44,766 bases of DNA from Candidatus Heimdallarchaeota archaeon (GCA_023270155.1 JAGLTB010000001.1:1-44766); one strand, 5' to 3'. Positions 1 to 44,766 are shown, counted from the stretch's first letter. Program-made: numbers and translations. Notes: generated by a model from the sequence alone, not told the origin.

Positions 1-337
1 GGTCGGATTCTATCTGATGGTGCTGACGGGTGATTGAGAGTAAAGTCTCCACAGTACGAGAGGAACAGGCGGCTGGGGCCTCTGGTGTACCGGTTGTCCT
101 TCCGGGCATTGCCGGGTAGCTAAGCCCTCGACGATAAGAGCGGAATGCATCTACGCTCGAAGCGTCTCTCGAAACGAGTCACCCATTCTGCAGCGATATA
201 AGGGGACTGGCGACAGTAACCTTTGTTGTAGACGAGGGCGCGGAAAGAAGATCCGTTTGATAGAGTGGGGGTGTACGCGTCGAGCTTCGGCGAGATGTTT
301 AGCCCACCACCACTAACTGCTCAAGCGTAGTTAGGCC
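1..337 (+). rRNA. 23S ribosomal RNA, 3' end (partial)
   Basis: The sarcin-ricin loop core AGTACGAGAGGAAC lies at 53-66, which fixes this as the end of domain VI of 23S rRNA on the plus strand. The following helices, including the segment near 267-320 ending in CACTAACTGC, match the conserved 3' end of the large-subunit rRNA. The 5' part lies outside the window. The 3' end is set at about 337 by comparison with the E. coli end and could be off by 10 to 15 bases. No 5S rRNA follows before the next gene, so the 5S gene is unlinked on this side. Confidence 0.95.
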
Positions 338-385
338 AAATAGAAATCGGTTCGTCAGATTCTTGGAGAGTTCTTGACAGCTAAC

Positions 386-403
386 TTTTTTTTTGGATTT
401 TTT
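386..403 (+). terminator. Oligo-T terminator after 23S rRNA
   Basis: A run of nine T, two G, an A and six more T lies about 50 bases after the rRNA end. Archaeal RNA polymerase stops on such runs without needing a hairpin, so this probably ends rRNA transcription before the ATPase gene. Confidence 0.5.
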
Positions 404-490
404 CCTTAATTTTGCTGTGCTTTTATACTGTGAAGCAGTTAAATTTTTGAGTGATTTTCCATTTTGTTCACTCTTTAAGAGGCAGTCTAA

Positions 491-3328
491 ATGAGCAAAA
501 AGAAAAGATATACAGGAAGTTATAACAAAATTAATACCTCTACTAAACCGATTGTTAGGGTATTAAAAAAAATTGCACCTTATTTCTTTACAGCTCTAGT
601 TGGTTTTATTTCTTTTTTATTTATATTTCCTGAAGTAACAAGTTTTATTCCTGTAGGCTTTTTTGCTTCAATATCATCTTTCAGTGAATCGTTTGCCTTA
701 AATCTAAAAGATACTTTGAGGTATTTATTTTATAACAAGTATTTTTTTATTATATTTCTGGTTCTGCTTCTATTATCTCTTATAATCAAATTCTTACCTT
801 ATTACCCCGTTTCAGATGATCAATTCTTTACACTCAAGAAATTATTACTGCCTTATTACCGAAAAATAGGTGTTCTTGTAGTTTCTTCATCGATAACAAC
901 TACTTCAAATTCCTTTCCATATAGTGCACAAGAAAGCAAAATTCATCAATCTTTTATCAATAGTCTGTTCTTAAAATCAAGAAAACAACACATAGCACTC
1001 TATAAAAATGGAGAAAATGTAATAATATTCTTTCCAGTTATAACAAAAGGTTGGAAAAATAGTAAAATGGAAAATCAGTTAAAAAAGGAAATCATTTTTG
1101 TTAGTAGTTCAATTGATACCCACTATCAATGTAAGGTTAGAAATTTAGCTAATGAACAAGTAGCTAAACTAATTCTCAATCTAGATAAAATGAAAATAAG
1201 AAATAAAATTAATCTTTCTTCCAAGAATATTGAGAACATCCATCTGATTGATCAGATGTACAATGTCCTTCAAAAAGAACAGATGGGTGATATTTGTTTA
1301 ATCTTTAAAGCACATAATCAAAAGAGGAAAGAAGATAGTTTCTTCATAGATTTGATGCTTCTAACTGATGAGAAGACAATTGAAACTTTTGTTTCAGATG
1401 CTAGTGGTTTAGCTATAAAAAGTGCTACAATGAGAGTTAGAAAACAGGATTTTTCCAAATTTATTTTTTCAAACAAACGAAACCAAACTTCAATAGCTTT
1501 GGAAAAACTATCATCTTTTATGCATATTCCATATAATTACAAAGGTGGATTCTTATCTTTAAAAACAGCAGGGATTCAGGGAAATTCTGTTGATTTATTT
1601 AGCAGTAAGGAAAAGATTCTGATTGGTAAAGGTGTTGATATTGAGGATTTAACTCAAGACGTTACTATTAATATCAAAGACATATTACTAAACGTGGAAA
1701 TATATGGAATGATAGGACGAGGAAAGACTAAATTGGTTTCATCAATTCTTGGACAACTGTTAGATAATAATATTAGTTCTATCGTTTTTGATATTAAAGG
1801 AGAATATGCTAGAACATTCGTTGATGATTCAAGAGTGGAAATTTTCACAATCGGTCGTCCAAGACCTTTATGCATTAATATCTTCGAAACTTTAGATGAA
1901 GATGATGTTCGAAATACTTTGTTGATTATAGAAGAAATGATGGTTTCTTCTAATCAAGATTTTTCACCTGCGATGAAGAATCTTTTCGAAAATGCATTGT
2001 TCTTGACCCATCGATCACAGAAACGTAATTTGAAAACATTCGTTGAAAATGTATTCAAGGCATCAAAGAATATACAATCTTATTCAAATGTTTCTTATAT
2101 TCAACAGACCATAGATGCTGTATTAAATCGACTTAATTTCATTTTTAATCCAATTAATTTTGAAATACTTGGTACTTCGAGAACCACTCTTGATTTATCA
2201 TTGCTTGATAGACAAAAGAGTATTATTTTAGATTTAAGTCAATTTCAAAAGAGAGCAGCTAGACCATCAGATATCTTTCTGATATGCAATTTAATATTGA
2301 AAATGCTCTACAGACACGCCTCAGCAAAAGAGATGACAAATAAACTAAGATATGCTGTAATTCTAGAAGAAGCGATTAATATTATTCCAAATTTCTATCG
2401 CTCTGAAAGCTCAGCATCACTTATTACTGCAGAAAATAACTTTTTACTTGGAAGAGCCCAAGGTATTGGTCATATCACAATCTCACAATTATGGGACAGT
2501 GTTAGCAACATTGTTCATGGAAATTCAGCAACGAAGATAGTTTTTCGCTCAAGTGAAAAAACTGAACAAATCGGAAAGGCTTTGAATCTAGAAGAAGATG
2601 AAACTTCTAAAATTCAAAGACTCCCAACACAACACTGTTTTCTTTTCTCTGAAGACGCAGAACTTGCTATTCAGGTTCGAACAATAGATTTAGTGAATGA
2701 TCCAATAAGTTATTCAGAGTATCAAGCTAGGATGATAAAAGAACATGGTAGAACTATTTTTCCCCTATTGTACAATAATTTCATAGATATGAGAACTGCG
2801 CTATATCAGAAAAGTAACAAGCAAGCATTAGGAAAATCAGACAAGAATCCTAACTCCAAAAATGTCTCACCAATTCAAAATAAGCTGGAACATTTCATCC
2901 CAGAGGATAAAAAGGTTGAATCAAAACAGAAAGACAGAACTATTAATTCAGTAGACCAAGAAGTCTTTGATATTAACGCTTCTGTGGATTTGATACCTGA
3001 AAACTTAATATGTGAGAGACTTTGTCCTGAAAAAACAGACGATAGAGAGTGCTTGAAATATAAAATTGGGGCAAACATAGTAAAAACAACGATATCGAAT
3101 CAAAGTTCTCATCAAGAGATTGGTTTCTTATTAAATAATGAAGATAAGCTTTTTTCTGAAGTCAAGGGAATTGCAGAGAAACGTAATATGGAGTTTAGTT
3201 CTTTTTTGGTTTTTTGTGTTGCAAGGAGCTTAGTAATGAACTTATCCTCTGAAGATCTAATAACTCCTGAGGAGGCATACAACTTTCTTAAGAAATTTGT
3301 CCCAAAGAATCAAGTTTCATTAAGTTGA
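491..3328 (+). CDS. Membrane-anchored HerA/VirB4-type P-loop ATPase
   Basis: The 945-residue protein has two hydrophobic segments near the N-terminus (about residues 27-50 and 84-105), then an alpha/beta region to about residue 390. A RecA-like ATPase follows, with Walker A GMIGRGKTK near residue 404, the motif FDIKGEYA that is typical of HerA/FtsK/VirB4 ATPases, and a Walker B-like ILEEAIN near 622. The family pumps DNA or protein substrates as hexamers; the substrate here is unknown. A hydrophilic linker after about residue 770 leads to a small C-terminal domain containing three clustered cysteines (about 840, 844 and 853). It sits alone between the 23S rRNA and the L1 operon, with no relaxase or nuclease (NurA) beside it. 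It could be a conjugation-type or pilus-type motor or a membrane-tethered HerA relative. Confidence 0.8.
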   Translation: MSKKKRYTGSYNKINTSTKPIVRVLKKIAPYFFTALVGFISFLFIFPEVTSFIPVGFFASISSFSESFALNLKDTLRYLFYNKYFFIIFLVLLLLSLIIKFLPYYPVSDDQFFTLKKLLLPYYRKIGVLVVSSSITTTSNSFPYSAQESKIHQSFINSLFLKSRKQHIALYKNGENVIIFFPVITKGWKNSKMENQLKKEIIFVSSSIDTHYQCKVRNLANEQVAKLILNLDKMKIRNKINLSSKNIENIHLIDQMYNVLQKEQMGDICLIFKAHNQKRKEDSFFIDLMLLTDEKTIETFVSDASGLAIKSATMRVRKQDFSKFIFSNKRNQTSIALEKLSSFMHIPYNYKGGFLSLKTAGIQGNSVDLFSSKEKILIGKGVDIEDLTQDVTINIKDILLNVEIYGMIGRGKTKLVSSILGQLLDNNISSIVFDIKGEYARTFVDDSRVEIFTIGRPRPLCINIFETLDEDDVRNTLLIIEEMMVSSNQDFSPAMKNLFENALFLTHRSQKRNLKTFVENVFKASKNIQSYSNVSYIQQTIDAVLNRLNFIFNPINFEILGTSRTTLDLSLLDRQKSIILDLSQFQKRAARPSDIFLICNLILKMLYRHASAKEMTNKLRYAVILEEAINIIPNFYRSESSASLITAENNFLLGRAQGIGHITISQLWDSVSNIVHGNSATKIVFRSSEKTEQIGKALNLEEDETSKIQRLPTQHCFLFSEDAELAIQVRTIDLVNDPISYSEYQARMIKEHGRTIFPLLYNNFIDMRTALYQKSNKQALGKSDKNPNSKNVSPIQNKLEHFIPEDKKVESKQKDRTINSVDQEVFDINASVDLIPENLICERLCPEKTDDRECLKYKIGANIVKTTISNQSSHQEIGFLLNNEDKLFSEVKGIAEKRNMEFSSFLVFCVARSLVMNLSSEDLITPEEAYNFLKKFVPKNQVSLS

Positions 3329-3420
3329 CAAGAATTCTATTTCATTTTATACTGGATTTAGTTAACTCTCTCAATTAATAAAATTTAAAAACAATCATTA
3401 GTTGGTTGAACCTAGTTCTG

Positions 3421-3456
3421 ACCACGTTGACCGTTGGTTTGATCATCGGAAGTGGT
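3421..3456 (+). promoter_or_regulatory. Leader hairpin of the L1 operon (possible L1 autoregulatory site)
   Basis: ACCAC at 3421-3425 pairs with GTGGT at 3452-3456, and CCG at 3431-3433 can pair inside it with CGG at 3447-3449, leaving an asymmetric internal loop. The hairpin ends just before the Shine-Dalgarno-like GAGGATGAT of the L1 gene. Archaeal L1 is known to repress its own mRNA by binding a mimic of its 23S site. The position fits such a role, but the binding motif itself was not verified. Confidence 0.35.
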
Positions 3457-3469
3457 AGAGGATGATATT

Positions 3470-4111
3470 ATGTTTGAAAAAGAACTTATAGAAGCAATTG
3501 AAAAAATGAAAGAACAATCTCCATCTCGTAATTTCTTGGAATCTGTAGACCTTTCAATAAACTTTCGTGACATTAATCTACAAGATCCATCGAAACGATT
3601 TCAAATTGATGTTCAGTTACCAAATCTCGTTGAGAAAGAGGTAAACATTTGCATTTTAGCGGAAGGTGCACAACTTGTTGAAGCACAATCAGCTGGAGTT
3701 GCGAGAGTGATTGATAAAGACGAATTGGAAAATATAAGCAGAGAACCAAAACTAGCAAAAAAGCTAGCCCAACAATATGATTTTTTCATAGCAAGTGCTC
3801 CTTTGATGCCAATTATCGGAAGAAGCTTAGGAAAATTTTTAGGCCCAAGAGGAAAAATGCCTAGACCTGTTCCACCATCAGCTTCGCTAGGACCACTATT
3901 AGAAAACTATGGTTCTACAATACAAATACGACTACGACAATCTCCGGTTGTTCAAGCTAGAATTGCAACCATAAAAATGGAGAATGAAGCTATAAGGGAC
4001 AACGCTGTTGCTGTTCTAAGAAATGTTGAAAGTAAGCTTGAAAAAGGAGAAAACAACATTCGATCAGTATATATCAAAACTACGATGGGTCCTGCAATAA
4101 AAGTCAAGTAG
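3470..4111 (+). CDS. rpl1: Large ribosomal subunit protein L1 (uL1)
   Basis: This is the L1 stalk protein, which binds 23S rRNA and helps release deacylated tRNA from the E site. The 213-residue length is normal for archaeal L1, and the conserved block GKFLGPRGKMPRPVP lies near residues 120-135. ATG at 3470 is preferred because GAGGATGAT sits just upstream; an in-frame GTG at 3452 would add six residues. It is the first gene of a L1-P0-P1 operon, with 8 bases before P0. The L11 gene that usually precedes L1 in archaea is missing here. In many archaea L1 represses this operon, and a leader hairpin at 3421-3456 may serve that purpose. Confidence 0.96.
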   Translation: MFEKELIEAIEKMKEQSPSRNFLESVDLSINFRDINLQDPSKRFQIDVQLPNLVEKEVNICILAEGAQLVEAQSAGVARVIDKDELENISREPKLAKKLAQQYDFFIASAPLMPIIGRSLGKFLGPRGKMPRPVPPSASLGPLLENYGSTIQIRLRQSPVVQARIATIKMENEAIRDNAVAVLRNVESKLEKGENNIRSVYIKTTMGPAIKVK

Positions 4112-4119
4112 GTGTCAAA

Positions 4120-5130
4120 ATGTCTTCTACAAGAATTTCGGAAAAGAAAAAAAGCACAGTTGAAAAACTGAAACAAGAACTTCAATCCTACCCTATCATT
4201 GGATTAGTAAAAATAGATAACATTAATGCTCGAATTGTACAACAAGTTCGGAAAGATCTAAGGAAGGAAGCTAGGATAATTATGGCTAAAAACAGTTTAA
4301 TGAGAATAGCTGTGTCAGAGGTAAAGAAGAAAGTTAAAGGAATAGAAAAAATAAATGAATATATTGTAGGTTCATGCGCTTTCATATTGACTGAAACTAA
4401 TCCTTACAGACTTGCTTCTTTTATGGATAAAAACAAAGTTCCCGCCCCTGCTAAAGTTGGTCAAATAGCTCCGAATGATGTTATAATTAGACCTATGAAT
4501 ACTGGGATACCTCCTGGACCTGTCATAGCAGAACTTCAATCTCTTGGTTTAAAAACCAGGATTGAAGGAGGACAAATTCGTATAGTGGAGGAAGCTGTTG
4601 TTACTAAAGAAGGAGAGCGTGTTAACAGAACCGTTGCTCTTCTTTTAAGAAGGTTAAACATAGAACCTTTTGAAGCTGGTCTAAAGTTCATAATAGCATT
4701 TGAAAACGGAGTTATAATTCCTGGAGATTCTCTTATAATAGATTACGATTTCTACGAACAAGGAATAAGGTGGGCACATACCTCGGCATTGAATCTTGCG
4801 ATAAATGCAGGTATTGTTACAGAACAAAGCTTACCACTCATTCTTACAAACGTCCATCAAAGAGCGGTAAATCTTTCCGTTGCTGCTGGATTTTTAACAA
4901 AGAAATCTTTACCATTAATTTTATCAAAAGCTGCTAACAATGGTCTTTCGTTAGCTAGTCAAGTTGTTAATAAAAATCCCGAAGCTATATCAGAGAAAGT
5001 TCAAGGAAAAATAAAACAAACAGCTTCTTCAAAACCAGCCAAATCGGTTGTTAAAGAAGAGAGCAAGAAAGAACAGATAGAAGAAGAAGAGCCCGAGGAA
5101 GATTTAGGGTTAGGATCATTATTTGGATAG
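4120..5130 (+). CDS. rplP0: Ribosomal stalk base protein P0 (uL10)
   Basis: P0 anchors the stalk on 23S rRNA and carries several P1 dimers that recruit translational GTPases. The 336-residue protein shows the L10 N-terminal domain, the archaeal/eukaryotic insertion near residues 110-180, a helical P1-binding region around 200-275, and an acidic tail ending LGLGSLFG. That tail closely resembles the end of the neighbouring P1 protein, as expected because both contact elongation factors. AGGTG just upstream serves as ribosome-binding site, and the gene is co-transcribed with L1 and P1. Confidence 0.96.
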   Translation: MSSTRISEKKKSTVEKLKQELQSYPIIGLVKIDNINARIVQQVRKDLRKEARIIMAKNSLMRIAVSEVKKKVKGIEKINEYIVGSCAFILTETNPYRLASFMDKNKVPAPAKVGQIAPNDVIIRPMNTGIPPGPVIAELQSLGLKTRIEGGQIRIVEEAVVTKEGERVNRTVALLLRRLNIEPFEAGLKFIIAFENGVIIPGDSLIIDYDFYEQGIRWAHTSALNLAINAGIVTEQSLPLILTNVHQRAVNLSVAAGFLTKKSLPLILSKAANNGLSLASQVVNKNPEAISEKVQGKIKQTASSKPAKSVVKEESKKEQIEEEEPEEDLGLGSLFG

Positions 5131-5141
5131 GTGAAAAAAAA

Positions 5142-5447
5142 ATGGAATACGTATATGCTGCATTAGTACTACATGAACTTGGTTCAAGTATAACTCAAGC
5201 TAAGGTAAAAGGAATACTAGAAGCCGCTGGTGCAAAAGTAGATGAATCTCGTGTCAAAGCTTTAGTTGCAGCTTTGAAAGAAGTTGACATAAACGAAGCT
5301 TTGAAAACAGCTGTTATGGCAGCTGCTCCCGCAGCAGCACCCGCAGCAGCTCCAGGTGAGAAAGCTGCTCCAGCAGCAAAAGAAGAAGAGAAGGAAGAAG
5401 AACCAGAAGAGGACTCTGATTTAGGTTTAAGTGCTCTATTTGGATAA
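5142..5447 (+). CDS. rpl12: Ribosomal stalk protein P1/L12e
   Basis: The 101-residue acidic stalk protein binds as dimers to P0. It has a helical N-terminal dimerisation domain (MEYVYAALVLHELG), an alanine/proline-rich hinge at about residues 62-80, a charged Glu/Lys tract and the conserved C-terminal peptide ending LGLSALFG. A good Shine-Dalgarno AGGTGA lies just ahead of the start, 11 bases after P0. It ends the operon and is followed by a T-rich stretch that probably terminates transcription. Confidence 0.95.
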   Translation: MEYVYAALVLHELGSSITQAKVKGILEAAGAKVDESRVKALVAALKEVDINEALKTAVMAAAPAAAPAAAPGEKAAPAAKEEEKEEEPEEDSDLGLSALFG

Positions 5448-5457
5448 TTTCTTCATC

Positions 5458-5498
5458 TTTTTACTATTTTTTTATTTTTTTATCTTTTTAATTTTTTA
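5458..5498 (+). terminator. T-rich terminator after the stalk operon
   Basis: Several runs of five to seven T occur in quick succession after the P1 stop codon, between convergent genes. This is a typical archaeal intrinsic termination signal. No strong hairpin was seen. Confidence 0.55.
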
Positions 5499-5521
5499 TC
5501 ATAACTTACATTATTATGATA

Positions 5522-5854
5522 TCATTCATCACAAGGTATGGTGTTTTTTAAATAGACATTAAAAGCATCGACAAGATTATTACATTCTTCTAAAACAGGA
5601 TAATCTTGAAAGGAGGGTATATTGGTTTCTTTTTTAGCATCTGAGCTAAGAGACGCAACCCTTGATCTTCTGATATTTCCCCTGCCATCAATTGATAAGA
5701 TAAGTGTGTGATCATCAGCATGCATCAATACGAAGTTAAACAACTGACTTTCTTTTAATTCCTCAATCTGTTTTTTTTCAATTTTGCATTCCACCATTCT
5801 TCCACATTTCTCACAGCTGAATGCTCTCACGATATACTTACCTTTGTTTTCCAT
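5522..5854 (-). CDS. Small protein with an N-terminal CxxC(x5)C motif, last gene of the GTPase cassette
   Basis: I do not recognise this 110-residue protein. It begins with a short beta-like segment carrying C14, C17 and C23 (FSCEKCGRMVEC), which could form part of a zinc knuckle, although a fourth ligand is not obvious nearby. The middle part (about residues 30-70), with LMHADDHTLILSIDGRGNIR, looks like a small alpha/beta fold, and C108 lies near the end. It starts 20 bases after the small GTPase stop codon on the same strand and closes the five-gene cassette, so an accessory or partner role for the GTPase is a reasonable inference from position only. Confidence 0.7.
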   Translation of the reverse strand: MENKGKYIVRAFSCEKCGRMVECKIEKKQIEELKESQLFNFVLMHADDHTLILSIDGRGNIRRSRVASLSSDAKKETNIPSFQDYPVLEECNNLVDAFNVYLKNTIPCDE

Positions 5855-5874
5855 TCCAATTCCACTGATTTATT

Positions 5875-6471
5875 TTATATGCCTGAATATTTTGAAATTA
5901 GTTCATCGGCTAAATTGCTCTCTTTGTTGATTATCTGATCTACTATATACTCAAATGGCTCTGATACGTTTACAGAATAAAGACCACTAACTAGAAAGTG
6001 CTTTTTAATGTTATAATTTTTCATAAAATCATGAACATCCTCAATCGATACTTCAGCATTTTCTATATCTAGTTTGTTTCCAACCAATATCTCGGGTATT
6101 GTTTGATAAAAGTGATTCGCAAGATAATTTCTTGTTAGATCAACAAACTCATTTAAATAAACAAGAGTTTCAATATCAGTAACATCATAAACATAAATTA
6201 CTCCTTTTACTCCTCGAAGAAAGACATCTATCATGAATCTAAATTGCTTTTGGCCTGCAAAATCCCAAATTTGAAGCGTAACTGTTTTACTACAATGAAC
6301 CATTCTCTTTACTGTTATGTCTACGCCTTTTGTCATAGAAATTTGATTAAGATCGGAAATCTCACCTGAATAACCTTTTGAAATTGTTGTTTTTCCTACA
6401 GAACCTAGCCCTAAAACTGCTATTTTGAGAATGTTTCCCTGTTTTGTGTTATGTGAGTATAATGCGCTCAT
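5875..6471 (-). CDS. Ras-superfamily small GTPase
   Basis: The 198-residue protein carries the main GTPase motifs: G1 GLGSVGKTT at 21-29, a switch I region around 45-55, G3 WDFAGQ at 69-74 and G4 NKLD at 132-135. The fifth motif is poorly conserved (VSGLYSVN instead of the usual SAK/SAL). G3 has the A-G-Q triad, so the catalytic glutamine is present. No C-terminal cysteine is seen, so lipid anchoring by prenylation is unlikely. The length and motifs fit the Rab/Arf/Ras-like GTPases abundant in Asgard archaea. It lies 24 bases after the FIST gene and downstream of a roadblock gene; roadblock proteins are known partners or regulators of small GTPases. Confidence 0.92.
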   Translation of the reverse strand: MSALYSHNTKQGNILKIAVLGLGSVGKTTISKGYSGEISDLNQISMTKGVDITVKRMVHCSKTVTLQIWDFAGQKQFRFMIDVFLRGVKGVIYVYDVTDIETLVYLNEFVDLTRNYLANHFYQTIPEILVGNKLDIENAEVSIEDVHDFMKNYNIKKHFLVSGLYSVNVSEPFEYIVDQIINKESNLADELISKYSGI

Positions 6472-6495
6472 TATAAATCATATCCTAAAAAAGAT

Positions 6496-7839
6496 TTAAA
6501 ACACCACATTTTTTGTATTAACTGTGGGTTCTCCTGCAACAAAACCATGTATAGAAACAGCTGAATAAATCGGTTTTTGGTTAATAAGAGAAAATTCTCC
6601 TCCTGAATAAAGCGTGATAAATGGAACATCTTCTCCTAATGCTTGTTCAATCAGCTTATTCTCTTTATCAATTTTGTCTCCTGCTATTAGTAGTCTATTA
6701 CTACAATTTATGAAAATTCCAAACCTTAGATCAGTCAGACCTTGTATAAGGTTGTTGGCGCATTCAAAAGCAGATTTTTGAATTCCAGTTCCCGATTGTG
6801 TAAAGAAATCAGCTTTAATATTATCATTGCATAACGATTTCTCCGGAACTGTAGCTATTACTCCATCCAGTATTGGGTGGCAGACGGATACAAAAGGAAC
6901 ATAATCTTCATATTCATTTTCTAAAGCGGATAAATATAACAAAGAAGCATATGATAACTTGCCAAATGCTTCATCATACAAATCTCTAGATATATCAATT
7001 AACTCCAAAAAAGCTTCATTCGCTGGTTTTTTGTTTATTTTCTGAACATATCCACTGCTTTTTAGAAATTCAGTGAGGAAGAAATTTCTGCTATGCTGTG
7101 ATTTATCAAATGTCCAATTATTGTTGAAACTTAGCTTGTCGGATGAAAATATTGTTCCAACTAAGGCATTTTGGAATACATTTTCACCACTAAATTGATA
7201 ACATTTTTCCATATCCAAATCTATTGTGGCTCCGCCTAATGCGTTCTTTACTCCGTCTTCTACTAGAGTTTTTAATATTGTATCAGCGAATAATGTAGAG
7301 CCGTAGCCATTCTTACCCATATTTTTATTGATTATCCTCCCAATTAAATTAAACATTTTTTTGAATTTTTTCGCGAAAAAGGTATCTAGAACCTTCAATT
7401 GCTCGAATGCATCAGTTTGATAAAATGGACCTGGTGTTAAGAAAAATCCTAACTTTGATAATTTATCTGTAGCTTTATACGCATTTTTTATTTCTTGTGC
7501 ACCTTTTTTGGGATTGATACGTACATTTGTATAATCAAAGGGAGGTTGAATTTGAACTTCATCACCTTTAAATCCCATAACTGAACAGCCTTGTGTAGTT
7601 GGCAATTCATTAGATGTAGCTACTCCTGGGAAGATACCCCCGATTACATTTTTTGTTCCACTTTCCTCACAAATCTTTGCGAGTGCATATTCGTAATCTT
7701 CCTTGCTTTGGTAATTAGGTGTAAATGCAACTAAAAGAAAATCAGGTGTACCGTTTATGTTATCGATTACGTCTTTAATTATTGTTTTTGTTGCTTGATT
7801 AATTGATCTATGGCTAGTTGTTCCTGCTGTTATTTGCAT
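6496..7839 (-). CDS. FIST domain sensory protein
   Basis: The 447-residue protein has the FIST N plus FIST C architecture. The N-terminal half contains typical stretches such as LLVAFTP, VIGGIFPGVATS and LGFFLTPGP. The C-terminal half has HPILDGVIATVPE, SALECAN-like SAFECANNL and the end block FITLYSGGEFS. FIST domains are predicted small-ligand (probably amino acid-derived) sensors found with signalling output domains, and act in the cytoplasm when, as here, there is no signal peptide or membrane segment. It starts 9 bases after the roadblock gene with a strong GAGGGG ribosome-binding site. Stand-alone FIST proteins usually sit next to two-component genes, so this GTPase neighbourhood is unusual. 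Confidence 0.85.
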   Translation of the reverse strand: MQITAGTTSHRSINQATKTIIKDVIDNINGTPDFLLVAFTPNYQSKEDYEYALAKICEESGTKNVIGGIFPGVATSNELPTTQGCSVMGFKGDEVQIQPPFDYTNVRINPKKGAQEIKNAYKATDKLSKLGFFLTPGPFYQTDAFEQLKVLDTFFAKKFKKMFNLIGRIINKNMGKNGYGSTLFADTILKTLVEDGVKNALGGATIDLDMEKCYQFSGENVFQNALVGTIFSSDKLSFNNNWTFDKSQHSRNFFLTEFLKSSGYVQKINKKPANEAFLELIDISRDLYDEAFGKLSYASLLYLSALENEYEDYVPFVSVCHPILDGVIATVPEKSLCNDNIKADFFTQSGTGIQKSAFECANNLIQGLTDLRFGIFINCSNRLLIAGDKIDKENKLIEQALGEDVPFITLYSGGEFSLINQKPIYSAVSIHGFVAGEPTVNTKNVVF

Positions 7840-7848
7840 ATAAACCCC

Positions 7849-8208
7849 TCACAAGTAGTTAGCTATGATTTGAGATTTTCTTTTTGCTTCAATTGACAAC
7901 AAACTAAGATTCACATTCTGATTTGCTAATGCTGTAAGAATTGTTATACTATTAACAACAAAAAACAGAACGCAAAATTCATTTAGTTCATATGTTACTT
8001 TGTTTAGATTATTTGATCTCATTTCAAGTGAAACTTTTTCTACGTTAGCTTTACACCATTGGACTGTTCTCAACAATTCTTGCGAATATTTCTTATTGAA
8101 ACATGATTCTACAACATTTCCATCAATTCTGAACAACATTGAAGCTTCAACATCTTCCAAAAATATGAGATCCTCCAATTCAGAAGAAATTCCTTGAATG
8201 TAACTCAT
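7849..8208 (-). CDS. Roadblock/LC7-like protein
   Basis: The 119-residue protein has the size and pattern of a roadblock/LC7 fold: an initial helix (SSELEDLIFLED), a strand with the VEASMLFRIDGNVVES pattern, a central helix, and strands NKVTYELNEFCVLFFVV and SITILTALANQNVN before a last helix. Such proteins dimerise and bind small GTPases (MglB, LAMTOR). Sequence identity to named members cannot be judged here. The start codon overlaps the stop of the KaiC-like gene (ATGA), and GAGGT precedes it, so the two genes should be translationally coupled. The GTPase two genes downstream is the obvious candidate partner. Confidence 0.78.
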   Translation of the reverse strand: MSYIQGISSELEDLIFLEDVEASMLFRIDGNVVESCFNKKYSQELLRTVQWCKANVEKVSLEMRSNNLNKVTYELNEFCVLFFVVNSITILTALANQNVNLSLLSIEAKRKSQIIANYL

Positions 8209-9131
8209 TTCTTAACCTCTTGCAATATTTGAGGATCAGTTAAAACGTTTACAAGTTCAATATTCTCTTTTCCTTCTCTTTTTTCTCTTTCACCAAGTAG
8301 ATTATTTGCAATTTGAGCGATAATTTGTTTCTTTGGATCTTTGTCCTTAGACATTTCCTTAATTTTCTTCTTTAATTCCAAGTATCTTACATCATTAGTT
8401 TTGGAATCGATGATTATCTCTGCAACTGAACTAGTATCTATAGATATACCTTGACCGAAAGCAAATTCCAGAGGATAAATTCCTTCATGATGAGCAGTTC
8501 TTCTTGATTTAACTATTTTACATGTTCTGTTGTATTTACCACCCAATCCTAAATTCTGGATATGAATCACGCTGTCTGATAAGTAGATAGGAACCCTTGT
8601 TTCGACAGCACCAATATCCGTTTGTCCAAATGCATTGGGTTCTTCAATTGTCTGCAATACTGTTCCTAGTGAGCTTAAGTGGTGATATATTTTGGTTAAT
8701 ACTTTTCTTTGATCTTTCTCTGATGGAAATTCCCAAAGAATAGGTGTTAAAGGATCAAGTATGATTCTAGTATGTTTTACGTTTTTATATTTGAGCTTCT
8801 GTGCTAAAGCAGGTAGTATATTAGTCATAAATTCCACAATTTTTTCACTTTCAACAAGATGAATCAAATCGTTGTAATTTTTTGCAATCTCTTTTATTTT
8901 TATGCCTAGTGATTCTGCTTCTGACATAAGCTTCGAAGGTGATTCTTCGAAAGAAAGATACAATATATGATCTCCTTCGAGCAATCCTTGATATACATAA
9001 GCTAAAGCAAATGTAGTTTTTCCGGTCCCACTGCTTCCTACTATTGAATTAATCGAATTCTTAATCAATCCTCCTTGTAAGAGCACATCAAGACCTTCAA
9101 TGCCAGACGATATTCTCTCTGCACGTGTCAT
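8205..9131 (-). CDS. KaiC/RadA-family ATPase, first gene of the signalling cassette
   Basis: The 308-residue protein is a single-domain KaiC-like RecA-fold ATPase. It opens with SSGIEGLDVLLQGGL, has Walker A GSSGTGKTT at 32-40, the catalytic glutamate pair E62-E63 (LSFEESPSKL), and a Walker B strand ending LDPLTPIL. A charged, helical C-terminal extension follows after about residue 255. Archaeal KaiC-like proteins often pair with signalling genes and act as ATP-driven regulators of partner proteins. This gene heads a five-gene minus-strand operon and is divergent from the winged-helix gene at 9256, with about 125 bases between their starts for both promoters. Confidence 0.9.
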   Translation of the reverse strand: MTRAERISSGIEGLDVLLQGGLIKNSINSIVGSSGTGKTTFALAYVYQGLLEGDHILYLSFEESPSKLMSEAESLGIKIKEIAKNYNDLIHLVESEKIVEFMTNILPALAQKLKYKNVKHTRIILDPLTPILWEFPSEKDQRKVLTKIYHHLSSLGTVLQTIEEPNAFGQTDIGAVETRVPIYLSDSVIHIQNLGLGGKYNRTCKIVKSRRTAHHEGIYPLEFAFGQGISIDTSSVAEIIIDSKTNDVRYLELKKKIKEMSKDKDPKKQIIAQIANNLLGEREKREGKENIELVNVLTDPQILQEVKK

Positions 9132-9218
9132 TTAAATCTATATTGATACCCAAATAAGCTAAATAAACTCCACAATTTCTTTTGCTGAATTCTTTGAAAA
9201 TAAAAGCTGAGAGCAATA

Positions 9219-9226
9219 TTTTATAA
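9219..9226 (+). promoter_or_regulatory. TATA box for the tandem winged-helix gene
   Basis: TTTATAAG lies about 33 bases before the ATG at 9256, the distance expected for a leaderless or nearly leaderless archaeal transcript. It sits in the divergent intergenic region shared with the KaiC cassette. Confidence 0.5.
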
Positions 9227-9255
9227 GTAAAACGTCATACAAACAATCGAGTAAC

Positions 9256-10014
9256 ATGAGTTCCCTCTTAAAGAAAATAAAAGAGCTTTTCATATCAAAA
9301 GAAAAAATCTTCACTAATATGTTAATCGAAGAATTGGAAAACAAGGATTTCATTAATATAAGAAAACTGTCTTCTAAACTATCTATTCAACAACGATATA
9401 AAATCACAAACAAACTAATATCTAATGGTAGTATTAGTGGAATTCTTTTGCCTGAAACAACGTTTTTTTTCTCAATACAAAACGAAGAATTAACAGCAAT
9501 CAAAGATCAGCTTAAAAGAAAAGGAAGCATAGATTCATCTACTTTAAAAGAGAAGTGGGGGGTTAAAAACAAGTATCTAGAACCACTATTAATGCATTTT
9601 GAGAAGGGTATTCTAACACCCAAAACCTATTACACCATCAGATATCTTCATGAACATATTATATCTACATTGAATAAAGAAGATGAGTATGAAATTAAGC
9701 TGTTCAATGAAAAATTAAGTGTTGAACTAGATGATTTAATCAAGATTGTTCTAGGTTTAATAAAAGAAGGGTTGCTCCTTGGTGTTCTGCAGAATAACGA
9801 ACTATTTCTAAGTGCAACAAAATTTGAGGATTTAATTACTGAATATGTTGAAGATAAATACGACCTGGCTGATGAAGTTGAATTCAATGAAATCTCTATC
9901 GATTTAAAAGTTTCACAAGATTCTATAGAGAAGTATTTGGTTAATATTGTGGAAAAAACACCAGGAATATATGCTGTATATCCCTTGGAAAAGAAGATAA
10001 AATTCAAAAAATAA
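9256..10014 (+). CDS. Tandem winged-helix protein (possible UFL1-like repeats)
   Basis: This 252-residue soluble protein has no clear catalytic motif. By eye it reads as three or four consecutive winged-helix units: NIRKLSSKLSIQQRYKITNKLIS (near 35), a unit with TLKEKWGVKNKYLEPLL (near 97), a third around KLSVELDDLIKIVLGLIKEGLLLG (near 155) and a fourth with EFNEISIDLKVSQDSIEKYL (near 215). Such repeats occur in the E3 UFM1-ligase UFL1 and in PCI-type scaffolds, both reported among Asgard proteins, and the order of helices and short wings is reminiscent of UFL1. That link is a suggestion only. It is divergent from the KaiC cassette and could also be a DNA-binding regulator of it. Confidence 0.75.
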   Translation: MSSLLKKIKELFISKEKIFTNMLIEELENKDFINIRKLSSKLSIQQRYKITNKLISNGSISGILLPETTFFFSIQNEELTAIKDQLKRKGSIDSSTLKEKWGVKNKYLEPLLMHFEKGILTPKTYYTIRYLHEHIISTLNKEDEYEIKLFNEKLSVELDDLIKIVLGLIKEGLLLGVLQNNELFLSATKFEDLITEYVEDKYDLADEVEFNEISIDLKVSQDSIEKYLVNIVEKTPGIYAVYPLEKKIKFKK

Positions 10015-10020
10015 GGCTAA

Positions 10021-10046
10021 ATATGCAAAGGTGAGAAGTTGCATAT
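10021..10046. repeat. Perfect inverted repeat ATATGCAA/TTGCATAT
   Basis: Eight-base arms at 10021-10028 and 10039-10046 are separated by ten bases. It lies directly after the stop codon of the winged-helix gene and before the OSTC-like gene. There is no T run after it, so a protein-binding operator or an RNA hairpin is more likely than a classical terminator. Confidence 0.5.
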
Positions 10047-10084
10047 ATGACAGACTAGAAATTTAATATACTCTAATCTGTCAT
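10047..10084. repeat. Inverted repeat ATGACAGA/TCTGTCAT
   Basis: Eight-base perfect arms at 10047-10054 and 10077-10084 extend to eleven bases with one mismatch. It abuts the preceding inverted repeat and ends just upstream of the putative BRE/TATA of the OSTC-like gene, a good position for an operator. Confidence 0.45.
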
Positions 10085-10087
10085 AGT

Positions 10088-10102
10088 GCGAAATCTTTAA
10101 AA
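10088..10102 (+). promoter_or_regulatory. BRE/TATA element of the OSTC-like gene
   Basis: GCGAAATCTTTAAAA combines a purine-rich BRE-like part with a TATA-like part centred about 35 bases before the ATG at 10133, which suggests a short or absent leader. Confidence 0.5.
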
Positions 10103-10132
10103 TGGTTTGTTTTATTCGAACGATAGATTAAA

Positions 10133-10570
10133 ATGGTTAGGAAGTTACCTTGGGTTTTTCCTGGTATTAGGAGACCTAATTTTAGTTTACATCAAATCTC
10201 TATTAGAATTCCTACAAGAATTCCTCGAAGTGTTCTCTATATAGTAATTTATGGTATAATCTTCTACATTTTTAGTGGAGGAGCTTATGATATTGTAAAT
10301 CAAGAAAATCTTGTCAGTATTGGACAAAGAGGAAACGCTCCACTCTTCCTTGCACCTAGTCTACACGCACAATATCTAATCGAAGGGATTGTAGCAGGCT
10401 TTGTATTCGCTTTTGCAGCATTGAGCCTATATCTTTTTGATCATGCAACAAGGTATGCGTTTGATGTTAGTACAGCTCAAAAGGTTGAATTAATTGCAAC
10501 TGTCTTAATTGTCATATGGTATGTAGCAATACTTCTCTTATATAATGCAAAACTGCCTGCGAGGGCTTAG
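10133..10570 (+). CDS. OSTC/OST3-OST6-like oligosaccharyltransferase subunit
   Basis: The 145-residue protein has three membrane segments (about 34-56, 83-104 and 118-139). It resembles eukaryotic OSTC/DC2, the short form of the OST3/OST6 family: a proline-rich cytosolic start, first membrane helix followed by SGGAYDIV (SGG/TGG-YDV in OSTC), then AQYLIEGIVAGF before helix two (GQYIMEGL in OSTC), and an end near AKLPAR (MKLPGY in OSTC). These matches are from memory and by eye but agree in order and spacing. In eukaryotes this subunit joins the oligosaccharyltransferase to the translocon for N-glycosylation. It lacks the thioredoxin domain of OST3/6. No catalytic STT3/AglB gene lies in the window. 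It is convergent with the RadB-like gene, with 3 bases between stops. Confidence 0.8.
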   Translation: MVRKLPWVFPGIRRPNFSLHQISIRIPTRIPRSVLYIVIYGIIFYIFSGGAYDIVNQENLVSIGQRGNAPLFLAPSLHAQYLIEGIVAGFVFAFAALSLYLFDHATRYAFDVSTAQKVELIATVLIVIWYVAILLLYNAKLPARA

Positions 10571-10573
10571 TAA

Positions 10574-11212
10574 CTACAAGCTACCTCTTATTTCTTCAAT
10601 TCCACTGGAAGAGAGAGAATAGTATAGTTCCTCTTCTTTATATTTAGCTTTCCAGAGTTTTTTATTTATATATTGAAAAACGATGGTTCTGTCAGAATAA
10701 TTGCTTATTACTGCATTGGCAATAGGCTTAATCTTTTGTTGATCATCATCTCTGAAAATACTCACTTGATTTGTTATAACTATAGGTAAATCTTGTTTCT
10801 TGCTTAACATTTTTAAATATGCCATTTGCAGAGCTAAAATTCTTTGTGTATATCTTTCACCTCTAGTTTTATTGCTGAATCTGAAATGATCTGTTATACC
10901 ATTAATTGCTATAAAACTATATGTTTTACTTTTCAGAAACTTATGTAGCTTCATCAGAATCTTGATTTGTTGCTTTTTATCCACAATTTGTATCACATAG
11001 ATATCTTGAAGATTTATTTTTGTATTAAGAATTATTTCTTGTAATCGTTGAGCACTGAAACTCATTTCACAGTCAAAGATTATTGCTTTATGTTCCTTTT
11101 TTATTCCCTTACAAAGTTGATAAAGTAGTGTGGTTGTTCCTGAATTGGGTGATCCTGCGACATGCGTTATGCCAGGGGGTATTTTTGACTTATTGATAAT
11201 TTGTGAAAGCAT
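10574..11212 (-). CDS. RadB-like RecA-fold protein with degenerate Walker A and B
   Basis: The 212-residue protein follows archaeal RadB from end to end: PPGITHVAGSP start, FDCEMSFSAQRL strand-helix, NGITDHFR, a PIVITNQV strand, a KPIANAV block and a GIEEI end. RadB is a RadA paralogue thought to assist recombination. Two key residues are changed. The Walker A reads GSPNSGTTT at 20-28, with threonine (ACA) where lysine should be at 26, and the Walker B aspartate is asparagine 104 (FIAING). ATP binding and hydrolysis are therefore likely lost or much altered, while the fold seems intact. It may work as a structural partner of RadA or have another role. Confidence 0.82.
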   Translation of the reverse strand: MLSQIINKSKIPPGITHVAGSPNSGTTTLLYQLCKGIKKEHKAIIFDCEMSFSAQRLQEIILNTKINLQDIYVIQIVDKKQQIKILMKLHKFLKSKTYSFIAINGITDHFRFSNKTRGERYTQRILALQMAYLKMLSKKQDLPIVITNQVSIFRDDDQQKIKPIANAVISNYSDRTIVFQYINKKLWKAKYKEEELYYSLSSSGIEEIRGSL

Positions 11213-11350
11213 TCAAACACCAGAACGTTACAAGATCTTGTTATATCGAGAGATTCTTTGTATATATATTTTAAGTATAAAAATTAAAATTTAAGTAAGT
11301 AAAACTCAGAAATCAAATCAAATTTCATTAAATTTTGTTTATTTAAACAC

Positions 11351-11575
11351 TTAAACTAGAATAAAATATAAAATGATAGAAAGCAAGATCATGATCATCC
11401 CTTTTACCATTGGAGCAAATTTATCTCTCTGTCTAACTTGTGTTGATAAGTCTACTATCTGTTTGGAAACTATCATTAATCCTATCCACATTGCAGCTTT
11501 TGCAATATAGATTAATATATACTGCATTATAACAATAAGCCGTTGAAGGAAATCGTTTCCAATATCAATTACCAT
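11351..11575 (-). CDS. Small two-helix membrane protein
   Basis: This 74-residue protein, not recognised, has two hydrophobic segments (about 12-36 and 56-74) joined by a charged loop with VDLSTQVRQRDKFAP. The second segment runs to the C-terminus. It stands alone between NadE and the RadB-like gene on the same strand, with gaps of about 100 and 140 bases. The clear membrane pattern, sensible charge distribution and ATG start argue for a real gene, but coding support is only by inspection. Confidence 0.55.
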   Translation of the reverse strand: MVIDIGNDFLQRLIVIMQYILIYIAKAAMWIGLMIVSKQIVDLSTQVRQRDKFAPMVKGMIMILLSIILYFILV

Positions 11576-11676
11576 GAGACATTCGTACTTGTATTGTCAG
11601 ATAATATTAAATACTCAACGAAAATTAGTAGTAGCCCAATAGAAGGGCTTTTTGGTATTACTTTGTGCTATAGTTC

Positions 11677-12459
11677 TCATTCTTCTATTCTATATGTTTT
11701 TGGCATTTCTCTTTTATGTTGACTGTTTTTTATTAAATCCTTGATTCTCTTAATTTGACCTACATTTAAATTCAAATCTTTAGCAAGGATCTCCTCATCT
11801 TGCTTAAGCTCGTATCCTCGTAGAAAATGATCCAGTTTTTCATATGATACTCCGATTTCTTTTTCATCGGTTTGATTTGCCCAGAGTCCTGCAGTAGGAG
11901 CTTTAGTTATTATACGTTGATTAATTTCGAGACATTTTGCAATTTCAAATACACGAGTTTTATAAATATCCCCCAATGGAAAGAAATCAGCAGCTAGGTC
12001 CCCATACTTAGTACCATATCCTATAGATATTTCTGATTTGTTTGATGTTCCTATAACTAGTTTGTTTTCTAGGTTTGCAAAAGAATAAAGAATTGCACCC
12101 CTTATTCTAGCTTTTAAATTCCCCTTAGCTAAATGATTGTTTTCTATTTCAGGAATTGCATTTGTTATTTCTTTAAGCATAGATGTTATGTTTATGATTT
12201 CCAATTTTGTATTTAATTCCTTTGCGATAAGTTTAGCATCTTCAGTATGTACAAGTTCTAATTCATCTTCAGGAAGATGAAATAATGAAACCTTTGCATT
12301 CCCAATTGCACGTATAGATAAGTATGCTATTACTGCGGAATCAATACCACCACTAAGACCACATACTATGCCATTAGTTCTTGATTTTTCAACCTCCCTT
12401 CTAATAAAATTTGCAAGTTGTTCTATGATTTCTTCTTGGGAATCTTTCTGGATTTTCAT
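11677..12459 (-). CDS. nadE: NAD+ synthetase
   Basis: NadE makes NAD+ from nicotinic acid adenine dinucleotide and ATP; archaeal short forms use ammonia. The 260-residue protein has the adenylate-binding PP-loop SGGIDS at 36-41, the block IGTSNKSEISIGYGTKYGDLAADFFPLGDIYKTRV split across about residues 137-170, and APTAGLWANQTDEKEIG near 188. There is no glutaminase domain, as usual in archaea. It is monocistronic, with tRNA-Thr upstream on the same strand. Confidence 0.95.
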   Translation of the reverse strand: MKIQKDSQEEIIEQLANFIRREVEKSRTNGIVCGLSGGIDSAVIAYLSIRAIGNAKVSLFHLPEDELELVHTEDAKLIAKELNTKLEIINITSMLKEITNAIPEIENNHLAKGNLKARIRGAILYSFANLENKLVIGTSNKSEISIGYGTKYGDLAADFFPLGDIYKTRVFEIAKCLEINQRIITKAPTAGLWANQTDEKEIGVSYEKLDHFLRGYELKQDEEILAKDLNLNVGQIKRIKDLIKNSQHKREMPKTYRIEE

Positions 12460-12535
12460 AATTTACAACCTTTTATCTCTAAGAACAAATCCCTTTGGTT
12501 TTTTAAAAGTTTAACATATGCACCCTAAAACAGTT

Positions 12536-12611
12536 TGGAGCCCCGAAGGGGGATTGAACCCCTGACCTCTGCCTTACCAAGGAAGCGCTCTACCAACTGA
12601 GCTATCGAGGC
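12536..12611 (-). tRNA. tRNA-Thr (GGT), CCA encoded
   Basis: Read on the minus strand, the seven-base acceptor GCCTCGA pairs with TCGGGGC, the D stem is GCTC/GAGC, the anticodon loop TTGGTAA gives GGT (Thr), and the T arm is AGGGG/CCCCT around TTCAATC. The discriminator is U followed by an encoded CCA; U73 fits archaeal tRNA-Thr. The anticodon stem CTTCC/GGCAG has a U-C mismatch at its middle pair (29-41). No intron is seen. Confidence 0.93.
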
Positions 12612-12750
12612 TATTGAAATAACCAAATTAAAAAACTTTTAAGATTTGTGTTTTGTGTAGAAAGAATCTCAACAGTGAAAATCCACTAAGGGCGAAAAAT
12701 CTAAATATACTTTCTTTAACATCCTAACAAATCGCTTAAAACGGGATAAT

Positions 12751-13851
12751 ATGAGGAAACGTTCAATCATTCTAGTAATCTTATGCTTTATGCCAATGTT
12801 ATATACACCCATCTATCAAAACGCCAGTGGGGATACAAATTTAAAATATGTGGTGCTATATGATGAATCTCATGGACAATATTACAATAGAACCTTAATG
12901 AATGGGGCTCTAGATTCTCTTAATTCTCTTTTACCACAAAACATTACTCCTAATATTGAGATTGAATTATTATTTAACGAAGAATCCGAGTTTAACTCAA
13001 CTAACCTACAAGGCGTTGATTTACTAATACTAACAAATCCAGGAATTAAGGAAGAAAATCAACTAACAACTTCGGAAATAGACTCTATTCTGGATTTTGT
13101 AGAGCTTGGGGGGTCCTTATTTCTTCTATGTAATCCTTTGACTCAAAATGTTAACACTACAGGTCACGTAGAATCAATCAATACTTTGCTTTCTAGTAGA
13201 GAGAACAAAATAAGTTCAGCTCGAATAAGATCTGCTGTAAACACATCTTTCTCTGATGTGATAATTGATGATTTTCTAAGTACATATGACAATGACAGTT
13301 ATGTTTCTCTCAATTATCCAGAAGAAACTGAAGAGTTTATTATGGACGAAGCAACAATCAATGAGACACTTTTTAACCAAGAAACGGAAATAGAAGATTT
13401 GCTAATCTACTCCTCTTCAATAAGCTTAGGAGGCGAAGAACTAGAATCTAGAAGAATAGGAATAGCAACAACTCCTGTGACCTCATATGCAGTAGATGAA
13501 ACTTATCATATTTTTAGAGATCCAGTGAATAATTTTCTAACATGGCTCCTAGCTAAGGAATTAGGTGATTCCCGAGCAGTTTTGTCAGGTTCAACAATAA
13601 TGTTTAGTAATCAGGAGATAATAGAAGATAATACCTGGATTGATCAATTTGATAATCTAGAACTATGGAAAAACATCATCCTATGGTTGTTAAATTATAC
13701 ACCTCATCCTGAAGTTTCTCCTCCTGCTATCTGGGCTTTTAGTTATTATGCTTTAGTTATTGCTGCTTCTTCAATTGTAGTTTTTGGGTATGCATTCATT
13801 CTTTATAAGTATAAAAATGCAAGAAAAACATCAATTACGATAAAACAGTAA
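12751..13851 (+). CDS. Membrane-anchored extracellular protein with GATase/IFT52-like domain
   Basis: The 366-residue protein has a signal peptide (about residues 5-27) and one C-terminal membrane helix (about 327-354) followed by a short basic tail, so most of it faces outside. The outer domain opens with KYVVLYDESHGQYYNRTLM and contains GVDLLILTNPG and FVELGGSLFLLCNP. This Rossmann-like pattern is found in DUF4350, GldG and the GIFT domain of IFT52; no catalytic triad is apparent. Nine N-X-S/T sequons are present. It is followed 39 bases later by a winged-helix gene and then RPA. Biochemical function is unknown. Confidence 0.7.
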   Translation: MRKRSIILVILCFMPMLYTPIYQNASGDTNLKYVVLYDESHGQYYNRTLMNGALDSLNSLLPQNITPNIEIELLFNEESEFNSTNLQGVDLLILTNPGIKEENQLTTSEIDSILDFVELGGSLFLLCNPLTQNVNTTGHVESINTLLSSRENKISSARIRSAVNTSFSDVIIDDFLSTYDNDSYVSLNYPEETEEFIMDEATINETLFNQETEIEDLLIYSSSISLGGEELESRRIGIATTPVTSYAVDETYHIFRDPVNNFLTWLLAKELGDSRAVLSGSTIMFSNQEIIEDNTWIDQFDNLELWKNIILWLLNYTPHPEVSPPAIWAFSYYALVIAASSIVVFGYAFILYKYKNARKTSITIKQ

Positions 13852-13858
13852 AAAGTGG

Positions 13859-13869
13859 TGTATAAATAT
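13859..13869 (+). promoter_or_regulatory. TATA box for the winged-helix gene at 13891
   Basis: TATAAATATTT is centred about 27 bases before the ATG at 13891, the classic spacing for a leaderless archaeal gene. This supports that ATG over the in-frame GTG at 13855, which would lie at the TATA box itself. Confidence 0.5.
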
Positions 13870-13890
13870 TTAATTTCAATAGTTCTATTA

Positions 13891-15174
13891 ATGACTCTTA
13901 GTGATAACTATAATCTCAATAGTAACGTTCTATGTTTAATTAATGAATTACTGTGTGGTGTAATAGAAGCTAGTGATTTTCGACTTAAAATCAATCAATT
14001 TTCAACCACTAAAGTCAGAAATTTGTTTCGTGATAGTTTACCACAATTTTCATCTAAGCTTAGAGATAAATTTGTTAATATTTTTTTAAGATATTTTTTC
14101 AATAATAGACAAATTGAATACAATGATTTATGGAAATTTGTGGGATATAGAGATTTTTGGTACCAAGTTAAAAAATTTCACGATTTTATTTATTCAAGAG
14201 ATATGAACTTTAACAATGTAGTTCAATATTTTGAAAGAAATCTACTTAGAGGAAATACTAAACCTCGTTTTGGTTATTTGGAAAAGAAAGTTATTGAATG
14301 GATAGATAAAGATCCGTCTATTTTAAACAAGGAAATAGCAAACAAACTCGATATTTCACAGAAAAAAGTAAGCGTAATCATAAAAAATCTAAAAACCAAA
14401 GGTGTTTTTCTTGGGAGTTTAGTCGATTATAAAAGAGTTGATTCTTACGAGTTCTTCTCTTTTAGCAATATATCTAACAATAAAAAGGATACTCTTTTCT
14501 TTGATGAATATACTCTTTTTCCAAATTTTAAACTCATACAAGGTGTTATGGTTAAAAAAATCAAACATAATTCACTTTTCTATGTTCTGGACAAGAAGAC
14601 ATCTTGTAATGTAAAGGTATTAAATCATGCTATTTCAATACAAGATTGGCAGGAACATGTAAAAATCGACAAAACAAAAATAAGTCCAAGTATTTGTAAT
14701 AATAACAACGTTAAACTTGAGGCAAGCATGAATAAGGATTACATTCTTCACCTTATGAGGAACTGCGAAATTGATTTCAAAAAGCCTGATATTACTGAAA
14801 TATCACAAAGATACAATATTTCAACACGAACCTTGTTCCGTGCTAAAACTAAGCTTAAAGATCAAGAAATTATCAATCCACGTTTGGTGATTGAATGTGA
14901 TGAGTTAATGACTCTTTTAGCCATATCTGATAAAGAATTATTGGAATTATACAATAAAGTACCTTATATCAAAACATATCAGATTCAAGCTATTGGTGAT
15001 GGTACTCGTTGGATATCTTTTCTATCTATTTTTGTTCAAGATTTCAAATTTCTATATCCACTGATTAATAAAAAAGCAGAAATATTTCAAATTATAACCA
15101 AAAAACGGAAAGAATTAATAAAAACCAATAGTTTCTCTACAATTCAATCAGAACACAAGATTTATACAAATTAA
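13891..15174 (+). CDS. Protein with two helix-turn-helix units
   Basis: This 427-residue protein is not recognised as a named regulator. Two helix-turn-helix segments are visible: one around residues 127-180 (VIEWIDKDP, EIANKLDISQKKVSVIIKNL, GVFLG) in winged-helix style, and one around 290-345 (DITEISQRYNISTRTLFRAKTKL). The part before residue 115 is helical and aromatic-rich. The repeated layout suggests a DNA-binding protein, perhaps a regulator of the surface protein or RPA genes beside it. A GTG start at 13855 would give 439 residues; the ATG is preferred because of the TATA box placed 27 bases upstream. Confidence 0.7.
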   Translation: MTLSDNYNLNSNVLCLINELLCGVIEASDFRLKINQFSTTKVRNLFRDSLPQFSSKLRDKFVNIFLRYFFNNRQIEYNDLWKFVGYRDFWYQVKKFHDFIYSRDMNFNNVVQYFERNLLRGNTKPRFGYLEKKVIEWIDKDPSILNKEIANKLDISQKKVSVIIKNLKTKGVFLGSLVDYKRVDSYEFFSFSNISNNKKDTLFFDEYTLFPNFKLIQGVMVKKIKHNSLFYVLDKKTSCNVKVLNHAISIQDWQEHVKIDKTKISPSICNNNNVKLEASMNKDYILHLMRNCEIDFKKPDITEISQRYNISTRTLFRAKTKLKDQEIINPRLVIECDELMTLLAISDKELLELYNKVPYIKTYQIQAIGDGTRWISFLSIFVQDFKFLYPLINKKAEIFQIITKKRKELIKTNSFSTIQSEHKIYTN

Positions 15175-15191
15175 ATAGAGTTGTTTACTGT

Positions 15192-17312
15192 ATGTCAAAC
15201 CAGCGATCCTTAAAAGAGATTATAGAAACCATATCAATTGAAGCTGGAATAGGAAAAGAAGAAATCCATCAATTGATAAATAAAAAGATGGATGAACTAG
15301 GTGAATTTGTTACGGAACTGGGTGCAGCACACATCGTTGCACGAGAAATGGGTGTTGATTTATCCTCTGAACCCCCAGTAAAAGAACAGTCTGTGATTAA
15401 AATTGATCAGCTTGTACCCGATCTTAACAATGTGAGTCTTTTGGGAAGAATATTAAGATTATATGATAATCATTCCTTTAAAAGAAAAGATGGAACAGAC
15501 GGTGTATTACAATCAATAATTATAGAAGATAAGACTGGTTCTATCCGAATAGTTTTCTGGGATGAAAAAGCTGGAGAGCTACAAAATAGCAATTGTAAAA
15601 CAGGGGATCCAATTCGAATCTTCAATGGATATACTCGTCTTGGAAGGGATGGCTCTACAGAAGTACATCTAGGGACTAGAAGTCAATTACAAATTCGACC
15701 CTCTGGAATTAAGGATGATGAATTACCTGACTCTAAGCCAACCCACACTAAAATTCAAGATATAAAAGGAAATGAAATAGATGTTTCAATTAGAGGGAAA
15801 ATAACACAGATAGATGATAAACTGGAATTTGAACGTTCAGATGGAACAAAAGGACAAAAGCAAGGTCTTGTTATAGGGGATGAAACTGGGGAAATTTACA
15901 TAAATTTCTGGAATGAAAAAGCAGAAAAACTAGATGCTTTTACACTAGGGGATATAGTTGAAATTGTGGGTCTTGCTACTAAAATTGGATTAAGAGGTTT
16001 TGTTGAGCTCCATTCAAACAGATATAGTAGTGTTTCGAAGATAACTGGAATAAAGGATATAGTTGTCAAGAAAGGTTTTATCGGTTCTATGAAGGGAGTA
16101 GAAGATCAGCTATTAAAAATCAATCAGATAAGTGAGCTTAACAAACTAGTATCTATAAGAGGTTTAATTGCTGATGTTAGTTCATTGCATGAGTTTTCTA
16201 GAGAAAATGGATCTAAAGGAAAAGTAAAAAATTTAACAATAACTGATAGTTCAGGTATCATTAGAATTGTTCTATGGGATGATAAAACACAATTAGTAAA
16301 GGAAGAGGACATTGACAAACTTTTCACTATATTCAATGGTTTTACTAGAAAAGGTAGATTTGAGGAAATTGAAATCCATTGCGGAAAACAAACCCAGATT
16401 GATATTGAAGAAGGTGAGCTTGATCAGCTAAAACAATATGTTGCTGAATTTTCAAACATAAATAACTTATCTGAAGAAGAAACGGAAGTAAACATCAAGG
16501 GCATTATTACTGAAATGGGCACCATTCAGGAGATAGAAACTAAAGAGAAAGAAATGGTGAGAATGTTAAACTTCAAAATTGAGGATAATACTGCTGATAT
16601 TCGTATTACTTGTTGGCGAGAGAATGTTGCTAAACTCCACGATTTATCAGTTGGAGATACGATAGAAATCTTGCATGCTAGAATTAAAGCGGATACTGGA
16701 TATGGAATAGGGCTACTCATTGCACGAAATACTATTATCAAGAAAGCGTTAGATAATTATTCAAATCCGCAAGGTTTTGTATCAAGTCTAAATGTATCAG
16801 ATGCTAGTACCTACCAGCAGTCGATCCAAGATATAGAAGATATCAATGAGGGTGATGATGTAACAATACAAGCAACAGTAGTGAAACTAGTGGAAAAACC
16901 ATTTGTATATGAATTGTGTCCTGTGTGCAAGAAAAAGGTTAAAGATGAAAATAATCAATATCTTTGTGCAGAACACGGTACTGTAGAAGAACCCATAAAT
17001 CGTATTCTATTCACGTTTGTTGTTAATGATGGCACTGGAAACATCAATGTCTTTTGTGCTGGTAAATTAGCGGAGATAATTCTTGGTTTGTCTGCAGATT
17101 CTGTCTCAAGAATGGTGGAGGAACAGGAATCGAGTAAAGCCCCATATACACATCTTAAAAACAAAGGTTTCGTTAACTCTGAACTCCTAATTAGTGGTAA
17201 GGTAAACAAAAATCCTTTTCTTAACAGTCTAGAAATTGTTGCTAAATCTATTGAAAAAGTAAGATATAAGGATGCAACTAAAGGACTTGTTAAGCATATT
17301 TATGTTGATTAA
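15192..17312 (+). CDS. rpa: Replication protein A (RPA), multi-OB-fold with zinc finger
   Basis: This is the single-stranded DNA-binding protein of replication and repair. The 706-residue chain has four similar OB folds, each with a marker like GSIRIVFWDEKAG: about residues 80-165, 200-290, 315-400 and 425-515. Further C-terminal OB-like sequence after 545 contains a zinc finger starting at about 575 (CPVCKKK...CAEHG, a C-x2-C...C-x2-H pattern). This resembles the large RPA of euryarchaea such as methanogens. A helical N-terminus precedes the first OB fold. The start at 15192 has no clear ribosome-binding site. It follows the winged-helix gene by 17 bases. Confidence 0.92.
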   Translation: MSNQRSLKEIIETISIEAGIGKEEIHQLINKKMDELGEFVTELGAAHIVAREMGVDLSSEPPVKEQSVIKIDQLVPDLNNVSLLGRILRLYDNHSFKRKDGTDGVLQSIIIEDKTGSIRIVFWDEKAGELQNSNCKTGDPIRIFNGYTRLGRDGSTEVHLGTRSQLQIRPSGIKDDELPDSKPTHTKIQDIKGNEIDVSIRGKITQIDDKLEFERSDGTKGQKQGLVIGDETGEIYINFWNEKAEKLDAFTLGDIVEIVGLATKIGLRGFVELHSNRYSSVSKITGIKDIVVKKGFIGSMKGVEDQLLKINQISELNKLVSIRGLIADVSSLHEFSRENGSKGKVKNLTITDSSGIIRIVLWDDKTQLVKEEDIDKLFTIFNGFTRKGRFEEIEIHCGKQTQIDIEEGELDQLKQYVAEFSNINNLSEEETEVNIKGIITEMGTIQEIETKEKEMVRMLNFKIEDNTADIRITCWRENVAKLHDLSVGDTIEILHARIKADTGYGIGLLIARNTIIKKALDNYSNPQGFVSSLNVSDASTYQQSIQDIEDINEGDDVTIQATVVKLVEKPFVYELCPVCKKKVKDENNQYLCAEHGTVEEPINRILFTFVVNDGTGNINVFCAGKLAEIILGLSADSVSRMVEEQESSKAPYTHLKNKGFVNSELLISGKVNKNPFLNSLEIVAKSIEKVRYKDATKGLVKHIYVD

Positions 17313-17460
17313 AGGACCTGATTTTACGAATTATAAATCTAAGAAAACAGTGTATTTGATTCTTAAAAATCACTTATAATCTACCAATGATTACATTTGT
17401 GAAATCACATTTTGGTCGAAAAGCTTATTAATGGAGATAAAGCTGCTTCACCCGATTACA

Positions 17461-17571
17461 ATGGATTTCAATGTCATATCTACCTTAACGATAATTGCTT
17501 TAGTAATCGCTGTGGTTTTTGGTTTATTCTATCACGCATTTAGTGTTGGTAAAGAAGAAAAGGAAGCATAA
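17461..17571 (+). CDS. Single-helix membrane micropeptide (36 aa)
   Basis: A short reading frame encodes a short polar start (MDFNVIST), one hydrophobic helix of about 22 residues (LTIIALVIAVVFGLFYH), and a charged tail GKEEKEA. An in-frame ATG at 17431 would add ten residues. The shorter start is chosen because a BRE/TATA-like CGAAAAGCTTATTAA lies at about -36. Its size and topology are typical of small archaeal membrane subunits or anchors. It sits between RPA and the convergent large surface protein, ending 3 bases before that stop codon. Function unknown. Confidence 0.5.
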   Translation: MDFNVISTLTIIALVIAVVFGLFYHAFSVGKEEKEA

Positions 17572-17574
17572 TAA

Positions 17575-20490
17575 CTATATCTCCAAAATCATTCCTTTCT
17601 TCCTATTATAGATTTTAATGACTGTTGTTATTGCACCTGCAAGAACACCTGAACTTGAAACCAGGGGTATTATCAAATTAGTCAAATTGTTTACTCCAGA
17701 TATCTTTGTTCCTACTAAATCTAAAATTAAATAGCTTCCTTCTGTTATATTTATATTCGAATAGTAAACATAAATGTCATTGATTTGAAGATCATAATTT
17801 TCGGAGACTTCTTGGGATGTACTTGAAAATAGTTCCCATCTATATTTAGATGAAGTAAAACTATCATTTATATAATAAATTAAGGAAATATCGGAAAAGC
17901 TCTTTGTTTGAGAACCAATTATGAAATGACAGGTTATTTGATCTTTTTCTTCATCTAGTGATACTTGTGCTTCTGGTCCAAGAGTTGTAATAATCAACTT
18001 GTGATTATTATCATCTTCACCCACTTGAACTCCCCAATAGATGATACTAGATTCAATGTGCACAGGAACACGTGAAGAATCTGTTAGAACATAGGCATCC
18101 AGTATTGGTAACATCTCTTCATTGGTAGAAGCATACCATTTATCATGAGAATTCATATAAAGAACATTATAAACAATTGTGATATTTGGAGAAATAAATA
18201 CATCATCACTATTTCTAGAAATTTCCACTAACAAGTGTTCAAACACTATTTCAAATGTCTCCGAGGCTACAACTGTATAGAGCTTTATTATTGAAAAAGT
18301 TATACTAATAACTTGAGATGTAGCAGGTAAATTAACTTCACAAGTATATCTTCCATCCATATTCAGAATCCCCGTTAAGGATAGATTTGCATTGTTCTCA
18401 ATCCTTACTGGAGCAAAGCCTACTGGATAAGAATCTGATAAGACATTAAATGAGAGTAAATAATGGGATGACGTTGCTAGTTTTTCATATAGTAATTCAA
18501 TTTCTATTTCACTTTCATACACATGAACATCCACTGTGTAGATTACAGAAGAGTGGGTTGTTGAGCTAACCCAAACTTCCAGCAAGTAATCTCCACAAGA
18601 TAAATAATATGAAGAAACCAGAAGTTGAAATTGATTTCCGTCTTTTATTACGTTTATACTTTCATTATTCAAGTATGCAATGATGCTCCCATCCTCAATC
18701 TCAATGCCCGAAATCAAACTTTCATAACTAGCATTAATTATTATGATTGCATAGTGTGGAATCACAATCTGATTTGTAATTTGTAATTGAGCTGGAAATC
18801 TTTCCAAAAGAAACGTTGCATTTGTACTACCAATTCCATTGTGATCTGTTATTATGAAAAAAACGTCTAAACTGCCATTAGTTATCCAGGGAGGAAAAGT
18901 GAAAATCAAAGATTCATTCTCAAAAACAACAGATGTCCCTCCATCTTCATCAGAAAACCACAGAATATTAATTACGTTACTCGTATATTCATAGTTGAAA
19001 CTAAAAGTTGCATCTATAGTCTCAAAAATTGTTGTCGAAGAAAAATCTGCACTTTCAATTAAATTAGGTATTATAAATTCACAATAGAGAAGTTCACTTT
19101 GAATTGTATTATTCAAAGACAAAAGGTTATACTCCCCATCTAAACTTTCATTAGCTAGAATATCAAAATCCTCAATTTCACCTATAAGAGACCAAAAAGC
19201 TGGATAAGTTATATTTATGATACTAGCAAACATACTCAAATTAGTTTTCGTAATTGCATAAGTTGTAATCTCGTTTATAGAAGCATGATTTTCCGTTATA
19301 ATTTCAACCATACCTGAAATTAAAACACTATAATTAGCATTAATGATAAAACTCGAATTATGATTCCATTGGATTGTATATTCAAAAGAAGATACATCAT
19401 CTCCTATCTCAACATATAGATTAAAAACTCCTGAATTTGGACTTGTTGAGATTATAGCAATTCCATTCGTTTTCAATTCTATATAATCTGCTGATACCGA
19501 GGTTCGTATTTCAAAATTATCAATCAGCAGAGAACATTCCGAAAATTCAGGCGATATTACATATATTCCTATAGATTTTATTGTGGTGGGGATGTAAGGA
19601 TCATTTTCATTAAATAATTCAGATAACTCTAGAGAATAATTATTCCATTCATTGTTCCAACTGCTATTTTTCAACAGTCTATATACAATAAATGGAGAGG
19701 TTGTGTTTTCTCCAATTAAGGGGGGATCAATATTAGTGTAATGCCAATGAATTACCATTATTCTACAAGTATCAAAAACTAGGTCAAAAATAAGAGATGA
19801 ATTTACTACGTTCTGAATGCTTGAATTTGCTTCTAGCAAGTAATTATAACTGATTCTTGTATTAGTATCATATAAATCAATATCTTGTTGATATAAGGCA
19901 TAACTCATTGGAACAGTATTGCTAGAGAAAAATTTCCAAACATATGATCCTTCAAAACTTCTGTTTTCCTCCACTCTTTCTAAACTTAATCCTGCATTTA
20001 TAGCATCTACGGAATAAAAGTCAACTTCATTTTCAGCATCCGAATTTTGAATATATTGTGATTCAATTTCAGAAACATTTCCTTCAAAATTATACTGCCC
20101 TTGACTAGGTAATGCGATAGTTAAATTTCCTTTCTTAATTTCTTCACTCACTTCATTTTTGGAATATATGCTGGAAACATTAACGTTGGGTTGAAATTCA
20201 TCTAGAACATCTTCGAAAGTTTTGTTATAATCCGCTTTTGATTGTTCTAGGTTTATTTGATTATAACTTTCTTCTTCTCCCTCTAGTTCTAAATTATACT
20301 GGTTTTCTTCGGCGATTTTTGCTACATTCATGAAATTTTCTTTGATATTTGAATCGGATTCTCCCATATTGTTTACTAAATTACCACTCAGTTCGCTATT
20401 TAACAGATTTTTGCCATCCATAAATGGAGTAAGCAATAACACAACCAAATACAATATAATAGTAAATGCTAGAAATTGTTTTTTCTTCAT
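17575..20490 (-). CDS. Large secreted, membrane-anchored surface protein (Ig-like repeats, sequon-rich)
   Basis: The 971-residue protein has a Sec signal peptide (KKKQFLAFTIILYLVVLLLTP, residues 2-22) and a C-terminal membrane helix near 938-960 followed by a basic tail, so about 900 residues are outside the cell. The interior is beta-rich; an early jelly-roll-like region (about 130-330) is followed by several Ig/cadherin-like modules with repeated ITDHNGIGSTN-type and VDVHVYES-type strands. At least 25 N-X-S/T sequons are spread over the ectodomain, so it is probably N-glycosylated. A GGAG ribosome-binding site precedes the start. It may be an S-layer or adhesion protein; no enzyme motif is seen. 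Confidence 0.82.
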   Translation of the reverse strand: MKKKQFLAFTIILYLVVLLLTPFMDGKNLLNSELSGNLVNNMGESDSNIKENFMNVAKIAEENQYNLELEGEEESYNQINLEQSKADYNKTFEDVLDEFQPNVNVSSIYSKNEVSEEIKKGNLTIALPSQGQYNFEGNVSEIESQYIQNSDAENEVDFYSVDAINAGLSLERVEENRSFEGSYVWKFFSSNTVPMSYALYQQDIDLYDTNTRISYNYLLEANSSIQNVVNSSLIFDLVFDTCRIMVIHWHYTNIDPPLIGENTTSPFIVYRLLKNSSWNNEWNNYSLELSELFNENDPYIPTTIKSIGIYVISPEFSECSLLIDNFEIRTSVSADYIELKTNGIAIISTSPNSGVFNLYVEIGDDVSSFEYTIQWNHNSSFIINANYSVLISGMVEIITENHASINEITTYAITKTNLSMFASIINITYPAFWSLIGEIEDFDILANESLDGEYNLLSLNNTIQSELLYCEFIIPNLIESADFSSTTIFETIDATFSFNYEYTSNVINILWFSDEDGGTSVVFENESLIFTFPPWITNGSLDVFFIITDHNGIGSTNATFLLERFPAQLQITNQIVIPHYAIIIINASYESLISGIEIEDGSIIAYLNNESINVIKDGNQFQLLVSSYYLSCGDYLLEVWVSSTTHSSVIYTVDVHVYESEIEIELLYEKLATSSHYLLSFNVLSDSYPVGFAPVRIENNANLSLTGILNMDGRYTCEVNLPATSQVISITFSIIKLYTVVASETFEIVFEHLLVEISRNSDDVFISPNITIVYNVLYMNSHDKWYASTNEEMLPILDAYVLTDSSRVPVHIESSIIYWGVQVGEDDNNHKLIITTLGPEAQVSLDEEKDQITCHFIIGSQTKSFSDISLIYYINDSFTSSKYRWELFSSTSQEVSENYDLQINDIYVYYSNINITEGSYLILDLVGTKISGVNNLTNLIIPLVSSSGVLAGAITTVIKIYNRKKGMILEI

Positions 20491-20805
20491 TTATCTCCTT
20501 TTTCTATCTATATTAAGTATTAAAAACAGCACAATTTTCAGCTATTTTTTTCATTTTTTGTTTTTAATTTACGGTCCATAGTTTGGGAAGCTCAAATATT
20601 TAATCGCTAATTTGGAGAAGTTTAAGCTTATTCTGTATCTGAAGAAAAGATTTTGTTAAATACTTTCAGTCAACAGTCTCTTCTTTCTTTTTATGATGTA
20701 TATAGTAGACAATAACCACAATAAACCATATTAAAAAATAGTCAAAGCTTTGTTTGAGTCTTAAAAATTTTCAATAATTTCGGAAAGGATGTTTTTCTGA
20801 GTAGA
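20491..20805. other. 315-base intergenic region between divergent surface-protein and TFB genes
   Basis: It carries the promoters of both flanking genes. A TATA-like TCTTAAAAATTT at about 20758-20769 could serve TFB. An open minus-strand frame at 20666-20770 reads like a small membrane helix with a charged tail but has no usable start codon. Nothing else is recognisable. Confidence 0.5.
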
Positions 20806-21837
20806 ATGGAAGGTTACTTGTGTGATGAATGTGGATGTAGGGTTATCGAAGAAAATGGCATAAATGTGTGTCAGAAATGTGGTTTAGTTCATGATGCTGT
20901 TCTCGAATCATCATCTTTTCAACTAGGATCAATTTCTAAAGATCAATCACGTAAAAGCCAACAATATACTTCAATAAACAATAGGTTGGCAATTGTTAGT
21001 TCTCTAGGTTCTTCAATTGGAACTGTTGAAGAGTACATGTTTAGAGACTCAAATGGTGCATTATTGAATGAACATTCACAATTAAAATTTAGAAAATTTA
21101 AGAATTTTTACCATATTCCAGGTGCAATAAAAGGAAAAGAAACTGATTATCGAACGATAAAAATCTTAAATGAGGTTTTTTCAAGACTTCAAGTTCCTGA
21201 AAAAATCCGAGAACGTACACTTTTTCTTTACTACAAATACAAGAAAGAGCACAAAAAGAAAATAACGAATCATGTTTTATTATCTGCTATGGCTCTTCTT
21301 CTAAGCGTTCGTGAATCTGGATATAATTGCCCTCTCTCTCTTAAAGAAATCGTTGAAACATATAGAAATCTAGGTCATAGAGTTCTAGGGAAGAATCTCC
21401 TGGGATTAATGCAAGATCTCAATATCAAGTCTACAACAACTGGTATCAGACGAAGTGAAGAATACATTTTTCGCGTTTGTTCGCTTATATGTCGAACCCC
21501 CGTTATAAATGAGAGGATTGTGAAAAAATATTCAGTAGATGTTTATGTATATGAGAAGATTCTTCAATTGCTTTGTCTTAGAATTTTGGAAAGAATCTCT
21601 TATGCAGACAGGGGAGGAAGGCGACCTTATCCTTTTTCAGCAGCTTCTGCATATGTTGCTGACAAATTGTTGTCGAAAAAAATACAAAGTTCTTCTGCTT
21701 TAACACAAAAATTAGTAGCACAGTCAACTAGTGTTGCAGAGTTTACTATTCGTGATCATGCTGAATTTATGATGTCTTATGATTTTGATGATATAGTATC
21801 TGAAATCAGTAAAAGGTTATCCTCGAGCTTTACTTAA
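20806..21837 (+). CDS. tfb: Transcription initiation factor B (TFB), divergent paralogue
   Basis: TFB recruits RNA polymerase to TATA-binding protein at promoters. The 343-residue protein has the N-terminal zinc ribbon (C6, C9, C22, C25), a linker containing VSSLGSSIGT similar to the B-reader region, and two cyclin repeats (about 105-200 and 215-310), with typical helices such as AASAYVADKLL in the second. The segment at about 87-105 (KFRKFKNFYHIPG) departs from the usual LRKWQ block, and the first repeat is divergent. It is probably one of several TFBs, perhaps used at special promoters. It is monocistronic and divergent from the surface-protein gene. Confidence 0.88.
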   Translation: MEGYLCDECGCRVIEENGINVCQKCGLVHDAVLESSSFQLGSISKDQSRKSQQYTSINNRLAIVSSLGSSIGTVEEYMFRDSNGALLNEHSQLKFRKFKNFYHIPGAIKGKETDYRTIKILNEVFSRLQVPEKIRERTLFLYYKYKKEHKKKITNHVLLSAMALLLSVRESGYNCPLSLKEIVETYRNLGHRVLGKNLLGLMQDLNIKSTTTGIRRSEEYIFRVCSLICRTPVINERIVKKYSVDVYVYEKILQLLCLRILERISYADRGGRRPYPFSAASAYVADKLLSKKIQSSSALTQKLVAQSTSVAEFTIRDHAEFMMSYDFDDIVSEISKRLSSSFT

Positions 21838-21882
21838 GAAGTAAATTTATTCTTTCCAAACATATCAGATAGAGAATCTATC

Positions 21883-22503
21883 CTAACTAAGGACAAAGAA
21901 ATTGGAGTAGAAAATCCTTACTGCAAAAACTATCAGAAAATGCAGCACTAGAGTTATTAACAACCTAATTTTAAGATTTTTTTCATTACCTATTTTTAGT
22001 AAAAAGTAATTATTTAATAAATTAATTAAAAGAAAGGAAACTGAAAGAAAGGACCAAAATGAAGGTGTGTTCAAGAACTCATTTGTTTGAATTAATCTAT
22101 ATATGTTTGCAAAAATGGGGGAGAATCCTCCAATCATAGCTATGGTTACTGAAGTCACATAGCGTATAATTTTGATTCTTCTTTGATGAATCTTTAATAC
22201 GTTCTCTTTTTCTTGAATAGCTTCTTCTCTACTCTTGATTAGTCTAGCTGTTATTTTTATCTTTTTTAGAATGTCAGATGAGTCTGAATAATTAATTGAT
22301 GAAAAAAGACTAACCATAGAGGGATAATTAAAATCGATTGTTGATAAAACTCCAATTAACTCATCTCCTAATTGTAATCTTAGAAGCAACTCATCTGGTA
22401 GAAAATTAATATTGAAAAACGCTCTTTCCAGATTTTCACCATTTTCTAACTGTGTTGCTATTTCTTGTAAGAAAGTATAATCAGAGCATTCAACTTTAGT
22501 CAT
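21883..22503 (-). CDS. Type IV pilus platform protein, C-terminal half (TadC-like)
   Basis: This 206-residue protein resembles the second half of an archaeal TadC/PilC-type platform. A cytoplasmic helical domain with QEIATQLENGENLERAFF and LLRLQLGDELIGVLS (about 10-60) leads through a charged coiled segment (REEAIQEKENVLKIHQRR) to four membrane helices between about 115 and 206. The start overlaps the stop of the upstream platform gene (ATGA), so both halves are probably made together. The single archaeal TadC normally contains both halves; here the split gives two chains of 269 and 206 residues. Confidence 0.7.
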   Translation of the reverse strand: MTKVECSDYTFLQEIATQLENGENLERAFFNINFLPDELLLRLQLGDELIGVLSTIDFNYPSMVSLFSSINYSDSSDILKKIKITARLIKSREEAIQEKENVLKIHQRRIKIIRYVTSVTIAMIGGFSPIFANIYRLIQTNEFLNTPSFWSFLSVSFLLINLLNNYFLLKIGNEKNLKIRLLITLVLHFLIVFAVRIFYSNFFVLS

Positions 22504-23309
22504 TTTTCCTCACTTAAACTTTTATTTTGAATAAATCTCAGGGCAAATGTACCAAACAATGAATAAAGAAGAGGAAATACAAAAACAATTAGGGAATCTG
22601 ATGGAAGAATAAGAGCTAGAACAAGACTAAGTACTAATGGAAATAAACATGAAAAAGCAATGAAAATGATAATATTGTCCTCGATCAGCTTTATGGTTTT
22701 TCTAATTTCAAAAAGAAAATCTGGATCAGAATCTACAAAAAAATCCTCCCTTTTGATGTTTTGAAAAGCATTCTGATATTGTTTATTCAAAAAAATCTCT
22801 TTTCCTTCATTAATAATCGTGTTTTCATCTTCTCCTAGATTCATATTAAAAAGCATTTCTTGGAAATATTCTTGATAATAATCATCAAAAGCACTGCCTG
22901 AAATCAAAAATTCTACTGTTTTAGGAAATGAGTTTGAAGAGATCATGTTTATTGATAGAGAATTAATAATTAAGAAAGCTGATTCATCAAACAATTGATG
23001 CCTTTTTATTATGGTTGAACGCACATAATCACCAAAAACAAAAACATATGCAAAACAAACAATTAAGCTGATAGCAATTGTTAGAATGATATTAGCATGA
23101 GTTAAGAAATGAAAAATCACAAAAAACAAAACCAAAATTAAGATGGAACTATTTCCTATAAATCTGAGCTTAATGAGATCTTTTTCTGTAATGAAAAAAC
23201 TGGAATGCTTTCTTACTTTAGACAAAATCATTTTATCAAGAAATTTTATAGGAAAGATACTGAATTGTCTGACATTAGATTTATTGTTTGATTTGCTAAA
23301 GAATTTCAA
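22500..23309 (-). CDS. Type IV pilus platform protein, N-terminal half (TadC-like, T2SSF)
   Basis: The 269-residue protein has the T2SSF layout: two membrane helices (about 50-95), a cytoplasmic helical bundle with DESAFLIINSLSINMISSNSFPKTVEFL (about residues 108-135) and a closing pair of membrane helices (about 215-262). Such proteins form the inner-membrane base on which the pilus ATPase acts. It follows the TadA-like ATPase by 62 bases and overlaps the second half gene by 4 bases. The cytoplasmic domain is shortened relative to typical family members, as best judged by eye. Confidence 0.75.
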   Translation of the reverse strand: MKFFSKSNNKSNVRQFSIFPIKFLDKMILSKVRKHSSFFITEKDLIKLRFIGNSSILILVLFFVIFHFLTHANIILTIAISLIVCFAYVFVFGDYVRSTIIKRHQLFDESAFLIINSLSINMISSNSFPKTVEFLISGSAFDDYYQEYFQEMLFNMNLGEDENTIINEGKEIFLNKQYQNAFQNIKREDFFVDSDPDFLFEIRKTIKLIEDNIIIFIAFSCLFPLVLSLVLALILPSDSLIVFVFPLLYSLFGTFALRFIQNKSLSEEK

Positions 23310-23371
23310 TTTACAACCTCTTCTTATCTAAATCACTACTTTCTGTTTCCAGAGAGAGTAAAAAGCTCAAT

Positions 23372-24790
23372 TCAATAACCAATCTCTTCTCCTCCTTGGA
23401 GATGTTCATTCTTCTGGAATTCTTGGCTCTTTTTTACTATAGAAGTAAAAAATTCCTTCAGAAAAGATTCTTCTTTGATATTTTTAGTAATTCTTTCATT
23501 ATTTTCTTCAACATTATAAATTCTAGTTAGAAAATCTTGATTGGGTGAATCTTCTCCAAACTCCTTGTTTACCTCGTAAACTTCAAATATTCTTCGTATG
23601 AACGAAAATTCAGTAATGTCTCTTCTCATTATAACGATGATATCAAGTGATTGGAAATCTGAAGGGGATATCTTGTGCAAATTTTCCCATCTTCTCAAGA
23701 TTTTTTGAATTGAATCAGAATGAGCTGTTTGAATTCCCTTTAATCCTGCGTTTAGTGCTTCAAACATTGCTTGTGTATGTTCTCGAGATTGAATCTCTCC
23801 TAGATAAATCCAATCAGGTGACCGATGAAGAAGTTTGAGAATCTCAGAAGTTTTAGTATGGTTTGCCTTATTAGATTCAAACGAATCAACCTGAATTGAT
23901 AGCTGTTTATACCCTAAAGAGGATTGATCTATCGATTCAATTGCGTCTTCTATAGCAATCTTCCTCCAGTTCTTTGGTGTATACAAATCTATTGCGTTTG
24001 CTAGAGTTGTTTTTCCTGCATTGGGTTCTCCAATAACTGTAATGTTTCTTCTTTGTTTTACCCCTTCTACCAAATATGCACCAATAATAGGAGGGAGCGT
24101 CCCTAAATTGATTAGGTCAACTAAAGTCAATGGATTCGATTTCAGTTTTCTTATATTGAAAGTAGGCCCTTTAGGTGATAGAGGTGGAAAATCCATAGAA
24201 ATTCTTAGGTGAAAGTATTTTGTTTGAAACTCAACTTTCAAAGATGGCTTTTTTGGTGATATTGATATTGCATGCTCTAATTTTAATCTTGTAAGAAGAC
24301 CTTCAATTTCTTCTTCCTCAAGAATAATTTTAGTATTGCACCTTCCAAAATATTGGTGATCTAAATAAATCTGTGAATTTCTTTGGTCCATATATATTTC
24401 ATTAACTGAATCATCAAGAAACAGACCCATTATTCTATCTAATTTTACCAAACGATAAATGAAGAGTTCTGCAAAAATATCTGGGTTAATTGAAAGATTA
24501 TCTATTTCAAGAATTTTCCACATACATATAGATTTGAGAGTTTCTAAAAGCTCATCAAATTTAAGAATTCCTTTACTCAATCTTTCTTTGTTTTTATAAA
24601 CTAATGATGTTAATTCGGAGAAGAGTAAAGGATTTAAGGCAAAATCAAAGAGGGTTTCAGCATTGTAATAAATAATCCTATTCTCCTTAATAATCTCTAT
24701 TTTGTACCCTTTTACTGTATACTCGCTTATGGGAGTGCTAGATTCCAATTCCTCCTTTAGCAGACTATTACGATTATTCATTTCAATCAT
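23372..24790 (-). CDS. tadA: Type II/IV secretion ATPase, TadA/VirB11 family
   Basis: This cytoplasmic hexameric ATPase drives pilus assembly. The 472-residue protein has an N-terminal domain to about 230, then Walker A GEPNAGKTT near 252-260, the aspartate box region IAIEDAIES near 280, Walker B-type DWIYLGEIQSRE near 322, and the histidine box GIQTAHSD near 350. The conserved RLTLEEVDDSVNEIYMD-type block (here LDDSVNEIYMD) is near 125. The first in-frame ATG is used; a second, three codons later, is equally possible. It heads the operon with the two platform genes. A separate small prepilin lies at 28883-29059. Confidence 0.93.
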   Translation of the reverse strand: MIEMNNRNSLLKEELESSTPISEYTVKGYKIEIIKENRIIYYNAETLFDFALNPLLFSELTSLVYKNKERLSKGILKFDELLETLKSICMWKILEIDNLSINPDIFAELFIYRLVKLDRIMGLFLDDSVNEIYMDQRNSQIYLDHQYFGRCNTKIILEEEEIEGLLTRLKLEHAISISPKKPSLKVEFQTKYFHLRISMDFPPLSPKGPTFNIRKLKSNPLTLVDLINLGTLPPIIGAYLVEGVKQRRNITVIGEPNAGKTTLANAIDLYTPKNWRKIAIEDAIESIDQSSLGYKQLSIQVDSFESNKANHTKTSEILKLLHRSPDWIYLGEIQSREHTQAMFEALNAGLKGIQTAHSDSIQKILRRWENLHKISPSDFQSLDIIVIMRRDITEFSFIRRIFEVYEVNKEFGEDSPNQDFLTRIYNVEENNERITKNIKEESFLKEFFTSIVKKSQEFQKNEHLQGGEEIGY

Positions 24791-24890
24791 TTTGCATTAA
24801 TTATTCTAGCGTTTGGTATATCAACACCACTTTTTTGTTTGTGAAACTAAGGTTGTTTTTCTTCTTCAGAAACTAGTAATAATGTAATAA

Positions 24891-24899
24891 CTTTAAATA
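24891..24899 (+). promoter_or_regulatory. TATA box for the RFC small-subunit gene
   Basis: CTTTAAATA is centred about 35 bases before the ATG at 24930, followed by GGTGTGAG, which can act as ribosome-binding site, so the transcript probably has a very short leader. Confidence 0.45.
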
Positions 24900-24929
24900 G
24901 AAAAAACTAATACTTGTTGGTGTGAGAAA

Positions 24930-25901
24930 ATGAGTAGCAACTACGATGTAATGTGGACTGAAAAATACAGACCAAAAACTCTTGATGAACTTAAAGGTCA
25001 TGAAGATATAGTTTTACGTCTCAAAGGATTTGTTCAAAGAAGAAATCTACCACATCTTTTACTGGCTGGACCTCCAGGAACTGGAAAAACCACCGCTTTA
25101 TTAGCACTAGCTAATGATTTGTTTGGTTTGAACAATGTTGCACGTAACTTGCTAGAGATGAATGCTTCAGATGATCGGGGTATTGATGCAATTAGAACCA
25201 AGGTAAAGGAATTTGCAAGAACCGCTTCTTATGGAGGGGTTCCCTTCAAGATTATTTGTCTAGATGAAGCAGACAGTTTAACTTCCGCGGCACAACACGC
25301 TCTAAGAAGAACGATGGAAAGGTATGTAAAAACTAGTCGATTTGCTTTGATTTGTAATTATTCTAGCAAAATTATAGAACCAATACAATCTAGATGTGCC
25401 ATCTTTAGATTCAAACCACTTGATGAAAAAAGCATGAAAGAATTCCTTATCCACATTTGTGATAATGAAAATCTTGTATATGATAAGGAAGGAATAGATA
25501 CTGTCCTTTATATCTCCGAGGGTGATTTAAGAAAGGCGATAAATATTCTTCAGTCTACTGCAGCTTCAGGAAAATCGATTGAGCGAGTTACTGTGTTGCA
25601 AACCGTTGGTCACGCAGATCCTGAAAGAATCAAAGAAATGTTACAACACGCTCTTAAGGGTGATTTTAATAAAGCTCGCGAGATATTACAGTATCTAATT
25701 CTGGAATATGGATTATCTGGGACAGATGTAACATATCAAATCTATAGAGAAATTCCCTCTTTATCACTGCCTGATTTACAGAAACTTAGTATTACAGAAT
25801 TTTTAGCAGAAGTTGATTTCCGTATCTCTGAAGGTGCATCTAGTAATATTCAATTGAGTGCGTTCTTAGCTAAACTTGTAAAGGATGGAAACAAAGAGTA
25901 A
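24930..25901 (+). CDS. rfcS: Replication factor C small subunit
   Basis: RFC loads the PCNA sliding clamp onto primed DNA. The 323-residue AAA+ protein shows the RFC boxes: WTEKYRPKTLDELKGH (box II), Walker A GPPGTGKTT at about 47-55, LNASDDRGID-like MNASDDRGID near 78, DEAD box DEADSLT near 112, SRC motif (IQSRCAIFRF) near 152, and the GDLRKAIN sensor 2 block near 198. It is the small subunit; the large subunit is not in the window. It is monocistronic and convergent with truA, with 3 bases between stop codons. Confidence 0.97.
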   Translation: MSSNYDVMWTEKYRPKTLDELKGHEDIVLRLKGFVQRRNLPHLLLAGPPGTGKTTALLALANDLFGLNNVARNLLEMNASDDRGIDAIRTKVKEFARTASYGGVPFKIICLDEADSLTSAAQHALRRTMERYVKTSRFALICNYSSKIIEPIQSRCAIFRFKPLDEKSMKEFLIHICDNENLVYDKEGIDTVLYISEGDLRKAINILQSTAASGKSIERVTVLQTVGHADPERIKEMLQHALKGDFNKAREILQYLILEYGLSGTDVTYQIYREIPSLSLPDLQKLSITEFLAEVDFRISEGASSNIQLSAFLAKLVKDGNKE

Positions 25902-25904
25902 AAA

Positions 25905-26756
25905 TCAAGTTGTGTCAGAAACTCTGAAAAAATTGTAAAGTATGGAATTTATCGATAGATCTCTTTGAAAATCTAAAAATTCTATTTTCAGCTTTTTTAA
26001 GATAGATTTGGTTGCTTTTTCACTTTCTATCCATTTAATATTTTCATAGAAGTGTTCTACTAGAATTAAATTTCTAGGATCTGCAGGTGCTAAGTTAATT
26101 TCTTCTATCTGATTATCAGGATTTAACAAATGTATGGTATCTTGTAATTCTTCTGATAATTGGTTAAAATTGAGCACATAAGAAACGATCCTTCTTATTT
26201 GTTCCCATAAGAAGGATTGAGCAATAAATTCGCAGACAATATTATCGTTTTTTTCAAAGACATCTATTTTACTAATTTCCCTATTTGTCACTCTATGATC
26301 TTTTCTACAAAATAGTCTAAAATCGTGCTTACCTTCAAAAACTGAACATAAATTCTTTAATTCCTCTAAGGATAAATTGAATGTTTTTTCTACATGATTT
26401 GAAGGAAGAACATACCAATATTTCTTCCACTTACTAAATTTTGGTGAAAAAGCATCCTCAACCTCTGAATATGCCCAACATATGATTGATTTATCACTAG
26501 GTCCTGCTGCGTTAATTTGGTCTAGTATTATTTTTTTTCCTGAATCAAACGCAAAAACATTTCCTATTGCATTAACAGATTTATCAGTTCTGCTTGCGCT
26601 TCTGAAATTGCTCAGTTTTGCATTTTGAATATGTTTTGATTTTTCTAACATCGTAATAATGTTTCCTTCTATTGTTGTGATATTTGGTTGCCTTTGATAA
26701 CCATAATAGTTTTTTCCCTCATAAAAAACTCTCACTAAATATCTCATCTTTTTCAA
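25905..26756 (-). CDS. truA: tRNA pseudouridine synthase TruA
   Basis: TruA converts uridines 38-40 in the tRNA anticodon arm to pseudouridine. The 283-residue protein has the N-terminal YEGKNYYGYQRQPN block, the catalytic aspartate in SASRTDKSVNA near residue 56, and the C-terminal block with FIAQSFLWEQIRRIV near 190. The spacing fits archaeal members. It is divergent from the tRNA-Glu gene just upstream and overlaps no other gene. The last 30 residues are not conserved in familiar homologues. Confidence 0.94.
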   Translation of the reverse strand: MKKMRYLVRVFYEGKNYYGYQRQPNITTIEGNIITMLEKSKHIQNAKLSNFRSASRTDKSVNAIGNVFAFDSGKKIILDQINAAGPSDKSIICWAYSEVEDAFSPKFSKWKKYWYVLPSNHVEKTFNLSLEELKNLCSVFEGKHDFRLFCRKDHRVTNREISKIDVFEKNDNIVCEFIAQSFLWEQIRRIVSYVLNFNQLSEELQDTIHLLNPDNQIEEINLAPADPRNLILVEHFYENIKWIESEKATKSILKKLKIEFLDFQRDLSINSILYNFFRVSDTT

Positions 26757-26838
26757 GTTCTTTCCTTCTGAAAAGAATAAAAGTCTACTGTAACCAGAAG
26801 AAAAAATTAAAAAAGCTATTCAATTCTGGTATCATACT

Positions 26839-26916
26839 GCCTCGATGGTGTAGCTCGGCCAATCATTGCGGACTCTCACTCCGCAGACCCGGGTTCAAAT
26901 CCCGGTCGAGGCACCA
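26839..26916 (+). tRNA. tRNA-Glu (CTC), CCA encoded
   Basis: The acceptor GCCTCGA pairs with TCGAGGC. The D arm GGTGTAGCTCGGCCAATCAT closely follows archaeal tRNA-Glu. The anticodon stem GCGGA/TCCGC encloses CTCTCAC, with anticodon CTC. The T arm is CCGGG/CCCGG around TTCAAAT, followed by A73 and an encoded CCA. No intron. Confidence 0.95.
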
Positions 26917-26930
26917 AATTCCTATTTTAT

Positions 26931-27230
26931 TCAATTTCTCTCCCAGATTCTGAACAATTGCTTCAAAGAATGTGCCAGAACGTTGTTCTCATCGAATTGA
27001 TATATTAATATTCGACCAAATTTCTTTTCCTTAATTAAACCAACTTCAGTCAGAAATCTAAGATGATTCTTAACTGCTGTATGATTTAGATTTATAGTTC
27101 GAGAAATCGCTGATATATTTAATTCTCCTAATTCTGCTAGTAGTTTTAGAATTCTCACCCTTCCTTTTGAAGATAAAACATCTTCTACTGCAAGACCAGT
27201 TAAATTACCGTTTTGATTTTGTTTATTCAT
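26931..27230 (-). CDS. ArsR-like winged-helix regulator
   Basis: This 99-residue protein is a single winged helix of the ArsR type: VLSSKGRVRILKLLAELG (about 20-37), the recognition unit NISAISRTINLNHTAVKNHLRFL (about 39-61) and a wing with EKKFGRILIYQF. No metal-binding cysteines are seen, so it is not a classical metal sensor. It lies 37 bases after the cdc6 gene on the same strand and probably forms an operon with it, which hints at a role in replication control or repression of the operon. Confidence 0.85.
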   Translation of the reverse strand: MNKQNQNGNLTGLAVEDVLSSKGRVRILKLLAELGELNISAISRTINLNHTAVKNHLRFLTEVGLIKEKKFGRILIYQFDENNVLAHSLKQLFRIWERN

Positions 27231-27267
27231 ATTCTCCTACTTCCTCGTTTTCATAAATCAAGCTAAC

Positions 27268-28482
27268 TCACATGTGTTCTATTGTTTTCTTCTGGCTTTC
27301 AATTGCTTTCATAAGAAAAAGTTCAATGGTCTCGACAGATATATCTGGAATGCTTATCAGCGTTGTTTTTCCCCTCATGCCCTCCCCTGATATCTTTGTG
27401 CTAATAACATCTTGTTTTGATAATTCTTTTAGATAGGTCCATATTTGAGTATGTTTTCTTGGCTCTTCATTATACTCTTCACATACAAGCTTGTATGAAC
27501 CTATAGCGTCATTAGTTGATATGTAAGCGTTTTTTGTATGTTTTAATTTTCTAATTGTAGCGAGAAGTATTAGTTTTTGGTGAAGAGACAACGTCAAAAT
27601 TACCTCCCTCCTAATCTCTGGGTGAATGAGGGCTTTTGCTTTTCTAACATGATCGGGATATACAATTGGTGAATTCTCATCATCAGAACATTGACCTGCT
27701 CCCCAGAGAAGTTCGATAGCATATCTTGCATCACCAGATTTACTAGAGATATCTGCAATTAATTCAATTGTGTCTTCAGTAATAGTACCGTCATAAAAAG
27801 CTAATTCAGATCTTGATTTTATAATGTCTTTCAAATCAGCTTCGCTATATCTATCTAGAGATATGTAATTGGATTGAAAACTGCTTTGAGTGCTTGCATC
27901 AAGTTGATGAATAAAGTTAAGATTTCTTGTAACAAAGATGTAAGAAATCCACTGTTTTTCAGTCATCTCACTAATACGTAATAGAGTATAAAGAAAATCG
28001 GTTCCTGAACGGGAAATCAAATAATCGATCTCATCCAAAACCAACAATACTTTTACTGAATAGAAATCTAATAATCTAATAAGAAGAGATTGCAACTCTT
28101 CAAACGAATATCCTCGCGGTGGTATAGCTTTGTTCAATTTCCTTGCTAAGGTGCTAACGATCAAATAAGGGCTTTTATATATTCGGCAATTTATATAAAC
28201 AAAAAGAAAGTTATTTTGCTTGTCAATGTTTTGAAGCAATTGACCAAATCTCTTTGCTAGTGTTGTTTTTCCTGAACCTGTAGGACCTGTTATGCAGATT
28301 TTCCTTAAAGGCTCATCTTGGGGTTCAAATATGGTTTTAAAATACTTGGCAAGTGTTCGCAGTTCTTCTTCTCTGTGTGGGAGGTATGGTGGGATATAAG
28401 TAACTGACAAACAGCTTATGTTTTTGAACACAGTTGGTTTTTTGATCAACGATTTAAAGAATTCTTCATCAGATGTATTCAT
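27268..28482 (-). CDS. cdc6: Orc1/Cdc6 replication initiator
   Basis: Orc1/Cdc6 binds replication origins and helps load MCM. The 404-residue AAA+ protein has Walker A GPTGSGKTT at 66-74, Walker B VLLVLDEIDYL near 140, a FVTRNLNFI sensor 1 strand, and SSKSGDARYAIELLWGAG (sensor 2) near 245. A C-terminal winged helix follows, from about 300. The ATG at 28482 is preferred because GAGGCGAG lies just before it; a TTG at 28506 would add eight residues. Archaeal cdc6 genes often lie beside an origin, and the upstream 28507-28736 region contains repeated motifs that could be part of one. Confidence 0.94.
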   Translation of the reverse strand: MNTSDEEFFKSLIKKPTVFKNISCLSVTYIPPYLPHREEELRTLAKYFKTIFEPQDEPLRKICITGPTGSGKTTLAKRFGQLLQNIDKQNNFLFVYINCRIYKSPYLIVSTLARKLNKAIPPRGYSFEELQSLLIRLLDFYSVKVLLVLDEIDYLISRSGTDFLYTLLRISEMTEKQWISYIFVTRNLNFIHQLDASTQSSFQSNYISLDRYSEADLKDIIKSRSELAFYDGTITEDTIELIADISSKSGDARYAIELLWGAGQCSDDENSPIVYPDHVRKAKALIHPEIRREVILTLSLHQKLILLATIRKLKHTKNAYISTNDAIGSYKLVCEEYNEEPRKHTQIWTYLKELSKQDVISTKISGEGMRGKTTLISIPDISVETIELFLMKAIESQKKTIEHM

Positions 28483-28504
28483 CAGACTCGCCTCTAAAAC
28501 AATC

Positions 28505-28700
28505 AAGTGAAATTCCTATTTATACTTACTAGACAGACATCTCTGAAAGTGATTTAGAATCTCACTTTTACTTTCACTTCAGTACGAAGTTTAATTACCT
28601 CTATTCTGCAGTTTTCTTTATTTCAAAATTATTTATTACATTTGCAAGTGTTTGAAGCCGATAAATTATTTACTCCTTCTATGAAACATCTGCCGATAAA
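28505..28700. repeat. Repeat cluster upstream of cdc6 (possible origin or cdc6 control region)
   Basis: The region holds AAGTGAAA (28505-28512) and its complement TTTCACTT (28572-28579), an AAAGTGA/TCACTTT pair (28546-28552 and 28562-28568), a palindrome ACTTC-AGTAC-GAAGT (28576-28590) and a direct repeat GCCGATAAA (28657-28665 and 28692-28700, 35 bases apart). A/T-rich sequence lies between. This arrangement is compatible with an origin, but the usual ORB sequence was not recognised. Confidence 0.4.
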
Positions 28701-28736
28701 GTTAATAATCCATAGTATGGGTCTTATACAAATCAT

Positions 28737-28821
28737 GTGGAGATTGCCGAGTGGTCAAAGGCGCTAGAATGAGGATCTAGTCCTTAGTGGTTCGGGAGTT
28801 CGAATCTCCCTCTCCGCACCA
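28737..28821 (+). tRNA. tRNA-Leu (GAG), CCA encoded
   Basis: Class II tRNA with acceptor GTGGAGA/TCTCCGC (U2-G71 wobble), anticodon stem CTAGA/TCTAG around ATGAGGA giving anticodon GAG, a long variable arm (TCCTTAGTGGTTC), T arm GGGAG/CTCCC around TTCGAAT, A73 and encoded CCA. No intron. Confidence 0.95.
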
Positions 28822-28882
28822 TTTATCGATTCTGTTCTGATTACTTCTTATTATAAAAATAGGATACAATTTGTAATAGAAC

Positions 28883-29059
28883 TCAACTAAAGAAATCTCC
28901 GAAGGAAGTAGTTGTCCAGTCTATCAAATTAAAAATTAGACCAAAAATAATAGCAAAAATAAGAATCGCAATACCTATGAGTAATATTTCTTCTAATATT
29001 GGGGAACCTTTCTTTCCCTTAATTCTGAAACAGTTGGTTTTTTTCAAAAACATCAGCAT
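28883..29059 (-). CDS. Short type IV prepilin-like protein
   Basis: The protein has a basic leader ending RIKGKKG, then SPILEEILLIGIAILIFAIIFG, a hydrophobic helix with glutamate at position +5 after the predicted cleavage, as in class III (type IV) prepilins cut by PibD/EppA-type peptidases. Only about 18 residues follow the helix, so it has no globular head. Starts at 29107, 29059 or 29053 are possible; 29059 is chosen because a TATA-like GGATATAA lies close upstream. It could be a minimal pilin for the TadA/TadC module 4 kb away, or another single-helix protein. Confidence 0.6.
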   Translation of the reverse strand: MLMFLKKTNCFRIKGKKGSPILEEILLIGIAILIFAIIFGLIFNLIDWTTTSFGDFFS

Positions 29060-29207
29060 AGTTCTCAGCTTATATCCAAATTTAGTTATAAAAACTCCAC
29101 AAAACAAATTTTTTGGAATAAAAGCTACTTTCTATTTCCCCTACAGTATATGTGAACAAACTTTCTTCTCCGAAGGTTCTATTAAAAAGACTTGAACATG
29201 GAAAACC

Positions 29208-29218
29208 TTTTTTATAAT
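29208..29218 (+). promoter_or_regulatory. TATA box for the rpo3 operon
   Basis: TTTTTTATAAT lies about 50 bases before the Rpo3 ATG, implying a leader of some 20 to 25 bases. It would drive Rpo3, L18e, L13 and S9. Confidence 0.45.
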
Positions 29219-29262
29219 TAAACTCGGAAGCGATATAGTATCAACCTTAATTGGGTGTTGCA

Positions 29263-30096
29263 ATGGATATCGAACTTATTGAATTATTCCCTAATTCCAT
29301 CAAATTCATCTTATCGGATGTGTCATTAGCGTTTGCAAATGCAATAAGAAGAACATCATTAGCGGATGTTCCATCTCTTGTTATAGAAGACGTTTATGTT
29401 TTAAGGAACACGTCACCCCTATTTGATGAATTTATAGCACACAGATTGGGATTGATTCCACTAAAATATGATCCAAAAAAGCTTGAATTAAATTTCAGAG
29501 ATAAATGTGATTGTGGGGGTATAGGGTGCAACTTGTGCACAGTTACTTTGACTATTTCAAAAGAAACTGATAATCAAACATCCTCCGTTGCTTATAGTGG
29601 AGATCTTACATCTACACAAGAGGGAGTTGAGCCTATTAGTGCTACTATTCCCCTTGTGAAGCTAGGGCCAAATCAAGCATTAGAACTTGAATGCATGGCT
29701 CAGCTTGGAATTGGAAAAGAACATGCAAAATGGCAACCTGTATCAGCAATGGGCTACCAAGAGTTTCCCATCCCTAAAATCAATAAGGATAAATGTACTA
29801 AATGTTTAGATTGCATAGATGCTTGTTATACTGGTGTTTACCAGAAAGTTGGTGATGAAGTACAAGTAGCGAATCCTCTTAATTGTACTCTATGCAATTA
29901 CTGTATTGATTTCTGTGAACCAGAAGCAATTACAATTAAGAAAGATTCAAGCAAGGCAATTTTTTCATTTACAACAACTGGGGGTAAAGGCCCATCAGCT
30001 GTTCTAACAGAAGCTGGAGATATAATTCTCTCCAAAATCGACGAATTAAAAAAGAGTTTGGAAACAACATTAACAGAAGAAGGAAAAGAAAAGTAG
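29263..30096 (+). CDS. rpo3: RNA polymerase subunit Rpo3 (D) with zinc loop and ferredoxin-like domain
   Basis: Rpo3 (D/RPB3) starts assembly of archaeal RNA polymerase with Rpo11. The 277-residue protein starts with the RPB3 core (FILSDVSLAFANAIRRTSLADVP, residues about 14-36). A four-cysteine loop CDCGGIGCNLC near 81-91 resembles the zinc loop of eukaryotic RPB3. A two-cluster ferredoxin-like insertion at about 176-225 has CTKCLDCIDAC and CTLCNYCIDFCEP. An ATG at 29263 is preferred over the TTG at 29251 because GGGTGTT precedes it. The order Rpo3-L18e-L13-S9 is the usual archaeal operon. Confidence 0.96.
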   Translation: MDIELIELFPNSIKFILSDVSLAFANAIRRTSLADVPSLVIEDVYVLRNTSPLFDEFIAHRLGLIPLKYDPKKLELNFRDKCDCGGIGCNLCTVTLTISKETDNQTSSVAYSGDLTSTQEGVEPISATIPLVKLGPNQALELECMAQLGIGKEHAKWQPVSAMGYQEFPIPKINKDKCTKCLDCIDACYTGVYQKVGDEVQVANPLNCTLCNYCIDFCEPEAITIKKDSSKAIFSFTTTGGKGPSAVLTEAGDIILSKIDELKKSLETTLTEEGKEK

Positions 30097-30108
30097 AGTG
30101 AACTGGAA

Positions 30109-30474
30109 ATGCCAAAAAGAACTGGAACAACTGATCCAAATTTAGTTGATTTAATTAATAGTTTAAAAAAGAAATCCGCGGAAACTAAAACTGCTTTATG
30201 GAAGACTGTAGCGGAGAGATTGGAAACATCGAGACGGCAAAGAGCTGCAACCAATCTCAGTAAAATTAATAGATATACAAAAGCAAATGATATAGTAGTA
30301 GTTCCAGGCTCGGTTTTGAGTTCAGGTTCTTTAGATCATTCAGTTACAATCGCTGCATTGAAGTTCTCCGAAGGTGCAAAAGAGAAAATTCAAGCAGCTA
30401 GCAGCAAATTCATTTCAATTCAAGAACTGATAGATTCTAAGCATGCTGCAAAGAAAATTAAGATTATTATTTAG
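30109..30474 (+). CDS. rpl18e: Large ribosomal subunit protein L18e
   Basis: This 121-residue archaeal/eukaryotic large-subunit protein has the conserved TDPNLVDLINSLKKKS start, a TNLSKINRYT segment near 45, and the VVVPGSVLSSGSLDH turn near residues 63-77. A run of small residues near FSEGAKEKI follows. It lies 12 bases after rpo3 and 14 bases before rpl13 in the same operon. L18e contributes to the central protuberance region of the large subunit and has no bacterial counterpart of this class. Confidence 0.95.
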   Translation: MPKRTGTTDPNLVDLINSLKKKSAETKTALWKTVAERLETSRRQRAATNLSKINRYTKANDIVVVPGSVLSSGSLDHSVTIAALKFSEGAKEKIQAASSKFISIQELIDSKHAAKKIKIII

Positions 30475-30488
30475 AAGAGGTAAACAAG

Positions 30489-30959
30489 ATGTCGAAGACC
30501 GTTAAGAGTGTAGAACTTCAAGTATCTACTCCTAAGCTTTATATTGACGCAGAAAATGCTATTTTAGGAAGATTAAGCTCAGAAGTGGCTAAATATCTTC
30601 TTGAAGGAAATTCAGTTAATATTGTCAATTGTGAAAAAGCTGTAATTTCTGGGAAAAAGCGTTCAATTTTAAGCGAATATAGAGATATGCAAAAGAAACA
30701 CACTCACACAAATCCTAGAAGAGGACCATTTCATCCTAAAAGACCTGATAGATTAGTAAGAAGGACTGTTAGAGGAATGCTTCCTTGGAAGAAAAGCAAA
30801 GGTAAAGCTGCCTATCATAGATTAATGACCTTTATAGGAGTACCTGAGGAATTCAAAGGTGCTGAGATAATAAAACCAAGATTCGCTGATGCTGATAAAC
30901 TAAACTGCAAAAGAGTTACAGTAGGCGAACTCTGCAAAGAATTTGGTTGGGAAGAATAA
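30489..30959 (+). CDS. rpl13: Large ribosomal subunit protein L13 (uL13)
   Basis: The 156-residue archaeal L13 shows the DAENAILGRLSSEVAKYLLEG start (about residues 20-40), the VNCEKAVISGKK block, and the RRTVRGMLPW motif near residues 92-101 that contacts 23S rRNA. A GAGGTAA ribosome-binding site precedes the ATG. It is the third gene of the Rpo3 operon, 6 bases before the S9 reading frame. Confidence 0.96.
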   Translation: MSKTVKSVELQVSTPKLYIDAENAILGRLSSEVAKYLLEGNSVNIVNCEKAVISGKKRSILSEYRDMQKKHTHTNPRRGPFHPKRPDRLVRRTVRGMLPWKKSKGKAAYHRLMTFIGVPEEFKGAEIIKPRFADADKLNCKRVTVGELCKEFGWEE

Positions 30960-30974
30960 ATTTAGGTGACAAAG

Positions 30975-31379
30975 ATGGGAAAAGTTATTGTATCTTCTGG
31001 AAAAAGAAAAACTGCAATTGCACGAGCAACAATAAAAGAAGGAAAAGGTAGAATAAGAATCAATGGTGTTCCTCTTGAAATTCTATCGAATGAGTTAAGT
31101 AGAGTAAAAATCAATGAAGTTTTTATTTTGGCAGGCGCAGACAGAAGAAAAGCACTCGATATTAAAGTAAAAGTAAGGGGTGGAGGATTTATGGGTCAAG
31201 CAGAGGCAATTAGAACTGCTATTGCTAGAGGATTAATAGAATATTTTGAAGATACAAGCTTGAAGGAGAAGTTCGTTATGTATGATAAGACAATAGTTTC
31301 TGGAGATCCAAGAAGAACTGAACCAAAACACTTTGGGGGACGTAGTTCAAGATCAAGATTTCAAAAATCTTATCGATAA
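30975..31379 (+). CDS. rps9: Small ribosomal subunit protein S9 (uS9)
   Basis: The 134-residue protein has the archaeal S9 features: [19 protein letters not shown] start, [19 protein letters not shown] in the middle, and the conserved end with [13 protein letters not shown]...RFQKSYR, the basic tail that reaches the P-site tRNA. The ATG at 30975 is preferred because AGGTGAC lies just upstream; a GTG at 30966 is in frame and adds three residues. It closes the operon and is followed by a T run. Confidence 0.96.
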
Positions 31380-31380
31380 C

Positions 31381-31400
31381 TTTTTTTTCTTTTACTTCTT
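31381..31400 (+). terminator. T-run terminator after rps9
   Basis: Eight T followed by CTTTTACTTCTTTC directly after the S9 stop codon, a typical archaeal termination stretch separating the operon from rtcA. Confidence 0.5.
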
Positions 31401-31414
31401 TCTATATACATCTT

Positions 31415-32452
31415 ATGACAAAAATGATTGATTGTTCTATGGGTGAGGGTGGAGGATCTATTGTAAGAATCTCCGTTGCCCTAGCAGCTCTGACAAATAC
31501 TTCTTTAAAACTTAAAAATATAAGAGCAAAACGATCCAATCCTGGTTTAAGAGCTCAGCATCTAGAAGCCATTAATGCTTTACAGCAATTATCAGGGATA
31601 TCCGTAAAGGGAGCAAGGATTGGGAGTCAAACAGTAAATATAGAAGAGGGCTATAAGTTAAAAGATGAAGCTTTAGTAAATATTGGGACCGCGGGAAGTA
31701 TTTCATTAGTTTCACAGGCAGTATCCTATTATTCATTTATTCAGAAAAGAAACATTCAATTGAAAATAGAAGGGGGGGCAACGCATGGTAAATGGGCGCC
31801 TTCATTAGAATATTTGACGAATGTAACTCATGTTTTATTGAAACTTATGAATAAGAAAATATATACAGAACACCGTAAATTTGGCTTCTTTCCAAAGGGG
31901 GGAGCTGAAATTATTATCAAATATGATAAAAATGAAAAACCTTTACCTCTTATTTTGGCGGAAAAAGGAGAATTAGAGGAAGTTAAAGCATATTCTATAG
32001 CTTCCATGAGTCTTAAAAGTAGAAAAGTTGCTGAAAGGCAACTTGATTCATTTATCAAAAATACAAAACCACGTGTTGAAGTTACTCCAATAATCAAATA
32101 TGTTACTAGCATCAGTCCAGGTTCCGGTTTAACTATAGTAAATCAATATTCAAATGGTTCTAGAAAGGGAAATTTTGTTCCAGGGGAAAAACATCTCTCT
32201 GCAGAGCGAGTTGGAGAAATTTGTAGCTCAAAATGGAAGAAAATGGAAAAAAATAATGGAGCAATTGATGTTCATGCAACAGATCAGCTCATTGTGCCAA
32301 TGGCATTAATTAACGATAATTCAGAAATAACGGTAGATGAAATATCAAATCATACAAGAACGAACATTGAGTTAATTAGAAAATTCTTTCAGAAAACAAT
32401 TACGATCAAAAAAGAGACCAATCATTATTCTCTTGCCATAAAAGACTTGTAG
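31415..32452 (+). CDS. rtcA: RNA 3'-terminal phosphate cyclase
   Basis: RtcA converts an RNA 3'-phosphate to a 2',3'-cyclic phosphate with ATP via an adenylated histidine. The 345-residue protein starts with the RtcA signature IDCSMGEGGGSIVRISVALA and carries RAKRSNPGLRAQHLEAINAL near 38-57, GTAGSISLVSQA near 90, GGATHGKWAPS near 118-128 and the C-terminal HLSAERVGE with the probable catalytic histidine near 260, plus HATDQLIVPMAL near 286. A second ATG three codons downstream is also possible. It stands between two ribosomal operons. Confidence 0.96.
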   Translation: MTKMIDCSMGEGGGSIVRISVALAALTNTSLKLKNIRAKRSNPGLRAQHLEAINALQQLSGISVKGARIGSQTVNIEEGYKLKDEALVNIGTAGSISLVSQAVSYYSFIQKRNIQLKIEGGATHGKWAPSLEYLTNVTHVLLKLMNKKIYTEHRKFGFFPKGGAEIIIKYDKNEKPLPLILAEKGELEEVKAYSIASMSLKSRKVAERQLDSFIKNTKPRVEVTPIIKYVTSISPGSGLTIVNQYSNGSRKGNFVPGEKHLSAERVGEICSSKWKKMEKNNGAIDVHATDQLIVPMALINDNSEITVDEISNHTRTNIELIRKFFQKTITIKKETNHYSLAIKDL

Positions 32453-32493
32453 ATTTCTAAGATTGTAATAAGCATAAACTCTTTCTTAACGAC

Positions 32494-32503
32494 ATATTTA
32501 TAT
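32494..32503 (+). promoter_or_regulatory. TATA box of the L3-L4-L23-L2 operon
   Basis: ATATTTATAT lies 108 bases before the L3 ATG, implying a leader of about 85 bases, unusually long for an archaeal mRNA. Within the leader CAACTT (32525-32530) and GAGCA (32535-32539) compete for AAGTTG (32541-32546) and TGCTC (32545-32549). Confidence 0.45.
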
Positions 32504-32610
32504 GAGGTTAAAAAAGTCGGAATACAACTTTAAGGAGCATAAGTTGCTCAAATTCAAAAAACGAATCAAAGTAAAATAACTCAAAAAAATAAAGATTAAA
32601 GTGATTTATA

Positions 32611-33612
32611 ATGGGGCATAGAAGGGTAAGTGCTCCCCATCGATCATCATTGGGATATCGAAGGGTAAGAGCTAAGAGAATAGTCCCTGCACCTCGAGCT
32701 TGGCAAAAATACGAGGGTGCACCCAAGTTATTAGGATTTCTTGGATTTAAGGCAGGGATGACTCATTGTATATATATTGAAGATAAACCTCGCAGCCATC
32801 TGGTTAACAGAGAAGTAACGGTTGCAGTGACTTGTGTTGAAACACCACCTATGGTGGTTTTTGGTTTACGTGGTTATGCTAAAACACCTTATGGTTTGAA
32901 AATTATTGGTGATATTCGAACAATGGAGACCAAAGAGGAGTTAAGCAGAAGAGTAAAACCTCCAAAGAAATATGATTTCAAAAAAACACAAAAGAATTTT
33001 GAAAAACAGCTAGAGAAAATTGTAGAACTTAGAGCTGTAGTTCATACTCAGCCATATTTAACAGGAATAGGTATGAAATCACCCAATATAGCAGAAATCA
33101 AAATTGGATGCTCTGATATCAAAGAAGGATTCGAATATGGAATGTCTCTTTTAGGAAAAGAAGTACTAATTAGAGATGTATTCAAAACAGGAGAATTTGT
33201 TGATTCTGTAGGTGTAACTAAAGGTAAAGGTTTTCAGGGTCCAGTTAAAAGACATGGAGTAAAGATTTTACAACATAAATCAAAGGGAACCAAACGAGGT
33301 GTAGGCTCAATTGGTCCTTGGACACCAGCTCGAACAATGTGGACAATACCTAGATACGGACAAATGGGTTTTCATGTTAGAACAGAGTATAACAAGAGAG
33401 TTATGCAAATAGGCTCAGATGGAACACAAATTGTTCCTGATGGAGGATTTATTAAATATGGGGTAGTAAAAAACAATTATGTTTTGCTCAAGGGCTCCAT
33501 CCCAGGAACTAAGAAAAGAACAATTTTACTAAGAACCCCGATGAGAAAATCACCACAACCTGAAAAGGAGCCACAGATACTCTTTGTTTCAACAAAGAGT
33601 CAGCAAGGTTAG
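32611..33612 (+). CDS. rpl3: Large ribosomal subunit protein L3 (uL3)
   Basis: The 333-residue archaeal L3 begins MGHRRVSAPHRSSLGYRPR-like and has FLGFKAGMTHCIYIEDKP near residue 47-65, the GVTKGKGFQGPVKRHG loop near 203-218 that reaches the peptidyl transferase centre, and VGSIGPWTPARTMWT near 231. AGTGATTT precedes the ATG. First gene of L3-L4-L23-L2, the archaeal S10 cluster start; L4 follows within 16 bases. Confidence 0.97.
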   Translation: MGHRRVSAPHRSSLGYRRVRAKRIVPAPRAWQKYEGAPKLLGFLGFKAGMTHCIYIEDKPRSHLVNREVTVAVTCVETPPMVVFGLRGYAKTPYGLKIIGDIRTMETKEELSRRVKPPKKYDFKKTQKNFEKQLEKIVELRAVVHTQPYLTGIGMKSPNIAEIKIGCSDIKEGFEYGMSLLGKEVLIRDVFKTGEFVDSVGVTKGKGFQGPVKRHGVKILQHKSKGTKRGVGSIGPWTPARTMWTIPRYGQMGFHVRTEYNKRVMQIGSDGTQIVPDGGFIKYGVVKNNYVLLKGSIPGTKKRTILLRTPMRKSPQPEKEPQILFVSTKSQQG

Positions 33613-33628
33613 AATTGAGGAGATAAAG

Positions 33629-34420
33629 ATGAGCATATCATTATATTCAATTAAAGGTCAAAAAACAAGTGAAAAATTGGAATTACCAAATGTGTTTCAA
33701 ACTCCACTAAGGCCTGATGTTATTAAAAGAGCAGTTTTAGCTGAACAAAGCTGGAAAAAACAACCAAAAGGAGTAAGTCCTCAAGCAGGAAAATTAGTGT
33801 CTGTTGATAATTGGGGTACAGGCAGAGGTGTAGCAAGAGTTCCTAGAATAAAAGGATCTGGTACACACAGTGCTCAAAGAACCGCATTTATCCCTCAAGC
33901 AAGAGGAGGGCATAGAGCGCATCCCCCTAGATCTGAGAAAAGGATAATTGAAAAAATCAATAGAAAAGAACACTTATTAGCTCTTAAATCAGCAATCGCT
34001 TATACTGCAAATAAAGAAGCCATTATTCTACGAGGACATAGATTTGAGGGAAAAATCGAATTTCCAATAATAGTTGAATCTAAAGCTGAAGAAATTGAAA
34101 AAACAAAAGACGTAATAACACTCTTAGACAAATTAGGGTTATCACTTGATTTGATGAGAGTAAAACTAGGAAAGAAAATCCGTTCAGGAAAAGGAAAAGG
34201 AAGAGGGAGAAAATACAAAGTCCCAGTAGGTCCATTGATTGTAGTAAGTAACGATGAAAGTTCAATTATTAAAGCTGGAAGGAATGTTTTGGGAACTCAG
34301 ATAGTTAATGTCAACAAATTGACAACAGAACTATTAGCACCAGGCACTCATCCTGGAAGACTAACTATCTGGACGGAAGAAGCTATTAAAGCTCTAAATG
34401 AAAGGTTCGGTGATAAATAA
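33629..34420 (+). CDS. rpl4: Large ribosomal subunit protein L4 (uL4)
   Basis: The 263-residue archaeal L4 has the start SIKGQKTSEKLELP, the RPDVIKRAVLAEQS helix, a loop rich in Gly/Arg (NWGTGRGVARVPRIKGSG) that reaches the exit tunnel, and a GKGKGRGRKYKVPVGP block near 183-198. The frame is open upstream to 33584, but ATG at 33629 is chosen since GAGGAG precedes it and the longer form would overlap L3. The stop codon overlaps the L23 start by one base. Confidence 0.96.
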   Translation: MSISLYSIKGQKTSEKLELPNVFQTPLRPDVIKRAVLAEQSWKKQPKGVSPQAGKLVSVDNWGTGRGVARVPRIKGSGTHSAQRTAFIPQARGGHRAHPPRSEKRIIEKINRKEHLLALKSAIAYTANKEAIILRGHRFEGKIEFPIIVESKAEEIEKTKDVITLLDKLGLSLDLMRVKLGKKIRSGKGKGRGRKYKVPVGPLIVVSNDESSIIKAGRNVLGTQIVNVNKLTTELLAPGTHPGRLTIWTEEAIKALNERFGDK

Positions 34421-34680
34421 TGGATCCATATCAAGTAATTAAGAAACCTCTAATTTCGGAAAAAGCGTTCGAGCTAATTGAAAAAGAAAATAAATTAGTG
34501 ATTGAAGTAAATCTAAAGGCTACTAAGAAACAAATAAAGGAAGCAATTGAAAAACTATACAACGTAAAAGTAGAGAGTGTGAATACTCTGATTACACCAA
34601 AAGCACAAAAGAAAGCATACGTCAGACTAAGCGATTTTGATGATGCTGCAGATATTGCTTCAAGGATGGGACTATTCTAA
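34420..34680 (+). CDS. rpl23: Large ribosomal subunit protein L23 (uL23)
   Basis: The 86-residue protein shows L23 features: IKKPLISEKAFELIEKENKL start, a helix KATKKQIKEAIEKLYNVKVESVNTLI and the strand KKAYVRLSDFDDAADIASRMG. L23 sits at the tunnel exit and is the binding site for SRP and the translocon. Its ATG overlaps the stop of L4 by one base (TAATG), so the two are translationally coupled, and L2 follows after 4 to 13 bases. Confidence 0.96.
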   Translation: MDPYQVIKKPLISEKAFELIEKENKLVIEVNLKATKKQIKEAIEKLYNVKVESVNTLITPKAQKKAYVRLSDFDDAADIASRMGLF

Positions 34681-34693
34681 GTAAGTGATTAAG

Positions 34694-35428
34694 ATGGGTA
34701 AAAAAATATTAGTTCAAAGAAGAGGTAGAGGAACTTCACAATTCCGTGCAGCATCGCATAAAAAGAAAGGTAGCGTTAAATATAGGAAAATTTCTAAAAT
34801 AGAATACAGTGAAACAATAACTGGAGAAATTAAAGATATAGTACATGATCCAGGAAGAGGGGCACCTGTAGCAGTCGTTCTTTTCGAAGATGGGTTGAAG
34901 AAAATAGTTCTACCTTCTGAAGGTTTAAGAGTTGGCCAAATTATAGAATATGGTGCAGCTGCTACTATATGCCTTGGAAGCACAATGCCTTTACAATCTA
35001 TTCCGGACGGATCACCTGTATTTAATATTGAGTTAACTCCAGGTGATGGAGGTCGTTTAATTAGATCAAGTGGTGGTTATGCAACTATTTTAGGTCGTGA
35101 TAAAGGAAAAGTTACTTTGCAACTACCTAGTGGAGAAATGAAAGAAATCCCACAGAGATGTAGAGCTACAATAGGTATAGTTGCTGGTGGAGGAAGGACA
35201 GAAAGACCCTTCGTAAAAGCAGGAACCAAACATCACCATAAGAAAGCAAAAGGTCACTATTATCCAAAGGTAAGAGGAGTAGCAATGAATGCAGTATCTC
35301 ATCCACATGGTGGAGGTGCACACCAAAGTCCACCTCGTTCAACTACCGTATCAAGACACGCTCAACCTGGTAGAAAAGTTGGATTAATTGCTGCTAGACG
35401 AAGTGGAAGAAGAAGAGGCAAGAAATAA
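34694..35428 (+). CDS. rpl2: Large ribosomal subunit protein L2 (uL2)
   Basis: The 244-residue protein matches archaeal L2: MGKKILVQRRGRGTSQFRAAS start, the DPGRGAPVAVVLFEDG block near 57-72, and the C-terminal GVAMNAVSHPHGGGAHQ core (about 195-212), with the histidine needed for peptidyl transfer. GTGATT lies before the ATG; an in-frame GTG at 34685 would add three residues. It ends the ribosomal run: S19, L22 and S3, which usually follow, are replaced by PAC2. Confidence 0.96.
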   Translation: MGKKILVQRRGRGTSQFRAASHKKKGSVKYRKISKIEYSETITGEIKDIVHDPGRGAPVAVVLFEDGLKKIVLPSEGLRVGQIIEYGAAATICLGSTMPLQSIPDGSPVFNIELTPGDGGRLIRSSGGYATILGRDKGKVTLQLPSGEMKEIPQRCRATIGIVAGGGRTERPFVKAGTKHHHKKAKGHYYPKVRGVAMNAVSHPHGGGAHQSPPRSTTVSRHAQPGRKVGLIAARRSGRRRGKK

Positions 35429-35505
35429 TTTGCCTATTTTCTTAAACTATGATAGAACTTAGTCATTAAAAATAATAAGATTAATTTATACTAAAGGAGA
35501 TTAAA

Positions 35506-36246
35506 ATGGGAACTAAAAAAATATATGAGGATGTTGAATTCATTTTCAGGAGTCCTCAAAATTTTGAGGGTTGTACTCTGCTTAATGGTTGGCATGGGAT
35601 TGGTGAATGTGGTTTTATTTCAATGAGTCACATTGTTGATAATCTGAAAGCTGAACGAATTGGTTTCATAATTACTAATAATCTTCCACAATTTATAACA
35701 ATAAAAAACGAACAAATAACATTTCCCTTTGAGATTTACAGAAAAGACAATGTAGTAGTAATTTTACCTATATTCGAACCTATAAAATCTGAGCATTTGA
35801 AATTTACAAAGCGAATAGTAGATTGGTCTATAGATGAGAAATTCGAGCAATCTATACTTGTTGGTGGTTTAGATAAACGATTGGAAGATGACCACAACAT
35901 GAAAGCAATATACACCAACGCATATTTAGACAAAAAGAAAGATACAAACGTTCCAATATTAAATGAGGGACTATATGTTACAGGACCTCTAGCTTATATG
36001 CTAATGTTCTATGAATTAAATTCATTTCCTGCAGTTTCACTATTGCCATATGCGGAAAGATCAAGACCTGATCCAATTGCTGCTAGTGTTGCTGTTGAGA
36101 AGATAAATCATCTGTTAGACATTGAAGTAAATGTGAAGGAATTGCTAGACGAGGCAGAAAAAATAGAGAAGGAAATTGAAGCACTCATAAAAGCTAGCAG
36201 ACCTACAGAAAGAGAAAAAGATTCGGATAAAGGGATGTTTGTCTGA
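35506..36246 (+). CDS. PAC2-family proteasome assembly chaperone
   Basis: The 246-residue protein has the PAC2 fold: FRSPQNFEGCTLLNGWHGIGECGFISMSHIVDNL near 14-45 (shown in two parts by motif LLNGWHGIGECG), the VVVILPIFEP strand, a SILVGGLD turn near residue 118, ALYVTGPLAYM-like GLYVTGPLAYML near 160, and the end with DPIAASVAVEKINHLLDIEV. PAC2 proteins assist 20S proteasome assembly in eukaryotes; archaeal forms (PbaB-like) are less well defined. GGAGA is the ribosome-binding site. It follows L2 by 77 bases. Confidence 0.88.
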   Translation: MGTKKIYEDVEFIFRSPQNFEGCTLLNGWHGIGECGFISMSHIVDNLKAERIGFIITNNLPQFITIKNEQITFPFEIYRKDNVVVILPIFEPIKSEHLKFTKRIVDWSIDEKFEQSILVGGLDKRLEDDHNMKAIYTNAYLDKKKDTNVPILNEGLYVTGPLAYMLMFYELNSFPAVSLLPYAERSRPDPIAASVAVEKINHLLDIEVNVKELLDEAEKIEKEIEALIKASRPTEREKDSDKGMFV

Positions 36247-36273
36247 AATAATTTTGTCGTAAAAGACTATAAA

Positions 36274-37392
36274 TTAAATTTCATAGTCTATTTCTTCATC
36301 TTTATCTACTGGCAAGTATTCTTCTGATATCGTAATATCAAACGCTTGTCTGAATTTTTCTGATTCTTTAATAATTTTTTTAGTTATTTCTTCTAGCTTT
36401 TCAGCTAGTTTTTTTATTCCTATTTTATTCTTCAGCGAGATTTGAAATTCTATATGTAAATCTCTTGAAATATTCACTTTCTCCTTTTCAGAGAGTAGAT
36501 CAATTTTATTGAGTACTTTTATAATAGGTGTATCAGGAAATTCATTGGTTATTTCTTCAATAAGATTCAGTTGCTCATTCAAGGGTATTTCAGCATCTTT
36601 AGATACATCAAACATGAAAACAATAATATCGGAAATATATCGAATCGTTGCTATGCTCTGACGTTCTATCATACTCCTTTCCTTTATTGGTCTATCTAAT
36701 ATTCCTGGAGTGTCTACAATTTGAATCTTCATGAATTCATACTCTCTATGACCGAAGACAATCTGCTTGGTTGTAAAAGGATACTCCCCGACCTCTGGGA
36801 TCCCAGAAGAAATATCTCTCACAAGTGATGATTTACCTACATTTGGGGCACCAGCAATAACGATAGTTGGTAATAAAACATTGAAATCTGGGAATGTTTT
36901 TAGTTTTTTTACTGTTCTTATCAAGTATTTTACATCCCCCGTAGCTTTTTTGATAAGAGAAGCAAATCTTCCTCCTGTTTCTCTTCGAATCTTTGCCATT
37001 TCGAGTGGATGTTCTGTTTGATACAATTTGACAAGTTGTTCCCTTTCTATGTCTTTGATTTTCTGCGATATTCCTCCTAGTCTACCTAGGATCTTTCTTA
37101 TTTTGTCCACATTTCCAATCAAATTACATATTTCAAAGTAAAACGGATGAATGTCGTTAATCCATGGAAATTGGTTGACAATTCTATCTAATCTGTTTGT
37201 CATTTCAAGTGATAGGATAGTTATTCGTTCTTTTTCAGCTTCTGCTATTATCTCTTCTCTTGTTTTACGTTTTTTTGACGATTTTCTTCTAATATCAGAT
37301 ATTTTTTTAAAAGAAACAGATATGATCTCCGATATGGGTGAAATATAGCTTATTCTTCTAAAGGGATTTCCTGCCTGCTGAGATTTATTCAA
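36274..37392 (-). CDS. nog1: NOG1-family ribosome-biogenesis GTPase
   Basis: NOG1 is an Obg-class GTPase acting in large-subunit assembly in archaea and eukaryotes. The 372-residue protein has the N-terminal helical NOG1 domain (about 50-165), then G1 GAPNVGKSS near 184, G2 TTKQIVFGHRE, G3 DTPGILDRP near 222, and G4 NKID near 287. The coding start is the TTG at 37392, overlapping the stop of the TrpRS gene (TTGA), so the two are coupled. The first 45 residues are not conserved in known homologues. Confidence 0.92.
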   Translation of the reverse strand: MNKSQQAGNPFRRISYISPISEIISVSFKKISDIRRKSSKKRKTREEIIAEAEKERITILSLEMTNRLDRIVNQFPWINDIHPFYFEICNLIGNVDKIRKILGRLGGISQKIKDIEREQLVKLYQTEHPLEMAKIRRETGGRFASLIKKATGDVKYLIRTVKKLKTFPDFNVLLPTIVIAGAPNVGKSSLVRDISSGIPEVGEYPFTTKQIVFGHREYEFMKIQIVDTPGILDRPIKERSMIERQSIATIRYISDIIVFMFDVSKDAEIPLNEQLNLIEEITNEFPDTPIIKVLNKIDLLSEKEKVNISRDLHIEFQISLKNKIGIKKLAEKLEEITKKIIKESEKFRQAFDITISEEYLPVDKDEEIDYEI

Positions 37393-38516
37393 AAAGAATC
37401 ATCCTCTCTGTTTAGAACTGATAAATCAATTTCGTGATCAAAGTATTTTTCTAGGTTCTTAATAACCTCTTTCTTTCTGTTGTTATGTTGTTTTTGGTGG
37501 TTTAATATCATTTCTATTAGTCGTGGTTTACAGTCTAAACCACAAATCAATTCACCGTCTTTGCATCCCTTGCGTATTTCACTCATTTCCTTATCATCTT
37601 TCACGAAGTACTTCTCAAACCAATCATAAATGGTACAAACATCTGAATTTGCACCTAGTTTTTGTTGTTCTTTTACTGTAGATCTGCCACCAGTAAGAGC
37701 ATTCATAATTTTTCTCTTTATCGTTTTTTCGTCATCACTTAAGAAAACACAACTTTCAGGAGCAGAAGAAGACATTGGTTTTCCTGTTAATCCCTTCAAG
37801 AATCTAATATAAAGTGATGTTGGAGAAGTTATTTTTCTTTTTCTAGCAATATCCCTTGTCAACCTGATAAACACATCTTGATCGAGCCCTACAGGAACAA
37901 CAACAGGTAGATTGTGATCTGTTGTAGGATGAAGAATGTGTGCAGCTTGAATACAAGAATAAAAGACAGTACCTACATTTTCTTCACCAGTTAGCCCTAG
38001 TGCTGCTTTTATTGCATTATATGTTTGATTCACTGAAAAACTTAAAGCTAAATACTGAATTCGAGGTGTTATACTTGAGATATATGCATGGACATTATCT
38101 GGTTTGAATCCAAGAGCAAAAATATCCACAGCGTTTTCTAATGATAATTTGTATGTTTCACCTATACTATCAACTTTCCGAAAAACATATTTTTCGTCAT
38201 CTGAAAGAGGCAGAAAAAAATCACAATTGTATTTTTCTTGGATAAAGCGGATTAACTCAAACAGAATAAAGTGACCATAGTGTAGATCACTAGATGGACC
38301 ACGACCACTAATTATTGCAAATTTCTTATTTTGTTCTGCTCTATCAACTATCTTGTTAAAATCTCTATGAGCAAAAACCACTCCTCTTCTAAAGAATATA
38401 TTCTCTCTTCCTATTTTTGGCAATAATTTATCTATTCTTGAAATCCCAAATTCCTCAAGAATTCTATCATAATCTGTTCTTTTCTCAATATTTTGGATTT
38501 CATCTTCTATATTCAT
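37389..38516 (-). CDS. trpS: Tryptophanyl-tRNA synthetase
   Basis: TrpRS charges tRNA-Trp with tryptophan. The 375-residue class I synthetase has the HIGH-type motif DLHYGHFI near 80, the VPVGLDQDVFIRLTRDIA block near 212 and the KMSKS-type KPMSSSAPE near 246, consistent with the archaeal/eukaryotic family. ATG at 38516 is preferred because AAAGGATGAT lies just before it; an upstream ATG at 38543 is in frame. It heads a two-gene operon with NOG1. A striking nested inverted repeat lies 52 to 114 bases upstream of this start. Confidence 0.96.
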   Translation of the reverse strand: MNIEDEIQNIEKRTDYDRILEEFGISRIDKLLPKIGRENIFFRRGVVFAHRDFNKIVDRAEQNKKFAIISGRGPSSDLHYGHFILFELIRFIQEKYNCDFFLPLSDDEKYVFRKVDSIGETYKLSLENAVDIFALGFKPDNVHAYISSITPRIQYLALSFSVNQTYNAIKAALGLTGEENVGTVFYSCIQAAHILHPTTDHNLPVVVPVGLDQDVFIRLTRDIARKRKITSPTSLYIRFLKGLTGKPMSSSAPESCVFLSDDEKTIKRKIMNALTGGRSTVKEQQKLGANSDVCTIYDWFEKYFVKDDKEMSEIRKGCKDGELICGLDCKPRLIEMILNHQKQHNNRKKEVIKNLEKYFDHEIDLSVLNREDDSF

Positions 38517-38832
38517 ACAAATCATCCTTTCCAAAGGGAACATAAAGAAACTGTAGAGTATACGGATTTGGACTGTACCCTACTTCATTGTTGATAGGGT
38601 AAAAATCATAAATGGTTAATTCCAGTCCAATTGATCACTCTCATTGCTTTTTTGGAAAAAATGATTTATAAGAATATCGCCTATTAAATTACAGTTTACA
38701 GAATACACAAAATTATGCAGAAACCGTTCTAGACTATTATAATTTAGATTTCTCTGTGTTTAAATAATCTAATATAATTAGAAGAGTGAGATTGGAAATT
38801 TCATGTAAAAACAAGAAAGTTGTAGGATTTTC
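38517..38832. other. Divergent intergenic region between trpS and the 466-residue gene
   Basis: Besides the nested inverted repeat, it contains a palindrome TCTAAT-ATA-ATTAGA at 38768-38782. No RNA gene or reading frame could be supported. Confidence 0.5.
38568..38630 (-). promoter_or_regulatory. Nested inverted repeat upstream of trpS
   Basis: TTGGACTGTACCCTA at 38568-38582 is complementary in two parts: TAGGGTA (38595-38601) pairs with TACCCTA, and CAGTCCAA (38623-38630) pairs with TTGGACTG. This gives a 7-base inner and 8-base outer helix, with a 12-base loop and a 21-base one-sided bulge. The 3' side as read toward trpS ends 51 bases before the trpS ATG. It may be a leader structure, an operator or a small RNA. 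Confidence 0.55.
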
Positions 38833-40233
38833 ATGATAAGAAAAAACACTAAGGATTCTATTATTCCTTTAGAATGGAGGCAACAAGATAACAAAGTAAG
38901 TATAGAGGTACTGGAAATCAAAAATAGTGATAATGCAGGAGTATCAAGCTTACTAAATGAGCTATGTTCAAGAAATGTTTCTTTTTCCATTAAATTCGAT
39001 AACAATAAGCAGTATCTTATACTCTACAATTTTTTTACCAAAGAAGCGGATATAGAAAGAAGGAAAGAATTAATACACTATTTGAAAAAAACATACTCTC
39101 TTCAAAATCTAACAAACGCAAATTCAATATTCATTCCTAGAATCAAGAAAATAGATCAAGAAGATATAGTTCTCAAATTGAAACTTGCAGATAATGATAC
39201 TCTGTTCTCTTTTGCTTGTATGCTTTCCTCAATCGATTCTAGAGCTCAGAATTTAAAGAAAAAAGTAACAAAATTTATTTTTGATTTGCTGCAAGCAGAA
39301 ATCTTCTCAATCGTTCTTTCACACATTCCTTCTTACCGTAAAGGTGGTGAAATATCACCAAAATGGGGAATGATGTTAATATCCAAATCAAATAATTTTA
39401 ATGATGTTATAAAGAAAAGAAAGCAATTCCTGCATTATCTTAAAACAAGCTCAACAAAATTAAATTGCAAGCTTACTTCAATCTCAAAAAGAGCTATTAT
39501 TAGACACGAAGCTAATTTTCGCTTTTTTGTTCCTTGGATAAAGCATGAAGGCTTATTCTTAGATACAATTAATATTGATAAACTATTAAGAACAAGAAAG
39601 ACCATAATGAAAGATAGCATAAAAAGAAAATCAAATGATATACCTTTTAACACCCATCTACAAAAATCATCAAAGAAACCTAGTTTAAAGAGTGTTTCCT
39701 TGTTTAAACCCTTTCCGTCCGTAAAGGAAATGAACACTGAAGTCGAAATATCTGATAATAAAATAGCTGCGGAATCATCTACAATCAATCCGAGAAATAA
39801 TGAGAAAATAGAGGAAATTCCTGCTCCTAGCACTTTAGATGATCTTACAGTCCCCCTACCTAGAACTGTGAATACAACCTTTGATGCAGAATATCTTAAA
39901 GTAAGAATTAATAAGGTCTTTAAAGAATTTGATTTTAAGGAAACAGTAATTTTTGAAGATTCATTTGACTTAGTGTTGCGTAAGGAATCATTTTACATTT
40001 TTGTTAAATTTTATCAGGAAATATTAAATCAAACAAATGCTCATGAAATAGTTGATACTCTAAGCTCTGTAGCAGGATTGAGAAATGATTTTTTGTGTAT
40101 TGTAGTTGCTGATGTTATAGAAGAGGGATCAAAAAACGTGCTACATGAATTCAACATTCTCCATTTAACATTAAGTGATGTTCTTTTGAATGACGCCTTA
40201 AAAGCTAAAATTTACAATACGATTCTTGCCTAA
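38833..40233 (+). CDS. Hypothetical protein with possible HerA/VirB4 N-domain-like region
   Basis: This 466-residue soluble protein is not recognised. It has an N-terminal alpha/beta region (about 1-250) with a strand-rich central section (FSIVLSHIPSYRKGG, WGMMLISKSNN) that faintly recalls the region before the P-loop of HerA/VirB4 ATPases, including the one at 491-3328. A low-complexity polar linker lies at about 265-340, and a C-terminal alpha/beta domain (about 350-466) has VLRKESFYIFVKFYQEIL and FLCIVVADVIEEG. No P-loop, zinc finger or membrane segment is present. It starts with an ATG without a clear ribosome-binding site. Confidence 0.65.
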   Translation: MIRKNTKDSIIPLEWRQQDNKVSIEVLEIKNSDNAGVSSLLNELCSRNVSFSIKFDNNKQYLILYNFFTKEADIERRKELIHYLKKTYSLQNLTNANSIFIPRIKKIDQEDIVLKLKLADNDTLFSFACMLSSIDSRAQNLKKKVTKFIFDLLQAEIFSIVLSHIPSYRKGGEISPKWGMMLISKSNNFNDVIKKRKQFLHYLKTSSTKLNCKLTSISKRAIIRHEANFRFFVPWIKHEGLFLDTINIDKLLRTRKTIMKDSIKRKSNDIPFNTHLQKSSKKPSLKSVSLFKPFPSVKEMNTEVEISDNKIAAESSTINPRNNEKIEEIPAPSTLDDLTVPLPRTVNTTFDAEYLKVRINKVFKEFDFKETVIFEDSFDLVLRKESFYIFVKFYQEILNQTNAHEIVDTLSSVAGLRNDFLCIVVADVIEEGSKNVLHEFNILHLTLSDVLLNDALKAKIYNTILA

Positions 40234-40390
40234 AATCATTTCAACATTTATTGAAACAAATGTAATTCACTTAGATATTCCTTTATGAGACTCTTACGTT
40301 TGTTGATTAGTTTCGATTTTCATCTAAAAAATTCAAAACTATGTTTCCGTATTACAGAAGCTTTTCAGTAATGTGAAAAAACAGATAGCT

Positions 40391-40783
40391 ATGGGGGAAA
40401 AAGAATCCAAAATAAAATCTTACATTGCAAGCGTTGTTAAAAAATATTTACCAAAACACGAGGAAATTATCCATAGTGGGATATTTCTTATTCTATCCAA
40501 GGAAGAGAATTTAGACATCCCTGATTGGTATCATAACGGTTATTCTGTAATTTCGGAAACCATCTCCTGTTTCCTACAGAACCTCTGTAAAAGTAGAACA
40601 GTAACTTTTTCTGGTGATGGTTTATATAAAATAACAACAGATGATATAGGAATTCCTGCTGAAGATTTAGAGAAAGCAAAACTTAATCTGGAGACATTTT
40701 TGGCTGATTATGAAACCGGAATTCAAATAGTTAAGGAAGCAAACAGAGTTTTTAAATCAAGCAATATGGGTGTCGTTGGTTGA
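40391..40783 (+). CDS. Small hypothetical protein
   Basis: I do not recognise this 130-residue protein. It is charged and mostly helical, with no membrane segment and no metal-binding motif. The first part (KIKSYIASVVKKYLPKHEEI) and the last part (AKLNLETFLADYETGIQIVKEANRVF) are amphipathic helices; the middle has VTFSGDGLYKITTDDIGIP. An in-frame GTG at 40373 would add six residues. It lies 157 bases after the 466-residue gene and is convergent with the HD gene, 4 bases apart. Confidence 0.6.
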   Translation: MGEKESKIKSYIASVVKKYLPKHEEIIHSGIFLILSKEENLDIPDWYHNGYSVISETISCFLQNLCKSRTVTFSGDGLYKITTDDIGIPAEDLEKAKLNLETFLADYETGIQIVKEANRVFKSSNMGVVG

Positions 40784-40787
40784 AGTT

Positions 40788-42164
40788 CTAATATGATGTT
40801 ACTGATACATCAGGTTCTTTGTCATCCATTTTAGGTCTAATTTCGTTCCAAATTTTCTTAATTGTATCAGCTTCGTCTGGATGAGCATAAACCCTAACAA
40901 GTGTAAATAATGAACGATAAGCTTTTGGACCAGAAAAAGTGGTTATATACGTTGTAGTGTTTAATGCTTCATTTAACGTGAAAGACTTTGTTCCAAACCT
41001 AATTCGATTATAGGGATCATAGATATAGATATTAGACGCTTGAAATTCTTGCTCATTGATTGTTGATAATTTGTAAGTTGAATCAATCTTCATTTTGTTC
41101 TCCAACACTATGTTGTTTTCATTACAATATTGTTCAACCTTCTTGATGAATGATTCTTCTGCTGTTAACTTGCATAATCCTTCAACCGTTATACCTAGAT
41201 TTTCCGCAGTAGATTCATCAATTATCTTTTCGAATACAGATTTGTATAATCGTCTATCAAACAAATCCTTAACTAATGATTTTGCTTTAGCAAGTTCTTC
41301 CGATTTACTTGAAAATATCTCTCCAACCAATGTGTATTCATTTAGATAAGTATATTCAGCAAGGTCATGGGTGCGTTCTATTAGATTCAATGGCTCACAA
41401 GCTTCTCTTAACATTTCATGTATTGTGATATCAGCTGCACGCGATGTTTTGTGAAAATACACATTCTTGTACTCAAAGAAACGACCAATGAGTGATGAGT
41501 AAATATCATCTAAACACTTCCAATTATAATGAATGGCATCTTTATCAAGATGTTTTTGTATTGTGGTGTTGTTAATGATTCTATTTACTGCTATAATACC
41601 AAAATGTAATGTTCCTGCAAAGAAAGAATCTCTTAGCATAAAATCTAATCTATCGGCACCTAGTGCTCCTTGAATTAAGGGATGTAGAAGATAATCTTTG
41701 CCTTCCCAAATATCCATTAATGTTTGTGGTTTAGTAAATTCCTCTATTGTAGGACGCAAAATATCTGATTTAATCATTTTATCTCTATGTACATCATGTC
41801 CGTGTGGTGCATCAGGATAAACGCGTTTAAAGACTACGTCATCATATGTGTGACTGAAGGGTCCGTGGCCAATATCATGTAAAAGACCTGCTAAACGAGC
41901 TAGTTGGGTTTTTTCAACTGCATCATCGTCTTTCCTAAAAACTTCTTCAGCATATTTTCCTGCTAAATACATAACACCAACGCTGTGAGTAAATCTAGAA
42001 TGTATTGCTGATGGATAAACTTGTCTAACACCAGATAATTGGCTAATCCATCTTAATCTTTGGAAAATAGGTGAATCAATAATTTTATTTTCCAGCTTTG
42101 TCATGCGTATTTCATCATAGATTGGATCACGAATTGTGCGAACAAAGTTTAAAACGTCTCTCAT
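40788..42164 (-). CDS. HD-domain phosphohydrolase (dGTPase/SAMHD1-like)
   Basis: The 458-residue protein has the HD signature: H-SRFTHSVGVMYLAG near 55-70 and LLHDIGHGPFSHTYD near 93-107. Further metal and substrate residues are in LGADRLDFMLRDSFFAG near 168-184. The layout matches the family of SAMHD1-like nucleoside-triphosphate hydrolases and archaeal homologues, which hydrolyse dNTPs or dGTP. The C-terminal part is helical and unassigned. GAGGAAT precedes the ATG. It is monocistronic, downstream of tRNA-Ala. Confidence 0.92.
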   Translation of the reverse strand: MRDVLNFVRTIRDPIYDEIRMTKLENKIIDSPIFQRLRWISQLSGVRQVYPSAIHSRFTHSVGVMYLAGKYAEEVFRKDDDAVEKTQLARLAGLLHDIGHGPFSHTYDDVVFKRVYPDAPHGHDVHRDKMIKSDILRPTIEEFTKPQTLMDIWEGKDYLLHPLIQGALGADRLDFMLRDSFFAGTLHFGIIAVNRIINNTTIQKHLDKDAIHYNWKCLDDIYSSLIGRFFEYKNVYFHKTSRAADITIHEMLREACEPLNLIERTHDLAEYTYLNEYTLVGEIFSSKSEELAKAKSLVKDLFDRRLYKSVFEKIIDESTAENLGITVEGLCKLTAEESFIKKVEQYCNENNIVLENKMKIDSTYKLSTINEQEFQASNIYIYDPYNRIRFGTKSFTLNEALNTTTYITTFSGPKAYRSLFTLVRVYAHPDEADTIKKIWNEIRPKMDDKEPDVSVTSY

Positions 42165-42306
42165 AATGATTCCTCGCTATTATGTATGTTTATTTAATAT
42201 TATAATTATTTAATCTTTCCGCTTTTAACTAAAATCGCGACAAAAATGGTTTAATATGCTTTTTCTCAAAAATGGTACTGATTTATCTTCGAAAAAAAAG
42301 TTTTAA

Positions 42307-42383
42307 TGGTGGACCGACCGGGATTTGAACCCGGGGCCACTTCGTTGCGAACGAAGCGATCTACCAGGCTGATCTATCGGCCC
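42307..42383 (-). tRNA. tRNA-Ala (CGC), CCA encoded
   Basis: Minus-strand gene with acceptor GGGCCGA/TCGGTCC including the G3-U70 identity pair of alanine tRNA. D stem GATC/GATC, anticodon stem CTTCG/CGAAG around TTCGCAA (anticodon CGC), T arm CCGGG/CCCGG around TTCAAAT, A73 and encoded CCA. No intron. Confidence 0.95.
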
Positions 42384-42492
42384 AGATTAAGCTAAAATGC
42401 AATCAGTAAAGAGTTTTTTAAACTTTGTTTAATTAAAATAAATTCAATATATGGTTACAAAGGAAGGAAAAAATTAGGGAGAATTTATAGAA

Positions 42493-42906
42493 TCATCCCG
42501 AACTTTTAACTCGCATGATTTTTCTTCTACCTATTACATTCCAATATTCAACTTCAGAACCCTCCTGAATTAGACTTTTCAAATCTTCCTCTGGTGGGAG
42601 CGCTGATTCAAAGGTATCGTATGTTTCAAGATCCATTAATTGAACACTATCTCCACCTAAAGAGATAACCTGAGCGTTTCTCTTATCGATAATTGGTGAT
42701 TGCAATTTCAAATCACCAGGAATAGAAATTTCTGTTTTGCTTCCTGTAAAGATGTTTTCAATCTTGATTCTACATTTTGTGTGTCCATGTTTTCCAGACT
42801 TTGATTTCTCAATTCCACGAACAAGGTAAACTTCATCATTATGGATAATGTGAAAACCCTCTTTGATTTGTCCTGCTCTAACGGGTTTGATGTCCTGTTC
42901 TGACAT
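42493..42906 (-). CDS. eif5a: Translation initiation factor aIF5A
   Basis: IF5A helps stalled ribosomes form peptide bonds, and needs a modified lysine. The 137-residue archaeal form has the SH3-like N-domain with KSGKHGHTKCRI; K39 in GKHGH is the hypusine (or deoxyhypusine) site. The C-terminal OB domain (about 75-137) contains VISLGGDSVQLMDLETYDTFE. GGAGA precedes the ATG. It sits downstream of S12 on the same strand, an unusual place, with a gap of 132 bases. Confidence 0.96.
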   Translation of the reverse strand: MSEQDIKPVRAGQIKEGFHIIHNDEVYLVRGIEKSKSGKHGHTKCRIKIENIFTGSKTEISIPGDLKLQSPIIDKRNAQVISLGGDSVQLMDLETYDTFESALPPEEDLKSLIQEGSEVEYWNVIGRRKIMRVKSSG

Positions 42907-43038
42907 AATAATCTCCTTTTTTATCTCTATTAATATAATTGCAACTAAAGTCTATTTAAAGGATTGTGGTTATTATCTAGGATAATAAATTAATTAAATA
43001 AAAAAATTCCAACAATCGTGTAATTTAGAACACGATAT

Positions 43039-43482
43039 TTATCTTTGAGGTTTCGATTTGCGTCCTATAACAATTTGGTTAATAGCTATGCCATTTACGT
43101 GTGTAACTTGCCATTTAACACCTGGTAAATCGCCCATAGCTCCTTTTTGAGCTCCCCCTATACTACATACCATTACTTCATCATGCTCATCGATATAAAG
43201 AAGACCTCCATCATGAGGAACAAAAGCACCAACCTGTTTTCCATTTTTAGTGAGTCTAACTCGAACACATTTTCTCATAGCAGAATTGGGTTGTTTACTT
43301 TCTACACCATATTTCTCTACAACAATACCTCTTGCTGCAGGTGCCCCCTCTAAAGGATCGGTTTTCTTATCTAATCTTAACATTCTTCTCTTATAATGGA
43401 TATCTTTCCATCGGAAGTGTTTTCTTTTGTTTTTTAGCTTTCGAGCAGCAAATTCGCCCTTTGGACTTTTTGAACCAGTCAT
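43039..43482 (-). CDS. rps12: Small ribosomal subunit protein S12 (uS12)
   Basis: The 147-residue protein shows archaeal S12 motifs: [19 protein letters not shown] start, the [32 protein letters not shown] core (in pieces at about 44-75) and [16 protein letters not shown]. The conserved loop KQPNSAMRK contributes to decoding. GTGATTT precedes the ATG. It follows the RNA polymerase A'' gene by 135 bases on the same strand; the usual archaeal genes L30e and NusA between them are absent, as are S7 and EF-1A after it. Confidence 0.97.
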
Positions 43483-43617
43483 CTTAAATCACGTATTATC
43501 TCGGAATTATTAATATTTACGACTGTAGATATTTTACTATCAACAAGTCATCCCACTTACAATTTTAATAAAAACTTTCTGTTCACTAACCGTTAATAGA
43601 AAAGGAAAAAGTGAGAG

Positions 43618-44766
<1,149 letters not shown>

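Follow-up and report, generated by a model that had tools for sequence, protein, structure and literature searches.

Five open reading frames arranged in tandem on the minus strand of a 44,766-nucleotide stretch of Candidatus Heimdallarchaeota archaeon DNA, the whole of which is referred to here as the window (cassette at positions 5522–9131; intergenic gaps of −4, 9, 24 and 20 bases), may constitute a dedicated, conservon-like G-protein signalling module in which a KaiC-like ATPase takes the place of a histidine kinase and a FIST protein serves as the input, a reading for which we consider the chances to be about even. The features of the cassette are collected in Table 1. The coordinates and strands that an earlier note on this DNA had reported for the five genes all agree with our gene calls, and the families it had named (KaiC, roadblock, FIST and small GTPase) are all supported, the roadblock assignment having required profile evidence. 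The G+C content of the cassette is the same as that of the window (32.7%).

Table 1. Genes of the cassette and candidate regulatory signals, in window coordinates.
Feature	Position	Strand	Remarks
KaiC-like ATPase, 308 aa	8205..9131	(-)	Pfam KaiC; single RecA domain, conserved C-terminal tail
Probable roadblock/LC7 protein, 119 aa	7849..8208	(-)	Profile evidence; 4-base overlap of its start with the kaiC stop
FIST_N + FIST_C protein, 447 aa	6496..7839	(-)	Pfam
Ras-superfamily small GTPase, 198 aa	5875..6471	(-)	Pfam Ras, 98 bits
Small protein with predicted zinc site, 110 aa	5522..5854	(-)	C14-x2-C17 and H45-x3-H49
Shine-Dalgarno-like GAGGT	8215..8219	(-)	Within kaiC end, upstream of roadblock ATG
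Promoter-like block GAAATTGTGGAGTTTATTTAGCTT...ATATAGAT	9136..9179	(-)	Just upstream of kaiC
TATA-like TTTATTTA	9160-9167	(-)	Inside promoter-like block upstream of kaiC

The product of the first gene can be assigned on its sequence to the KaiC/ArlH superfamily, with a match to Pfam KaiC over residues 8–232 (121.4 bits) and with Walker A (GSSGTGKTT), SFEE and LDPLTP conserved in 12/12 aligned orthologues. Such membership would also be expected of an archaeal clock or of a motility-type KaiC/ArlH system to which the other genes were accessory, but we regard either as highly improbable, given that the protein has one RecA domain and not the two of circadian clock KaiC, that its scores lie far under the curated cut-offs for both clock KaiC (115 versus 408 bits) and ArlH (46.6 versus 215 bits), and that no kaiA, kaiB or archaellum genes were found within the cassette or among the genes close to it. 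The 447-residue protein, the sole FIST protein detected in the genome, scores 30.8 bits against Pfam FIST_N, above the cut-off of 23.2, and 25.6 bits (E 1.5e-5) against FIST_C, just under the cut-off of 28.5; a profile search of the PDB with this protein gave weak, chance-level matches only. For the 119-residue protein, no Pfam family was detected above cut-off. A profile of its 12 orthologues matches an Asgard Robl_LC7 protein of solved structure (7f8m) across residues 5–115 (E 2.9e-4), and comparison with an alignment of Asgard roadblock-type proteins, a reference set that takes in proteins with sub-threshold Robl_LC7 Pfam matches, returns an hhalign probability of 91% over residues 7–117; these results support assignment as a divergent roadblock/LC7 protein. 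An AF2 model of this protein with two sequences as input is poor, with a pLDDT of 46, and uninformative. The 198-residue protein has the hallmarks of a Ras superfamily small GTPase, with G1–G5 all recognizable: G1 (GLGSVGKT), switch I (MTKGVD), G3 (WDFAGQ) and G4 (NKxD) are conserved in 12 orthologues, G5 reads SG in place of SA and is likewise conserved, and the closest solved chains are Rab7/Ypt1.

The association of the five genes is not a product of chance. In family f1, 21 of 23 genomes from three genera have the FIST protein, the two genomes without it having a completeness of 78% and 82%, respectively. Twenty loci were fetched from this family and compared together with the window (21 in total), and all of them have the genes in the order KaiC-roadblock-FIST-GTPase-zinc protein on the same strand, save for genes cut at contig ends; the five-gene order is unbroken in 19/19 f1 loci not cut in this way, and where the cassette is split over contigs (G022) the rest of the genes continue in order on the second contig. 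The gene order, on whose conservation in related genomes the earlier note had staked its proposal, is thus kept across three genera and beyond the genus. The −4 overlap of kaiC and the roadblock gene recurs in 21/21 loci and, together with the shared order and strand, supports the single operon with translational coupling that had been proposed; the five genes are very likely one transcript. Within the end of kaiC, CAAGAGGT is found in 20/21 loci, the exception being an E to G change in which GGAG is kept, and this element is likely to be the ribosome-binding site for the roadblock gene. The promoter-like block is conserved in the loci of the window's genus and is weaker in the third genus, with the flanking intergenic DNA being variable. 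Ribosomal-protein genes follow the cassette downstream in the window, whereas in the second and third f1 genera these genes were not found at that position and the cassette is intact, illustrating that it is the cassette itself that is held together. A scan of GTDB contigs yielded only one close relative.

A survey of 228 Asgard genomes located FIST proteins in f1, in 12/12 genomes of f5 (a family of the same class as the window, outside its order) and in a small number of other families. The f5 cassette has the order GTPase-KaiC-roadblock-FIST in eight genomes, and the other f5 genomes carry KaiC-roadblock-FIST or truncated loci, one with an apparent broken remnant of the GTPase; no gene for the zinc protein was detected in the f5 cassette. 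Identity between the two families amounts to 32% for KaiC, 28% for the roadblock, 21% for FIST and 30% for the GTPase. The KaiC proteins of the f5 cassette are the best matches outside f1 at 92–120 bits (next ones at 78 and below), as are most of its roadblocks at 50–65 bits (next ones at 39 and below), in a ranking that leaves aside one likely misbinned f1-type contig. Since the f5 KaiC, roadblock and FIST rank best outside f1 and the GTPase does not, KaiC-roadblock-FIST is, as judged from these comparisons, an inherited core that the small GTPase accompanies in both lineages, on sides of the core that differ between f1 and f5 putatively by replacement or divergence. A cassette copy in a genome of family f7 (G061) was left out, as its 6.8-kb contig has ∼90–91% DNA identity to loci of the window's genus; the likely source is a recent transfer or contamination during binning.

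Specific orthology of the f1 and f5 GTPases is not supported by profile ranks, reverse search or tree. The f5 cassette GTPases fall below other f5 GTPases in a search with the f1 profile, many other Asgard GTPases score better than those of f1 against the f5 profile, the reverse search is only marginally favourable in 4/5 genomes, and the GTPase tree is unresolved with a long-branch warning; a KTTISK P-loop extension common to both families is the only pointer toward such orthology. As the f5 GTPase is not specifically orthologous to that of the window and is missing or damaged in some f5 cassettes, the GTPase may be loosely tied to the core. Taken further, the GTPase and zinc protein could make up a separate unit that merely shares a transcript with KaiC-roadblock-FIST, for which the wider gaps ahead of these two genes in the third genus of f1 (42 and 54 bases) would speak alongside f1 and f5 GTPases that are not mutual closest relatives and the f5 cassettes without an intact GTPase gene; however, a GTPase flanks the core on opposite sides in the two families, an accident hardly to be expected twice, and the order is maintained throughout the uncut f1 loci, so that we judge a separate unit to be quite improbable. 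Partial combinations of the same components recur in the phylum. In three f5 genomes, a close paralogue of the f5 cassette GTPase lies directly after another roadblock-type gene, and in family f19 (termed Loki-like from its gene content) a FIST protein is encoded with two roadblock-like proteins, LuxE and LuxC, and with a protein bearing a sub-threshold gelsolin match, with no KaiC or GTPase. The recurrence of roadblock-GTPase and FIST-roadblock pairs supports the cassette genes as parts of one system.

As such a system, the cassette most closely follows the gene plan of the conservons, the G protein systems of actinobacteria (CvnA-D with CvnE/F), in which an ATP-using hub, a roadblock protein, a Ras-like GTPase and a small protein of unknown function are likewise encoded in one operon, with a separate cytoplasmic sensor in some. 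In these systems, the roadblock CvnB homologue MfpD is a GAP, the small protein is a likely GEF, and the accessory sensor CvnF stimulates the ATPase of CvnA (PMC13343842). The cassette differs in that it has a KaiC-family ATPase where CvnA is a histidine kinase, FIST in place of a GAF or P450 accessory, and a zinc-site protein in place of CvnC, and is archaeal. The absence of a histidine kinase means that the cassette is not a conservon; by analogy, it is plausible that it works like one. A roadblock dimer would then act on the Ras-like GTPase, whether as a GAP, a GEF or a platform, in the manner of MglB and CvnB/MfpD, and such regulation is, on this analogy, probable. KaiC would act as an ATP-driven hub that controls the roadblock, a role whose chances we place slightly below even. 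FIST would form the input by binding a ligand or a partner protein and modulating KaiC, and the zinc protein would be a GTPase accessory factor. The linear signal order from FIST through KaiC and roadblock to the GTPase is one that we infer and hold to be doubtful, and FIST-roadblock pairs without KaiC or GTPase in Loki-like genomes indicate that the roadblock, instead of KaiC, may be what FIST serves. A hitherto undescribed Asgard system in which a KaiC ATPase, via a roadblock dimer and with FIST input, controls which nucleotide a Ras-like GTPase carries is put forward tentatively, at somewhat less than even chances.

Other known systems share smaller portions of this plan. In MglA/MglB, roadblock and Ras-superfamily GTPase genes also occur together, whereas the cassette GTPase best matches Rab/Ras-type proteins, its roadblock is divergent, and FIST and KaiC are added. 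The NosP system (NosP/NosK/NosR) similarly has a FIST protein that stands alone and shares its operon with a signalling protein that uses ATP, but the cassette contains no histidine kinase or response regulator, and its FIST has no conserved histidine in common with that of f5. KaiC-hub ATPases resemble the cassette in that one ATPase of the KaiC type is encoded next to genes for sensing and regulation, and differ in that the cassette pairs its ATPase with a roadblock and a small GTPase and not with two-component parts; in 2017, the KaiC family was reportedly proposed to be a signal transduction hub of archaea. Finally, eukaryotic Rag/Ragulator and the Asgard roadblock/GTPase proteins provide the precedent of a roadblock platform with a small GTPase in an Asgard archaeon, although the GTPases of MK-D1 are generally not operonic with roadblocks, in contrast to the conserved operon described here, and to our knowledge FIST and KaiC have no counterpart among these proteins. 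The view of the earlier note that FIST with a small GTPase and KaiC is no known module agrees with the literature for the combination itself, as FIST, KaiC and roadblock together appear in no paper found (in a literature largely without subscription journals), whereas the overall plan of a sensor, an ATPase, a roadblock, a small protein and a Ras-like GTPase in one operon is already known from conservons, to which the note does not refer. The cassette appears to be a new, archaeal form of a type of G-protein signalling operon previously described in bacteria and suggests that conservon-type operonic G-protein systems exist in archaea as well. Asgard genomes encode dozens of small GTPases and many roadblocks, such that assigning each regulator to its GTPase is difficult, and in the MK-D1 study operons were of no help in matching the two. 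The cassette offers a fixed roadblock-GTPase pair with a probable input, suited to GAP/GEF assays, and ties GTPase control to KaiC; if the proposed module is true, an archaeal G-protein system would join KaiC-hub signalling with eukaryote-type GTPase/roadblock regulation.

What FIST contributes to the module may be gauged from two characterized FIST proteins. The FIST domain of NosP is a heme/NO sensor and NosP controls its partner kinase (PMC12570481), whereas the FIST of human FBXO22 serves for protein docking, has no obvious pocket and recruits substrates (PMC11185555). The f1 and f5 FIST proteins have no histidine in common, which is a weak pointer against heme binding. On the FBXO22 precedent, FIST would be a docking subunit, with a roadblock and FIST scaffold recruiting cargo or partners and with KaiC and the GTPase as ATP- and GTP-gated loaders; we consider this unlikely, as the literature consulted ties prokaryotic FIST proteins to signal transduction and no partner protein is known for the cassette FIST, even though the missing common histidine and the Loki-like adjacency of FIST and roadblock, without KaiC or GTPase and beside the gelsolin-like protein and LuxC/LuxE, would fit a scaffold.

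For the G-protein signalling module that we favour, the 110-residue protein supplies a candidate accessory. It has no match above cut-off in Pfam nor any in NCBIfam, a PDB profile search returned weak chance-level matches only, and an AF2 model with two sequences as input is likewise poor, with a pLDDT of 54; C14, C17, H45 and H49 are invariant in 12 orthologues. The zinc-site domain recurs in other Asgard proteins (hhalign 99%). At one locus (L131) it forms the N-terminus of a 290-residue protein, the remainder of which is an Arf/Rag-like GTPase, at a second (L122) the domain protein lies directly after a small GTPase, and at a third (L135) it follows a roadblock-like protein without a Pfam match. 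As the domain is fused to or adjoins a GTPase or probable roadblock elsewhere, a role of the zinc-site protein as a GTPase accessory is plausible.

The gene transcribed divergently from the cassette is retained throughout the window's own family at the loci compared, and in the third genus of that family its product gives an E3_UFM1_ligase match above the cut-off. Given this match and the weak DDRGK similarity in the window, the divergent neighbour is possibly an archaeal UFL1/DDRGK-like protein. The window also contains an OST3/OST6-like gene (OST3/OST6 being a eukaryote-type oligosaccharyltransferase subunit).

Outside the cassette, a small GTPase gene immediately follows a roadblock-type gene in three genomes of a second family of the same class (L184, L185 and L186), and Asgard archaea thus do have roadblock-GTPase pairs arranged in operons. 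The fusion of the predicted zinc-site domain to a GTPase (L131) comes from another family within the window's order. The stand-alone second KaiC (L189) belongs to a single genome of the window's genus. On a 6.8-kb contig (L104) of G061, a genome of another family, lies a cassette like those of the window's genus, with which it shares about 90–91% DNA identity; this copy is probably binning contamination.

Coordinates of cassette-related and neighbouring features
Feature	Locus	Position	Strand	Remark
Second KaiC, stand-alone	L189	3688-4623		Close to cassette type, 394 bits
Zinc-site domain fused to Arf/Rag-like small GTPase	L131	2645-3517		Domain as in the cassette's last protein
Divergently transcribed cassette neighbour	Window	9256-10014	+	Weak DDRGK similarity
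Cassette neighbour	L044	11561-12286		Counterpart of window 9256-10014
OST3/OST6-like membrane protein	Window	10133-10570	+	Pfam match above cut-off

In four loci from Loki-like genomes (L106, L107, L109 and L110), FIST is clustered with LuxE, LuxC and two roadblock-like proteins, and some of these loci additionally carry a gelsolin-like protein.
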